The notes below the pieces were generated by a model. It saw only the letters and a program-made list of their open reading frames with translations, ran no database searches and was not told the DNA's origin. From positions 1 to 44,017 of the forward strand of contig DATMBG010000013.1 in assembly GCA_035559535.1 (NCBI GenBank): 44,017 nucleotides of DNA, read 5' to 3'. The translations under genes and the position numbers were made by a program. Shown here piece by piece: positions 1-44,017 of the stretch. Source of the DNA: Candidatus Limnocylindrales bacterium. GTDB lineage: Bacteria > Moduliflexota > Moduliflexia > Moduliflexales > JAUQPW01. Numbering within the stretch: position 1 is the first letter of the stretch; every line of letters starts with the position of its first letter.

Positions 1-42
1 CTCCTGTGTAGGGGCGGGAGGCTTCCCGCCCCTACACAGGAG
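1..42. repeat. Perfect inverted repeat (19-bp arms)
   Basis: Bases 1-19 and 24-42 are exact reverse complements around a 4-base loop, and the arms contain the core GTAGGGGCGGGA. It is followed by a G-rich tract to about 78. It looks like a dispersed palindromic element or strong hairpin. The element may extend beyond the window edge, so its full length is unknown. Confidence 0.8.
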
Positions 43-103
43 AGGGGGACAGGGGGTGAGGGGAGAGGGACCAGGGGCATACGCGCCTTTTTTAAGCTGA
101 AAA

Positions 104-243
104 GCCCCGTCAGGGGCGAACCGTGGGTAGCCCCCGACGCAAGCCGGGGGTTTCAGTCGTTCAGAATTTTTCAAGCTCCGGAGGAGCGGCCTGTGAAACA
201 GGTTGCCCCGCCAGGGTTATCTTTCTTATCCTGGCCCGTATGG
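104..243 (+). repeat. Dispersed repeat, copy 1
   Basis: This stretch matches the reverse complement of 16042-16141 over about 100 bases. Shared blocks are GGGGCGAAC-GTGGGTAGCCC, TTTTTCAAGCTCCGGAGGAG and the palindrome CCTGTGAAACAGG. A shorter match lies at 38066-38104. The end CTTATCCTGGCCC (about 224-237) also recurs beside the other copies. A further short match, GAGGGC-GCTTAAA-GTCAAGCAAA, is shared by about 255-283 and 34266-34300. No protein is encoded, so this is a non-autonomous repeat of unknown mobility. Confidence 0.75.
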
Positions 244-310
244 GAGCCGGGAGTGAGGGCCGCTTAAAAGTCAAGCAAAACCAGGTAAACAGGGTACTAC
301 AAATTTTTTA

Positions 311-339
311 TTGAAAGTATCCGGAAGGTATATTATAAA
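311..339 (+). promoter_or_regulatory. Sigma70-type promoter for the sugar ABC operon
   Basis: TTGAAA (311-316), a 17-base spacer and TATAAA (334-339) give a near-consensus housekeeping promoter. Transcription would begin near 346, leaving a leader of about 67 bases before the ATG at 414, which has a strong GGAGGG ribosome-binding site at about 403-408. Confidence 0.65.
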
Positions 340-413
340 CCGGAATCAGCCGAATTTTCTGAAGCAGTCTATACTTTCAACTAACTTAAATCAACCAAAC
401 CAAGGAGGGAAAA

Positions 414-1772
414 ATGTGTAAGATTCTTTATCTCAATCGGTCATCCTTAAGACTTTTGTTGGTCACGGTCGGGTATATAGGGATAGTTGTTTTAGCCGGT
501 ACACTTCCGGTCATGGCTCAGGAGCGGGTACTGGAAGTCTGGACCCATGAATTTCCACCCCTCCAGAAGGGAATGACCCAAAAATGGATTCCCGAGTTTG
601 AAGCCAAGAATCCCGGTATCAAGGTTAAATTAACGGCAATCCCCTTTGCAGGAGTTGTATCCTTTGATGCCAAACTATTGGCAGCGCTCTCTGGAGGGGA
701 AGGGCCTGATTTCTGGGACATGGGGGATTGGAATTATAAGACCTTCATAGATAATAAGTTCCTGGCACCTTTCGATCCTAAGATCTTCGGCTATACCTCA
801 GATCAGGAGATGATTGAGGCCTACCTTCCGGGTACCATGGATATTTTCATACGGGATGGCAAAGTTTATGGACTGTTCAGCGAGTATAATACACTGGCCC
901 TGTTTTATAACCTCGATATGTTCGATAAAGAAGGGATACCTCCGTTACCAACTGATAAGCCGGTGTCCTGGAAACAAATCGAAGAGATCGGTGCCAAACT
1001 CCGCAAAACGGATCCATCGGGTAAGTTGACTCAGATAGGTTATCAGTTCGGTTTCTTTGCAAGCTTTCGCTCGCCCCAGTGGTATGCCCAAAATTTTTAT
1101 GCTCTGATGCGACAATACGGCCAGGATGATCTTTACATAGATGGAAAGCCTGCAGCCTATACCGAACCGGTCAAGAAAGCTCTCCAGACGATTTATGACT
1201 TTACCCATACTTCTAAGGCGTATGATCCGACCTTTTTGACCAACTGGTTTGCTGATTTCCCAAAAGGTCGGGTCGCCATGGTATTGGCAGGAACCTGGTT
1301 CGTACCGGCTATTAAACAAAATAACCCTAACGTACGGTTTGGTGTGGCTCCACATCCTGTGGTCAACCCTGAAGATAAAGCAACCTATAAGAATATCCAG
1401 TGGTCATGGGGTTGGTCGGTAAATGCCAATAAGCCCCCGGAGCAACAAAGACTGGCTCAAGAATTTATTGCCTTTATGCTGGGTAAGAAAGGTGAAACAG
1501 AACAGGCGACCTGGTGGTTCAGCAATCTCGGTTATACTCAGCCCAGCAGAGCGTTCCTTGAATCCAAAGCCTATGCCGACAAACTGGCCGCAGATCCCTG
1601 GCTTAAACAATGGGTCGATGCCTTTAAAATGTACGAAATTAAGTATGTTCCGCACTCCTATGATGAACCTGGGGCTGCCCTGATGCGCGCCATAGATCGG
1701 GTAGTTTACGATAAAATGTCTCCAGAGGAATCTGCAAAGCTACTTCAGGCCGAGCTTCAACGACTCCAGTAA
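414..1772 (+). CDS. ABC transporter sugar-type substrate-binding protein
   Basis: This is a 452-residue extracellular solute-binding protein of family 1 (maltose/glycerol-3-phosphate binding-protein class). An N-terminal export signal (residues about 10-36, hydrophobic core then PVMAQ) precedes a mature domain opening with the typical LEVWTHEF strand and later GGEGPDFWDMGDW and KGRVAMVLAGTWF blocks, which in this family line the two lobes of the ligand cleft. The length is normal. Ribosome-binding site AGGAGGG sits 6-8 bases before the ATG. Two permease genes follow directly, so it is the first gene of an importer operon. The substrate cannot be read from sequence; a sugar or sugar derivative is inferred from the family and from the downstream hydrolase-like gene. 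Confidence 0.9.
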   Translation: MCKILYLNRSSLRLLLVTVGYIGIVVLAGTLPVMAQERVLEVWTHEFPPLQKGMTQKWIPEFEAKNPGIKVKLTAIPFAGVVSFDAKLLAALSGGEGPDFWDMGDWNYKTFIDNKFLAPFDPKIFGYTSDQEMIEAYLPGTMDIFIRDGKVYGLFSEYNTLALFYNLDMFDKEGIPPLPTDKPVSWKQIEEIGAKLRKTDPSGKLTQIGYQFGFFASFRSPQWYAQNFYALMRQYGQDDLYIDGKPAAYTEPVKKALQTIYDFTHTSKAYDPTFLTNWFADFPKGRVAMVLAGTWFVPAIKQNNPNVRFGVAPHPVVNPEDKATYKNIQWSWGWSVNANKPPEQQRLAQEFIAFMLGKKGETEQATWWFSNLGYTQPSRAFLESKAYADKLAADPWLKQWVDAFKMYEIKYVPHSYDEPGAALMRAIDRVVYDKMSPEESAKLLQAELQRLQ

Positions 1773-1804
1773 TAAATCTTCTGACCAACCGGAGAGGAAT
1801 CTGG

Positions 1805-2680
1805 ATGCGCCGCGATCTGAGATACGGACTCTTCTTCACTTCACCAGCGATAGCGTTTTTCCTGTTGTTTTGGATTCTCCCTGTACTGCTGGCGCTCTAC
1901 TACAGCTTAACCAGATGGAAAGTGGGGCGCCCTGCAACGTTTATCGGTCTGAAGAATTATATCGACCTGTTCACGGATCCCCAATTTCATCAATCGGTAA
2001 AAGCTTCAGTCGTTATTACCCTTCTGGTTGTTACAGGTACACTGGTTCTTTCTCTCCTCCTTGCAGTTCTCCTCAACGATGACCGTCTGCGGGGGAGTCA
2101 TTTGATTAAAGCTTTAATCATTTTACCGGTTGTCACCGATTGGGTAGCAACCGGACTCGTCTGGCAGCTTATTTTTTTGCCTTATTCCGGGGTTCTGGCG
2201 GGTATTTTCTCTTTTCTGGGTCTGTATAACTTCATGGGACTCGGCTGGACAGCAACTAAATCCCTTGCTCCCTTTGCCATTGTGATCTTTATTATCTGGA
2301 AGACCACCGGTTTGTATACGATCATCTTTCTGGCCGGATTAAAGGGCATTCCACGACAATACACAGAAGCTGCTATCGTCGATGGAGCCAATGCCCGGCA
2401 GGTCTTTTTTAATATTACCTTGCCCCTCCTTCGCCCCATTACGGTTTTTGTGCTGGTCACTGCGTTTGTAAGTACCATGGGTCTCTTTGAACCTGTTTTT
2501 ATGTTAACAGGAGGGGGTCCGGCAGATGCTACCCGCGTTCTTCCGATTTTCTTGTACGAGAATTTTTTTCAATTTCGTAATGGAGGGTATGCCAGCGCAG
2601 CGGGTGTATTGTTTTTGATTTTTTGCCTGGGTTTTGCGCTGATCTCGGCACGAATCCTTCGATATAGTTACTACGAGTAA
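1805..2680 (+). CDS. ABC sugar transporter permease, MalF/UgpA type
   Basis: A 291-residue inner-membrane permease with about six transmembrane helices. The cytoplasmic EAA coupling loop, which docks on the ATPase, is at residues 188-211 (EAAIVDGANARQVF...LPLLRP). The start follows GGAGAGG and lies 32 bases after the binding-protein stop. It pairs with the next gene as the heterodimeric channel. It lacks the long extra periplasmic loop of E. coli MalF and is closer in size to UgpA and LacF. No ATP-binding subunit is encoded nearby. Confidence 0.92.
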   Translation: MRRDLRYGLFFTSPAIAFFLLFWILPVLLALYYSLTRWKVGRPATFIGLKNYIDLFTDPQFHQSVKASVVITLLVVTGTLVLSLLLAVLLNDDRLRGSHLIKALIILPVVTDWVATGLVWQLIFLPYSGVLAGIFSFLGLYNFMGLGWTATKSLAPFAIVIFIIWKTTGLYTIIFLAGLKGIPRQYTEAAIVDGANARQVFFNITLPLLRPITVFVLVTAFVSTMGLFEPVFMLTGGGPADATRVLPIFLYENFFQFRNGGYASAAGVLFLIFCLGFALISARILRYSYYE

Positions 2681-2688
2681 GATCTAAT

Positions 2689-3531
2689 ATGGATAGGTTT
2701 GCCCGAATCTTCAAGTATCTGGTGCTCACGCTGTACTGTCTTTTCAGTGTGATCCCCTTTATCTGGATGCTGTCGGCCTCATTCAAGCGCCCCGACGATG
2801 TATTGACGGTCCCTATTCAATGGATTCCCCCAGTATGGCAACCCAAAAATTACTTGCAGGCTTTGTTCGAACCCCGTTTTGCAGGTTACAGTATCTCGAC
2901 TTTTATGATTAACAGTATTATCGTAGCGCTTATGACCAGCCTTTTATCTATGGGTCTCTCAACGTTCGTCGGTTATGGATTTGCCAAGTTTAAATTCCGG
3001 GGTCGTGATGTTTTATTATGGGGAATCCTGAGTACTACATTGTTACCCTTTTCATCGGTTATCATCCCACTTTATCTGATCGTTCGCATGCTCGGTTTGC
3101 TGGATAATTTATGGGCGCTGATTATTCCCTTTGCCTTGACCGGGCAGAGTATTTTTCTGGCCCGTCAGTTTATTCTGACTTTACCTTCCGAACTAATCGA
3201 TGCAGCCCGTGTAGATGGAGCCGGTGAGTTGCAAATCTTTGTACGGGTTGTTTTTCCCCTGTTGGGTCCGGCCATTGTAACCCTGGGTCTCATGACATTT
3301 CTTTTTTCCTGGAATCAATTTCTCTGGCCGCTGGTTGTTTTGTCTTCCCAAAAGGTATTCACGCTGCCCCTGGGATTATCCCTGATGGGACTCGGTTCAA
3401 CTTTTCTGGTGGATTACCATCTTTGGATGGCGGCGGCCACGCTGGCAGTACTTCCGCCGCTTGTCTTTTTCTTAATCTTAGAGCGGCCTTACTTGCGAGG
3501 GTTAGAAACCCTTTCGGGTTTGAAGGAATAG
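2689..3531 (+). CDS. ABC sugar transporter permease, MalG/UgpE type
   Basis: A 280-residue second permease. It opens with a hydrophobic helix (residues 8-30) and the conserved SFKRPDDV segment. Its EAA loop is at residues 171-190 (DAARVDGAGELQIF...). It begins 8 bases after the stop of the upstream permease and is presumably co-translated. Together they should form the membrane channel for the family-1 binding protein. The operon has no ATPase, so a shared MsmX/UgpC-type ATPase encoded elsewhere probably drives it. Confidence 0.92.
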   Translation: MDRFARIFKYLVLTLYCLFSVIPFIWMLSASFKRPDDVLTVPIQWIPPVWQPKNYLQALFEPRFAGYSISTFMINSIIVALMTSLLSMGLSTFVGYGFAKFKFRGRDVLLWGILSTTLLPFSSVIIPLYLIVRMLGLLDNLWALIIPFALTGQSIFLARQFILTLPSELIDAARVDGAGELQIFVRVVFPLLGPAIVTLGLMTFLFSWNQFLWPLVVLSSQKVFTLPLGLSLMGLGSTFLVDYHLWMAAATLAVLPPLVFFLILERPYLRGLETLSGLKE

Positions 3532-3678
3532 ACCAGAATATCCAGAAGTCAAAGGTCAGAAGTCAAAAGCCTTTAGGGTCGTCTTTAAACAGGATGATCC
3601 CAAAGGTCCCCCTCAGGCAATTAGAGAATATCTTCATCGTGAAGGGGTGTAACTTCTGAACTTTGACGCTAAAAGAGA

Positions 3679-4743
3679 ATGAATCGTATTATTGGTGCTT
3701 TTATTTTTCCAAACGTCTGGCAGACCTGGACCGGGTCCGAAGCAGAACGGATACTCAGGACCCTGGCCGAATTTGGAATCAACACCATCTTTACGGAATC
3801 TGAGTTCTATCGAGATGATCTGATTGAGATAGCCCATCGATTGGGGCTCCGGTGGGTGGGTGGAATTGCCTGTTTTTCCGATCATGCCCATCAGCATCGA
3901 CTGCTTCAAGATCGGCCAGAACTATGGCCGATCGATGAAACCGGTCAGCGTCGTCCCCAGATGGAATGGTATATCGGCATCACCCCGACCTTTGAGGATT
4001 ATAATACTTCTCGATTGGAGCTGGCCGATAGACTTGTACAGAATCACCCTCTCGATGGTTTTTTCCTTGACTTCATCCGTTGGCCGATTCACTGGGAACT
4101 CGAGCTACGTCCGGGTACAACCAGGCCCTTACAATCCTCCTTTGATCCTCATACCCTGACCCGATTCCAGACTGAAACTGGAATCGAACTGCCGACCGAG
4201 CTTGGGGATATCTCCGCCCAGGCCCACTGGATTCTCTCTCACCACTTCACCGCATGGACAGATTTTAAATGTCGAATCATCACAAATTTTGTTCAACAAG
4301 CTACCACGCGACTACGTAAAATCCGAGGTCAGGACTTCTTGTTGGGCTTGTATGTCTTGCCTTTTTCGCCTGAATTACTGGAGCCCCTGGCAGGTCAAAG
4401 GTTACAAGATCTTGCCCTATGGATAGATGTAATCGCACCCATGGCCTACCATGCTATTTTACATCGATCTGTCCAATGGATAGGGGAAGTTATTCAAAGT
4501 ATGACCTCTCTGGTTGCCGATAAGATATTGCCGGTTTTACAGGTAGATTCCACAGAAGGAGCCGAAAAGGGAGCAGATTGGGGACCTCCCATTCCTGTTT
4601 ATGAATGGGAAGATGCCTTACGGCTAACCCTGAACTCATCAGGTATAAGGGGTTTGATAACTTTCACCGGGACCGCTCTTTTTCGTGATCGTCGAGGCGA
4701 GTCCCTGCGGACTATGCTTTCAACCTCTTCTATCAAAGGTTAA
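3679..4743 (+). CDS. Putative TIM-barrel glycoside hydrolase-like protein
   Basis: A 354-residue protein with no signal peptide. The N-terminus (GAFIFPNVWQTW, then helix and NTIFTE strand), the block at residues 125-140 (LDGFFLDFIRWPIHWE) and IDVIAPMAYH near residue 250 resemble strands of the GHL10/COG1649-like and GH18-like TIM barrels, where an Asp/Glu after such strands is catalytic. The family call is approximate. It follows the sugar permeases by 147 bases on the same strand, consistent with processing of the imported saccharide in the cytoplasm. The intervening gap has no recognisable gene. Confidence 0.55.
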   Translation: MNRIIGAFIFPNVWQTWTGSEAERILRTLAEFGINTIFTESEFYRDDLIEIAHRLGLRWVGGIACFSDHAHQHRLLQDRPELWPIDETGQRRPQMEWYIGITPTFEDYNTSRLELADRLVQNHPLDGFFLDFIRWPIHWELELRPGTTRPLQSSFDPHTLTRFQTETGIELPTELGDISAQAHWILSHHFTAWTDFKCRIITNFVQQATTRLRKIRGQDFLLGLYVLPFSPELLEPLAGQRLQDLALWIDVIAPMAYHAILHRSVQWIGEVIQSMTSLVADKILPVLQVDSTEGAEKGADWGPPIPVYEWEDALRLTLNSSGIRGLITFTGTALFRDRRGESLRTMLSTSSIKG

Positions 4744-4800
4744 AAAGTAAATTTATCCCTCGAGGGATTTCCCTATCATTTTTTACTTTTCAATTTTCGG
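4744..4800 (+). terminator. Possible weak transcription terminator
   Basis: An AAAAGTAAA block just after the stop can pair with TTTACTTTT at about 4785-4795. An inner ATCCC-TCGA-GGGAT hairpin lies between them, and a T-rich run follows. The structure is AT-rich, so this is a tentative end signal for the importer operon. Confidence 0.35.
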
Positions 4801-5060
4801 CAGGAACTGTAAAATAATTCTTTGGTGAAAGAGAAATTAATACCGATTCCATTTTGAAGTACATCCTGAACGGTGGTTTCCCTCCTATTCGCTCTAAGAG
4901 TCTCGAAGGGCGAACGGGTGTATCTTCTAATATATTTAAACCTGGAATGGGTATAAGATCGAAAAATTTACAAAATTCTCTTCCTTCTTTCTGATTTACA
5001 AAATCAGAATTTAATAAAATAACTTTAGTTCCAGGAATCTCTTCTTCGTCAAAGGGAGGT
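4790..5060 (-). pseudogene. Possible protein remnant, unrecognised
   Basis: The minus strand here is open and reads like a genuine protein tail: EEEIPGTKVILLNSDFV, then GREFCKFFDLIPIPG, DTPVRPSRLLERIGGKPP and a terminal YFTVPAEN, with stop at 4790. Any start would lie inside the signal-peptide region of the ankyrin gene on the other strand, and no ribosome-binding site is seen. It is most likely the 3' remnant of a gene truncated when the ankyrin gene arrived. The family is not recognised. Confidence 0.35.
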
Positions 5061-5063
5061 GTT

Positions 5064-5999
5064 ATGGTTAAGAAAAGCTTGTCGGGTTGTTGGCTTCTGC
5101 TGTTGTGTTTGGTAGCAGGAATGGCCACGGCAGCAGATAAAGCCACGATAAATGAATTTTTTACTGCAGTCAAAATAGGGGATACAGATAAAGTCCGTAC
5201 CCTAATAACTGCCAATCCCGAACTGATAAATATAAAGGATCGCTACCATTCTACCCCGTTACACCATGCGATTGGTATGGGTCATTGGGAGATTACGAAA
5301 CTTTTGGTGGACCAGGGGGCCGATATCAATGCGAAGACGCGAAGTGGTATTACACCGCTACATATGGCCATCTCTTCAGGCAATCGGAAGATGGTAGAGC
5401 TTCTTCTGGCCAAAGGAGCCAATATTAATGGGGGAACTGACTATGATGTAACTCCCCTCCATGCAGCCACAGATCTGGATAATCGAGAGATTGCAGAGCT
5501 TCTCATCACCAAAGGGGCCGATATAGGTGCAAGAACCGGTCACGGGACCACCCCTTTACATATCGCGGCCTATGACGGTCATAAAGACATGGTAGAGTTT
5601 CTCCTGGGTAAGGGGGCCGATCTCAATGCCAGGGATAAGGATGGGTCTACTCCTCTGCATTTGGCGGCTTATGGGGGAAAGCGGGAGGTTGTAGAGCTTC
5701 TCCTTGCCAGGGGAGCCGATATCCACGCAAAAAACGATGAAGGGGATACTCCGCTCCACGTTGCAGCTTCTCGAGGTAAGTCAGAAGTGGTGGAACTTCT
5801 CCTTACCAAAGGGGCCGAGATTAATGCCAGGAATAAAAATGGATCGACCCCTCTACATTTAGCAGCCTCTAAGGGTCAGCAAGAAGTTGTGAAGATCCTC
5901 CTGGTCAAGGGAGCAGATATCCATGCCAAGAACGATAAGGGTGAAACTCCTCTGGATGTAGCCGATCCGGATTTGGTTTCGCTCCTCCAAGGACATTGA
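5064..5999 (+). CDS. Exported ankyrin-repeat protein
   Basis: A 311-residue protein with a signal peptide (residues 1-24, LLLLCLVAGMATAA) and an ankyrin domain filling the rest. After a degenerate N-cap helix pair (residues about 28-57), seven full 33-residue repeats with the TPLH...A..G...VVELLL.KGAD(I/L)NA signature follow from about residue 58, then a shortened C-terminal repeat (ETPLDVADPDLVSLL). Ankyrin stacks bind proteins, and an exported one would act in the periplasm, for example as an inhibitor or scaffold. The start is supported by GGGAGG before the ATG. A terminator follows at 6008. The adjacent repeats are alike, suggesting recent internal duplication. Confidence 0.9.
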   Translation: MVKKSLSGCWLLLLCLVAGMATAADKATINEFFTAVKIGDTDKVRTLITANPELINIKDRYHSTPLHHAIGMGHWEITKLLVDQGADINAKTRSGITPLHMAISSGNRKMVELLLAKGANINGGTDYDVTPLHAATDLDNREIAELLITKGADIGARTGHGTTPLHIAAYDGHKDMVEFLLGKGADLNARDKDGSTPLHLAAYGGKREVVELLLARGADIHAKNDEGDTPLHVAASRGKSEVVELLLTKGAEINARNKNGSTPLHLAASKGQQEVVKILLVKGADIHAKNDKGETPLDVADPDLVSLLQGH

Positions 6000-6007
6000 T
6001 TTTCAGA

Positions 6008-6036
6008 GGGCAGCCTCCTAAGGCTGCCCTGCTTTT
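6008..6036 (+). terminator. Rho-independent terminator of the ankyrin gene
   Basis: GGGCAGCC (6008-6015) pairs with GGCTGCCC (6022-6029) across a 6-base loop and is followed by TGCTTTTC. It lies 8 bases after the ankyrin stop codon. Confidence 0.75.
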
Positions 6037-6160
6037 CTGCAACAGTTTCATACCGGAAGGATTTTTCTCCCGATCCGATTCGACCCTCTGAAACGCCGGG
6101 TTCCAATCCCCTCAGCAGTGCTATGATCGGTAATTAACGGAAGCCTCTTTTCAAAGGGAG

Positions 6161-8872
6161 TTATACCGAAGTTGAGACGGCGATCTCCTTTTCCGCTTTG
6201 AGTTTTGCCTGCGCAGCGGCCAGCCTTGCAACGGGAATACGATAGGGGGAGCAGCTCACATAGTTTAAACCTACCTGATAGAAGAATTCTACCGAAGCGG
6301 GATCTCCGCCGTGTTCGCCGCAGACTCCCACTTTTAAGTTGGGACGGGCCGAGCGCCCTTTCTGCGTAGCCATCTTGACCAATTCACCTACCCCCTCCTG
6401 ATCGATAGTGGCGAAGGGATCGGCCTTGAGGATCTTTTTCTCCAGATAATAGGGAAGAAACTTTCCTACATCATCCCGGCTATAACCAAAGGTCATTTGG
6501 GTAAGGTCGTTGGTTCCAAAGGAGAAAAACTCGGCGTATTGGGCAATCTTATCGGCGATGAGGGCCGCTCGGGGAACCTCGATCATGGTACCTACCAGGT
6601 AATCAACTCGAACTCCGGCCTCTCGCATGACTTCTTCGGCAACCCGAACGGTATCTTCTCGGGTGATACGCATCTCTTCCACAGTTCCTGTGAGTGGAAT
6701 CATTACTTCGGGGAATACCTTAATTCCTTGCTTTTTAACTTCTACAGCCGCTTCAAAAATAGCCCGTACTTGCATTTCGGAAATGGCCGGAAAACTAATC
6801 CCCAGGCGGCATCCTCGATGCCCCAACATAGGGTTAAATTCTCGAAGGTTATCAATGGCCTTCAGGGTTTTTTCGAGTTCTTCAACCTGAGCCTGAATCT
6901 GCTTTTTCCGGTCTGCTTTCAATCGTCTTTTTAACTCCATGCGTAATTCAGTAAGCTTCACCAGGATCTCGTCTCGATTGGGAAGGAATTCATGAAGCGG
7001 CGGGTCCAGAAGTCGGATGGTAACCGGTAATCCGTCCATGGCTTTAAAGATTCCGATGAAGTCTTCTCGTTGCATGGGAAGTAGTTTTTCCAGGCTTTTT
7101 TTCCGGGTTTTGTCATCCTCGGCCATAATCATTTTTCGTACCCAGGGGATGCGGTCTTCTCCGAAGAACATGTGTTCGGTCCTGGCCAGGCCAATGCCTT
7201 CAGCGCCGAAGTTTCTGGCAATTCTTGCATCTTCCGGGGTATCTGCGTTAGCCCGGACCCCCAGGGTTCGGATTTCATCTACCCAGTCCATGAAAGTCTT
7301 GAATTCTCCTGTCAGGGAGGCTTGAATAAGGGGAACCTGTCCGAGAATCACCTCTCCGGTATTTCCATTGAGAGAAATATAATCTCCTTCCTTGACCACA
7401 ATGCCATCTACCATGAACTGACCGGCCTCTTCATCTATCGTAATAGCTCCGCATCCTACTACACAGCATTTACCCATCCCCCGACCTACAACCGCCGCAT
7501 GGGAAGTGACACCGCCTCGAGAGGTCAGAATACCCTGTGCTGCATACATACCCACTATATCTTCGGGGGAGGTCTCCGGACGGACCAAAATCACCTTTTC
7601 CCCTTTATCCGCCCATTCTTTAGCCCGATCCGCACTAAAGACGACTTTTCCGACTGCGGCACCGGGTGAAGCCGGTAAACCCTTTGCGATGGGTTTAACC
7701 TTTGCCTTGGGGTCAAAAATCGGATGAAGCAGTTGGTCTAACTGGTCGGGTTCCACCCGCATAATGGCTTCTTCCTTAGAAATGAGACCTTCCTGAACCA
7801 TATCCACGGCAATCTTAACGGCAGCCAGCGCGGTTCGTTTACCGGTTCGGGTCTGAAGCATATAAAGTTTACCATCCTGGACGGTAAACTCTATGTCCTG
7901 CATGTCTCGATAATGACTCTCGAGTTTTTGATAAACCTCTTCCAGTTGTCGATAAATTTCTGGATGAGAATCTTTTAAAGTAGTAATCTTCTGGGGCGTC
8001 CGAATCCCTGCCACTACATCTTCTCCCTGGGCATTAGGAAGATAATCCCCATAAAAGACTTTCTCTCCGGTACTTGGATCCCGGGTGAAAGCTACCCCGG
8101 TTCCTGAGTTCTCTCCCATATTTCCAAAAACCATGGCCTGAACATTGGCAGCTGTACCCCATTCTTCCGGAATCCCATAAATCCTCCGATACTCGATGGC
8201 TCGTTTATTGTTCCAGGAATTAAATACTGCCCCAATGGCCATTCTCAATTGCTCTTTTGGGTCTTGAGGGAAATCTTTTCCCGTTTTCCTCTTGACCAGA
8301 GCTTTGTATTTCTTCACCAGATCCTTCAGATCCTCGGCAGTCAGTTCGGTATCCAGTTTTACCCCTACCTCTTTTTTCTTTTCCTCTAAGAGCTTCTCAA
8401 ACTCATCCCGATCTATACCCAGGACAACATTGGAGAACATGGTAATAAACCGCCGATAGCTATCATAGGCAAAGCGTTCATTACCGGTTCGTTTAATCAA
8501 CCCCTGAACCGTCTGATCATTCAAGCCCAGATTGAGTATGGTATCCATCATACCGGGCATGGAAGCCCTTGCACCAGATCGAACAGAGACCAGGAGAGGA
8601 TTATCGGGATCTCCCAGTTTTGCTCCCATGAGATTCTCTAATCGGCTCAAATTCTCTTCAACTTCATCCCACATCCCTTCTGGATAACGTTTCTGGTTTT
8701 TATAAAACTCGTTACAAGCCTCTGTACTGATGGTAAATCCAGGTGGCACCGGAATTCCTAAATTGGTCATTTCGGCTAAACCGGCCCCTTTTCCACCTAA
8801 TAGATTTCGCATTTTTGCATTTCCCTCGGCTTTACCACCGCCAAAGAAATAAACATATTTTTTTCTGGCCAT
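6161..8872 (-). CDS. ppdK: Pyruvate, phosphate dikinase
   Basis: A 903-residue full-length PPDK, which interconverts pyruvate + ATP + Pi and phosphoenolpyruvate + AMP + PPi in the cytoplasm. The N-terminal ATP-grasp domain starts with [13 protein letters not shown] and PVPPGFTIS and includes [20 protein letters not shown]. The swinging phosphohistidine domain carries [15 protein letters not shown] with catalytic His458. The C-terminal PEP/pyruvate barrel carries [10 protein letters not shown] with the conserved Cys at about 851. All expected elements are intact. The start codon is preceded closely by a palindromic minisatellite (8879-9028) instead of a clear ribosome-binding site. The AhpD-like gene lies upstream on the same strand. 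Confidence 0.97.
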
Positions 8873-8878
8873 CTTTTA

Positions 8879-9028
8879 TGAGAGTATGGGAATATGAGGG
8901 TGTGGGAGTGTGGGAGTATGGGAGTACGGGAGTATGGGGGTATGGAAGTATGGAATTTCTCCCATACCCCCATACCCCCATACTCCCATACCTCTATACC
9001 CCCATACCCCCATACCCCCATACTCCTA
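8879..9028. repeat. Palindromic GGGAGTATG minisatellite
   Basis: The left half repeats degenerate units such as GGGAGTATG/GGGGGTATGG, and the right half (from about 8962) carries the reverse complement (CCCATACCC, CCCATACTCC). The whole can fold into one very long hairpin between the AhpD-like gene and ppdK. It reaches to within a few bases of the ppdK start codon and overlaps nothing coding. It is not a CRISPR: there are no unique spacers. Confidence 0.85.
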
Positions 9029-9034
9029 TATTTT

Positions 9035-9433
9035 CTATTCTTCTTTCGGTTTGACATCCGGTTCAATTTGATAAGCATTAGCTACCCGATTCATACCGTT
9101 AAATAAATCTACCACGGCAATAAGCTCTCCCAGCGCTTCGTTATCTAAACCCAGTTTTTTAACAGCCGCCGTATGGGAGTTAATACAATAGGTACACCCA
9201 TTGGTAATGGATACGGCCAGGGCGATAATCTCTTTCGTGAGCATATCTAACTTACCGGGAGTCATGATAGCTTTTAGCTTTTTCCAGGTAATTTCCAGGT
9301 AATCGGGATTGGTAGCCAGAGCTTTCCATACGTTGGGAACAAAGTCAATCTGCTTTGTTTTTTTGATATCTTCAAAGATCTCAAGGACTTTTCCCGATGC
9401 TTCTTCCTCGGAAATTAGTTTAACGGTTGGCAT
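9035..9433 (-). CDS. AhpD/carboxymuconolactone decarboxylase-like protein
   Basis: A 132-residue all-helical protein of the CMD/AhpD superfamily. The redox motif is GCTYCINSHTAA (CxxC followed three residues later by His), preceded by the conserved helix EIIALAVSITN. In AhpD these cysteines support alkylhydroperoxidase activity; here that activity is inferred from the motif only. The length and one-domain layout are usual. It lies on the same strand as ppdK, separated from it by the palindromic minisatellite. The 220 bases upstream show no gene. Confidence 0.85.
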   Translation of the reverse strand: MPTVKLISEEEASGKVLEIFEDIKKTKQIDFVPNVWKALATNPDYLEITWKKLKAIMTPGKLDMLTKEIIALAVSITNGCTYCINSHTAAVKKLGLDNEALGELIAVVDLFNGMNRVANAYQIEPDVKPKEE

Positions 9434-9606
9434 AATTTTCCAAGCAATACCTAATGCATCATACGTAATATAAAAATCGCTATTTTACCCCTTACATATC
9501 ACGCATTATGCACTACGTCGGTTGATCCCCAGGCTAAAAATCAGAATTATCAACTTTAAGATAGGCAAACTTTGTAGACCCGCAAGGGAAGGGCTTAAAA
9601 AAAAAT

Positions 9607-9630
9607 AGGAATCAGAAATCTCTGATTCCT
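9607..9630 (-). terminator. Rho-independent terminator of rplC
   Basis: AGGAATCAGA (9607-9616) and TCTGATTCCT (9621-9630) form a 10-bp stem with a 4-base loop. On the minus strand it is followed by a run of T residues (complement of the A-run at 9598-9605). It ends the rplC transcript 26 bases after its stop codon, so rplC is monocistronic. Confidence 0.85.
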
Positions 9631-9655
9631 AATCTTTTGCCATAAAAGACCTCGA

Positions 9656-10300
9656 TCACTTCTTTCCTTTGACGGCTTTTCGGATAATCAATAAAGAGCC
9701 ATTGCTTCCCGGGACGGCCCCTTTGACGAGTAGAAGATTTTGATCCTCCCGAATACTTACGACTTGAAGGTTCTGGATCGTTTTCCGTTCGTTTCCCATT
9801 CGACCCGGCATGCGTTTTCCTTTAAAGATTCGACCGGGTGAGGTTCTACATCCGATAGCACCTCCATGTCTGAAATATTCATGGGTTCCATGGGAGGCAG
9901 GAAATCCGGCAAAACCATAGCGTTTTACTACCCCTGCAAAACCTCTTCCTTTGGACCAGCCGGTAACGTCTACATATTCCCCCGGTTTAAAAATATTTAC
10001 CCTGATCTCATCTCCTTTCGAGTACTCCACAATTTCATCCGGTTCCAGTCGAATCTCTTTAAGGTATCGTTTGGGAGTTACCTGAGCCGCTTTAAAATGA
10101 CCGAGTAGAGGCTTGGTAACTCGCGATTCTTTCTTATCTATAAATCCCAGTTGAATGGCATTATACTGGTCCGACGCGACCGTTTTCTTCTGAACGATGG
10201 AACAGGGACCGGCTTCGATGACCGTTACCGGTACTACGTTACCTTCTGCATCAAAAATCTGAGTCATTCCGATCTTTCTTCCTAATATTCCCAGAGCCAT
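9656..10300 (-). CDS. rplC: 50S ribosomal protein L3
   Basis: A complete 214-residue L3, which binds 23S rRNA near the peptidyl-transferase centre and helps start large-subunit assembly. It opens with the classic GILGRKIGMTQIF and contains the central extension GRGFAGVVKRYGFAG-P-SHGTHEYFRH-G-IG, ending GS-GSLLIIRKAVK. It has a strong AGGAGGAGG ribosome-binding site, its own promoter and its own terminator. Normally rplC lies between rpsJ and rplD in the S10 operon; here neither neighbour is present, so the gene is either relocated or a second copy. Confidence 0.96.
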   Translation of the reverse strand: MALGILGRKIGMTQIFDAEGNVVPVTVIEAGPCSIVQKKTVASDQYNAIQLGFIDKKESRVTKPLLGHFKAAQVTPKRYLKEIRLEPDEIVEYSKGDEIRVNIFKPGEYVDVTGWSKGRGFAGVVKRYGFAGFPASHGTHEYFRHGGAIGCRTSPGRIFKGKRMPGRMGNERKTIQNLQVVSIREDQNLLLVKGAVPGSNGSLLIIRKAVKGKK

Positions 10301-10339
10301 AATCTATATACCTCCTCCTAATTCAATTGTTAACAAAAT

Positions 10340-10369
10340 AAAGTAACATAGAATTCGGTATCAAGTCAA
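10340..10369 (-). promoter_or_regulatory. Promoter of rplC
   Basis: On the minus strand, TTGACT (10364-10369) is followed after 18 bases by TACTTT (10340-10345), a reasonable sigma70-type promoter about 40 bases upstream of the rplC start. It supports independent transcription of rplC. Confidence 0.5.
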
Positions 10370-10558
10370 CGCCTAAATCGCAAAAATTTTTTGGAACCCC
10401 TCTTGAAATCCCCTTGACTTTTTCTCTTTTACTTCCTTAGCTTAGTTTGTCATGAACAGCATAACCTTTTTGTCCTCACTTTGTTCTCAGGCTGGAGCCT
10501 GGGAAGGAGAAAAAATCGGTTTATTCTTGCTCAGATTCCCAGGAACTATTCAGCTTTT

Positions 10559-11407
10559 ATGAATAAAATTCTCATTATTTTTTTCTTTTCGCTATTTTTT
10601 ATTTTAGGTTGTGACGACAACAGTTCCCATAATCCCACCCTGCCTCGAGAAACCCCAACCCCCAGACCAACAGCAACACCTAAGCCAACCCCAACTCCCA
10701 CGCCGACTCCTACTCCCCTTCCTTTTACGGGGAGTGTTACCATTGTGGCTTTTGGGGATAGTATCACTGCCGGGCAAGGATCCAGTTTTGGAGGCTATCC
10801 AACTATACTCGAGCAGGATTTAGAGAGTGCTGTAGGAGGAACCATTACGGTATTTAATCAGGGAAAACCTGGAATAAACTCTTCGGAAGGGGTTAGTTTA
10901 ATCAATAAAGTCTTGCCCAGCAGAGGGATCGTCTTGATTATGTTGGGAACAAACGATGTGGTCAATCCGGGAGAATGTCCTATACCTTTCGATTGTCACA
11001 CCCTCGATAACCTGAAGCAAATGTTGGATATTTCTCGATCTCGAGGCATTGTACCCATGTTAGCTACCATTCCCCCGGTAAATCCTAAAGGAAGAGAAGC
11101 CGCCTCAGAACCCGATGTCAATGATTTGAATGGAGGCATTCGCACCCTTGCAACACAAGAACAGGTTATCCTGGCCGAGGTTCATGATACCATGGTCCTT
11201 GCCGGAGGGAGCGATCTATCTTCCCTTTTCTCAGATGGTGTCCATCCCAATGATGAAGGATATCGGGTAATAGCTCAGGCCTGGCTCGATGCATTTGCCA
11301 GGTCTAATATACTTCAGGAATTTAAAATGGAGCTGCGAAAATTGCACTCTTCTAGGAAGTTTATAACTACCCGGTTGCCAGACCTTCCCTGGATAGGTAG
11401 TAGATAA
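10559..11407 (+). CDS. SGNH/GDSL-family lipoprotein hydrolase
   Basis: A 282-residue protein from the ATG at 10559. This start is chosen over an in-frame upstream one because it places a lipoprotein signal at the N-terminus: hydrophobic residues 4-16 and lipobox FILGC with Cys18. A proline-threonine linker (residues about 28-55) precedes an SGNH hydrolase domain with block I FGDSITAG (catalytic Ser68), block III GTND and block V SDGVHPND, supplying the Asp-x-x-His. It should be an esterase or lipase-like enzyme tethered to a membrane on the outer side of the inner membrane. The substrate is unknown. It is divergent from rplC and stands before moaB. Confidence 0.88.
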   Translation: MNKILIIFFFSLFFILGCDDNSSHNPTLPRETPTPRPTATPKPTPTPTPTPTPLPFTGSVTIVAFGDSITAGQGSSFGGYPTILEQDLESAVGGTITVFNQGKPGINSSEGVSLINKVLPSRGIVLIMLGTNDVVNPGECPIPFDCHTLDNLKQMLDISRSRGIVPMLATIPPVNPKGREAASEPDVNDLNGGIRTLATQEQVILAEVHDTMVLAGGSDLSSLFSDGVHPNDEGYRVIAQAWLDAFARSNILQEFKMELRKLHSSRKFITTRLPDLPWIGSR

Positions 11408-11460
11408 AATGCTTGACAGACTCTGTTTCAGGTTCATAATTTTAAAAAAGGAGAATTCGC

Positions 11461-12072
11461 TTGGCAATTACCCTAAGAGTACAGGAAAGGTATCCGATGG
11501 ATAAACCATCCCATCATTCCCACAGCAAAGAAAAGGAATTTAAGTCCCATGAGGCGCATAAAGCACAGGCCCCTTCGAGTATTCGATGCATGGTTATAAC
11601 AGTTAGCGATACCCGGAAAGAAGAAACCGATATCAGTGGAAAATCGATTCAAGAACATTTGATAAAAAACGGTCATCAGGTCGTCGCCTATCAGATTGTA
11701 AAAGATGAAGCCCAAGAAATCCAAAATCTTCTTCGGCAAGGGGTTGCAAATCCGGAGGTTCAGGTAATCATCTTCAACGGCGGAACCGGGATTGCGCCTC
11801 GGGATGTGACCTATGAAGCCTTAGAGAGGTTATTAGATAAAAAGATTGATGGGTTTGGAGAAATCTTTCGATATTTAAGTTATAAAGAAATAGGCTCGGC
11901 AGCCATACTCAGCCGTGCATTAGCCGGGGTTTGCAATCGAAAGATAGTCTTTTCTATTCCTGGATCCCCAGGAGCTGTAGAACTGGCCATGCGCGAGTTG
12001 ATTCTGCCGGAGATGGGACATTTGGTCCGGGAAGCTAATAAAGAAGTATCCCTTAATTCTGACCAACTCTAA
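11461..12072 (+). CDS. moaB: Molybdopterin adenylyltransferase / MoaB-like protein
   Basis: A MoaB/Mog family protein, which activates molybdopterin with ATP before molybdenum insertion. The core runs from MVITVSDTR through the family GGTG motif (NGGTGIAPRDVT) and FRYLSYKEIGSAA to the IPGSPGAVELAM segment. The TTG at 11461 is preceded by AAAGGAG at good spacing. An in-frame ATG at 11497 with GGAAAGG is an alternative and would shorten the His/Lys/Ser-rich tail (HHSHSKEKEFKSHEAH). With moaD and moaE downstream it forms a partial molybdenum-cofactor set. Other moa/moe genes are not in the window. Confidence 0.9.
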   Translation: MAITLRVQERYPMDKPSHHSHSKEKEFKSHEAHKAQAPSSIRCMVITVSDTRKEETDISGKSIQEHLIKNGHQVVAYQIVKDEAQEIQNLLRQGVANPEVQVIIFNGGTGIAPRDVTYEALERLLDKKIDGFGEIFRYLSYKEIGSAAILSRALAGVCNRKIVFSIPGSPGAVELAMRELILPEMGHLVREANKEVSLNSDQL

Positions 12073-12120
12073 CCCGATAATACCGGCAATAACTTCAAGG
12101 TATAAAGAACAGGAGATAAG

Positions 12121-12675
12121 GTGACCCTTAAATCTGACAGATGGATCAGAAAGATGTGTTTAGAACACAAGCTGATTGATCCCTTTGTAGACCGGCAAAT
12201 CCGTGATGGGGTTATCTCTTATGGATTATCTTCCTACGGCTATGATATCCGGGTAGCGGATGAATTCCGCATCTTTACCGATGTAAACGCCACAATCCTG
12301 GACCCCAAAAATTTAGATCCCAAATCCTTTGTAAATTTTAAAGGGGAGATTTGTGTCCTTCCTCCCAACTCCTTTGCACTGGCCCGGAGTTTGGAATATA
12401 TCCGAATGCCGAGAAATGTTACGGCGCTGTTAACTTGCAAATCGACGTATATCCGTTGTGGCATCTTGATTCCAACCACCGTTCTTGAAGCAGGCTGGGA
12501 GGGAATTATTACCCTGGAAGTGGCCAATACGACTCCCCTCCCTGCAAAAGTATACGCCGGAGAAGGGATTTGTCAGATTTTGTTCTTTGAAGGCGATGAA
12601 GAGTGTTTGATTTCCTACGCCGATCGTCAAGGTAAATATCAAAAACAACAGGGTTTGACTCTACCTAAGGTCTGA
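12121..12675 (+). CDS. dcd: dCTP deaminase
   Basis: A 184-residue trimeric dCTP deaminase of the dUTPase-like fold, which makes dUTP from dCTP for thymidylate synthesis. Family motifs are SSYGYDIR near the N-terminus, the nucleotide-binding [10 protein letters not shown] and [14 protein letters not shown], whose Glu corresponds to the catalytic Glu, then [13 protein letters not shown]. The GTG start is supported by AGGAGAT. It sits between moaB and plsC, spaced about 50 bases from moaB. Confidence 0.93.
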
Positions 12676-12695
12676 AGTTGATCGGCTTTTATGGG

Positions 12696-12790
12696 ACACG
12701 GGTTTCTGGGACCTGGAGACACGGAGATAGAGAGACCTGGGGAATATCCCCGCGTCGCGGTGTCCCAGAGTCCCTGCATCTCCTCTTCTT
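12696..12790. repeat. Palindromic GGAGACACGG-type array upstream of plsC
   Basis: Units like GGACCTGGAGACACGGAGATA are followed, after GGGGAATATCCCC, by reverse-complement-like CGCGGTGTCCCAGAGTCCC. The array fills the dcd-plsC gap and ends within about 12 bases of the plsC start. The same unit type recurs at 13836-13978. Confidence 0.7.
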
Positions 12791-12801
12791 TGTGATGGGC
12801 C

Positions 12802-13584
12802 ATGCTTGCAACGTTGCCAAGAAAAAAATCGCTGGGTCGAAGGCTTTTAGCAATAGGTGTCGTCAACGCCGTGTTTTTTTGGGGGATTGGATGGTTGATC
12901 ACGTTTCTCTATAGTCCAGTTCCCTTGCTTCTTTGGCTTATAGATCGGTCTGGGAGCCGAACCCACCGCTTTAACGGATTCTGGTCACGAACGCTGCTTG
13001 CAGTTCTCCGAACGCAGGTGACGGTTAAAGGGATAGAAAATATAGATCCTCAAAAGGCCTATGTAATCCTCTCGAATCATCAAAGCACGTCGGATATTTG
13101 GGTGCTGATGGGATACCTTCCTATAAATTTTCGCTGGGTTTCTAAAGATTCTTTATTCAAACTTCCTCTGGTAGGATGGGCCATGAAGGCTGCCGGCTAT
13201 ATTCCCCTTAAACGAGGAGATCTTCGAAGTGCCGTACAGAGTCTGGAGTTGTGCAAGGAAAAGCTAGCTCAAAATATTTCGGTCCTTATTTTCCCAGAAG
13301 GAACCCGAAGTCCCGATGGGACTGTACAAGATTTCAAGATCGGCGGTGTGAAATTGGCTTTAGAAACTCAAAAACCCATTCTCCCGGTAACCGTTCTTGG
13401 AACCCGAGGGATTATCAAAAAGAACGGCTGGCAATTCAATATGGAACAGAAGATTAAAATTATTATTGATAAACCCATTTCGGTGACCGGATACACCAAA
13501 AAAGATAAGAACCTGCTCAACGAGCAAGTTCGAAAGATTATCTCGACAAACCTTCAGGAGGGCGGTCGTGAAAATCAAAGTTAA
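12802..13584 (+). CDS. plsC: 1-acyl-sn-glycerol-3-phosphate acyltransferase
   Basis: A 260-residue membrane-associated acyltransferase that makes phosphatidic acid from lysophosphatidic acid. A hydrophobic N-terminal segment (residues about 15-45) precedes the HX4D catalytic motif (SNHQSTSDIW), block II around PLKRGD and block III FPEGTRSPDG. No convincing ribosome-binding site precedes the ATG, because the palindromic array occupies that place. The last 17 bases overlap the GTG start of moaD, implying translational coupling of two functionally unrelated genes. Confidence 0.92.
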   Translation: MLATLPRKKSLGRRLLAIGVVNAVFFWGIGWLITFLYSPVPLLLWLIDRSGSRTHRFNGFWSRTLLAVLRTQVTVKGIENIDPQKAYVILSNHQSTSDIWVLMGYLPINFRWVSKDSLFKLPLVGWAMKAAGYIPLKRGDLRSAVQSLELCKEKLAQNISVLIFPEGTRSPDGTVQDFKIGGVKLALETQKPILPVTVLGTRGIIKKNGWQFNMEQKIKIIIDKPISVTGYTKKDKNLLNEQVRKIISTNLQEGGRENQS

Positions 13585-13831
13585 GCTCTTTGCATCCTAT
13601 CAAGACCTGGCGGGAAAAAGTGAGGTCGAGCTCAAGGTCGATCCAGGGGCTTCCGTTGCAACAGTTTTAAATCAACTGAAGGAACTATTCCCGAGACTAT
13701 CCGAGCGTTTGGGCTCTAATACTCTTATTGCCTTGAATGCGGAATACGTTTCTGTTACCAGTCCGGTCCAGGATGGAGATGAGGTAGCGATATTTCCACC
13801 GGTGAGTGGAGGAATAGGCGCTGAGATGTAA
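13568..13831 (+). CDS. moaD: Molybdopterin synthase sulfur carrier subunit (MoaD)
   Basis: An 87-residue beta-grasp ubiquitin-like sulfur carrier. The GTG start has AGGAGG six bases upstream, inside the end of plsC. The protein reads KVKLFASYQDLAGKSEVEL at the start and EVAIFPPVSGG near the end. The family diglycine is normally the extreme C-terminus, where MoeB adenylates it and sulfur is loaded as thiocarboxylate. Here five more residues (IGAEM) follow before the stop, so trimming would be needed for function. The partner MoaE is the next gene. Confidence 0.9.
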   Translation: MKIKVKLFASYQDLAGKSEVELKVDPGASVATVLNQLKELFPRLSERLGSNTLIALNAEYVSVTSPVQDGDEVAIFPPVSGGIGAEM

Positions 13832-13835
13832 GGAC

Positions 13836-13978
13836 TTTAGGACTGGGAGACGCGGAGACATGGGGACATGGAGACAGGAGGCTGTGGAGTTTTAGGATAC
13901 GGAGACGCAGAGACGCGGGGAAATATCTCCGCGTCTCTGTGTCCCCCTGTCTCTGTGTCTCCATATTCCTGTGTCCTA
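13836..13978. repeat. Palindromic GGAGACGCGGAGACA array upstream of moaE
   Basis: Left-half units such as GGAGACGCGGAGACATGG and GGAGACGCAGAGACGCGG are mirrored in the right half by CCGCGTCTCTGTGTCCCCC and CTCTGTGTCTCC. A long imperfect hairpin results, centred near the AAATATCTCC at about 13922. It ends some 8 bases before the moaE ATG. Confidence 0.85.
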
Positions 13979-13986
13979 AATAAATT

Positions 13987-14418
13987 ATGTATTTAATTAC
14001 CGAAGATGTCATCACTTCCGATGCCATCATCGATCAACTCCGAATTAATACGTCGGGGGCTATTGCGACTTTTCTGGGGATAGCCAGAGAATTCTCCAAC
14101 GGACGGCGGGTTGTTCATTTAGAGTACCAGGCTTATAAACCCATGGCCGAGAAAAAACTCAAGGAGATCGGTGACGAGATTTATAAAAAATGGCAGGTGG
14201 ATAAAGTCGTGATAATTCATCGGGTTGGTGTACTTAAAATCGGAGAAACCAGCGTATTGATTGCCGTAGCGGCCCCCCATAGAAGACCTGCCCTGGAAGC
14301 CTGTGCCTATGGCATTGAACGCATCAAACAGATCGTTCCCATCTGGAAAAAAGAAATCTGGGAAGATGGTGAAGTCTGGATCGAAGGGGACCCGTTTAAA
14401 GGGCCTAAAGTGAACTAA
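13987..14418 (+). CDS. moaE: Molybdopterin synthase catalytic subunit (MoaE)
   Basis: A 143-residue MoaE, which transfers sulfur from MoaD thiocarboxylate to precursor Z to make molybdopterin. Diagnostic parts are GAIATFLGIAREFSNGR, LEYQAYKPMAEKKL, HRVGVLKIGE, the AAPHRRPA anion-binding segment and the active-site lysines in VPIWKKEIWEDGEVWIEG (Lys121/122 region). It directly follows moaD apart from the palindromic array. The last codons (KGPKVN) are written in the CTAAAG repeat that continues downstream, so the repeat has replaced or extended the original gene end. Confidence 0.94.
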   Translation: MYLITEDVITSDAIIDQLRINTSGAIATFLGIAREFSNGRRVVHLEYQAYKPMAEKKLKEIGDEIYKKWQVDKVVIIHRVGVLKIGETSVLIAVAAPHRRPALEACAYGIERIKQIVPIWKKEIWEDGEVWIEGDPFKGPKVN

Positions 14419-14480
14419 AGGGCCTAAAGGGCCTAAAGTTGTATTTAACTTTAGCTCACTTTAGACACTTTAGACACCTA
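14398..14480. repeat. Palindromic CTAAAG array between moaE and pepA
   Basis: Units AAAGGGCCTAAAG and ACTAAAGGGCC run from inside the end of moaE. After AGTTGTATTTAACTT they are mirrored by CTTTAGCTCACTTTAG and ACTTTAGACACC. The array ends about 5 bases before the pepA ATG, leaving no ordinary ribosome-binding site. Confidence 0.8.
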
Positions 14481-14484
14481 AAAA

Positions 14485-15996
14485 ATGGAATTCAAAGTTA
14501 AAACTGGAAAGTTGAAAGAGGAAGCCGCAGAGGCTCTGGTTGTAAGTACTTACGAAAAAGAGTTGGCCGGTTCGGCCAGAACTGTCGACGAAGCCCTGGG
14601 GGGTACCCTAAACAGGCTCATCGAAGCAGGAGATTTCAAGGGAAAACTTAATGAGATGGCCTGGTTATATCCTTGGGGAGAAGGAATTGCTGCAAAGCGT
14701 CTTTTAGTGGTAGGCCTGGGTAAAAGAGAAGAACTCACCCTGGATAAAGTTCGTGAAGCCGCCGGAACGGCGGCTCGGGAAATCTCGGGAAAAGGTCTGA
14801 AAAGTTTTACAACCCCCCTCTATGGAGTTGGAGTTTTACCTCACCCCATTGAAGTTCTGGTCCAAGCCCTCATTGAAGGAAGTTTACTCTCCCTTTACAG
14901 GTTCGATCAGTACAAATCTAAAAAGGAAAATGATGAAAACGGGAAGGGTATTGAGCAAATAACGGTTCTCAGTGAAGAAGCTAAGGAGGTTTCTAAACTA
15001 GAAGAAGGGGTTCGAATTGGGCAGATGGTAGCTGAGGCCACGAATTTCGCCCGGGATTTAAGCAACCATCCGGCTAACATCGCTACTCCCACCATGTTGG
15101 CCGAGCAGGCAGAAAAAATGGCCCGCGAAGTGGGATTGAGCTGTCGAATTTTATCTAAACCCGACATGGAGGAACTTAAAATGGGAGCTCTTCTTGCGGT
15201 AGCCCGGGGGAGTCAGGAGCCGCCTAAGTTTATTATTCTGGAGCACAACGCAGATAAGAAAGATCTGGATACTATTGTGTTAGTCGGTAAAGGTGTAACC
15301 TTTGACAGTGGAGGTATTTCCCTTAAGCCTGCAGAGGGAATGGATGCGATGAAGATGGATATGTCGGGGGGAGCTGCAGTCATTGCTGCTTTGAAGTGTG
15401 CAGCCGTGTTGAACTTACCTTTAAAGGTCGTGGGTCTGGTTCCGGCAACCGAAAATTTACCCAGTGGTTCGGCCACCAAACCGGGAGACATTGTAACGGC
15501 TTCCTCAGGGACGACCATAGAAATTCTCAATACCGATGCAGAAGGACGACTTATTCTGGCAGATGCCTTGACCTATGCCAAACGTTATAATCCCCGTGCC
15601 GTTATTGATCTGGCGACCCTTACCGGTGCCTGTGTGGTTGCCCTGGGTCATGTGGCCTGTGCTATGTTAGGAAATAATCGCGAGTTGATGGAAAAAGTTC
15701 GAGCGGCCTCAGAATTATCCGGAGAGCGACTTTGGGAACTTCCTTTATGGGAGGATTATAAGGAATTGATCAAAGGGGATCTTGCAGATATCAAAAATAC
15801 GGCCGGTCGAGAAGGTGGGACCATTACCGGAGCAGCTTTTCTCAGTCGGTTTACAGAGGATTATCCCTGGGTCCATTTGGATATTGCCGGAACTGCCTGG
15901 ACCGGTAAGGGTCTCAAAAAATCTTATCTTCCCAAAGGAGCAACCGGTTTCGGCGTAAGGCTGCTGGTTCAATTTTTGAGAAATTGGGGAAAGTAG
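14485..15996 (+). CDS. pepA: Leucyl aminopeptidase (M17 family)
   Basis: A 503-residue cytosolic leucine aminopeptidase, normally a hexamer with two metal ions, which releases N-terminal residues from peptides. The C-terminal catalytic domain has the metal-binding [30 protein letters not shown] block and the family signature [14 protein letters not shown]. All ligands appear intact. The N-terminal domain is of normal size. The start codon lies right after the CTAAAG palindromic array without a Shine-Dalgarno match. A relation to the molybdopterin genes upstream is positional only. Confidence 0.95.
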   Translation: [503 protein letters not shown]

Positions 15997-16041
15997 TAAG
16001 AGAGGGAGAGGGGAAGCAACTTTGAAGCGAAATTTCCCTCC

Positions 16042-16170
16042 CCTGTTAAACAGGTCACTCCTCCGGAGCTTGAAAAAACTTCTGTATGATTGAATCTCCC
16101 AACTTACCTCGAGGGCTACCCACAGTTCGCCCCGGATGGGGTTTTTATCCTTATCCTGGCCCCTATGGAA
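16042..16170 (-). repeat. Dispersed repeat, copy 2
   Basis: This is the reverse-orientation counterpart of copy 1 at 104-243. It has the palindrome CCTGTTAAACAGG (16042-16054), GGAGCTTGAAAAA, GGGCTACCCACAGTTCGCCCC and the flanking CTTATCCTGGCCCCTAT. It lies in the convergent gap between pepA and the VOC gene. No coding content. Confidence 0.75.
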
Positions 16171-16278
16171 GAAAGAGGGTGTTCAAAAGTAAAGCTATTC
16201 CCCTTCTTAGCTGAATGGGATTATCCCTGTCCGCCTTGAACCTGTCGAAGGGTTATTTTCTCACCTCTGGTAACCCCT

Positions 16279-16719
16279 TTAATCCGGCAGGTGATACGGC
16301 CTGTCTATCTCAAAGGGGTTTTCTAAATGGGCCCATTCCTCTTCAGGCGCATCCACGGTCAGTTCAACTACATTCCCGTCGGGATCTTCTACATAAAAAG
16401 AACGGGAAACAATATGATCTACAACACCCAAAATCTTTACGCCGGCCTTTTTGCACCGTCGGTAGAGCTCGGCCAGAGCTGTTTCATCTTCAACGGTTAT
16501 ACAGAAATGAAATAAACCTACCTGATGGGGTTGTAATGGCGCTGCATCCGGACCTACTTCAAAGAGGGCCAAATCGTGGGGATGCCCGCCTCCCCTGAAG
16601 AACAGCATACGTCGTCGTTGTCCTACCTGCTCAAATCCCAGGATGTAAGAATAAAACTCGGCCGAACGCTGAAGATCTCGCACCTTTAAAACTACATGGT
16701 TAATTCCTCTTAATTTCAC
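16279..16719 (-). CDS. VOC (glyoxalase/bleomycin-resistance fold) protein
   Basis: A 146-residue single vicinal-oxygen-chelate domain built of two beta-alpha-beta-beta-beta modules: GINHVVLKVRDLQRSAEFY, then GLFHFCITVEDETALAELY and SFYVEDPDGNVVELT. The GTG at 16719 is taken as start because AGGAGG precedes it and the domain begins there; the longer reading frame upstream adds an unrelated tail. Candidate metal ligands are the His after IN, His of LFHFC and Glu of VVELT. VOC proteins include dioxygenases, glyoxalases and resistance proteins; the substrate is not predictable here. Confidence 0.88.
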   Translation of the reverse strand: MKLRGINHVVLKVRDLQRSAEFYSYILGFEQVGQRRRMLFFRGGGHPHDLALFEVGPDAAPLQPHQVGLFHFCITVEDETALAELYRRCKKAGVKILGVVDHIVSRSFYVEDPDGNVVELTVDAPEEEWAHLENPFEIDRPYHLPD

Positions 16720-16820
16720 GTATTTCCTCCTCTGGAAGATAATAAATGATCTATATGGTATCAATACCTTTGCAGTTTTTAACTTGAATCCGTTAAATTT
16801 TAAATCCAATAACCTGGGTA

Positions 16821-16981
16821 AGCCCCGGAAGGGGTGGCCTGTTTATAAGAATATTCTCTCCCTTTTCCTATAGCCCCGGAGGGGGGATCTGACTATAAAC
16901 AAACCACCCCTTCCGGGGCCGGTTAAATAAAAAGAACTTCGATTTACTATAAACAGATCGCTCCTCCCGGGCTTTTATAAT
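16821..16981. repeat. Cluster of four REP-like units in alternating orientation
   Basis: The unit AGCCCCGGAGGGG--ATCTG-TATAA appears at 16821-16849 and 16869-16900 in forward orientation, then at 16897-16924 and 16948-16981 inverted (TATAAACAGATCGCTCCTCC and TTCCGGGGCC). Together they can form nested hairpins. This resembles REP/BIME arrays mobilised by RAYT transposases; no such gene is in the window. Confidence 0.8.
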
Positions 16982-17094
16982 TCAATAAAATCCATGATTT
17001 ACAAAAAAGTGCAAAGATATAGAAAATTCAAGCCCGATGTAACATTGTCGAGTTATTTCATAGATTTTGTATGAGACGACGAAAGCCGGTGTAG

Positions 17095-17508
17095 TTATTT
17101 CCTCCGCTTTGCATCCAGACTCCAGGGTCCTGCACCGGCGGCTGAGAAGTAGAGCCAGACGAAGCAATAAAGCACAGCAGGAATACCCCCATTCATGACA
17201 GGCCAGAAGCCTTGAGGGAAGTGAAACTGGAAATATGCCACAGCCATCTCGCCGGCCAGAAGGAATGCGACAGGGCGAGTAAAGAGGCCGAGGAGAAGCA
17301 GGGTACCGCCAAACACCTCCAGAAGGGCACCCAATCCTAACTGGGACATAAGCCTGACGGTGCCGCCGTCTGGGGGGATTCCGGTTGGGAAGGCGAAGAG
17401 TTTCATGGTACCAGCCGATATAAATATAAAGGCAGCCACCATGCGGAGCACACTCCGCAAGTATGGAGCCCAGGCTGACCACCTTGCAACGAGATCAGGT
17501 ACGGTCAT
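17095..17508 (-). CDS. DoxX family membrane protein
   Basis: A 137-residue four-helix inner-membrane protein of the DoxX/SURF4-like group: RMVAAFIFISAGTMKLFAFP, LGLGALLEVFGGTLLLLGLFTRP, FLLAGEMAVAYFQFHFPQGF and a final GGIPAVLYCFVWLYFSAAG-GPWSLD. Members are linked to redox or thiol homeostasis in various bacteria, but the biochemical role here is unknown. The gene looks richer in G and C than its neighbours and is bordered by REP-like units, so horizontal acquisition is possible. Start ATG lacks a strong ribosome-binding site. Confidence 0.85.
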   Translation of the reverse strand: MTVPDLVARWSAWAPYLRSVLRMVAAFIFISAGTMKLFAFPTGIPPDGGTVRLMSQLGLGALLEVFGGTLLLLGLFTRPVAFLLAGEMAVAYFQFHFPQGFWPVMNGGIPAVLYCFVWLYFSAAGAGPWSLDAKRRK

Positions 17509-17706
17509 AAGGTATCTTTCACTTTCTTTTCCACGTATGCAGCAGGCGGGTCGGAGGCTTCGTCCCGGCCTTACTACCTGTTACCGCAGTTAGTATTTAT
17601 TTTTGAAATATTCATCCTCCTTTAAACAGAAAGAAGAGGTGAAAGTTAAAAAAAGCAATAAAAATTTTTACAAAAAGTAAAAGAAACAACAAAATAACTG
17701 ATGGGG

Positions 17707-18594
17707 TTATCGAGATCTGGGATCCAGAGCATCCCGGAGTCCTTCCCCTACCAGGTTGAAGGACAATACCGTGATGAGGATGGCCAATCCCGGGAACAGG
17801 GTCAGCCACCAGGCATCGAAGATATATAACCTCCCCTCGGTTAAAATATTACCCCAGGTAGGTTGAGGCGGTTGAACCCCGAACCCCAGGAAACTAAGCC
17901 CGGCTTCGGTAAGGATGGCTCCGGCAACGCCTAAGGTAGCAGAGACCAGAACCGGCATAAGGGCATTGGGAAGGAGATGGACGAGAATGATCCTGGAACT
18001 CTTGCCGCCTAAGGCATGGGCGGCCTGGACAAACTCCCTTTCTTTCAGGGATAGGAACTCGGCCCGGATAAATCGGGCTGTTCCGGTCCATCCCGTCAGA
18101 CCGATCACGATCATCACATTCCAAAAACTCGGTTTGAGAAGTGCGACCACGGTAAGAATTAAGAAGAAGCTGGGAAAACTGATCACGGCATCGACTAACC
18201 GCATGAGAAGGTTATCGATCCAACCTCCGAAGTATCCGGCAATACTTCCGACCAGGATTCCCACCGTTACAGCAATTCCCACTGCTACGAATCCCACCAG
18301 AAGGGAGATTCTGGCTCCATGTAACATTCTGGCCAGTACATCCCGCCCAAGTTGATCGGTTCCCAGGGGATGTTGCAGGGAGGGAGGACTCAGCTTGATG
18401 GCCATATCGGTTTCATTTGGATCGTAAGGGAAATAGATGTTTAGCTGACCCAGAAACCACACCGTAAAAGCCACCACAAACAGGAAAACGATCACCAAGG
18501 CCCCTCCAACAGCCGGTTTATTTTTCCTGAAATCTTTTAAAAACTCCCGAAAAGGACTGTAGGGTTTTGTTTCCAGGGATTCCTTCTCAATCAT
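17707..18594 (-). CDS. ABC oligopeptide-type permease, DppC/OppC class
   Basis: From the ATG at 18594 the protein is 295 residues, beginning MIEKESLETKPYSPFREFLK. This start overlaps the upstream permease stop by 8 bases (ATGATTGA), typical of coupled genes. The N-terminal OppC_N helix (LVIVFLFVVAFTVWFL), the conserved HPLGTDQLGRDVLARMLHGARISL block and the EAA-like loop (QAAHALGGKSSRIILVHLLPNA) are present. It would form the channel with the DppB-type partner. No DppD/DppF ATPases follow; the next 100 bases downstream hold no gene on this strand. Confidence 0.93.
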   Translation of the reverse strand: MIEKESLETKPYSPFREFLKDFRKNKPAVGGALVIVFLFVVAFTVWFLGQLNIYFPYDPNETDMAIKLSPPSLQHPLGTDQLGRDVLARMLHGARISLLVGFVAVGIAVTVGILVGSIAGYFGGWIDNLLMRLVDAVISFPSFFLILTVVALLKPSFWNVMIVIGLTGWTGTARFIRAEFLSLKEREFVQAAHALGGKSSRIILVHLLPNALMPVLVSATLGVAGAILTEAGLSFLGFGVQPPQPTWGNILTEGRLYIFDAWWLTLFPGLAILITVLSFNLVGEGLRDALDPRSR

Positions 18595-19546
18595 ATCGTA
18601 TTCGAGGATCTGCCCAGGCATACAGGACATCTGCAACCAGATTACCGATCAGAACCAGAACCGCGGAAATGGTGGTCAGGGTCATAATGGTAGGATAATC
18701 CCGTGATAAAACCGATTGATAGCCCAACTGACCGATCCCAGGCCAGGCAAAAACAGATTCTGTAATTACGGATCCCCCAATAAGGCCTGGGATTAAAAAT
18801 CCGAAAATGGTAATAATGGGTAATAAAGCATTTCTTAAACCATGACGATACTTGACATCATCTTCGTTCAGTCCTTTAGCCCGGGCCGTTTGAATATAAT
18901 CTTGTTGCATAACCTCTATCATGCTGGCCCGCATGTATCGGGACAGAGAGGCAATTTCCGTAATCGAGGCAATAAGAGCCGGTAAGAAAAGGTGCCAGAT
19001 CCGATCAAAGAAACTCTCCGAAGGACTCAGTCCCTCCAGGCCGAAGGTTCTGACTCCCAGAACCGGTAAACCAAGTCCTTTAACGGCAACGAGGATAAGG
19101 AGATAAGCTATCCAGAAGCTGGGTAAAGAAATGCCTACAAAGGCAAGGGTTGTCGTTACATGGTCCGCCACGGAATAGCGATGGGTCGCCGAGAAAATGC
19201 CTAAGGGGATAGCCACAGAGAAAATAATGAGCGTCGCTACAATATTCAAAAGAAGGGTTGCCGGTAAACGCTCCTTGATCTTAGTCAGAACCGGACGGCC
19301 GTCTTTAAAGGATGTTAACCGACCGGTTACCAGGTTCTTTAGCCACAACCCATATTGAACATAAAGGGGTTCATCCAGATGAAAGATTTTTCTCCACTCC
19401 TCCAGGACTTTGGGAGGAACCTTGGGGTCCATGAGCTGACCCATAGGAGAACCCGGAGCTAAATGGATCATAAGAAAGGAGATAATCGTAATTCCGAAAA
19501 GGACCGGAATACTTTGAAGGAGTCGCCGAATAATGAAAATGAACAT
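18587..19546 (-). CDS. ABC oligopeptide-type permease, DppB/OppB class
   Basis: From the ATG at 19546 the protein is 319 residues (MFIFIIRRLLQSIPVLFGIT), the standard N-terminus for DppB-like permeases. This start falls 5 bases after the stop of the binding-protein gene and is preferred to the longer frame that overlaps it. The HLAPGSP motif, the six-helix core and the coupling loop (DYIQTARAKGLNEDDVKYRHGLRNALLP) are intact. It is the middle gene of the importer operon and is followed by the overlapping DppC-type gene. Confidence 0.93.
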   Translation of the reverse strand: MFIFIIRRLLQSIPVLFGITIISFLMIHLAPGSPMGQLMDPKVPPKVLEEWRKIFHLDEPLYVQYGLWLKNLVTGRLTSFKDGRPVLTKIKERLPATLLLNIVATLIIFSVAIPLGIFSATHRYSVADHVTTTLAFVGISLPSFWIAYLLILVAVKGLGLPVLGVRTFGLEGLSPSESFFDRIWHLFLPALIASITEIASLSRYMRASMIEVMQQDYIQTARAKGLNEDDVKYRHGLRNALLPIITIFGFLIPGLIGGSVITESVFAWPGIGQLGYQSVLSRDYPTIMTLTTISAVLVLIGNLVADVLYAWADPRIRYD

Positions 19547-19551
19547 AGTCT

Positions 19552-21405
19552 TTATCTCTTTAAAAGAGCCCCTCCGGGGCGGTACCACTTGGTGAGATGA
19601 TAGAAAAGCCCCACCGGAGTCATAGAAATATCTTCTAAAATAACCTGCCCCTGGTCGTTGACTCTTTTAATTTTAAATTCTCCTTTATGAAGGGCAGCAA
19701 TTTCTTCAGGTACATACAAGAAGGTATACGGTTGATCCTCATAGATCAACGCCTGGATTTTATGGTAAATTTCCTTTCGCTTCTCGCGATCATATTCGGT
19801 CCGTCCGGCTTCAATCAAGGTATCTACCTGCGGATTTCGGTATCCAACAAAATTGAAGCCGTCTTTGATCTGACTGGAATGCCAGATCTCATAGATATCC
19901 GGATCTAAGCCGAGGCTCCACCCCAGAACGCAAGCTTCAAAATTTCGGGTATTAATTCGATCCCGAATGAAAACGGCCCACTCATAAAGTGCTATTTCCA
20001 CCTGGATTCCAATTTCTTTTAACTGCCGTTGAACAAGGACCGCTATGTTTTGTCGGGCAACATTCCCGTTGTTTGTGATCAGTGAAAATTTAAAAGGCTT
20101 TCCATCTTTATCTAAAATCCCATCCCCATCAGTATCCTTCCATCCTGCCTCTGCCAAAAGTTCTCTGGCTTTGTCTGGATTATACGCCAGGGGTTTAACG
20201 TCGGGATTGAAATACCACATCTGGGGTGGAAAAGGCCCGGTCGAAACAACCCCTAAGCCGTAGAGGATGTTCTCAACGATCTTCTGACGGTCTATCGCAT
20301 AGGTCAGGGCCCGTCGGACCCGTTTATCCTTAAAAAAATCTACTCCTTGATTCCAGCCGATGTAAGTATAAGCATTACCCAATCTCCGATAGATGGCATA
20401 TCGCTCATCCTGTAAAAAGCGTCGGACTTGATGAGGCTGCGGCTCGTAATAGTCAACACCTTCCACTGCAAACTCCATCTCCGCCAAAGAAGACTCCGGA
20501 ATAATTCGATAAGAAATCTGATCCAGATAAGGACGCCCTTCAAAATAATCTTCATTGGCCACAAGAGTTATTTTTTCATCGGCAATCCATTCTTTAAACT
20601 TAAAGGGGCCCGTTCCAATGGGATGACGGTTAAAGGGAGTGGTATTGATATCCTGCCCTTCCAGAATATGCTTGGGAATCATACCTATTCCCCAACTCTC
20701 TAAACTGGGAGAAAAAGGTTTTTTATACACCACCTGAACCCGGTAGGGGTCAAGGATATTAACTTGCTGGACTAACTCAAACATGGGGCGTCGGACGGTC
20801 ATCGTCTTTTCATCCATGATGGTATCATAGGTAAACTTTACGTCCTCCGCCGTAAAGGGATGTCCATCATGCCACCGAACATTTTTCCTCAGGTAAAAGG
20901 TAATGATGGGATGATGATCCACGGATTGGAATTCGGTTTCCGGGATCACCTTGAAGATTTCTTTCTCAAAATCTCTTCCTGCAGTGTTCAAGAAAACTTC
21001 CAGATCACGATCCGACTTGGCTTTGATTTCTACGATCTTCGCCTGATCTAAATCCTCAGGGGCCAGGGAAGTTTTTAATTTAGCGACCACTTCCTGACCG
21101 GACAGAGGGCTCCCGGGCTGGAGGTGGAAGGTAGAAACCTGCTCTATCTTCCAACTCTCCGCCAGATCTCCAATCAATTCCTGATTTTCATTGTATTTGA
21201 CCAGACCGTTGAAGACAAAACTATTGATATCACTGGAAGCCGTATCGGTGGCCAGAACCGGATTCAGCTTTTCGGCATCTCCTATGGAACTGAGAATCAA
21301 TTGATTAACTTGTTTATGGAAGTTCTCCTTAGCCATCAAAAAGGAGATGAAAAAGAATAAAGCCATCAGGAGAGGTAGAGAAAATAAAATCCGTTTGATC
21401 AACAT
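19552..21405 (-). CDS. ABC peptide/nickel-type substrate-binding protein (SBP family 5)
   Basis: A 617-residue exported binding protein with signal sequence (residues 5-25). Family 5 features are LNPVLATDT near the N-terminus, GLVKYNENQELIGDLAESW, FYLRKNVRWHDGHPFTAEDVKF, the PIGTGPFKF segment and DKRVRRALTYAIDRQKIV. Most members have only about 10 residues between LAESW and the FHLR-WHDG strand. Here about 75 residues (91-166) are inserted, rich in Lys/Glu and beginning with TFHLQPG, giving the unusual length. It leads an operon with two permeases. Dipeptides, oligopeptides, nickel or glycosides are possible ligands. Confidence 0.92.
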   Translation of the reverse strand: MLIKRILFSLPLLMALFFFISFLMAKENFHKQVNQLILSSIGDAEKLNPVLATDTASSDINSFVFNGLVKYNENQELIGDLAESWKIEQVSTFHLQPGSPLSGQEVVAKLKTSLAPEDLDQAKIVEIKAKSDRDLEVFLNTAGRDFEKEIFKVIPETEFQSVDHHPIITFYLRKNVRWHDGHPFTAEDVKFTYDTIMDEKTMTVRRPMFELVQQVNILDPYRVQVVYKKPFSPSLESWGIGMIPKHILEGQDINTTPFNRHPIGTGPFKFKEWIADEKITLVANEDYFEGRPYLDQISYRIIPESSLAEMEFAVEGVDYYEPQPHQVRRFLQDERYAIYRRLGNAYTYIGWNQGVDFFKDKRVRRALTYAIDRQKIVENILYGLGVVSTGPFPPQMWYFNPDVKPLAYNPDKARELLAEAGWKDTDGDGILDKDGKPFKFSLITNNGNVARQNIAVLVQRQLKEIGIQVEIALYEWAVFIRDRINTRNFEACVLGWSLGLDPDIYEIWHSSQIKDGFNFVGYRNPQVDTLIEAGRTEYDREKRKEIYHKIQALIYEDQPYTFLYVPEEIAALHKGEFKIKRVNDQGQVILEDISMTPVGLFYHLTKWYRPGGALLKR

Positions 21406-21437
21406 GTTCGGAAATTAATTAATGAAAACAACCCGTA

Positions 21438-21460
21438 GGGATAACCCCAGGGGTTATCCC
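21438..21460. promoter_or_regulatory. 23-bp palindrome in the leader of the peptide-importer operon
   Basis: GGGATAACCCC (21438-21448) and GGGGTTATCCC (21450-21460) are exact inverted repeats about a single central A. The palindrome lies between the promoter at 21514-21543 and the start codon at 21405, so it could be an operator or an RNA hairpin controlling the binding-protein gene. Confidence 0.5.
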
Positions 21461-21513
21461 AAAATAGAGAAGGACCCCGTGAATTACCTTTCTAAGTTTG
21501 GATTCTATAAATC

Positions 21514-21543
21514 ATTCTACGAGAATGGAGAAGAAAGTGTCAA
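21514..21543 (-). promoter_or_regulatory. Promoter of the peptide-importer operon
   Basis: On the minus strand TTGACA (21538-21543), an 18-base spacer and TAGAAT (21514-21519) form a sigma70-type promoter. An A/T-rich tract precedes the -35 box, and the outer end of a MITE lies 16 bases upstream. Confidence 0.6.
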
Positions 21544-21559
21544 ATTTTTTTGAGGAGAT

Positions 21560-21692
21560 GTAACTGTAACAATTTAGTGGGTGTCACTTTTTCTGTCTGA
21601 ACACCTCCCTGGCCCCCCTCTAATCCCCCTGTATACGGGGGGAAGGGAGGGACGGGGGGGACTTCAGCAGCAGTCCCACGTCAGTCCCCTTT
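21560..21692. mobile_element. MITE, copy 1 (one end lost)
   Basis: It begins GTAACTGTAACAATTTAGTG followed by TGTCACTTTTTCTGTCTGAA, matching the L end of the complete copies at 31743 and 34012. The central palindromic C/G-rich part ends with CTTCAGCAGCAGTCCCACG. The opposite terminal repeat is missing before the Nudix gene, so this copy is truncated and diverged. It encodes no protein. Confidence 0.8.
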
Positions 21693-21718
21693 TGATTGAA
21701 TAAGTCGCGTCTGGTAAT

Positions 21719-22222
21719 ATGGGAAGTCCTATAAAACCGGTTAAAAACTCGGTTGCCTTTGTCATTTATAATAGAAATCGGACCCATTTCCTGATAGTTA
21801 AAAGGCCTCCTGAGGATGAGAGGTTACCCGATGTGTGGGGATTACCGGCTGGATCGTTACGGGGTGAGGAAACTTATGAAGAGGCCATTGTGAGATCCGG
21901 TAGGGAGAAACTAGGGGTTGAGCTAAAAGTGGCAGGTAAAATTGGGGAAGGCGAGATCGATCTGGGGGATTATATCCTCCATCTGGAAGAGTATGAAGCC
22001 GAGATCCTGCACGGTGAGCCCCAGGTGCCGCAACCCATCCCCGGCATAACCCAATATGTCCAATGGAAGTGGGGAAAATCGAGCGATTTAATCGAAGCTG
22101 CTCAAAAAGGATCTTTATGCAGTCAGGTGTATCTCTCCCAGGTGGATCAGAAAACGGGTCAGGGGGATTCTTCCAATGCCGAAGCGGAGCCCGATAGAAA
22201 ACTCTCCGGCCCCGATCAATAG
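21719..22222 (+). CDS. Nudix-fold protein with degenerate Nudix box
   Basis: A 167-residue protein with a Nudix-like beta-alpha-beta core: NSVAFVIYNRNRTHFLIVKRP, then LPDVWGLPAGSL and the Nudix box at residues 45-67. Against the consensus GX5EX7REUXEEXGU, Gly45, Glu51, Arg59, Glu63 and Gly66 are kept, but the Glu after Arg is Ser60 and the second Glu of EE is Lys64. Loss of these metal ligands suggests weak, altered or absent hydrolysis. The C-terminal 30 residues are polar and low-complexity. The start ATG has no clear ribosome-binding site and follows the truncated MITE. Confidence 0.75.
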   Translation: MGSPIKPVKNSVAFVIYNRNRTHFLIVKRPPEDERLPDVWGLPAGSLRGEETYEEAIVRSGREKLGVELKVAGKIGEGEIDLGDYILHLEEYEAEILHGEPQVPQPIPGITQYVQWKWGKSSDLIEAAQKGSLCSQVYLSQVDQKTGQGDSSNAEAEPDRKLSGPDQ

Positions 22223-22336
22223 TCCTATCTTAAAGGCCTTATCAATTTTTACTTGCTTTGGTTCCCCCCTGCGTGTAGAGTGGTTTTAATGCCGTCTCCT
22301 ATACTATAACCCCAAAATCATGAAATGGAGGAATTT

Positions 22337-22639
22337 ATGTTACAAGATCCGGTGAAAGTGGCACCCCAGAATTATAAAGTTCTTTTCGAAAATAATCGGA
22401 TACGCCTGATTGAATATACCAGCAAGCCCGGTGATAAAACACCCATGCATTCGCATCCGGCCTATCTTGTCTACATTTTAAACCCGGGTAAGGCAAAATT
22501 TACCTTCCCAGACGGCAAAACCAAAGAAAGAGAAACCAGACCGGGCGAGGTAGTTTGGTCTGAGGCCGTAACCCATATTGAGGAAAATATAGGAACTACA
22601 GATATCCGCGCTTTAATCATTGAATTGAAAGAGGAGTAA
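22337..22639 (+). CDS. Small cupin-domain protein
   Basis: A 100-residue single cupin. The ATG at 22337 is preferred because GGAGG lies 5 bases upstream. Cupin motif 1 is PGDKTPMHSHPAYLVYIL (metal-binding His pair), and the second strand region is RPGEVVWSEAVTHIEENIG with another His. Proteins of this size bind a metal ion and may act as small enzymes or sensors. The 80 bases downstream separate it from the ECF sigma gene; whether they are co-transcribed is unclear. Confidence 0.85.
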   Translation: MLQDPVKVAPQNYKVLFENNRIRLIEYTSKPGDKTPMHSHPAYLVYILNPGKAKFTFPDGKTKERETRPGEVVWSEAVTHIEENIGTTDIRALIIELKEE

Positions 22640-22719
22640 ATAAAGAATCTCAACACGCCTATGAACCGGGTTCCAGATCCTTAAAAAAATTGTTTTTATC
22701 TATTTGAGATACCATAATT

Positions 22720-23295
22720 ATGTTACCTAAGAAAGATGTGACTCTGAGAGATCTTAAGTTAAGTAGGGCCAGAGGGGATTTTGATTTATTTTCCCAGGTT
22801 GTAACCAAGTACTTTGGAAGCATGATGATGTATGCTATCCGAAAATATTATTGGTTAAGCGAAGCAGATGCCGAGGATCTTGTGCAAGAGGTTTTCAAAG
22901 AGCTTTGCGAGGTGATAAATCAAGAGGTGAGGGAAAAGGAAGCTCCCGTGGATAAATGGCTTTTTAAGCGTCTTAACCAGCGGTGTCTTAACCATTTAAG
23001 AAATTGGAGGATAGCTTCAAAAACTGAGGTTCTAGAGCCGAATTTTCCCGTAATAGATGGAGGGCTGTTCCCAGCACCGGATGAGATGATCGAGGGTGAA
23101 ATCGCCGGGTTCCTCAGGGAAGGTGTCCATAAACAGCTTAGAGGGAGGACTCAGGAAGTTATAAAACTATATATGGAAGGATTATCACAAAAAGAGATTG
23201 CCGAGAAGCTCCAGGTTAGCTCTGCCCGGGTATCTGTACTTATGCAAAAGGGAATCTATAGGTTAAAAAAGTGGTTACAAACCCAGGGTTTTTAG
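22720..23295 (+). CDS. ECF-type RNA polymerase sigma factor
   Basis: A 191-residue sigma factor with only regions 2 and 4, as in the ECF group. Region 2 (residues about 15-90) contains DLFSQVVTKYFGSMMMYAIRKYY and the DAEDLVQEVFKEL motif that contacts the beta-prime subunit. Region 4 (about 130-188) has the helix-turn-helix LYMEGLSQKEIAEKLQVSSARVSVLMQKGI. It would direct polymerase to a specific promoter set when released from an inhibitor. The next gene encodes a zinc-finger anti-sigma-like protein, and the one after that a Lon-like/STAND protein. Confidence 0.92.
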   Translation: MLPKKDVTLRDLKLSRARGDFDLFSQVVTKYFGSMMMYAIRKYYWLSEADAEDLVQEVFKELCEVINQEVREKEAPVDKWLFKRLNQRCLNHLRNWRIASKTEVLEPNFPVIDGGLFPAPDEMIEGEIAGFLREGVHKQLRGRTQEVIKLYMEGLSQKEIAEKLQVSSARVSVLMQKGIYRLKKWLQTQGF

Positions 23296-23402
23296 GGAAA
23301 AGGTTAACTTTTTTAAAGCGGTTTTGTTTGTTATATAAGTGCGGAGAACCGTATTTTAAACTTAATGAAGAAGATAAAATACAAGGGATAGAGGGAGGCT
23401 GA

Positions 23403-24077
23403 ATGAAATCGATGAGCTGTGAAGTGTTCATGGGACGATTACAGCAATATTTTAGAGGAGAACTATCGGACCAAGATGAATTAGAGATGGACGATCACCT
23501 GGATCGATGTGAGGCATGTACTGAAAAGCTTAAGGCTTTGCTGGAATCAGAGGAGCACTTCTTACTCTCCCCGTGGGAGCAGACTCAAATCTTACAACAG
23601 CTAAGAGCGTCTTATACGCTAGATCCGGATCGGGAACAAAAAGGAATCGAGAAAGTCCTTGCAAGCACTCGACCGTTCTGGTCGGAACCGGCGAAAATGT
23701 TGTGGGCGGCTGCGAATCTATCCGGAATAGATGAAATTCGAGAGCGAATGGGTGCCGAATTTGAAAAACGAGGTCCCATTCACTTAGAGTCCTATACGGG
23801 AGAGCTGTATGTCCGGGATCAGAATTCGGCTATCCTGGAGTTCAGGAAAGAGGGCAGGCCGGCCTTAGATCTTAACGGAAAAACCATTGAGTTCTTTGCA
23901 ACTAAACCGCCGAAAATGGGAGAACTATCCCCTCGCCTTTCCGAAACAATTCAAGCCGGGATTGTTGTGATCGATTTTACAAAACTGGGACTCTCCCTGG
24001 AGGATTATGCAAAGGTACATTTTAAACTTTATCTGGATGAATCCACCGTTATGGAGGGAAGTCTGGGAGAAGAATAA
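23403..24077 (+). CDS. Zinc-finger (ZAS/zf-HC2) anti-sigma-like protein
   Basis: A 224-residue soluble protein. The N-terminal 45 residues carry a ZAS-type zinc motif: Cys6, then His32, Cys36 and Cys39 (DHLDRCEACT), matching Cx25Hx3Cx2C, the signature of zinc-binding anti-sigma factors. No transmembrane helix follows, so it is cytoplasmic. Residues about 50-115 are helical, and the C-terminal 100 (HLESYTGELYVRD, ILEFRKEGRPALDLNGKTIEFF) look like a beta domain. The start has GGGAGG upstream. Its place directly after an ECF sigma gene indicates that it sequesters that sigma factor. A flexible stretch around residues 60-80 would be a plausible proteolysis site, which is inference. Confidence 0.8.
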   Translation: MKSMSCEVFMGRLQQYFRGELSDQDELEMDDHLDRCEACTEKLKALLESEEHFLLSPWEQTQILQQLRASYTLDPDREQKGIEKVLASTRPFWSEPAKMLWAAANLSGIDEIRERMGAEFEKRGPIHLESYTGELYVRDQNSAILEFRKEGRPALDLNGKTIEFFATKPPKMGELSPRLSETIQAGIVVIDFTKLGLSLEDYAKVHFKLYLDESTVMEGSLGEE

Positions 24078-24217
24078 GTCTTTGGCCGGTTTTAGATCTC
24101 ATCAAGTCTAATAAAAGATCATAAAAATCCAGGAATGTCTGTGGGAACACCAACATCTTTGGGAGCGCCGATGTTTCTGGAAGCGCAAGCAGCTTGCCGG
24201 CTTGTCTTGTTTATTTG

Positions 24218-27200
24218 ATGATGAAAGGTCATTTCGGTCCATTTCAAACCTTCCTGGAACGTTTTGACCAGGCGCTCAAAGAGGCCAAACCTTTAAAGCT
24301 TCAGAATTGTGCCATCAGGCCGGAATTCTTATCTCTCCTGAGTCTTGAGAGGCTTATAGAATTTCACAATCTGTTAGAAGAATCACCGTTGGCTTCCTAT
24401 TTGGATCGAAAAATTATCCAGAAGCTCCAGGCCGAGATTGTTTATCGAGGATTGGTTAAAATTCCAAGAGATTTCAACGTTTTTAAGTCGTTTGTTCAAA
24501 AACAATATCCCAAAGATGCCCTTACCTTATCCCTGGATAGACTCAGCCAGATCGTCCAGACCCCTACAGACTGGATGCAGCAGGAAATTGCCTTTTTGTC
24601 AGAGCTTCGGCAACTTAGAGAACTGGGGAGCCGGTTCGAAGAAGTTCTTACCAAAATCCTCTCGACCTTCTGGCCCGAAACAATCCAAAATAAGGCTGTT
24701 ACTCATATCCTGTTTGTGAGAAGTAAGCAACTCCACAATCTGGTGGTAGAGAACTATGTACGCCCTGCCATCGTTCGTCGGATTGCCACAATTGGGAATC
24801 CTGCCGGGGAAAAGATCTTTGCCACTTTAAGCAACCTGGGAGAGGAATTCGAGGAAACCGTCCAGGGGATTCAATTCAACTTGATGTCTCAAAACCTACT
24901 GGAAACCCGTCTTGAGTATGAATTTGATGATTCTCTGATTTCTTGGACCGACTTCTATGGGGAAGGGCGATCTGCCGGACTTGCCTTTGCGTATCTGGCT
25001 TTAGCCTATCAGGAACCTCTTTATCGAAACCTCGGCCCCTATCTGGCCTGTTTTGGCTCTTACAAAGACGGTATCATCGGGCGGGTGGAACAGATTCGGG
25101 AGAAAGTCCTTGCGGCAAAAGAAAGTGGAATTCGGGTATTGGTAATACCGGAAGATAATATCCCGGAGATCCAGAATGATAGGGAAGGGTGTAGGGTTAT
25201 AAAATATCGTTCCGGTCCTGTTGGAGAAGCGCTTAATTTTGTCGCCCAGGAGCTCACCCGGTTAGTGGACGGCCTTCCGGAAGAACTGAAGCCCGTAAAG
25301 GGGCGGCATCCCTTCTACCAGGTTGGATTAAAAGCGGGTCCGGGTATCGTTTCGTGGGAACTGGTACAGGAACGTAGCCGGGGCTTTGTAGGCCGCAAGG
25401 AAGAAGAGGAGGAACTACTCCGATTCCTTATTCAACAGCCCAGGGGTTACTTATTTGTAGAAGGGGATCCCGGTATCGGTAAGAGCGCTTTGCTTTCCCA
25501 ACTTATTCAGGATCTACTCGGAGAAGGGGATAGGGAAGGTCGCCCACCGGATTTGTTAGAACTTGTGACCGGGCTTGGAAAACAGGGTCTTACGCTGGCT
25601 TTCCACCTCTGCTATGCAGGGAATAGAATCAGCATAGACGTACCGAGGATTCTTTCCTCTCTGATGCAACAGTTGGCCGTGCAGGGTGGTCAGCACACTT
25701 TTATACCACCGGAACGCTCTTCCCATGCACTTTTAAATCTTGCACGTGCTGTGGTAGCCCAACGCAAGGGGAAGGTTTTGATCCTCATAGACGGGATCGA
25801 TGAGGCCCTTTCCGTTCATCCTTCTCATCGGCATACGGCTATTCTTGAGACTTTCCTTCCAGGACATCTTCCGGATGGGGTATTTATACTCATCTCGGCC
25901 CGGCGGGGTGTATTACCGACTATTCCCAATCCCTTTATTCCATCCTTCCGGTTGGAATTGCGGGGTCTTCCCTCTGAATCTATCCATCAACTACTCTTTG
26001 AGACCCTAAACAGGGTAGGCAGACCGATCAATCTTTCTTCCTTTTCAGAGAAGGATATAGAAGCCGTAAGGCGGGTCTCAGCCGGTAATCCCCTCTATAT
26101 AAGAATGTTGGCTGAAGACCTGATACAGGGACGACTGAGGATGGACGGGGCCCATCAACTCCCGCTGGGTGTCGAAGGGTACTTCGAGGATATCTTCCGA
26201 AGGCTTTGTGTGAACTCTCGCTGGGCAACCTTGCGAGATTGCCTTCTCTTGTTGGCAGTTTCACGGGATTACCTCTCGGTGGATCAGGTACGCGCTATCC
26301 TGGACCTGTCCTGGATAGAAGCTCAAGAAGCCATAGAAGGAGAACTTCAATCGATCTTGATTAAAAATACGACTACCTCCGAGGTTTTGAGCTATCAGCT
26401 CTTCCATGAGAAGTTTCGAGAGTTTCTTGTGAACCTCTTCTTGGGAAAGCTACCGGAAGTTGTTTCGCGACTCAATCGTCACCTGGTTCGGCAGGCTCTA
26501 AGAATCCCTGCCATGGAGGCAGTCCTAGAACCGGCCCATCTAACCCGGGTACGCCAGCAGTTACTTACCTACTGCCGGCGCTGGCGTGAGACGGGAGATG
26601 CTTATCCTCTCCTGTATCTGCCCGGTCACCTTTACGAGACGGACGCCGGTGAGGAGTTGGAAGCCTTGCTCCGGAAGACTGATTTTCTCGAGGTGAAGCT
26701 GCGACGCCTGGCAGATCCCTTCCTGGCAGCGGAGGATATCCGGTATCTCACCCTGGTACTTCTAAAAGGAGGTCGGGACCAGGATGTGGTGGAACTAGCC
26801 CTCACAGAAAAGGGTTTTCAGCGAGATGGTATTGTCTTGGCCCTGCGAGGAGCCGGACCGAACTATACCCTGCAGATCCATGGAATCGTAAATGCGTTAA
26901 TAACCGTCCAACCCTCCGATTTGTCCCCTTTTCAGAGGATGCAATTCCGATGGTCGCGATACTTCCTGTCCCATCCCCAGGTCCCGGCCAGCATCCTTAA
27001 TGCGAGACGTGCGGCCATCAAGGTAGCTTACTCCTTGGGGATGGATGAAGTGTTGGTCCAGGCAGCACAGGAGGATTCCCAGGTTGTACGGGTAATGCTC
27101 ATCCCCTACCTGTACCACTTTTGGAAAGAGCGTAGAGACCGGGGTTGGCATTTGATACAACACCTGTGTAGCAGACCCAGATTATCACAACCCTGGAACC

Positions 27201-28393
27201 TGTGGCGATTACTCGAAACCCCTATAGGAGTATCCATTGTCATCCTCAGCTACCATTTCGATGAGCCGGAGGTTGTAGAGCAGTTGAAAGAGTGCTGGCA
27301 GGCTAATTCCCGACGTTTATTCCATATACCTCCGGATATGGGTCGGTTACACAAACTCTGGCTTCAGACATTCTGGGGTGGACTGATCTTCATACTTACC
27401 CAGATTCTGATGAGGTTCCTGGCAACTCAGCCCGAGTTTCAACCCATCAATCTGGTAGAGCTCAAAGATGCTTTTCTCCGTCCGAACCCGGAATACCAGA
27501 AGCTGGTGAGGGTACTGGAATGCCTGGAAGATCCAGACTCAGGTTTCACCCAGGCTTTAGAAGTACTATTAAGCCGCAATACTTCCTTTGACGTATATTT
27601 AATGATAGCCCTGGAATGGACCTTCATCTACCATGGTTCACGGGATCCAGGAGGCGTCCTGGCTGCACTGGATCGTATCCACCGGGAAGGCTGCTCATGG
27701 TTCAGGCAATCGGCCCTGTTTGTAGCTTTCCATACCTTGGACAAGGCCCGGCGTGTTGAAGACGAGTGGCTGGAGACCTATGCCCGTATGACCCGGGAGA
27801 CGATTCGATCCACCCAGGCAACCTTTCAAACGGCAAAAAGAACCTACTCTTTGCTCCCCCATATGGCCTGGGCGGAGGTCGTCTTCGATAAACATCGTCC
27901 TGCCGGACGCGCCCGCTTTATTCCAGAATTTTTAAGGGATGCCATTGCTTCCGGCCATATCGCCTACGCCCGGCGTACCATCCTGGCGGGGGTCGTCCTC
28001 TCCCTCATCTACCGTCGCCATCAACTGGCCTTGGATGCCCTGCGCAGTGCCCTGGAGGTCCAGGATGATCGGCTTCAAGATCTCCTTATAAATGCCCTGG
28101 CAAACATTCGATTTTATGAACAAGAAACTGTAGACCGCTTCCTGGAACACCAGGATGCCAGAGAACTGGCCAGGCGGGTCGCCTCCATCACTCCTACCAT
28201 TTTGTTCGGTCATATCCAAAACTGCTTCGATGAATTCTTCTATCATGGAATAATCCACTCGGATGATTTTCGAACTGAAGTCGTCGGAGCCCTTCGATAT
28301 AGACTCCAGGCTCAAAGCCCAACCCAATGGCTCCGACATGTCGTCAAACGATACGTGAATGCCTTTTTGGGTGAGAAACTTTTCCCGATGTAA
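24218..28393 (+). CDS. Lon-protease-like domain fused to STAND NTPase with helical repeats
   Basis: A giant cytoplasmic protein of about 1390 residues (numbering below is from an in-frame TTG at 24194; the ATG at 24218 is residue 9). Residues 1-240 are helical. Residues about 247-350 match the Lon S16 protease fold: GEGRSAGLAFAYLAL (Ser260 aligns with the Lon nucleophile), then REKVLAAKESGIRVLVIPEDN, but the catalytic Lys position reads Arg302. A STAND-type NTPase follows: GRKEEEEELL, Walker A GDPGIGKSALL (424-434), Walker B VLILIDGIDEA (528-538), RGLPSESI and the GNPLY motif of the winged-helix arc. Residues about 700-1399 are helical repeats, probably the sensor. No clear ribosome-binding site was found. 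Confidence 0.75.
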   Translation: MMKGHFGPFQTFLERFDQALKEAKPLKLQNCAIRPEFLSLLSLERLIEFHNLLEESPLASYLDRKIIQKLQAEIVYRGLVKIPRDFNVFKSFVQKQYPKDALTLSLDRLSQIVQTPTDWMQQEIAFLSELRQLRELGSRFEEVLTKILSTFWPETIQNKAVTHILFVRSKQLHNLVVENYVRPAIVRRIATIGNPAGEKIFATLSNLGEEFEETVQGIQFNLMSQNLLETRLEYEFDDSLISWTDFYGEGRSAGLAFAYLALAYQEPLYRNLGPYLACFGSYKDGIIGRVEQIREKVLAAKESGIRVLVIPEDNIPEIQNDREGCRVIKYRSGPVGEALNFVAQELTRLVDGLPEELKPVKGRHPFYQVGLKAGPGIVSWELVQERSRGFVGRKEEEEELLRFLIQQPRGYLFVEGDPGIGKSALLSQLIQDLLGEGDREGRPPDLLELVTGLGKQGLTLAFHLCYAGNRISIDVPRILSSLMQQLAVQGGQHTFIPPERSSHALLNLARAVVAQRKGKVLILIDGIDEALSVHPSHRHTAILETFLPGHLPDGVFILISARRGVLPTIPNPFIPSFRLELRGLPSESIHQLLFETLNRVGRPINLSSFSEKDIEAVRRVSAGNPLYIRMLAEDLIQGRLRMDGAHQLPLGVEGYFEDIFRRLCVNSRWATLRDCLLLLAVSRDYLSVDQVRAILDLSWIEAQEAIEGELQSILIKNTTTSEVLSYQLFHEKFREFLVNLFLGKLPEVVSRLNRHLVRQALRIPAMEAVLEPAHLTRVRQQLLTYCRRWRETGDAYPLLYLPGHLYETDAGEELEALLRKTDFLEVKLRRLADPFLAAEDIRYLTLVLLKGGRDQDVVELALTEKGFQRDGIVLALRGAGPNYTLQIHGIVNALITVQPSDLSPFQRMQFRWSRYFLSHPQVPASILNARRAAIKVAYSLGMDEVLVQAAQEDSQVVRVMLIPYLYHFWKERRDRGWHLIQHLCSRPRLSQPWNLWRLLETPIGVSIVILSYHFDEPEVVEQLKECWQANSRRLFHIPPDMGRLHKLWLQTFWGGLIFILTQILMRFLATQPEFQPINLVELKDAFLRPNPEYQKLVRVLECLEDPDSGFTQALEVLLSRNTSFDVYLMIALEWTFIYHGSRDPGGVLAALDRIHREGCSWFRQSALFVAFHTLDKARRVEDEWLETYARMTRETIRSTQATFQTAKRTYSLLPHMAWAEVVFDKHRPAGRARFIPEFLRDAIASGHIAYARRTILAGVVLSLIYRRHQLALDALRSALEVQDDRLQDLLINALANIRFYEQETVDRFLEHQDARELARRVASITPTILFGHIQNCFDEFFYHGIIHSDDFRTEVVGALRYRLQAQSPTQWLRHVVKRYVNAFLGEKLFPM

Positions 28394-28590
28394 GGATAAA
28401 CAGAGATCTAAAACGGTACCTTCCTATCCTCTTTCCTTTCCATGGTCCTATCTCTCTTCGATCTCTAAGAATTTTAAAAAACTTACAACGGATCGGTTAA
28501 ATAAATCCTCAGACAGGGGTTTATAAGGATAGAAAACAAAAAAGTAAGGAATTTTCCTGAACGCTCCCGAAATTTTTACTCCTTCTATGA
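28394..28590. other. Gap after the STAND gene
   Basis: No gene, hairpin with T-run or repeat could be supported here. It is AT-rich and contains several short runs of C and T only. Confidence 0.5.
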
Positions 28591-28833
28591 ATTCACCGGG
28601 AAAGTATTGTCTTACTACCTAGATGCTATCCTTATTTCATACAGGCTGAATCCAGGGATGAACAACAATTTCAGCAATTCGTAGCAGTAAACAAACTTAT
28701 CGAGGCTTCTATCCCTCTGATACAAGAAATCATGGGTAAAGTAGCGATTCCCGAGATACTGCGAAATCGCTTTTACCCAATACCCCTTGAAATCCATGAT
28801 CCAATCTACCAATGGTCATACCGATGGTCATAG
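28591..28833 (+). pseudogene. Possible decayed small gene, unrecognised
   Basis: One frame stays open for about 80 codons and reads like protein: CYPYFIQAESRDEQQF, then FVAVNKLIEASIPLIQEIMG, PEILRNRFYPIPLEIHDP, ending YQWSYRWS and TAG at 28831. It has no usable start. An ATG at 28587 in another frame gives MNSPGKYCLTT and then stops, so a single frameshift would join them. It overlaps the methyltransferase start by about 38 bases. Family unknown. It may instead be a real gene with a rare start. Confidence 0.35.
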
Positions 28834-29473
28834 AGAAACAATATCCAGGGTTATTCAAAGGATAGCCGTAGACGCCTGCAGAAGTCGGCTCCTATCCGGG
28901 ATAACTCACTCAGCAGGTCGAAACCGGGCTCAGAAAATTCTCAAGATCCTCCGGGGATGGCTTCCCGAAACCGGAAAGATTCTGGATATCGGTACCGGTA
29001 TGGGATATGTAGCCGAAGCCATCCAGGAGGCTGGTTACCGGGTAATGGCCTGTGACATTGCCGACCTCTGCCTCGTGGATCTCCCTCGAGTCCTTGCAAA
29101 TGGTACCCAACTCCCTTTCCCTGATTCCCTCTTCGATGCTTCGCTCCTGATCACAGTCTTACACCATCTACCCGCTCACCTTCACCTACCTGTACTCCTG
29201 GAAGGGGTCCGGGTGTTGCGGCCCAAGGGACGTCTCCTGATCCTGGAAGATACTTACCAGGGTTCTTTCGAACGGTTCATAACCTATCTGCAGGACAGTC
29301 TGATGAACCTGGAATTTATCGGGCATCCCCACTCGAACCGGGACCTGAAAGGATGGAGGAATTTGATAAACCGGCTTGGGTTACGTTTGATCCATCATAG
29401 CGAATTTGTTGCGTGGTTTGGCCCTTTTCGGATGCGGCATGCAATCCTGGTGATCGAATCGGCGGGAGTCTGA
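28796..29473 (+). CDS. Class I SAM-dependent methyltransferase
   Basis: About 225 residues from the ATG at 28796; a TTG at 28787 is also possible and neither has a good ribosome-binding site. The Rossmann-like fold shows motif I KILDIGTGMGYVAEAI, motif II VMACDIADL, motif III/IV region LPFPDSLFDASLLITVLHHL and motif V RVLRPKGRLLILEDTY, the pattern of the type 11 small-molecule methyltransferases. The C-terminus (GLRLIHHSEFVAWFGPFRMRHAILVIE) is usual. It lies 400 bases after the Lon/STAND gene on the same strand, so membership in that module is uncertain. The substrate is unknown. Confidence 0.85.
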   Translation: MIQSTNGHTDGHRETISRVIQRIAVDACRSRLLSGITHSAGRNRAQKILKILRGWLPETGKILDIGTGMGYVAEAIQEAGYRVMACDIADLCLVDLPRVLANGTQLPFPDSLFDASLLITVLHHLPAHLHLPVLLEGVRVLRPKGRLLILEDTYQGSFERFITYLQDSLMNLEFIGHPHSNRDLKGWRNLINRLGLRLIHHSEFVAWFGPFRMRHAILVIESAGV

Positions 29474-29539
29474 TCCTTTTTCTCACCCCATCCTACTCCG
29501 TAGACGGGGAAGGTCTTATAATCTATATGAATCTCTGCT

Positions 29540-29590
29540 CTCACCCCTAGCCCCTCTCCCACGCTGCGGGAGAGGGGAGTTGGGGAGTGA
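29540..29590. repeat. Hairpin CCCCTCTCCC-GGGAGAGGGG
   Basis: CCCCTCTCCC and GGGAGAGGGG flank ACGCTGC, with further symmetry outside (CACCCCTAG / TTGGGGAGTG). A related half-hairpin is at 34226-34272. It sits between the methyltransferase and PDZ genes and resembles small palindromic elements scattered in many genomes. Confidence 0.65.
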
Positions 29591-29748
29591 AAGCAGCCCC
29601 ATGAGGCCAAAATTAAGTAAACCGTGTAATAGTTTTGTTTTGACATTCCGGGTATACCAGGGTATTCTCGAATTAGGGAATTTTCATGTGGTTGAATTAA
29701 TTAACCTAAAGGGTCTCTTGCAACAGGGGATCCAATCAGGAGGTTTCA

Positions 29749-31260
29749 ATGAAACGATTTTTCTCAAAGATCAACACGTCGGGTACGTATAGAGGGATGT
29801 CTTTGTTTTTTCCAGATCTGAAATCCCCCCACCAGGCTATAGGGTACCTGGGAATCCCACGGATTCTTAAAGGAATGTTCTGGTTGTTTTTGTTTTGGAA
29901 TATAGGTCACGCAGAGGCAGGATGGCTGGGAATCGAACTCCAAGAAAGACTTATAGACCCTGCCAGAGGTTTATCGGTGGTCATGGTAAAGGCCGTAATA
30001 CCTGAGAGTCCGGCGGCTATAGCCGGGATTCAACCGGGTGATCTTCTTCTTACCATCCAGGGGAAACCTGCCGTCCGGGTTCAAGAGCTTATCCATGAGA
30101 TTCAAACTCTTCCACCGGGAACCCAACTTCCCATTGAATTGCTTCGATCCGGTCAAAAGTTGACCCTAACCCTGACTCTTGGGAGTTTACCAACCCATCT
30201 TTCACCGATCCCTTCTCAACCTGACACTTCGTCTTCGAGTTCTTCCCAGCAGAAAAACAGGTCGGAAACTTCCCAGGTTCCCGAATTTTCAACTTCCTTA
30301 TCCAAAAACCAAGAAGACCGAAAAGTTAGCCTGGAGCTGGAGACATATAACGCAGGATTTTTCTCCTTAGACAAGCCTAAAGGGTGGACGGTTATTACAG
30401 CCGGAGCCTGTTCCACCCTGGCCTTTTTAATCCGAGATCCTTCGGAATCTCTTCGACAGATTTTCTATTTCAGCCTGGCCGGACCGGTTTATATGAATAT
30501 TCAACAAAAGCAACAAGATTATCAGTACATGCGTATGGGCGGCATTCCCATTCCCTGGATTGAGATGCCTGTGGTAGATCCTCTGACGCCAGGCAATTTT
30601 CTGACCCAGTTTCATCTCATGGTCCAGACTCAGGCAGCCCGACAATTTATGCCGAAAGCACCCGACCTGGAAAACCTCCAGATTATCTCGACCACTCCTC
30701 AACCCAGTTTCTTAGGGGGTCAAACAGAATTAATTCGGGCTCTGTTTGTCCAGGATAATAAACTGGGTGAGGGTTTATTTCTACTTACAGTAACTCCTGC
30801 CCCCATAGGAAGCATTGCCTTCGGGTCGATGTTTGTAGGAATCACCGCTCCTAAACAAGAGTTTCGATTTCTTGAAGAAACCCTTATTAAATCTGTTCAA
30901 AGCTTTACGATAAGTCAATCTTATATAAATAACTGCATCAGACAACAAGATCAGGATACTAAAGCCCTTCTCAAGGCTGGAAAGACCCTCGGCGAGGCAT
31001 CAGACTTAATTATGAAAAGCTGGGAAGACCGCAATAAGGTGGAAGATATCCTCTCTGAAAAGAGAAGTGATGCAATTTTGGGAAAAGAGCGACTTTATGA
31101 TCCTGCTACCAAAGAGGTCTATGAATTTAAAAATGGTTTCTACGATCAATATCAACTAAATCAGAATAAATATGAAATGAATAACTTACAACCTTTACCT
31201 CAGAACGACTATGAGCTTTGGATGAAAACCCCTCTGGATGGGTATAGACATCTTAAATAG
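29749..31260 (+). CDS. PDZ-domain envelope protein
   Basis: A 503-residue protein with AGGAGG before the ATG. A hydrophobic segment (residues about 41-58, ILKGMFWLFLFWNIGHAEA) acts as signal peptide or anchor after an unusually long N-terminal lead. The PDZ domain spans residues about 58-145: GWLGIELQERLIDPARGL, AVIPESPAAIAGIQPGDLLLTI and GTQLPIELLRSGQ. A serine-rich linker (residues about 170-200) follows, then an uncharacterised domain starting YNAGFFSLDKPKGWTVI and running to the C-terminus. There is no trypsin-like protease domain. It is probably a periplasmic protein that binds C-terminal peptides; the role is unknown. Confidence 0.85.
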   Translation: MKRFFSKINTSGTYRGMSLFFPDLKSPHQAIGYLGIPRILKGMFWLFLFWNIGHAEAGWLGIELQERLIDPARGLSVVMVKAVIPESPAAIAGIQPGDLLLTIQGKPAVRVQELIHEIQTLPPGTQLPIELLRSGQKLTLTLTLGSLPTHLSPIPSQPDTSSSSSSQQKNRSETSQVPEFSTSLSKNQEDRKVSLELETYNAGFFSLDKPKGWTVITAGACSTLAFLIRDPSESLRQIFYFSLAGPVYMNIQQKQQDYQYMRMGGIPIPWIEMPVVDPLTPGNFLTQFHLMVQTQAARQFMPKAPDLENLQIISTTPQPSFLGGQTELIRALFVQDNKLGEGLFLLTVTPAPIGSIAFGSMFVGITAPKQEFRFLEETLIKSVQSFTISQSYINNCIRQQDQDTKALLKAGKTLGEASDLIMKSWEDRNKVEDILSEKRSDAILGKERLYDPATKEVYEFKNGFYDQYQLNQNKYEMNNLQPLPQNDYELWMKTPLDGYRHLK

Positions 31261-31310
31261 CTGTTACCAAACCCAATTTTGGGTTTTAATTTTCTTCGGC
31301 CTTAAAAGCT

Positions 31311-31666
31311 GTGCAAATTTTGCATCTCAAAATTCCCCCTTTATCGGAGTTACAGTGGGCATTGGAAGTGATCGACCGTCAGATGCATCAGATGACGCGG
31401 CTCATTGAGGACCTGTTGGACCTTGCTCAAATTACCAGCAACAAGCTGGAACTCCATAAGAGCCGGGTCGAATTGGGGGGAGGTGATAAATGACTCTGAT
31501 CGCCGTGACCGGCTGGAGCCAGAAGATGGATAGATACCGCTCCAAGGAAGCCGGGTTCGATCATCACGTGGTTAAGCCGGTGAATCCTACCGCTCTGCTG
31601 CATCTGCTGGAACAGGCTGTATTGAGTCAGCAAAAGCGCCACCTGACAAACTATCAGACCGGGTGA
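31311..31666 (+). pseudogene. Relic of a hybrid histidine kinase / response regulator
   Basis: 31311-31493 encodes part of a histidine-kinase dimerisation helix pair (ALEVIDRQMHQMTRLIEDLL, DLAQITSNKLELHKSRVEL) lacking the phospho-accepting start and the ATPase domain. In another frame, 31490-31666 encodes the C-terminal part of a receiver domain (LIAVTGWSQKMDRYRSKEAG, then FDHHVVKPVNPTALLHLLEQ). Intact hybrid proteins have about 250 or more residues between these pieces. The two fit one ancestral gene that lost its middle by deletion and its start by decay. Confidence 0.75.
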
Positions 31667-31733
31667 AAATCCGGTCGGATAGTTTTTCTATCCTTGCCCT
31701 CAAGGTAATAAATCCTACAAGGGGAACGAAAGG

Positions 31734-31910
31734 GTTTTTTGTGTATCCGTATCCATTTAGTAGGTGGAAAAAGAAACACCCCCCTGGCCCCCCTCCAGGA
31801 GGGACTGACGTAGGGTTGCTGCTGCTGAAGCCCCTCCTGGAGGGGGGCCAGGGGGGTGTTCAGACAGAAAAAAGTGACCCCTACTAAATGGTTACAGTTA
31901 CGTTTTTTGT
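31734..31910. mobile_element. MITE, copy 2, with 9-bp target duplication
   Basis: The element (31743-31901, 159 bp) has terminal inverted repeats of about 24 bp: GTATCCGTATCCATTTAGTA at the left, and at the right the complement of GTAACTGTAACCATTTAGTA. The inside is a large C/G-rich palindrome centred on the CTGACGTAGGG-TTGCTGCTGCTG part. It is flanked by the exact direct repeat GTTTTTTGT (31734-31742 and 31902-31910), which marks insertion with a 9-bp duplication. No transposase is encoded. Confidence 0.9.
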
Positions 31911-31918
31911 TATTTTCG

Positions 31919-31947
31919 TTGACAGGGAGTTAATCAGGTTGTAATAT
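31919..31947 (+). promoter_or_regulatory. Consensus sigma70 promoter of the carD-like gene
   Basis: TTGACA (31919-31924), a 17-base spacer and TAATAT (31942-31947) give a near-perfect promoter. Predicted initiation near 31955 leaves a leader of about 155 bases. It lies 17 bases past the MITE end. Confidence 0.8.
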
Positions 31948-31954
31948 ATTTTTC

Positions 31955-32109
31955 TGTATAAAAATCACCTATCAGGTCTTAAGTACCTGAACTTTTAAAC
32001 AGATTAAGGTTATAGAGATCATTTTTGATCGTTTTGATAAGCCCTCAAAGATAATCTTTAAAACTTTGAGGGCTTTTCTTTTTTGTCTGAGGGCGTCAAG
32101 GAGATGGGT
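31955..32109 (+). promoter_or_regulatory. Structured leader RNA with intrinsic terminator, upstream of carD-like gene
   Basis: The leader contains the palindrome GATCATTTTTGATC (32017-32030) and a 12-bp hairpin AAGCCCTCAAAG / CTTTGAGGGCTT (32039-32050 / 32064-32075) with a 13-base loop ATAATCTTTAAAA, followed by TTCTTTTTTG. The last is a classic rho-independent terminator, 30 bases before the gene. A homologous leader precedes the RRM gene at 33805-33957. The arrangement suggests attenuation, or a small RNA that ends here. Confidence 0.7.
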
Positions 32110-32670
32110 ATGCTAAAATTTAAGAAAGGAGATCAGGTAGTTTACCCTCTTATCGGGCAAGGAAAAGTTGTAGAGGTCTCCTACAAAGAGTTCTACGGAG
32201 AGAAAAAGTTATTTTACACACTGAGATTAGAAGCCAGAGGGGTTAAAAGTATCGTTTATCTTTCTGTAGAATCCAGTGAAAAATTAGGACTTCGAAAGGC
32301 TATGACCCGGGAAGATATTCCGGAGGTGATGGCTATATTACAGAGACAGACTTCAACAGAGGAGGTTATTCTGGATAACAAAAGATCATCGGAAAGGCGT
32401 ACAAAACAAATTGAGACCTTGAGAGTAAGAGGATTTCAAGGGCTAGCTCTGGTGGTATCTGATCTTTATAGCTTCTTTCAAACTAATTCACGAAAACCAG
32501 GCATGGAGAATGACCTCTATAAATCTTCTTCTCAAGAATTAGGAAAAGAGCTTGCCGTTGCTTTAGAAGTGGATTTCAAGGAAGCAGAAAAGATGATTCG
32601 TGAAGCTCTATCGCAAAAAGATCAGTCTTTGCAGTTTCCCCAGATCGATCTCTCCAAAGACAGGAGATAA
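32110..32670 (+). CDS. CarD/CdnL-family transcription regulator
   Basis: A 186-residue protein from the ATG at 32110, chosen because AAGGAG lies 6 bases before it (an ATG at 32104 abuts the ribosome-binding site). The N-terminal Tudor-like RNA-polymerase-interaction domain reads MLKFKKGDQVVYPLIGQGKV, then VVEVSYKEFYGEKKLFYTLR and IVYLSVESSEKLGLR. The C-terminal helical part (MTREDIPEVMAIL onward) resembles the DNA-binding half of CarD. These proteins stabilise the open promoter complex, often at rRNA promoters. Its leader is shared with the RRM gene, pointing to joint control. Confidence 0.85.
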   Translation: MLKFKKGDQVVYPLIGQGKVVEVSYKEFYGEKKLFYTLRLEARGVKSIVYLSVESSEKLGLRKAMTREDIPEVMAILQRQTSTEEVILDNKRSSERRTKQIETLRVRGFQGLALVVSDLYSFFQTNSRKPGMENDLYKSSSQELGKELAVALEVDFKEAEKMIREALSQKDQSLQFPQIDLSKDRR

Positions 32671-32726
32671 TCAGATAATGTTTTGATCTCAACAGCCTAA
32701 TTTAAATTTATCAAGGGTATAAAAAA

Positions 32727-32978
32727 ATGAGTAACAAAAAAATTCGGAGTTTTGACTGTGGGGTTGTTCACGAGGTGGTACAAATTTACCTGACAGAGAA
32801 AAGAAGCCTTGGACTAGAAAGTCAAAGAAGCTATTTTATCCAATGTAATCAAGAAGACTGCCAGTATGTAGAAGAAAACAAGCTGCCCTGTCCTCTCAAT
32901 CTGGCTATGTTTGCTGAAGAACTCAATGAGCGCCGGCAAAAGATGAAGCAACGTAAAGAAAATGCACAAGATCATTAA
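32727..32978 (+). CDS. Small Cys-containing hypothetical protein
   Basis: An 83-residue protein, not recognised. It begins MSNKKIRSFDCGVVHEVVQI and includes FIQCNQEDCQYVEENKLPCP, with four cysteines (one near residue 11, then a C-x5-C and one more), which could hold a metal. The C-terminal 25 residues are a charged helix (EELNERRQKMKQRKE). It follows the carD-like gene by 56 bases on the same strand, with AAGGG upstream of its ATG, so it is likely co-transcribed. Confidence 0.6.
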   Translation: MSNKKIRSFDCGVVHEVVQIYLTEKRSLGLESQRSYFIQCNQEDCQYVEENKLPCPLNLAMFAEELNERRQKMKQRKENAQDH

Positions 32979-33480
32979 GCTGGTTGCCGGTAATTAAGAT
33001 CAAGCCTATTAAGATTACAACTTCTTCTTGTATCCTTCTTTGTCTGGACAAAGTGCCGAATATAATCTTTATTATCGACTCCCTGGATTATCCAGTGAAT
33101 TCTTATTCGACAAGAATTGCCCTGATCGCCTGAACTATTCGGTCTTCCCTTCCTATTACTTTAGCTATATCCTCATGGTTTGGTGGGTAAGTTCTAAAAT
33201 AAGTATTCCTTTTCCTTTGGACCCCGCTATTTTAATCTTCTTCGGATTATCTACAAAGAACTCGGAGTAGATCTTTTACAACTTTTCCCCTTCTTAACTT
33301 TCAACCCCGAGGAGGGATCAATACTTTCAGGATAATACCTTTTAGTATGAAAATAAATTTTCATACTAAAAGGCATACGAAATCATGGGTATAGTCGTCG
33401 GCTTATTCGAGATGAGCTGTTACCGTCAGACTAACCGTCGAAGGTGGTAATAAGAAGATAACTTTAAGATTTCTAACCTC
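32979..33480. other. 500-base gap between converging genes
   Basis: Apart from the 36-base palindrome at 33338-33373, no gene is supported. An 80-codon open frame (33028-33270) starts without a ribosome-binding site and is rich in aromatic residues with no domain signature, so it is not called. Confidence 0.5.
33338..33373. repeat. Perfect 17-bp-arm palindrome
   Basis: CCTTTTAGTATGAAAAT (33338-33354) and ATTTTCATACTAAAAGG (33357-33373) are exact inverted repeats around AA. It could be a bidirectional end signal for the converging small-protein and RRM genes, or the site of a DNA-binding protein. It lacks the GC-rich stem plus T-run of a textbook terminator. Confidence 0.7.
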
Positions 33481-33804
33481 TTACCAGCGTCTCTCCCTTG
33501 GGTTATTCTTGCCTCGATAACCACCTCGATTCTTATCTCCACCATTTCTATCATTCCGTTTCGGTCTTGCTTCATTGACTACCAGGTTTCTATCTCTGAA
33601 CGTTTTTCCATTTAACAGACTGATAGCGTTCTGAGCTTCTTCCTCAGAAGACATTTCCACAAAACCAAACCCCCTGGATTGTCCTGTGTATTGATCGGTA
33701 ATGATATTAACGGAGGTAACAGTACCTGCTTCTCCAAAAAGGGCCTCCAAATCACTAACGGTGGTTTGATAAGAAAGATTCCCGACATATAAATTCGTTG
33801 ACAT
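33481..33804 (-). CDS. RRM-domain RNA-binding protein
   Basis: A 107-residue bacterial RRM protein. RNP2 is LYVGNL (residues 5-10) and RNP1 is RGFGFVEM (44-51), with the supporting aromatic residues intact; the one domain ends near residue 80. A glycine/arginine/asparagine-rich tail (RNDRNGGDKNRGGYRGKNN) follows. It binds single-stranded RNA; cyanobacterial relatives are cold-regulated. AGGAG precedes the ATG. Its 150-base leader is homologous to that of the carD-like gene, and the protein might bind that leader itself, which is inference. Confidence 0.93.
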   Translation of the reverse strand: MSTNLYVGNLSYQTTVSDLEALFGEAGTVTSVNIITDQYTGQSRGFGFVEMSSEEEAQNAISLLNGKTFRDRNLVVNEARPKRNDRNGGDKNRGGYRGKNNPRERRW

Positions 33805-33957
33805 GAGCGATTCTCCTAAACAAAAAGCCCTCAGAGTTCTAAAGATAACCTCTGAGGGCTTTATTGAAAAACTATAAAGCGATCAAAAATGATCTTTATT
33901 GACTGAATTGGTCCAGAAATTCTGGATTCCTACACAAGCTAAGATTTAAATTAGCTA
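33805..33957 (-). promoter_or_regulatory. Structured leader RNA with intrinsic terminator, upstream of the RRM gene
   Basis: On the minus strand GATCATTTTTGATCGCTTT (33881-33894 plus flank) precedes AAGCCCTCAGAG / CTCTGAGGGCTT (stem arms at 33850-33861 and 33825-33836 on plus coordinates), with loop GTTATCTTTAGAA and then TTTTTG. Compared with the carD-like leader, one stem pair changes from A-T to G-C on both sides while the sequence is otherwise nearly the same, which supports a conserved RNA hairpin. Confidence 0.7.
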
Positions 33958-33963
33958 CATAAT

Positions 33964-33992
33964 AAATTAGCCTCTCTTTTAGTTTCTGTCAA
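33964..33992 (-). promoter_or_regulatory. Promoter of the RRM gene
   Basis: On the minus strand TTGACA (33987-33992), a 17-base spacer and TAATTT (33964-33969) form a sigma70-type promoter. The nearest MITE end lies 19 bases upstream of the -35 box. Confidence 0.65.
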
Positions 33993-34011
33993 TGAATAAT
34001 TTTTCCAATAA

Positions 34012-34164
34012 GTAACTGCAACAATTTAGTAGGTGTCACTTTTTCTGTCTGAACACCCCCTGGCCCCCCCTCCAGGGGGGACTGACGTGGGGTTGCTGCT
34101 GCTGAAGTCCCCCTGGAGGGGCAGAGGGTGTTTCTTTTTCCACCTACTAAATTGATACAGATAC
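34012..34164. mobile_element. MITE, copy 3
   Basis: A 153-bp element with terminal inverted repeats GTAACTGCAACAATTTAGTA and, at the other end, the complement of GTATCTGTATCAATTTAGTA (about 24 bp with three mismatches). Its interior matches copy 2, including TGTCACTTTTTCTGTCTGAA and GGTTGCTGCTGCTGAAGTCC. The flanks TTTCCAATAA and TTTCCATAA are nearly identical, consistent with a decayed target duplication. No protein is encoded. Confidence 0.88.
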
Positions 34165-34420
34165 TTTCCATAATTTTTTTATAGTTCTCTCAATCTGGCT
34201 TTCTTTCCTGATAGTACTGCTTTTTTCCCAACTCCCCTTCTCCCCTTGTGGGAGAGGGGCCGGAGGCGAGGGCTGCTTAAAGTCAAGCAAAGCTAAGTGA
34301 TCGTCTACCTGCCCATGTCGTCTGAAAAGGTAGAATCATCTCGAAAATCCTTTATTTAGAGGTTTTCATGCCCTTGGGATTTACATTACCCCGGAAACGA
34401 TCATCTGTACAGCTTCTCTT
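34165..34420. repeat. Gap with short dispersed repeats
   Basis: CTCCCCTTCTCCCC-TTGT-GGGAGAGGGG (34228-34262) is a hairpin related to that at 29540. GAGGGCTGCTTAAAGTCAAG (34270 onward) matches a segment at about 256-276. No gene is supported. Confidence 0.55.
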
Positions 34421-35182
34421 CTAATCTACGGCTTCCAGGCCAAAGATCTCCACATCTACTCCGGGAGACATAAGGGAGTGATTCCAATCCCCCTCGGGTT
34501 TCGATAAGCCATTCAGGGTAAACAGATTTTTATCACTTTGGCTGACTTCAACCTCTACCAGAGGATAGGGAACATGATGGACCCTTGCCCGGAAGAGTTT
34601 CTTACGCCGGCTGGAGTAGGCAAATAAAATATATCTTTCGATCAGAAAAAACTCTAAAGTTTCTGGTTCTGCCTGATGACGATTTGAGATAGGCCGATAT
34701 CTAAACCGGGTCTTTAAAGAAATGTCAGAGCCGAACCGGTGAGAGGAGTATAAAATTTCCTTTGTATCAGGATGGATCTCTGCTTGCATCGTGGCATAAA
34801 AGTAGGGCAGGTTAAAACTTAATCGAGCAATTTGCACGGCCAGCCATTGATTGGCATCCAATGAATAAAACCAAATTCCGGGTATACCGTGAGGATCATA
34901 AACATAGGTTCTCACATTGAGTTCCTGAAAATCTGATAGACCTGGTACGGTCGGAAAAAAGCGAGGACGTACGTCTTTCATGAAAAAGGGAATAATCCCT
35001 ATATAGGCGTTACCTTCAAAGGTATCTACCTGCAATCCTTCTGGTAAGGTGCGTTGAATGGCCTTCCCATCATATTCCCAATGTAAAAAGAGTAAGTTTC
35101 GCCACTTTTGGTACATGATAGGATTTCTATGGGTTGGTCGTTCTCTTACTTCTTGCCGTTTTAAAGAAGTCGGTTGTTCCAT
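34421..35182 (-). CDS. DUF2071 (YqjF-like) family protein
   Basis: A 253-residue protein with the DUF2071 pattern: LLFLHWEYDGKAIQRTLPEG near the start, VDTFEGNAYIGIIPFFM, ELNVRTYVYDPHGIPGIWFY-SLDA and the long antiparallel strand region ending with HHVPYPLVEVEV. The fold resembles acetoacetate decarboxylase-like barrels, but no biochemical function is established that I can name. The length is typical. The start has no strong ribosome-binding site. It is transcribed away from the DUF72 gene. Confidence 0.85.
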   Translation of the reverse strand: MEQPTSLKRQEVRERPTHRNPIMYQKWRNLLFLHWEYDGKAIQRTLPEGLQVDTFEGNAYIGIIPFFMKDVRPRFFPTVPGLSDFQELNVRTYVYDPHGIPGIWFYSLDANQWLAVQIARLSFNLPYFYATMQAEIHPDTKEILYSSHRFGSDISLKTRFRYRPISNRHQAEPETLEFFLIERYILFAYSSRRKKLFRARVHHVPYPLVEVEVSQSDKNLFTLNGLSKPEGDWNHSLMSPGVDVEIFGLEAVD

Positions 35183-35553
35183 AAAAGGTTTTCCATAGCC
35201 ATAGGGTTAGAGTTTTAAATTTCATTCCAGGATACGTATCATAAAAAATGTTTGCCTATATGGGGTAGATGTCAATTAAAATAAAGAAAAACAGTGTGAA
35301 ATGGATCTTCCTGAAGAGATTGCCCCCCACTTTGCTACAGGAGCATGAAGTTCCTGAAGGGTTCAGGGGATAGCCGCGGCTTGAAGAATGTTTAGAACTC
35401 TATCATCCGGTAGTTTGATGGATGAAGCTTCGGCGTTGAGTCGTGCCAAGAGTCCCCCAAAATGCGATAAATACAGGGGTGTATAGGAGCTTCTAAAAGA
35501 GAAAGATAAAAGTAATCTAGAGGCGATCGGTCGATCGCCCGTACTAAGGTGTT
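35183..35553. other. Divergent gap, nothing called
   Basis: 371 bases between divergent DUF2071 and DUF72 genes. Both promoters should lie here, but no convincing -35/-10 pair or repeat stood out. A short GC palindrome (GGCGATCGGTCGATCGCC) lies at about 35522-35540, close before the DUF72 start. Confidence 0.45.
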
Positions 35554-36276
35554 ATGACCGTTCGAATAGGTACCTCAGGTTGGGTTTATAACCACTGGCG
35601 TGGAATCTTTTACCCAAGAGGGTTACACCAGAAGGATTGGTTTAACTATTACGCACGGGAGTTTAATACCGTCGAGATCAATAATTCATTTTATCGGCTC
35701 CCGAGCTCGGTTACTTTCGAAGCGTGGCGTGAGCAGGCGCCCCTTGATTTTCTTTACGCCGTCAAGGCCAGCCGTTTCCTTACCCACTTTAAAAGACTCA
35801 AAGACCCCGAGGAATCGCTCCAAAGGTTCTTTGATCATGCCCGTCATTTAGGTAGAACTCTTGGCCCAGTACTTTATCAGCTTCCACCGCACTGGCAGGT
35901 CAACCTGCCGCGGTTTGAATATTTTCTGGCAGCCTTACCGAAGGAATATGTCCATGTTGTCGAATTCCGTGATACGAGCTGGTTGATTGAAGAGACTTTT
36001 CAGCTTATGGAACGCTATCATGTTGCCCATTGTATCCATGATAGGCATCCGCTGCAAATTCCTATCCGCCTGACCTCACCACCAGTCTACCTCCGTTTTC
36101 ATGGTGATCCTACCTGCGGTGGCGATTATCAACCCGCAGCCCTCGAAACCTGGGCCAGGCGCATGGATGATTGGTGTAACCAAAAGCTTGATATCTTCGT
36201 CTACTTTAATAATGATATCCACGGTTATGCCATAAAAAATGCCAGAATGCTGAAAAAGCTACTGACTAAAAGTTAA
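35554..36276 (+). CDS. DUF72 (YecE-like) family protein
   Basis: A 240-residue TIM-barrel protein of the DUF72 family. Typical segments are VRIGTSGWVYNHWRGIFYP, FNTVEINNSFYRLPS, FLYAVKASRFLTHFKRL, LGPVLYQLPPHW, VVEFRDTSWL, VYLRFHGDPT and IFVYFNNDIHGYAIKNA. The family is very widespread but its reaction is not known to me; the conserved acidic and His residues look enzymatic. AAGGTG upstream of the ATG is an acceptable ribosome-binding site. Confidence 0.93.
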   Translation: MTVRIGTSGWVYNHWRGIFYPRGLHQKDWFNYYAREFNTVEINNSFYRLPSSVTFEAWREQAPLDFLYAVKASRFLTHFKRLKDPEESLQRFFDHARHLGRTLGPVLYQLPPHWQVNLPRFEYFLAALPKEYVHVVEFRDTSWLIEETFQLMERYHVAHCIHDRHPLQIPIRLTSPPVYLRFHGDPTCGGDYQPAALETWARRMDDWCNQKLDIFVYFNNDIHGYAIKNARMLKKLLTKS

Positions 36277-36412
36277 ATGATACAGTGGGTCATGAATGCT
36301 TTCATTCTAACCTCAACGAATGGGTATAATACTAATTCCCTGGTTTCACAGATAGGAGCAATCCAGGGATTGCTCCTTTAATTCCATGGAAGCCTATAGA
36401 TTACCGGCTCTT

Positions 36413-36721
36413 TTAGTCAAAATCAAACAAATCTTCTAGAAACGATTTACGTCTTTTCCTTTTATAATAGTCGCTGTCTTCATATTCCCAATGGTTAGGA
36501 TCGTATTCTTCAAAGTCTCTTTTATAGGATCCGGTATCCTCCTGTCTTCGATACCTATCGCTATAATCTTCTCTCCAGGGAGATGTAGTTATGGATCGTT
36601 GGATTATTTTATCCAATTCTCCTCGATCTAACCATATTCCCCGGCATTGGGGACAATAATCCATCTCAATTCCCTGACGATTCGATAGCTTAAGTTCTAC
36701 CTGGCAAACGGGACAATACAT
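36413..36721 (-). CDS. Zinc-ribbon (zf-TFIIB type) protein
   Basis: A 102-residue protein with an N-terminal zinc ribbon: MYCPVCQVEL and DYCPQCRGIWLDRGELDKII, two CPxC knuckles 20 residues apart, followed by an acidic and tyrosine-rich tail (DYSDRYRRQED, EEYDPNHWEYEDSDYYK) ending KSFLEDLFDFD. AGGAGG precedes the ATG. The zf-TFIIB family is common in bacteria, with roles suggested in protein or nucleic-acid binding; nothing more specific can be said. Confidence 0.88.
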   Translation of the reverse strand: MYCPVCQVELKLSNRQGIEMDYCPQCRGIWLDRGELDKIIQRSITTSPWREDYSDRYRRQEDTGSYKRDFEEYDPNHWEYEDSDYYKRKRRKSFLEDLFDFD

Positions 36722-36836
36722 TTGTAATCCTCCTACCTATTCGTGCATGACCTGGAGGACTTTCTACCCTCCCCGTGGACGGGGAAGGTTCTAAATTACT
36801 CACCCTTTCAGGTCATGATGGGTCTTAACGATGCTT

Positions 36837-37793
36837 TTACTCTATTTGCTCTTTTAAAGAATGGACCTGTGTCAGGCCGGCCTTTGTCTTCGGTCGAGCC
36901 AGGGAGACTATTATAGAAATGACCAAAATACCGGCTACCACCCCCAGGGAAACCCCTATGGGAATCTTGTAAATATCCGTCAAGGTCATCTTAGCTCCTA
37001 CAAAGACTAAAACCGCTGCTAGTCCAAATTTGAGATAGTGGAAGTATTCCATTATACCCGCCAATGCAAAGTAGAGCGCACGCAATCCTAGAATGGCAAA
37101 TACATTGGAAGTATAAACAATAAAGGGATCGGTTGTTATAGCAAATATGGCCGGAATTGAATCAACGGCAAAGATCAAATCGGTGGTTTCGACCACCAGG
37201 AGTACTATTAAGAGGGGAGTAGCCCAGCGCTGACCGTTTAGTTTAATCAAGAATTTATCCTCATGATAATCCCCGGTTACAGGGATAAATTTCTTGAAAA
37301 GTCGAACCACGGGGTTTTTCTCGGGATGTACCTCAGTCTCTTCCTTAAGGGCCATCTTAATCCCAGTTAAGATCAAAAACCCTCCAAATACGTAAATGAT
37401 CCAATGGAATTTCTGAATCAAGGCGGCTCCGACCGCAATCATAACTGCACGCATGATCAATGCGCTCAGAATGCCCCAAAACAAAACTTTGTGTTGATAC
37501 TTTGAGGAGACATTGAAATAAGAAAATATTAAAAGAAATACAAAGATGTTATCAACACTGAGGGATTTTTCAATGAGATAACCCGTCAAAAATGCAAGGG
37601 CTGCTTCTGAGCCGCGCCAGTAGTAAACCCCCACATTAAAGAGAAGGGCCATAACGATCCAGATCCCACTCCAAATAAGTGCTTCTTTAACCCTGACTAT
37701 ATGAGCCTTACGATGAAAAACTCCCAAATCCAGGGCTAACATTCCAATCACGAATATATTAAAGCCTAACCACAACAGAACCTGATCTAACAT
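36837..37793 (-). CDS. TerC/Alx-family membrane transporter
   Basis: A 318-residue inner-membrane protein with about nine hydrophobic helices. TerC marks are FLTGYLIEKSLSVDNIFVFL, LFWGILSALIMRAVMIAVG, and VVETTDLIFAVDSIPAIFAI, where the paired acidic residues in the two symmetric halves (SVDN and AVDS) are thought to bind metal. Family members export Mn2+ or other cations. AAGGTG lies before the ATG. The first codons and leader have been tandemly duplicated (37756-37916). No manganese riboswitch was recognised upstream. Confidence 0.92.
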   Translation of the reverse strand: MLDQVLLWLGFNIFVIGMLALDLGVFHRKAHIVRVKEALIWSGIWIVMALLFNVGVYYWRGSEAALAFLTGYLIEKSLSVDNIFVFLLIFSYFNVSSKYQHKVLFWGILSALIMRAVMIAVGAALIQKFHWIIYVFGGFLILTGIKMALKEETEVHPEKNPVVRLFKKFIPVTGDYHEDKFLIKLNGQRWATPLLIVLLVVETTDLIFAVDSIPAIFAITTDPFIVYTSNVFAILGLRALYFALAGIMEYFHYLKFGLAAVLVFVGAKMTLTDIYKIPIGVSLGVVAGILVISIIVSLARPKTKAGLTQVHSLKEQIE

Positions 37794-37917
37794 GGAGTCA
37801 CCTTTTTTATTTTTTATTCCTGGGAATAACTTAAAAAATATTAAAGCTTAGCCACAACAGAACCTGATCCGACGTGGAGTCACCTTTTTTATTTTTTATT
37901 CCTGGGAATAACTTAAA
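37756..37917. repeat. 82-bp tandem duplication of the terC start region
   Basis: The block 37756-37834 recurs at 37838-37917 with a period of 82 and few changes; shared strings include CACAACAGAACCTGATC and GGAGTCACCTTTTTTATT. It covers the first 12 or so codons of the terC-like gene, its ribosome-binding site and some leader. In the outer copy the start ATG has become ACG, and the reading frame runs into a stop. Confidence 0.9.
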
Positions 37918-38026
37918 TTTACGGATAATAAAATTAGAGCGGGGTGATATGCTCCCGCACTTTAACCATTGTACCGTGCTTTGTAAAGCTAATTGGGCAT
38001 GGATTCTCTTTTTCTCTTCAAGCCTC

Positions 38027-38170
38027 ATAGGCACCAGAATAAGAAGGTTAATTCAAGCCTCGCGACCTGTTTAACAGGACGCGGCTACGGAGCTTGAAAA
38101 AACAGGGAAGCGAGGTGGCGAGATACTCGCATTCCCCGGTCAAGCTTTTCCACCTTATCCTGGTGCCTAT
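38027..38170. repeat. Dispersed repeat, copy 3, with inverted ends
   Basis: ATAGGCACCAGAATAAG (38027-38043) and CTTATCCTGGTGCCTAT (38154-38170) are inverted repeats with one mismatch. Inside are CCTGTTTAACAGG (38066-38078), CGGAGCTTGAAAAAAC and TTCCCCGGTCAAGCTTTTCC. The inner motif and the CTTATCCTGG end are shared with copies 1 and 2. The structure suggests a small non-autonomous element about 144 bp long. Confidence 0.7.
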
Positions 38171-38263
38171 ACCTCCAGCCTCTCTTCCAAAGCTTCCGGA
38201 GAAGAATAGAGGTGAGGATAAAATGGTTCTTTACATTATAACTTTACAAAGCAACCGGATTAT

Positions 38264-39127
38264 CTAAATAAAGCTTCCTTCTCGTGCCATAGCCTCCAAT
38301 CTGGCGATACGATCCTCAATGGGGGGATGGGTACTGAAGAGCTTTAGGAAACTCTCTCCCCGTAAAGGATTTACAATAAACAAGTGGGCCGTTCCGGGAT
38401 TAGCGGCCATAGGGATTTGAGATACCCCCCGTTCTATCTTTCTTAAGGCACTGGCCAGGTATAAGGGGTTCCCACAGAATTTAGCTCCCCCTTCATCGGC
38501 CAAATATTCCCGTGATCGAGAAATGGCCATCTGGATAATCATGGCGGCAATGGGAGCTACAATCATCAGGATTAGATTTCCCAGGAAACCCATTCCTCCT
38601 CCCTCTTCTTCCTCATCCTGACCGCCCCCAAAGATCAGGGTCCACTGGGCCATATTTGCCAGCATGCTAATGGCTCCGGCTATTGTCGCTGCAATGGTGG
38701 AAATCAAGGTATCACGATGCCATACATGGGCAAGTTCATGCCCTATTACACCCGATAATTCTTCCCGGTTAAGCAATCTCATAATTCCACGGGTGACGGC
38801 TACGGCTGCATGCTCTGGGTTTCGACCGGTTGCGAAGGCATTGGGAGTTTCCTCATCGATGATATAGAGTTTCGGTATGGGCATACCGACTTTCATACAG
38901 AGTTCCTGTACAATACGATAAAGTTCCGGAGCTTGTTCGGGAGTTACCTCATGAGCCCCATACATGGATAAAACAATTTTATCGCTGAACCAGTAAGCTC
39001 CCAGGTTCATCATACTGGCAATGATAAACGCGAGAATCATCCCTTGGTTTCCACCCAAGAGGTTTCCAATGAAGATAAATAGTAAGGTCAATCCAACCAG
39101 AAAGAGAGTCGTTTTAAACCGGTTCAT
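38264..39127 (-). CDS. htpX: Membrane zinc metalloprotease HtpX
   Basis: A 287-residue M48-family protease of the inner membrane, which degrades misfolded membrane proteins together with FtsH. Two hydrophobic helices (residues about 5-22 and 28-48) precede [16 protein letters not shown]; the zinc motif is [10 protein letters not shown] (His130, Glu131, His134). A central hydrophobic pair and [17 protein letters not shown], supplying the third ligand (Glu), follow; the C-terminus reads [18 protein letters not shown]. All catalytic residues are intact. AGGAG lies before the ATG. Confidence 0.96.
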
Positions 39128-39341
39128 AGTTTTTACTCCTGATCCGATATCTAATCCTGTAAAAGGTTGTTTAACTTACTTTTCGATTCCTTGCTTCTTA
39201 TTACCTCAAATTACCTCAAAAGAAACTGTACAGATGTCGTCACCTTATTCCCTTTTACAGGCCAGATACGGCGGAGTCCAGGATAAAATCAAAGGGATAC
39301 CATTTAAGCCTTTACGTTGGGTTTACAAAACGCAGGGGTTT

Positions 39342-39779
39342 TTAGGCGAGATAAAGAAGGGGGGTTATTTCGTCGGTATTTTCAGGAGTTGGGATCTTCC
39401 TTGTTTCAGATCCCAGGCTGACAGGAAGGCGGTAAAAATCGGTTTGGCCCAGGTGAGAAAAACTTTGAGCAGAAGATCGCATCAGGACCATCTGAGTGAT
39501 AACAACAGGAGGGTGGTCTCGGGAGATAAAACGAAATTTTAACAAGGGGATCCGAACAGTTCGGTTTCTTAAAGACAGGTGAGGCGAAGATTGAAAAGCT
39601 TCTTTTTTCTGCAAATCTGAATCTATTTTTTGAGCGCTCCAGGATAAGATAGAATCTGGATAAGCTAAAAGATAAAGCGTATTTTCTCCGTCTGCCTGAT
39701 CCCCTTGCAAACCCCAGGCAAAGAAGATTACCGTAATGAGTAAGTAAGCAGTGAAGGAATTTAAAATCGAATTTCCCAT
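39342..39779 (-). CDS. Hypothetical small exported protein
   Basis: A 145-residue open frame whose N-terminus looks like a signal peptide (MGNSILNSFTAYLLITVIFF-AWGLQGDQADG). The remainder has no recognised domain, contains strands such as VRIPLLKFRFISRDHPPVVI and ends EITPLLYLA. The ribosome-binding site is weak. It is the best coding candidate in the 840-base space between htpX and the potassium-channel gene, but could be a decayed gene. Confidence 0.4.
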   Translation of the reverse strand: MGNSILNSFTAYLLITVIFFAWGLQGDQADGENTLYLLAYPDSILSWSAQKIDSDLQKKEAFQSSPHLSLRNRTVRIPLLKFRFISRDHPPVVITQMVLMRSSAQSFSHLGQTDFYRLPVSLGSETRKIPTPENTDEITPLLYLA

Positions 39780-39964
39780 TTCAAATATTTCGTTTAAACT
39801 TCTGAATTCATCAGGGTAGCTGTATCATAAATACTACCTGTAGCCAAAAACGTCAAGGGGAGTTTCTGGATGTTAAAACTCGTAGGGCTTCTCCTAAATC
39901 TGCCCGGTTAGTTTTAATTTAAGTTCTTTGAGGGACCAGAAGATTCCTGAATCTGGTTAAAGGC

Positions 39965-40990
39965 TCAATCTTCCTCACCGGCAAGTTTTCTAAGTTTATC
40001 AACCTGTTCTGGCTCTCCCATAACAATAAGAATATCCCCCTTTTGGATATGGGTAGAGGGTTTAGGGTTGTAGGTATATTTACCCTCCTGCCGATTTTTT
40101 ATGGCTATTACGATCAACCCGGTCTTTTGAGGGATCTGGGCTTCTCCCAATGTTTTTCCCGAAAGTGAGGAATGGGGAGGGACTTCAATTTCCTCCACAC
40201 GCAGGGTACCATCCCCTTCTCGTAACATAGTATCTAGAAAGTCAACTACTGCAGGCCTGATAAGGAGGGAGGCCATCCGGAGACCTCCTATAAAATTCGG
40301 AGAAACCACACTATGGGCACCGGCAGCTAATAATTTTTTCTCTGACTCCTCCTCAACTACTCGGGATACAATTTTTAAGTGGGGGTTTAAGGCCCGGGCA
40401 GTTAACACCACAAAAACATTGTCCTTGTCTGTAGGGAGGGCACTGACTAAACCCCTGGCTCTTTCTATACCGGCCTCTAATAAAACCGCGTCTTTGGTGG
40501 CGTCCCCTTCGATATATTGAAGGACCCCTTGATTTTTTAGCATCTCCAGGGTTGTATGATCTTTCTCTATTACTACAAAAGGGATTTTTGTCTTCAAGAA
40601 CTCCTCCACAATCCATCGTCCGGTATCTCCTGCTCCACAGATAATAAAATGGTTGGATAATTTTTGGATTTGCTTTTGCATTTTCCTCCTCTTCATTAAA
40701 CGACCTAATTCCCCATCGACAATAAACGCTGCAAATACGCTCATTCCGTATCCAATAATACCGATACCGCTTAAAATAAGGCCCATGGTAAAAATTCTAC
40801 CCCGGGAAGAAAGAGGGTGGATTTCCCCATAACCCACGGTAGCCAGGGTGATAACGGTCATATAAATAGCATCCAATAACGACCATCCTTCAAGGGTGGT
40901 ATATCCCAGAATGCCGCCACAGATTACAATCAGGATAAGAATGAGGGCCGTTAACATTTTCCTGCGGTAAATCGATGGATATACGGGCAT
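39965..40990 (-). CDS. MthK-like potassium channel with RCK domains
   Basis: A 341-residue two-helix potassium channel. The first helix (residues 12-30) and the second (about 65-92) flank the pore with selectivity filter TVGYGE (51-56). A cytoplasmic RCK/TrkA-N domain begins at HFIICGAGDTGRWIVEE (GxGxxG nucleotide-binding loop, about 119-124) and a TrkA-C domain (EEIEVPPHSSLSGKTLGEAQIP to GDILIVMGE) closes the protein. The layout equals MthK from Methanothermobacter, with gating by cytoplasmic ligand. GAAGGA precedes the ATG. Confidence 0.94.
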   Translation of the reverse strand: MPVYPSIYRRKMLTALILILIVICGGILGYTTLEGWSLLDAIYMTVITLATVGYGEIHPLSSRGRIFTMGLILSGIGIIGYGMSVFAAFIVDGELGRLMKRRKMQKQIQKLSNHFIICGAGDTGRWIVEEFLKTKIPFVVIEKDHTTLEMLKNQGVLQYIEGDATKDAVLLEAGIERARGLVSALPTDKDNVFVVLTARALNPHLKIVSRVVEEESEKKLLAAGAHSVVSPNFIGGLRMASLLIRPAVVDFLDTMLREGDGTLRVEEIEVPPHSSLSGKTLGEAQIPQKTGLIVIAIKNRQEGKYTYNPKPSTHIQKGDILIVMGEPEQVDKLRKLAGEED

Positions 40991-41151
40991 GTCTTTCGTC
41001 CTTCAAGGAATAATTCGCTAAAATTTAGTTAGAAATTTATAAATTAATTATTATATTAGTATTTGAGAAAAATCGGTTTAAACTTTAACTTAGATTGCAT
41101 GAACCTTATTGGCAAGTCAATTAAATTTTCTATGATGAGGAGGTTGTTAGT

Positions 41152-41760
41152 ATGAATGTGCGTTTTTCAAGTAAAGTTCTAGGGAGCTTAGTAGTGTTAT
41201 TGTTATTTTTACAGATCACGGGCTGTGCAAAGAAAACCAAGCCGATTCCTTCCTCGGCTCCTACCGGGAATCAAATTGTAGCACCTCCGGTCACCAATCC
41301 CGAGACTACTCCGGCCCAGAACCCTTCATCGATTACGGATAAAAACATATCTGAAACGGCAAAGCCTAAACGTCCCACCGGAGAATATGTGGATGCTTCG
41401 AGCGTATTAAAGGATGTCTTTTTTGATTTTGATAAATCTGATCTAAAACCGGAGGCCCGAAGAGCTTTGGAAGAGAATGCTGCCTGGCTTAAAAAGAATC
41501 CCCAGGTTCAGATTCTCATCGAAGGTCATTGCGATGAAAGGGGAACGGTAGAGTATAATGAAGCCCTTGGGGAGCGAAGGGCCTTAAGTGTAAAGAGTTA
41601 TTTGATAAACCTTGGAATAAGCGCCGATAGAATCTCGACGATCAGTTATGGGGAACTAAAACCCTTTGATCCGGGGCATAATGAAGAGGCCTGGGCCAAG
41701 AATCGACGAGCACACTTCAAAATTTCAACCGAGAGGGTTTCTCAGGGACCTTCCCAGTAA
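41152..41760 (+). CDS. pal: Pal/OmpA-family outer-membrane lipoprotein
   Basis: A 202-residue lipoprotein. The signal ends in the lipobox LQITGCAKK with Cys25, followed by a Pro/Thr/Ser-rich spacer (residues about 28-75), then an OmpA-C peptidoglycan-binding domain: [42 protein letters not shown] (with the family Asp and Arg that bind diaminopimelate) and [26 protein letters not shown]. It tethers the outer membrane to the wall, which implies a diderm cell. GAGGAGG precedes the ATG. No other tol genes are close. Confidence 0.94.
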
Positions 41761-41847
41761 GAAACCCTTGAGCCAGTTACCAGAGCTTACCTTCTTGGTA
41801 AAGCCTGAGAAATTATTCTTAGTATTTTTAAGGCGATGATGAAGGGC

Positions 41848-41886
41848 CTGTTCCTCCAATAAGCTTAGAACAGGCTCTAGGCCCGT
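41848..41886. repeat. Inverted repeat between pal and tatC
   Basis: GGGCCTGTTC (about 41846-41855) pairs with GAACAGGC and the following GGCCC (about 41867-41884). It lies in the convergent gap and may end transcription from either side, but there is no T-run after the stem on either strand. Confidence 0.4.
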
Positions 41887-41901
41887 CAAAAAAAGATCCT
41901 T

Positions 41902-42627
41902 CTACTTTTTTCCAAATAATTTCACCAAAATCACACTGATCTCATACAGTACCAGAAGGGGGACCATCATGAGACTCATATTGAAAATATCCGGAGTAGG
42001 AGTTAAGACGGCTGAGGTGATGGCGATGATGAGGATGGCGTATTTTCGCCCCCAGGTCAAATGATGGGTCTGAACGACTCCTATACGCCCCAATAATAAC
42101 ATCACCAAAGGAAGCTCAAAAACCATCCCAAAGGCGAAGGTCAACCAAAAAACAAAGGAAACGTAATTTTCTATGGAGAGATAGGGATCGATTTGGCTGG
42201 TTCCATAGCTGATTAAGAATTGAATTCCAAAGGGAAGTACAAAAAAATAACAGAGGGTGCATCCCGTGAGAAAAAGAATCACGGCACTAACTACCACAGG
42301 TAGGGTGTAGGTCTTACTTTCCGGGATAAAAAAAGGGGAAATTCCCTGCCACAGGTAGTAAAAAATGAGGGGGGAAATCATAAACAGGCTGGATAAAAAA
42401 GCCACTTTAAGGTAGGAGATAAAAGCTTCGCCGGGGCTATAAAAAACTAAAGGAGCCGTTGTAATCGATTTACCAACAATTTTGATGATGCGTTCTGTAT
42501 AAAAGAAATTAATAACGGTTAGAAGTCCTGAAGCAAGCGCAATTCGTTTAAGAGAGCTCCGTAAATTCTCGATTTTCTGGGTTAGATTTTGCCCGCGTAC
42601 TTCCTTGAGTAATTCCTCAGCCTTCAT
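41902..42627 (-). CDS. tatC: Sec-independent translocase subunit TatC
   Basis: A six-helix inner-membrane protein of the twin-arginine pathway, 241 residues from the ATG at 42627; a TTG at 42639 is possible but neither start has a clear ribosome-binding site. The usual N-terminal HLxELR motif is altered (QKIENLRSSLKRIAL). Retained parts are FISYLKVAFLSSLFMISPLIFYYLWQGISPFFIPES, SFVFWLTFAFGMVFELPLVM (with the conserved F-E) and AVLTPTPDIFNMSLMMVPLLVLYE (conserved TP-D-S pattern). It recognises folded twin-arginine substrates. No tatA/tatB is adjacent. Confidence 0.93.
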   Translation of the reverse strand: MKAEELLKEVRGQNLTQKIENLRSSLKRIALASGLLTVINFFYTERIIKIVGKSITTAPLVFYSPGEAFISYLKVAFLSSLFMISPLIFYYLWQGISPFFIPESKTYTLPVVVSAVILFLTGCTLCYFFVLPFGIQFLISYGTSQIDPYLSIENYVSFVFWLTFAFGMVFELPLVMLLLGRIGVVQTHHLTWGRKYAILIIAITSAVLTPTPDIFNMSLMMVPLLVLYEISVILVKLFGKK

Positions 42628-42745
42628 AGGATGGAGCAAAACTTTTCTTTTGGTGGAGATTTATCCCGGCAAAGGGAGGAACCTCCTCCAGGGTTCCTCA
42701 AGAACACATAGTGAATCGGGGTACCGGTTATCACGTCTAGAAAAA

Positions 42746-43815
<1,070 letters not shown>

Positions 43816-43876
43816 TTTATTAGAAAAGAATAAGTAAAGAAGTAAGCAATAAGCAAATAGTAAGAGAAAAATTACA

Positions 43877-44017
43877 GTCAAGTCTCACGACCGATTAGGA
43901 TCGGTGGGCTCAACCGGTTACCCGGCTTACACCTCCGACCTATCTACCTGGTCTTCTTCCAGGGGTCTTCAGAATCCTTGCGGATTGGGAGATCTCATCT
44001 TGAGGCGGGCTTCCCGC
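43877..44017 (-). rRNA. rrl: 23S ribosomal RNA, 3' end (partial)
   Basis: On the minus strand the segment reads GGCGGGAAGCCCGCCTCAAG, GATGAGATCTCCC, GAAGACCCCTGGAAGAAGACC-AGGTAGATAGGTCGGAGG-TGTAAGC and CCGATCCTAATCGGTCGTGA, and ends in GACTTGACT. This is the domain VI end of bacterial 23S rRNA. The gene enters from beyond the right edge. The exact 3' end is estimated from the terminal helix. No 5S gene follows within the 100 bases before mreB. Confidence 0.95.

Follow-up and report, generated by a model that had tools for sequence, protein, structure and literature searches.

A Lon-like NACHT/STAND protein encoded beside an ECF sigma factor and an anti-sigma-like protein in Candidatus Limnocylindrales: a candidate protease-gated sigma switch

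Introduction

Three adjacent genes in a Candidatus Limnocylindrales genome encode an ECF sigma factor, an anti-sigma-like protein with a zinc motif, and a giant protein that joins a Lon-like domain to a STAND NTPase. This arrangement raises the question of whether the three products act together as a switch, in which a sensor activates a protease that frees the sigma factor from its inhibitor. Our original prediction, made from the DNA alone, proposed such a chain from sensor through NTPase, Lon-like domain and anti-sigma factor to sigma factor. Here, we examine each protein and search related genomes for comparable gene pairs. We place the probability that the three genes form a protease-gated sigma switch at a little under 60%.

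The locus and its surroundings

The DNA analysed (hereafter the window) is a stretch of 44,017 nt from Candidatus Limnocylindrales bacterium (genome G000; assembly GCA_035559535.1, contig DATMBG010000013.1, positions 1-44,017 of the forward strand). As originally described, three consecutive genes lie on the same (+) strand, at 22720-23295, 23403-24077, and 24194-28393. The genes do not overlap, and are separated by gaps of ~107 nt (sigma/anti-sigma) and ~116 nt (anti-sigma/giant). Such spacing would suit another explanation in which there is no shared pathway and an ordinary ECF sigma/ZAS pair (e.g., a redox-sensing pair of the RsrA or ChrR kind) adjoins an unrelated STAND conflict protein, a reading that we regard as unlikely on the comparative evidence below.

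Most of the flanking genes have housekeeping functions (transporter, aminopeptidase, MoaE, TerC). Among the ORFs scanned in the window, no recognisable defence island surrounds the triad and no cas genes were found; a CRISPR repeat array is likewise absent from the window. The gap at 23296-23402 is about as conserved between the window and its sister species as the coding parts are, and is possibly a regulatory leader. Dispersed repeats of ~60-80 nt also occur (21543-21620 and 33995-34072; 31775-31834 and 34052-34111), with a C-rich segment CTGGCCCCCC; these are possibly small mobile or regulatory elements.

The sigma factor and the anti-sigma-like protein

The first gene (22720..23295, +) encodes a protein of 191 aa with the composition of an ECF factor, that is, sigma-70 regions 2 and 4 only in ~190 aa (Sigma70_r2 5e-7, r4_2 5e-8, TIGR02937 2e-18), which upholds its original identification.

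The second gene (23403..24077, +) encodes an anti-sigma-like protein of 224 aa with an N-terminal zf-HC2 domain, a helical middle and a predicted beta-rich C-terminal domain. The zinc motif, C-x25-H-x3-C-x2-C, spans residues 6-39 (23418..23519, +; zf-HC2 6e-7) and consists of C6, H32, C36, and C39, exactly as first read from the DNA. The H-x3-C-x2-C signature, the upstream Cys and the position of the gene beside that of a sigma factor are those of a ZAS protein, and the motif is expected to be the sigma-binding zinc motif. The highest Kyte-Doolittle mean over 19 residues is only 1.08; we therefore expect no transmembrane helix, and the earlier description of the protein as soluble holds. An AlphaFold model places strands at residues 126-220 (pLDDT 61-83 from about residue 131), and a Foldseek search with this model returned weak FN3-type matches alone, none below 1e-3.

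Two observations on this protein are compatible with an ordinary sigma/ZAS pair. It weakly matches the RsrA and ChrR models, and about a dozen zf-HC2 proteins are encoded in the same genome, mostly with ordinary neighbours; the window locus is the only one of these with a Lon-like neighbour.

The NTPase and the C-terminal region of the giant protein

The third gene (24194..28393, +) encodes a protein of ~1,390-1,399 aa composed of a helical N-terminus, the Lon-like domain, a NACHT/STAND NTPase and a helical C-terminus. Its start codon, a TTG at 24194, is uncertain: the open frame extends back to 24125, and ATG codons in the same frame occur shortly after the TTG. The NTPase (residues ~398-640; 25385..26113, +) matches Pfam NACHT at 420-605 (1e-11) and has an intact Walker A (GDPGIGKS, residues 424-431, 25463-25486), an intact Walker B (VLILIDGIDE, residues 528-537, 25775-25804) and a NACHT-type acidic motif, in agreement with the Walker A/B STAND NTPase and long helical C-terminus originally proposed. 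The closest model in the defence library is Avs1b (2e-10, residues 511-748). This likeness is limited to the NTPase region, the NCBIfam score being 29.7 against a cut-off of 1500 for the full-length protein. No SAVED domain was matched on the giant protein in Pfam, NCBIfam or PADLOC.

The helical C-terminal region (26114..28390, +), the proposed sensor, is the most conserved part of the protein, with a dN/dS of 0.09 over the last 399 residues. Against 385 genomes it gave weak matches (1e-4 and 9e-4) to kinase-STAND proteins of one other genus and nothing else. These matches (L107:6085-9750 and L108:322-3984; genomes G204 and G063) hint at one sensor common to different effectors, and we note them as a lead only.

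A diverged Lon-like domain that retains a Ser-Lys dyad

The candidate protease domain occupies residues ~181-350 (24734..25243, +). Pfam Lon_C scored just 0.029, below the cut-off, and other routes were therefore used. Profile-profile comparison (hhalign) with 13 Lon protease domains gave a score of 67.8 (probability 96.6); 100 column shuffles reached 22.5 at most, and the reversed alignment 15.3. When the first 399 residues of the giant protein were searched against 385 genomes across Bacteria, Lon proteins from tens of them matched at ~256-333. Similarity to Lon (S16) is thus above chance, and the original call of a Lon-S16-like segment stands, with a narrower core (~255-330) than was proposed; the upstream half of the domain is weakly alignable. 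AlphaFold modelling of residues 1-399 from a two-sequence alignment gave a mean pLDDT of 46, mostly 23-45 across the Lon region, which is too low to weigh for or against a Lon fold. The protein is not a canonical Lon, which has its own AAA+ Lon ATPase upstream of the protease domain, whereas the NTPase here is of the NACHT/STAND type and lies downstream.

The matched core contains a catalytic-type serine, Ser260 (24971-24973, in the context GEGRSAG), and a lysine, Lys304 (25103-25105, in the context QIREKVLAAKESG), at a spacing of 44. We also considered an Arg in place of the catalytic Lys, with IREK read as LKEK. This was dropped because the motif of the solved Archaeoglobus fulgidus Lon, GGVTQKIEAA, carries Lys at the second position only, which aligns with K304.

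A Lon fold need not imply proteolysis. The domain could be a scaffold of the RadA/ComM style, with the STAND protein controlling the anti-sigma factor by binding (partner switching), and Lon-fold domains without protease activity do occur in this genome. The strong divergence of the domain, as seen in its Lon_C score and in a dN/dS of 0.31 that exceeds that of the NTPase, would fit such a role. Yet the dyad is lost from a RadA-like and a ComM-like protein encoded by this genome (named from size and match), which makes its retention here informative: Ser and Lys, with their SAG and EK contexts, are kept in the giant protein, and both residues are kept in the sister species. Ser and Lys are also present in the Lon-like domains of all five further loci described below, and we consider a purely structural role quite improbable.

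Conservation in the sister species

A sister species is represented by the MAG JZ-2 (L002/L003), with ~90% protein identity to the window. There the triad keeps its gene order, and the flanking genes are conserved too, so retention of the triad says little by itself. Values of dN/dS between the two species are 0.147 for the sigma factor, 0.164 for the anti-sigma-like protein and 0.175 for the giant protein, similar to those of the neighbouring genes; therefore all three genes are maintained under purifying selection and are not decaying. The exact combination of sigma factor, ZAS protein and Lon-NACHT-helical protein was found in the window and this one sister species only, and its confinement to one genus counts toward the absence of a shared pathway.

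Lon-like sensors recur beside anti-sigma-like genes

We compared four genomes of the phylum, including two relatives from the order of the window (G002 and G003), and collected zf-HC2 neighbourhoods in these two and in the window genome. Half of the six zf-HC2 loci of G003 have a gene for a large Lon-like protein directly downstream: L068 (953 aa, Lon-like with NB-ARC and TPR), L070 (1,571 aa, Lon-like with nSTAND1 and WD40), and L071 (730 aa, Lon-like with TPR, with a clear ECF sigma factor and a zf-HC2 protein encoded ahead of it). These three loci were found through zf-HC2 and so are not independent of it. A profile built from just the L068/L070 Lon-like domain recovered two more, which are independent: L076 (G003:C15, L076:7518-10223; 901 aa, Lon-like with TIR [TIR_2 2e-25] and a helical C-terminus) and L077 (G002; 1,126 aa, Lon-like with nSTAND1 and WD40). 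The L076 protein combines Lon-like and TIR domains, and thus two possible effectors, in one chain.

zf-HC2 is absent from L076 and L077. Their Lon-like genes lie directly downstream of a gene encoding the C-terminal beta domain of the L068 and L070 anti-sigma-like proteins, with a further regulator-like gene also upstream. Across the four genomes this beta domain was matched exactly four times, in every case by the gene immediately upstream of the Lon-like protein of L068, L070, L076 or L077. The Lon-like assignments exceed their shuffled controls both for this four-member family (33.0 vs. 21.5) and for L071 (35.5 vs. 21.7). Overall, the five further loci are non-orthologous, and in each the Lon-like sensor gene is directly downstream of an anti-sigma-like gene.

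The first gene of these sets is more variable. It encodes a clear sigma factor only in the window, the sister species and L071; the match in L077 is weak (TIGR02985, 0.004), and no sigma match was recognised for the first genes of L068, L070, and L076. In the place of the sigma gene, L068 (L068:7311-8186) and L070 (L070:7088-7849), both in G003, encode two proteins that are related at 27% identity, have CxxC-type motifs and match nothing in Pfam or NCBIfam; they could be transcription regulators of another kind.

These gene pairs count against the suggestion that the sigma/ZAS pair and the STAND protein are unrelated neighbours: a Lon-like sensor lies beside an anti-sigma-like gene at five other loci, one of them in a CRISPR locus, and directly downstream of half of the zf-HC2 genes of G003. 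Conserved adjacency had been proposed as a check on the original prediction; the pairing of Lon-like sensor and anti-sigma-like gene does recur, whereas the exact triad has no counterpart outside the genus. Recurrence at five anti-sigma-adjacent loci supports a relay with interchangeable sensors, mostly outside CRISPR systems. Together with the retained dyad, it also strengthens the proposed chain from sensor to sigma factor, and the original interpretation is partly supported; the neighbourhood of the window locus does not suggest a defence setting.

Common descent of the window system and those of L068, L070, L076, and L077 is unproven because the sequences are too diverged. The window Lon-like domain reaches an hhalign probability of about 1 against the four-member family, and neither it nor the anti-sigma-like protein gives a convincing alignment beyond the motifs. 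They may represent one greatly diverged module, or similar modules assembled more than once by convergence. The N-termini of the window and L071 proteins gave a weak blastp match (E 0.03-0.06), which we set aside since its register does not fit that of the catalytic Ser. In wider searches, neither the Lon-like domains nor the anti-sigma-like protein matched plasmids or viral contigs, and the four-member profile, run without a positive control, had no match in 244 genomes of another phylum. The L071 Lon-like region matched a single protein in 385 genomes, a canonical Lon in G181.

One of these loci lies within a type III-B CRISPR-Cas system (L071/L097/L098; G003:C3, ~1-40000) that includes cas10, cmr1, cmr3, cmr4, csx1, a CARF-HD-type gene, cas1, and an array of ~148 repeats. 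The presence of an ECF sigma factor, a zf-HC2 protein and a Lon-like-TPR protein inside this locus makes it resemble the Calp system, with the same ECF sigma factor, anti-sigma factor and Lon-type protease. No SAVED domain was recognised in the L071 set, in which TPR takes the place of the SAVED domain of CalpL.

Relation to known systems

In the Calp system, CalpL cleaves the anti-sigma factor CalpT and CalpS is released (PMC11417357). The window locus shares with it a Lon-type domain N-terminal to the sensor module, anti-sigma and ECF sigma genes together, and the proposed release of sigma by cleavage; it differs in having neither SAVED nor a CRISPR locus, with NACHT-STAND and helical repeats as the sensor. 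In CASP/Craspase (Cas7-11, Csx29 TPR-CHAT, Csx30, and CASP-sigma), Csx30, the inhibitor of CASP-sigma, is cut by Csx29 (PMC10028731). There too a protease is fused to repeats and its substrate inhibits an ECF sigma factor, but the protease is a caspase-like cysteine protease of the CHAT type with RNA-guided activation, unlike the Lon-like Ser-Lys domain with a STAND NTPase found here. Caspase-EACC2 loci, coupled to ECF sigma factors and DUF1822, likewise combine a constant protease domain with variable C-terminal domains (PMC8195603); they use a caspase in place of a Lon-like domain, and a DUF1822 TPR protein in place of a zf-HC2 anti-sigma factor.

Avs1 (AVAST type 1, with the protease-STAND protein Avs1b) and bNACHT proteins also have a protease-like domain, a STAND NTPase and a long C-terminal sensor. 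The giant protein has a Lon-like domain and no Avs1-type protease, matches Avs1b in part, and apparently has a sigma factor as its output. By analogy with protease-effector Avs proteins, the Lon-like domain could instead cut itself or many cell proteins and cause death or arrest, leaving the sigma pair to regulate expression of the giant gene. Avs1b is the nearest defence family to the NTPase, and tight transcriptional control would fit a toxic product. We find this very unlikely, as it leaves unexplained both the varied sensors adjoining an anti-sigma-like gene and the likeness to Calp and CASP, in which the substrate is the inhibitor of a sigma factor (PMC11417357, PMC10028731).

A Lon-like STAND protein combined with a sigma pair did not appear in our literature search, which was thin on subscription journals and returned the CRISPR systems above; this accords with the original statement that no system with the exact combination had been described.

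Proposed mechanism and significance

In the protease-gated switch that we favour, the zf-HC2 protein would keep the sigma factor inactive in the resting cell, as expected from its family. The helical C-terminus of the giant protein would bind an intracellular cue, perhaps a phage or stress protein, as in Avs and bNACHT proteins. Oligomerisation driven by NTP, for which the intact Walker motifs would allow, would then gather and activate the Lon-like domains, and these, with their intact dyad, may cut the anti-sigma factor, probably between or within its zinc and C-terminal beta domains. The freed sigma factor would redirect RNA polymerase to a response regulon. We infer the cleavage, the trigger and the regulon by analogy. 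We think it somewhat more probable than not that the logic is that of CalpL-CalpT-CalpS, with an NLR-like sensor replacing the cyclic-nucleotide sensor.

More tentatively, and with somewhat less than even odds, the loci described here may belong to a mostly CRISPR-independent class of NLR-like systems, for immunity or stress, that combine a constant Lon-like protease with swapped sensors (NACHT-helical, nSTAND1-WD40, NB-ARC-TPR, TIR-helical, and TPR) and whose output is transcriptional, by sigma release, and not death; Calp would be one sensor variant. There is a fair chance that the combination of a Lon-like STAND protein with a sigma pair is part of a broader modular class.

To our knowledge, most described STAND or NLR-like immune proteins of bacteria end in killing or degrading. 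If the proposed switch is correct, proteolysis would couple a sensor to a sigma factor and so give bacterial innate immunity an inducible branch that works through gene expression, with a logic analogous to NLR-driven transcription in eukaryotes, and the rare Calp relay of CRISPR systems would be joined to a wider modular family.
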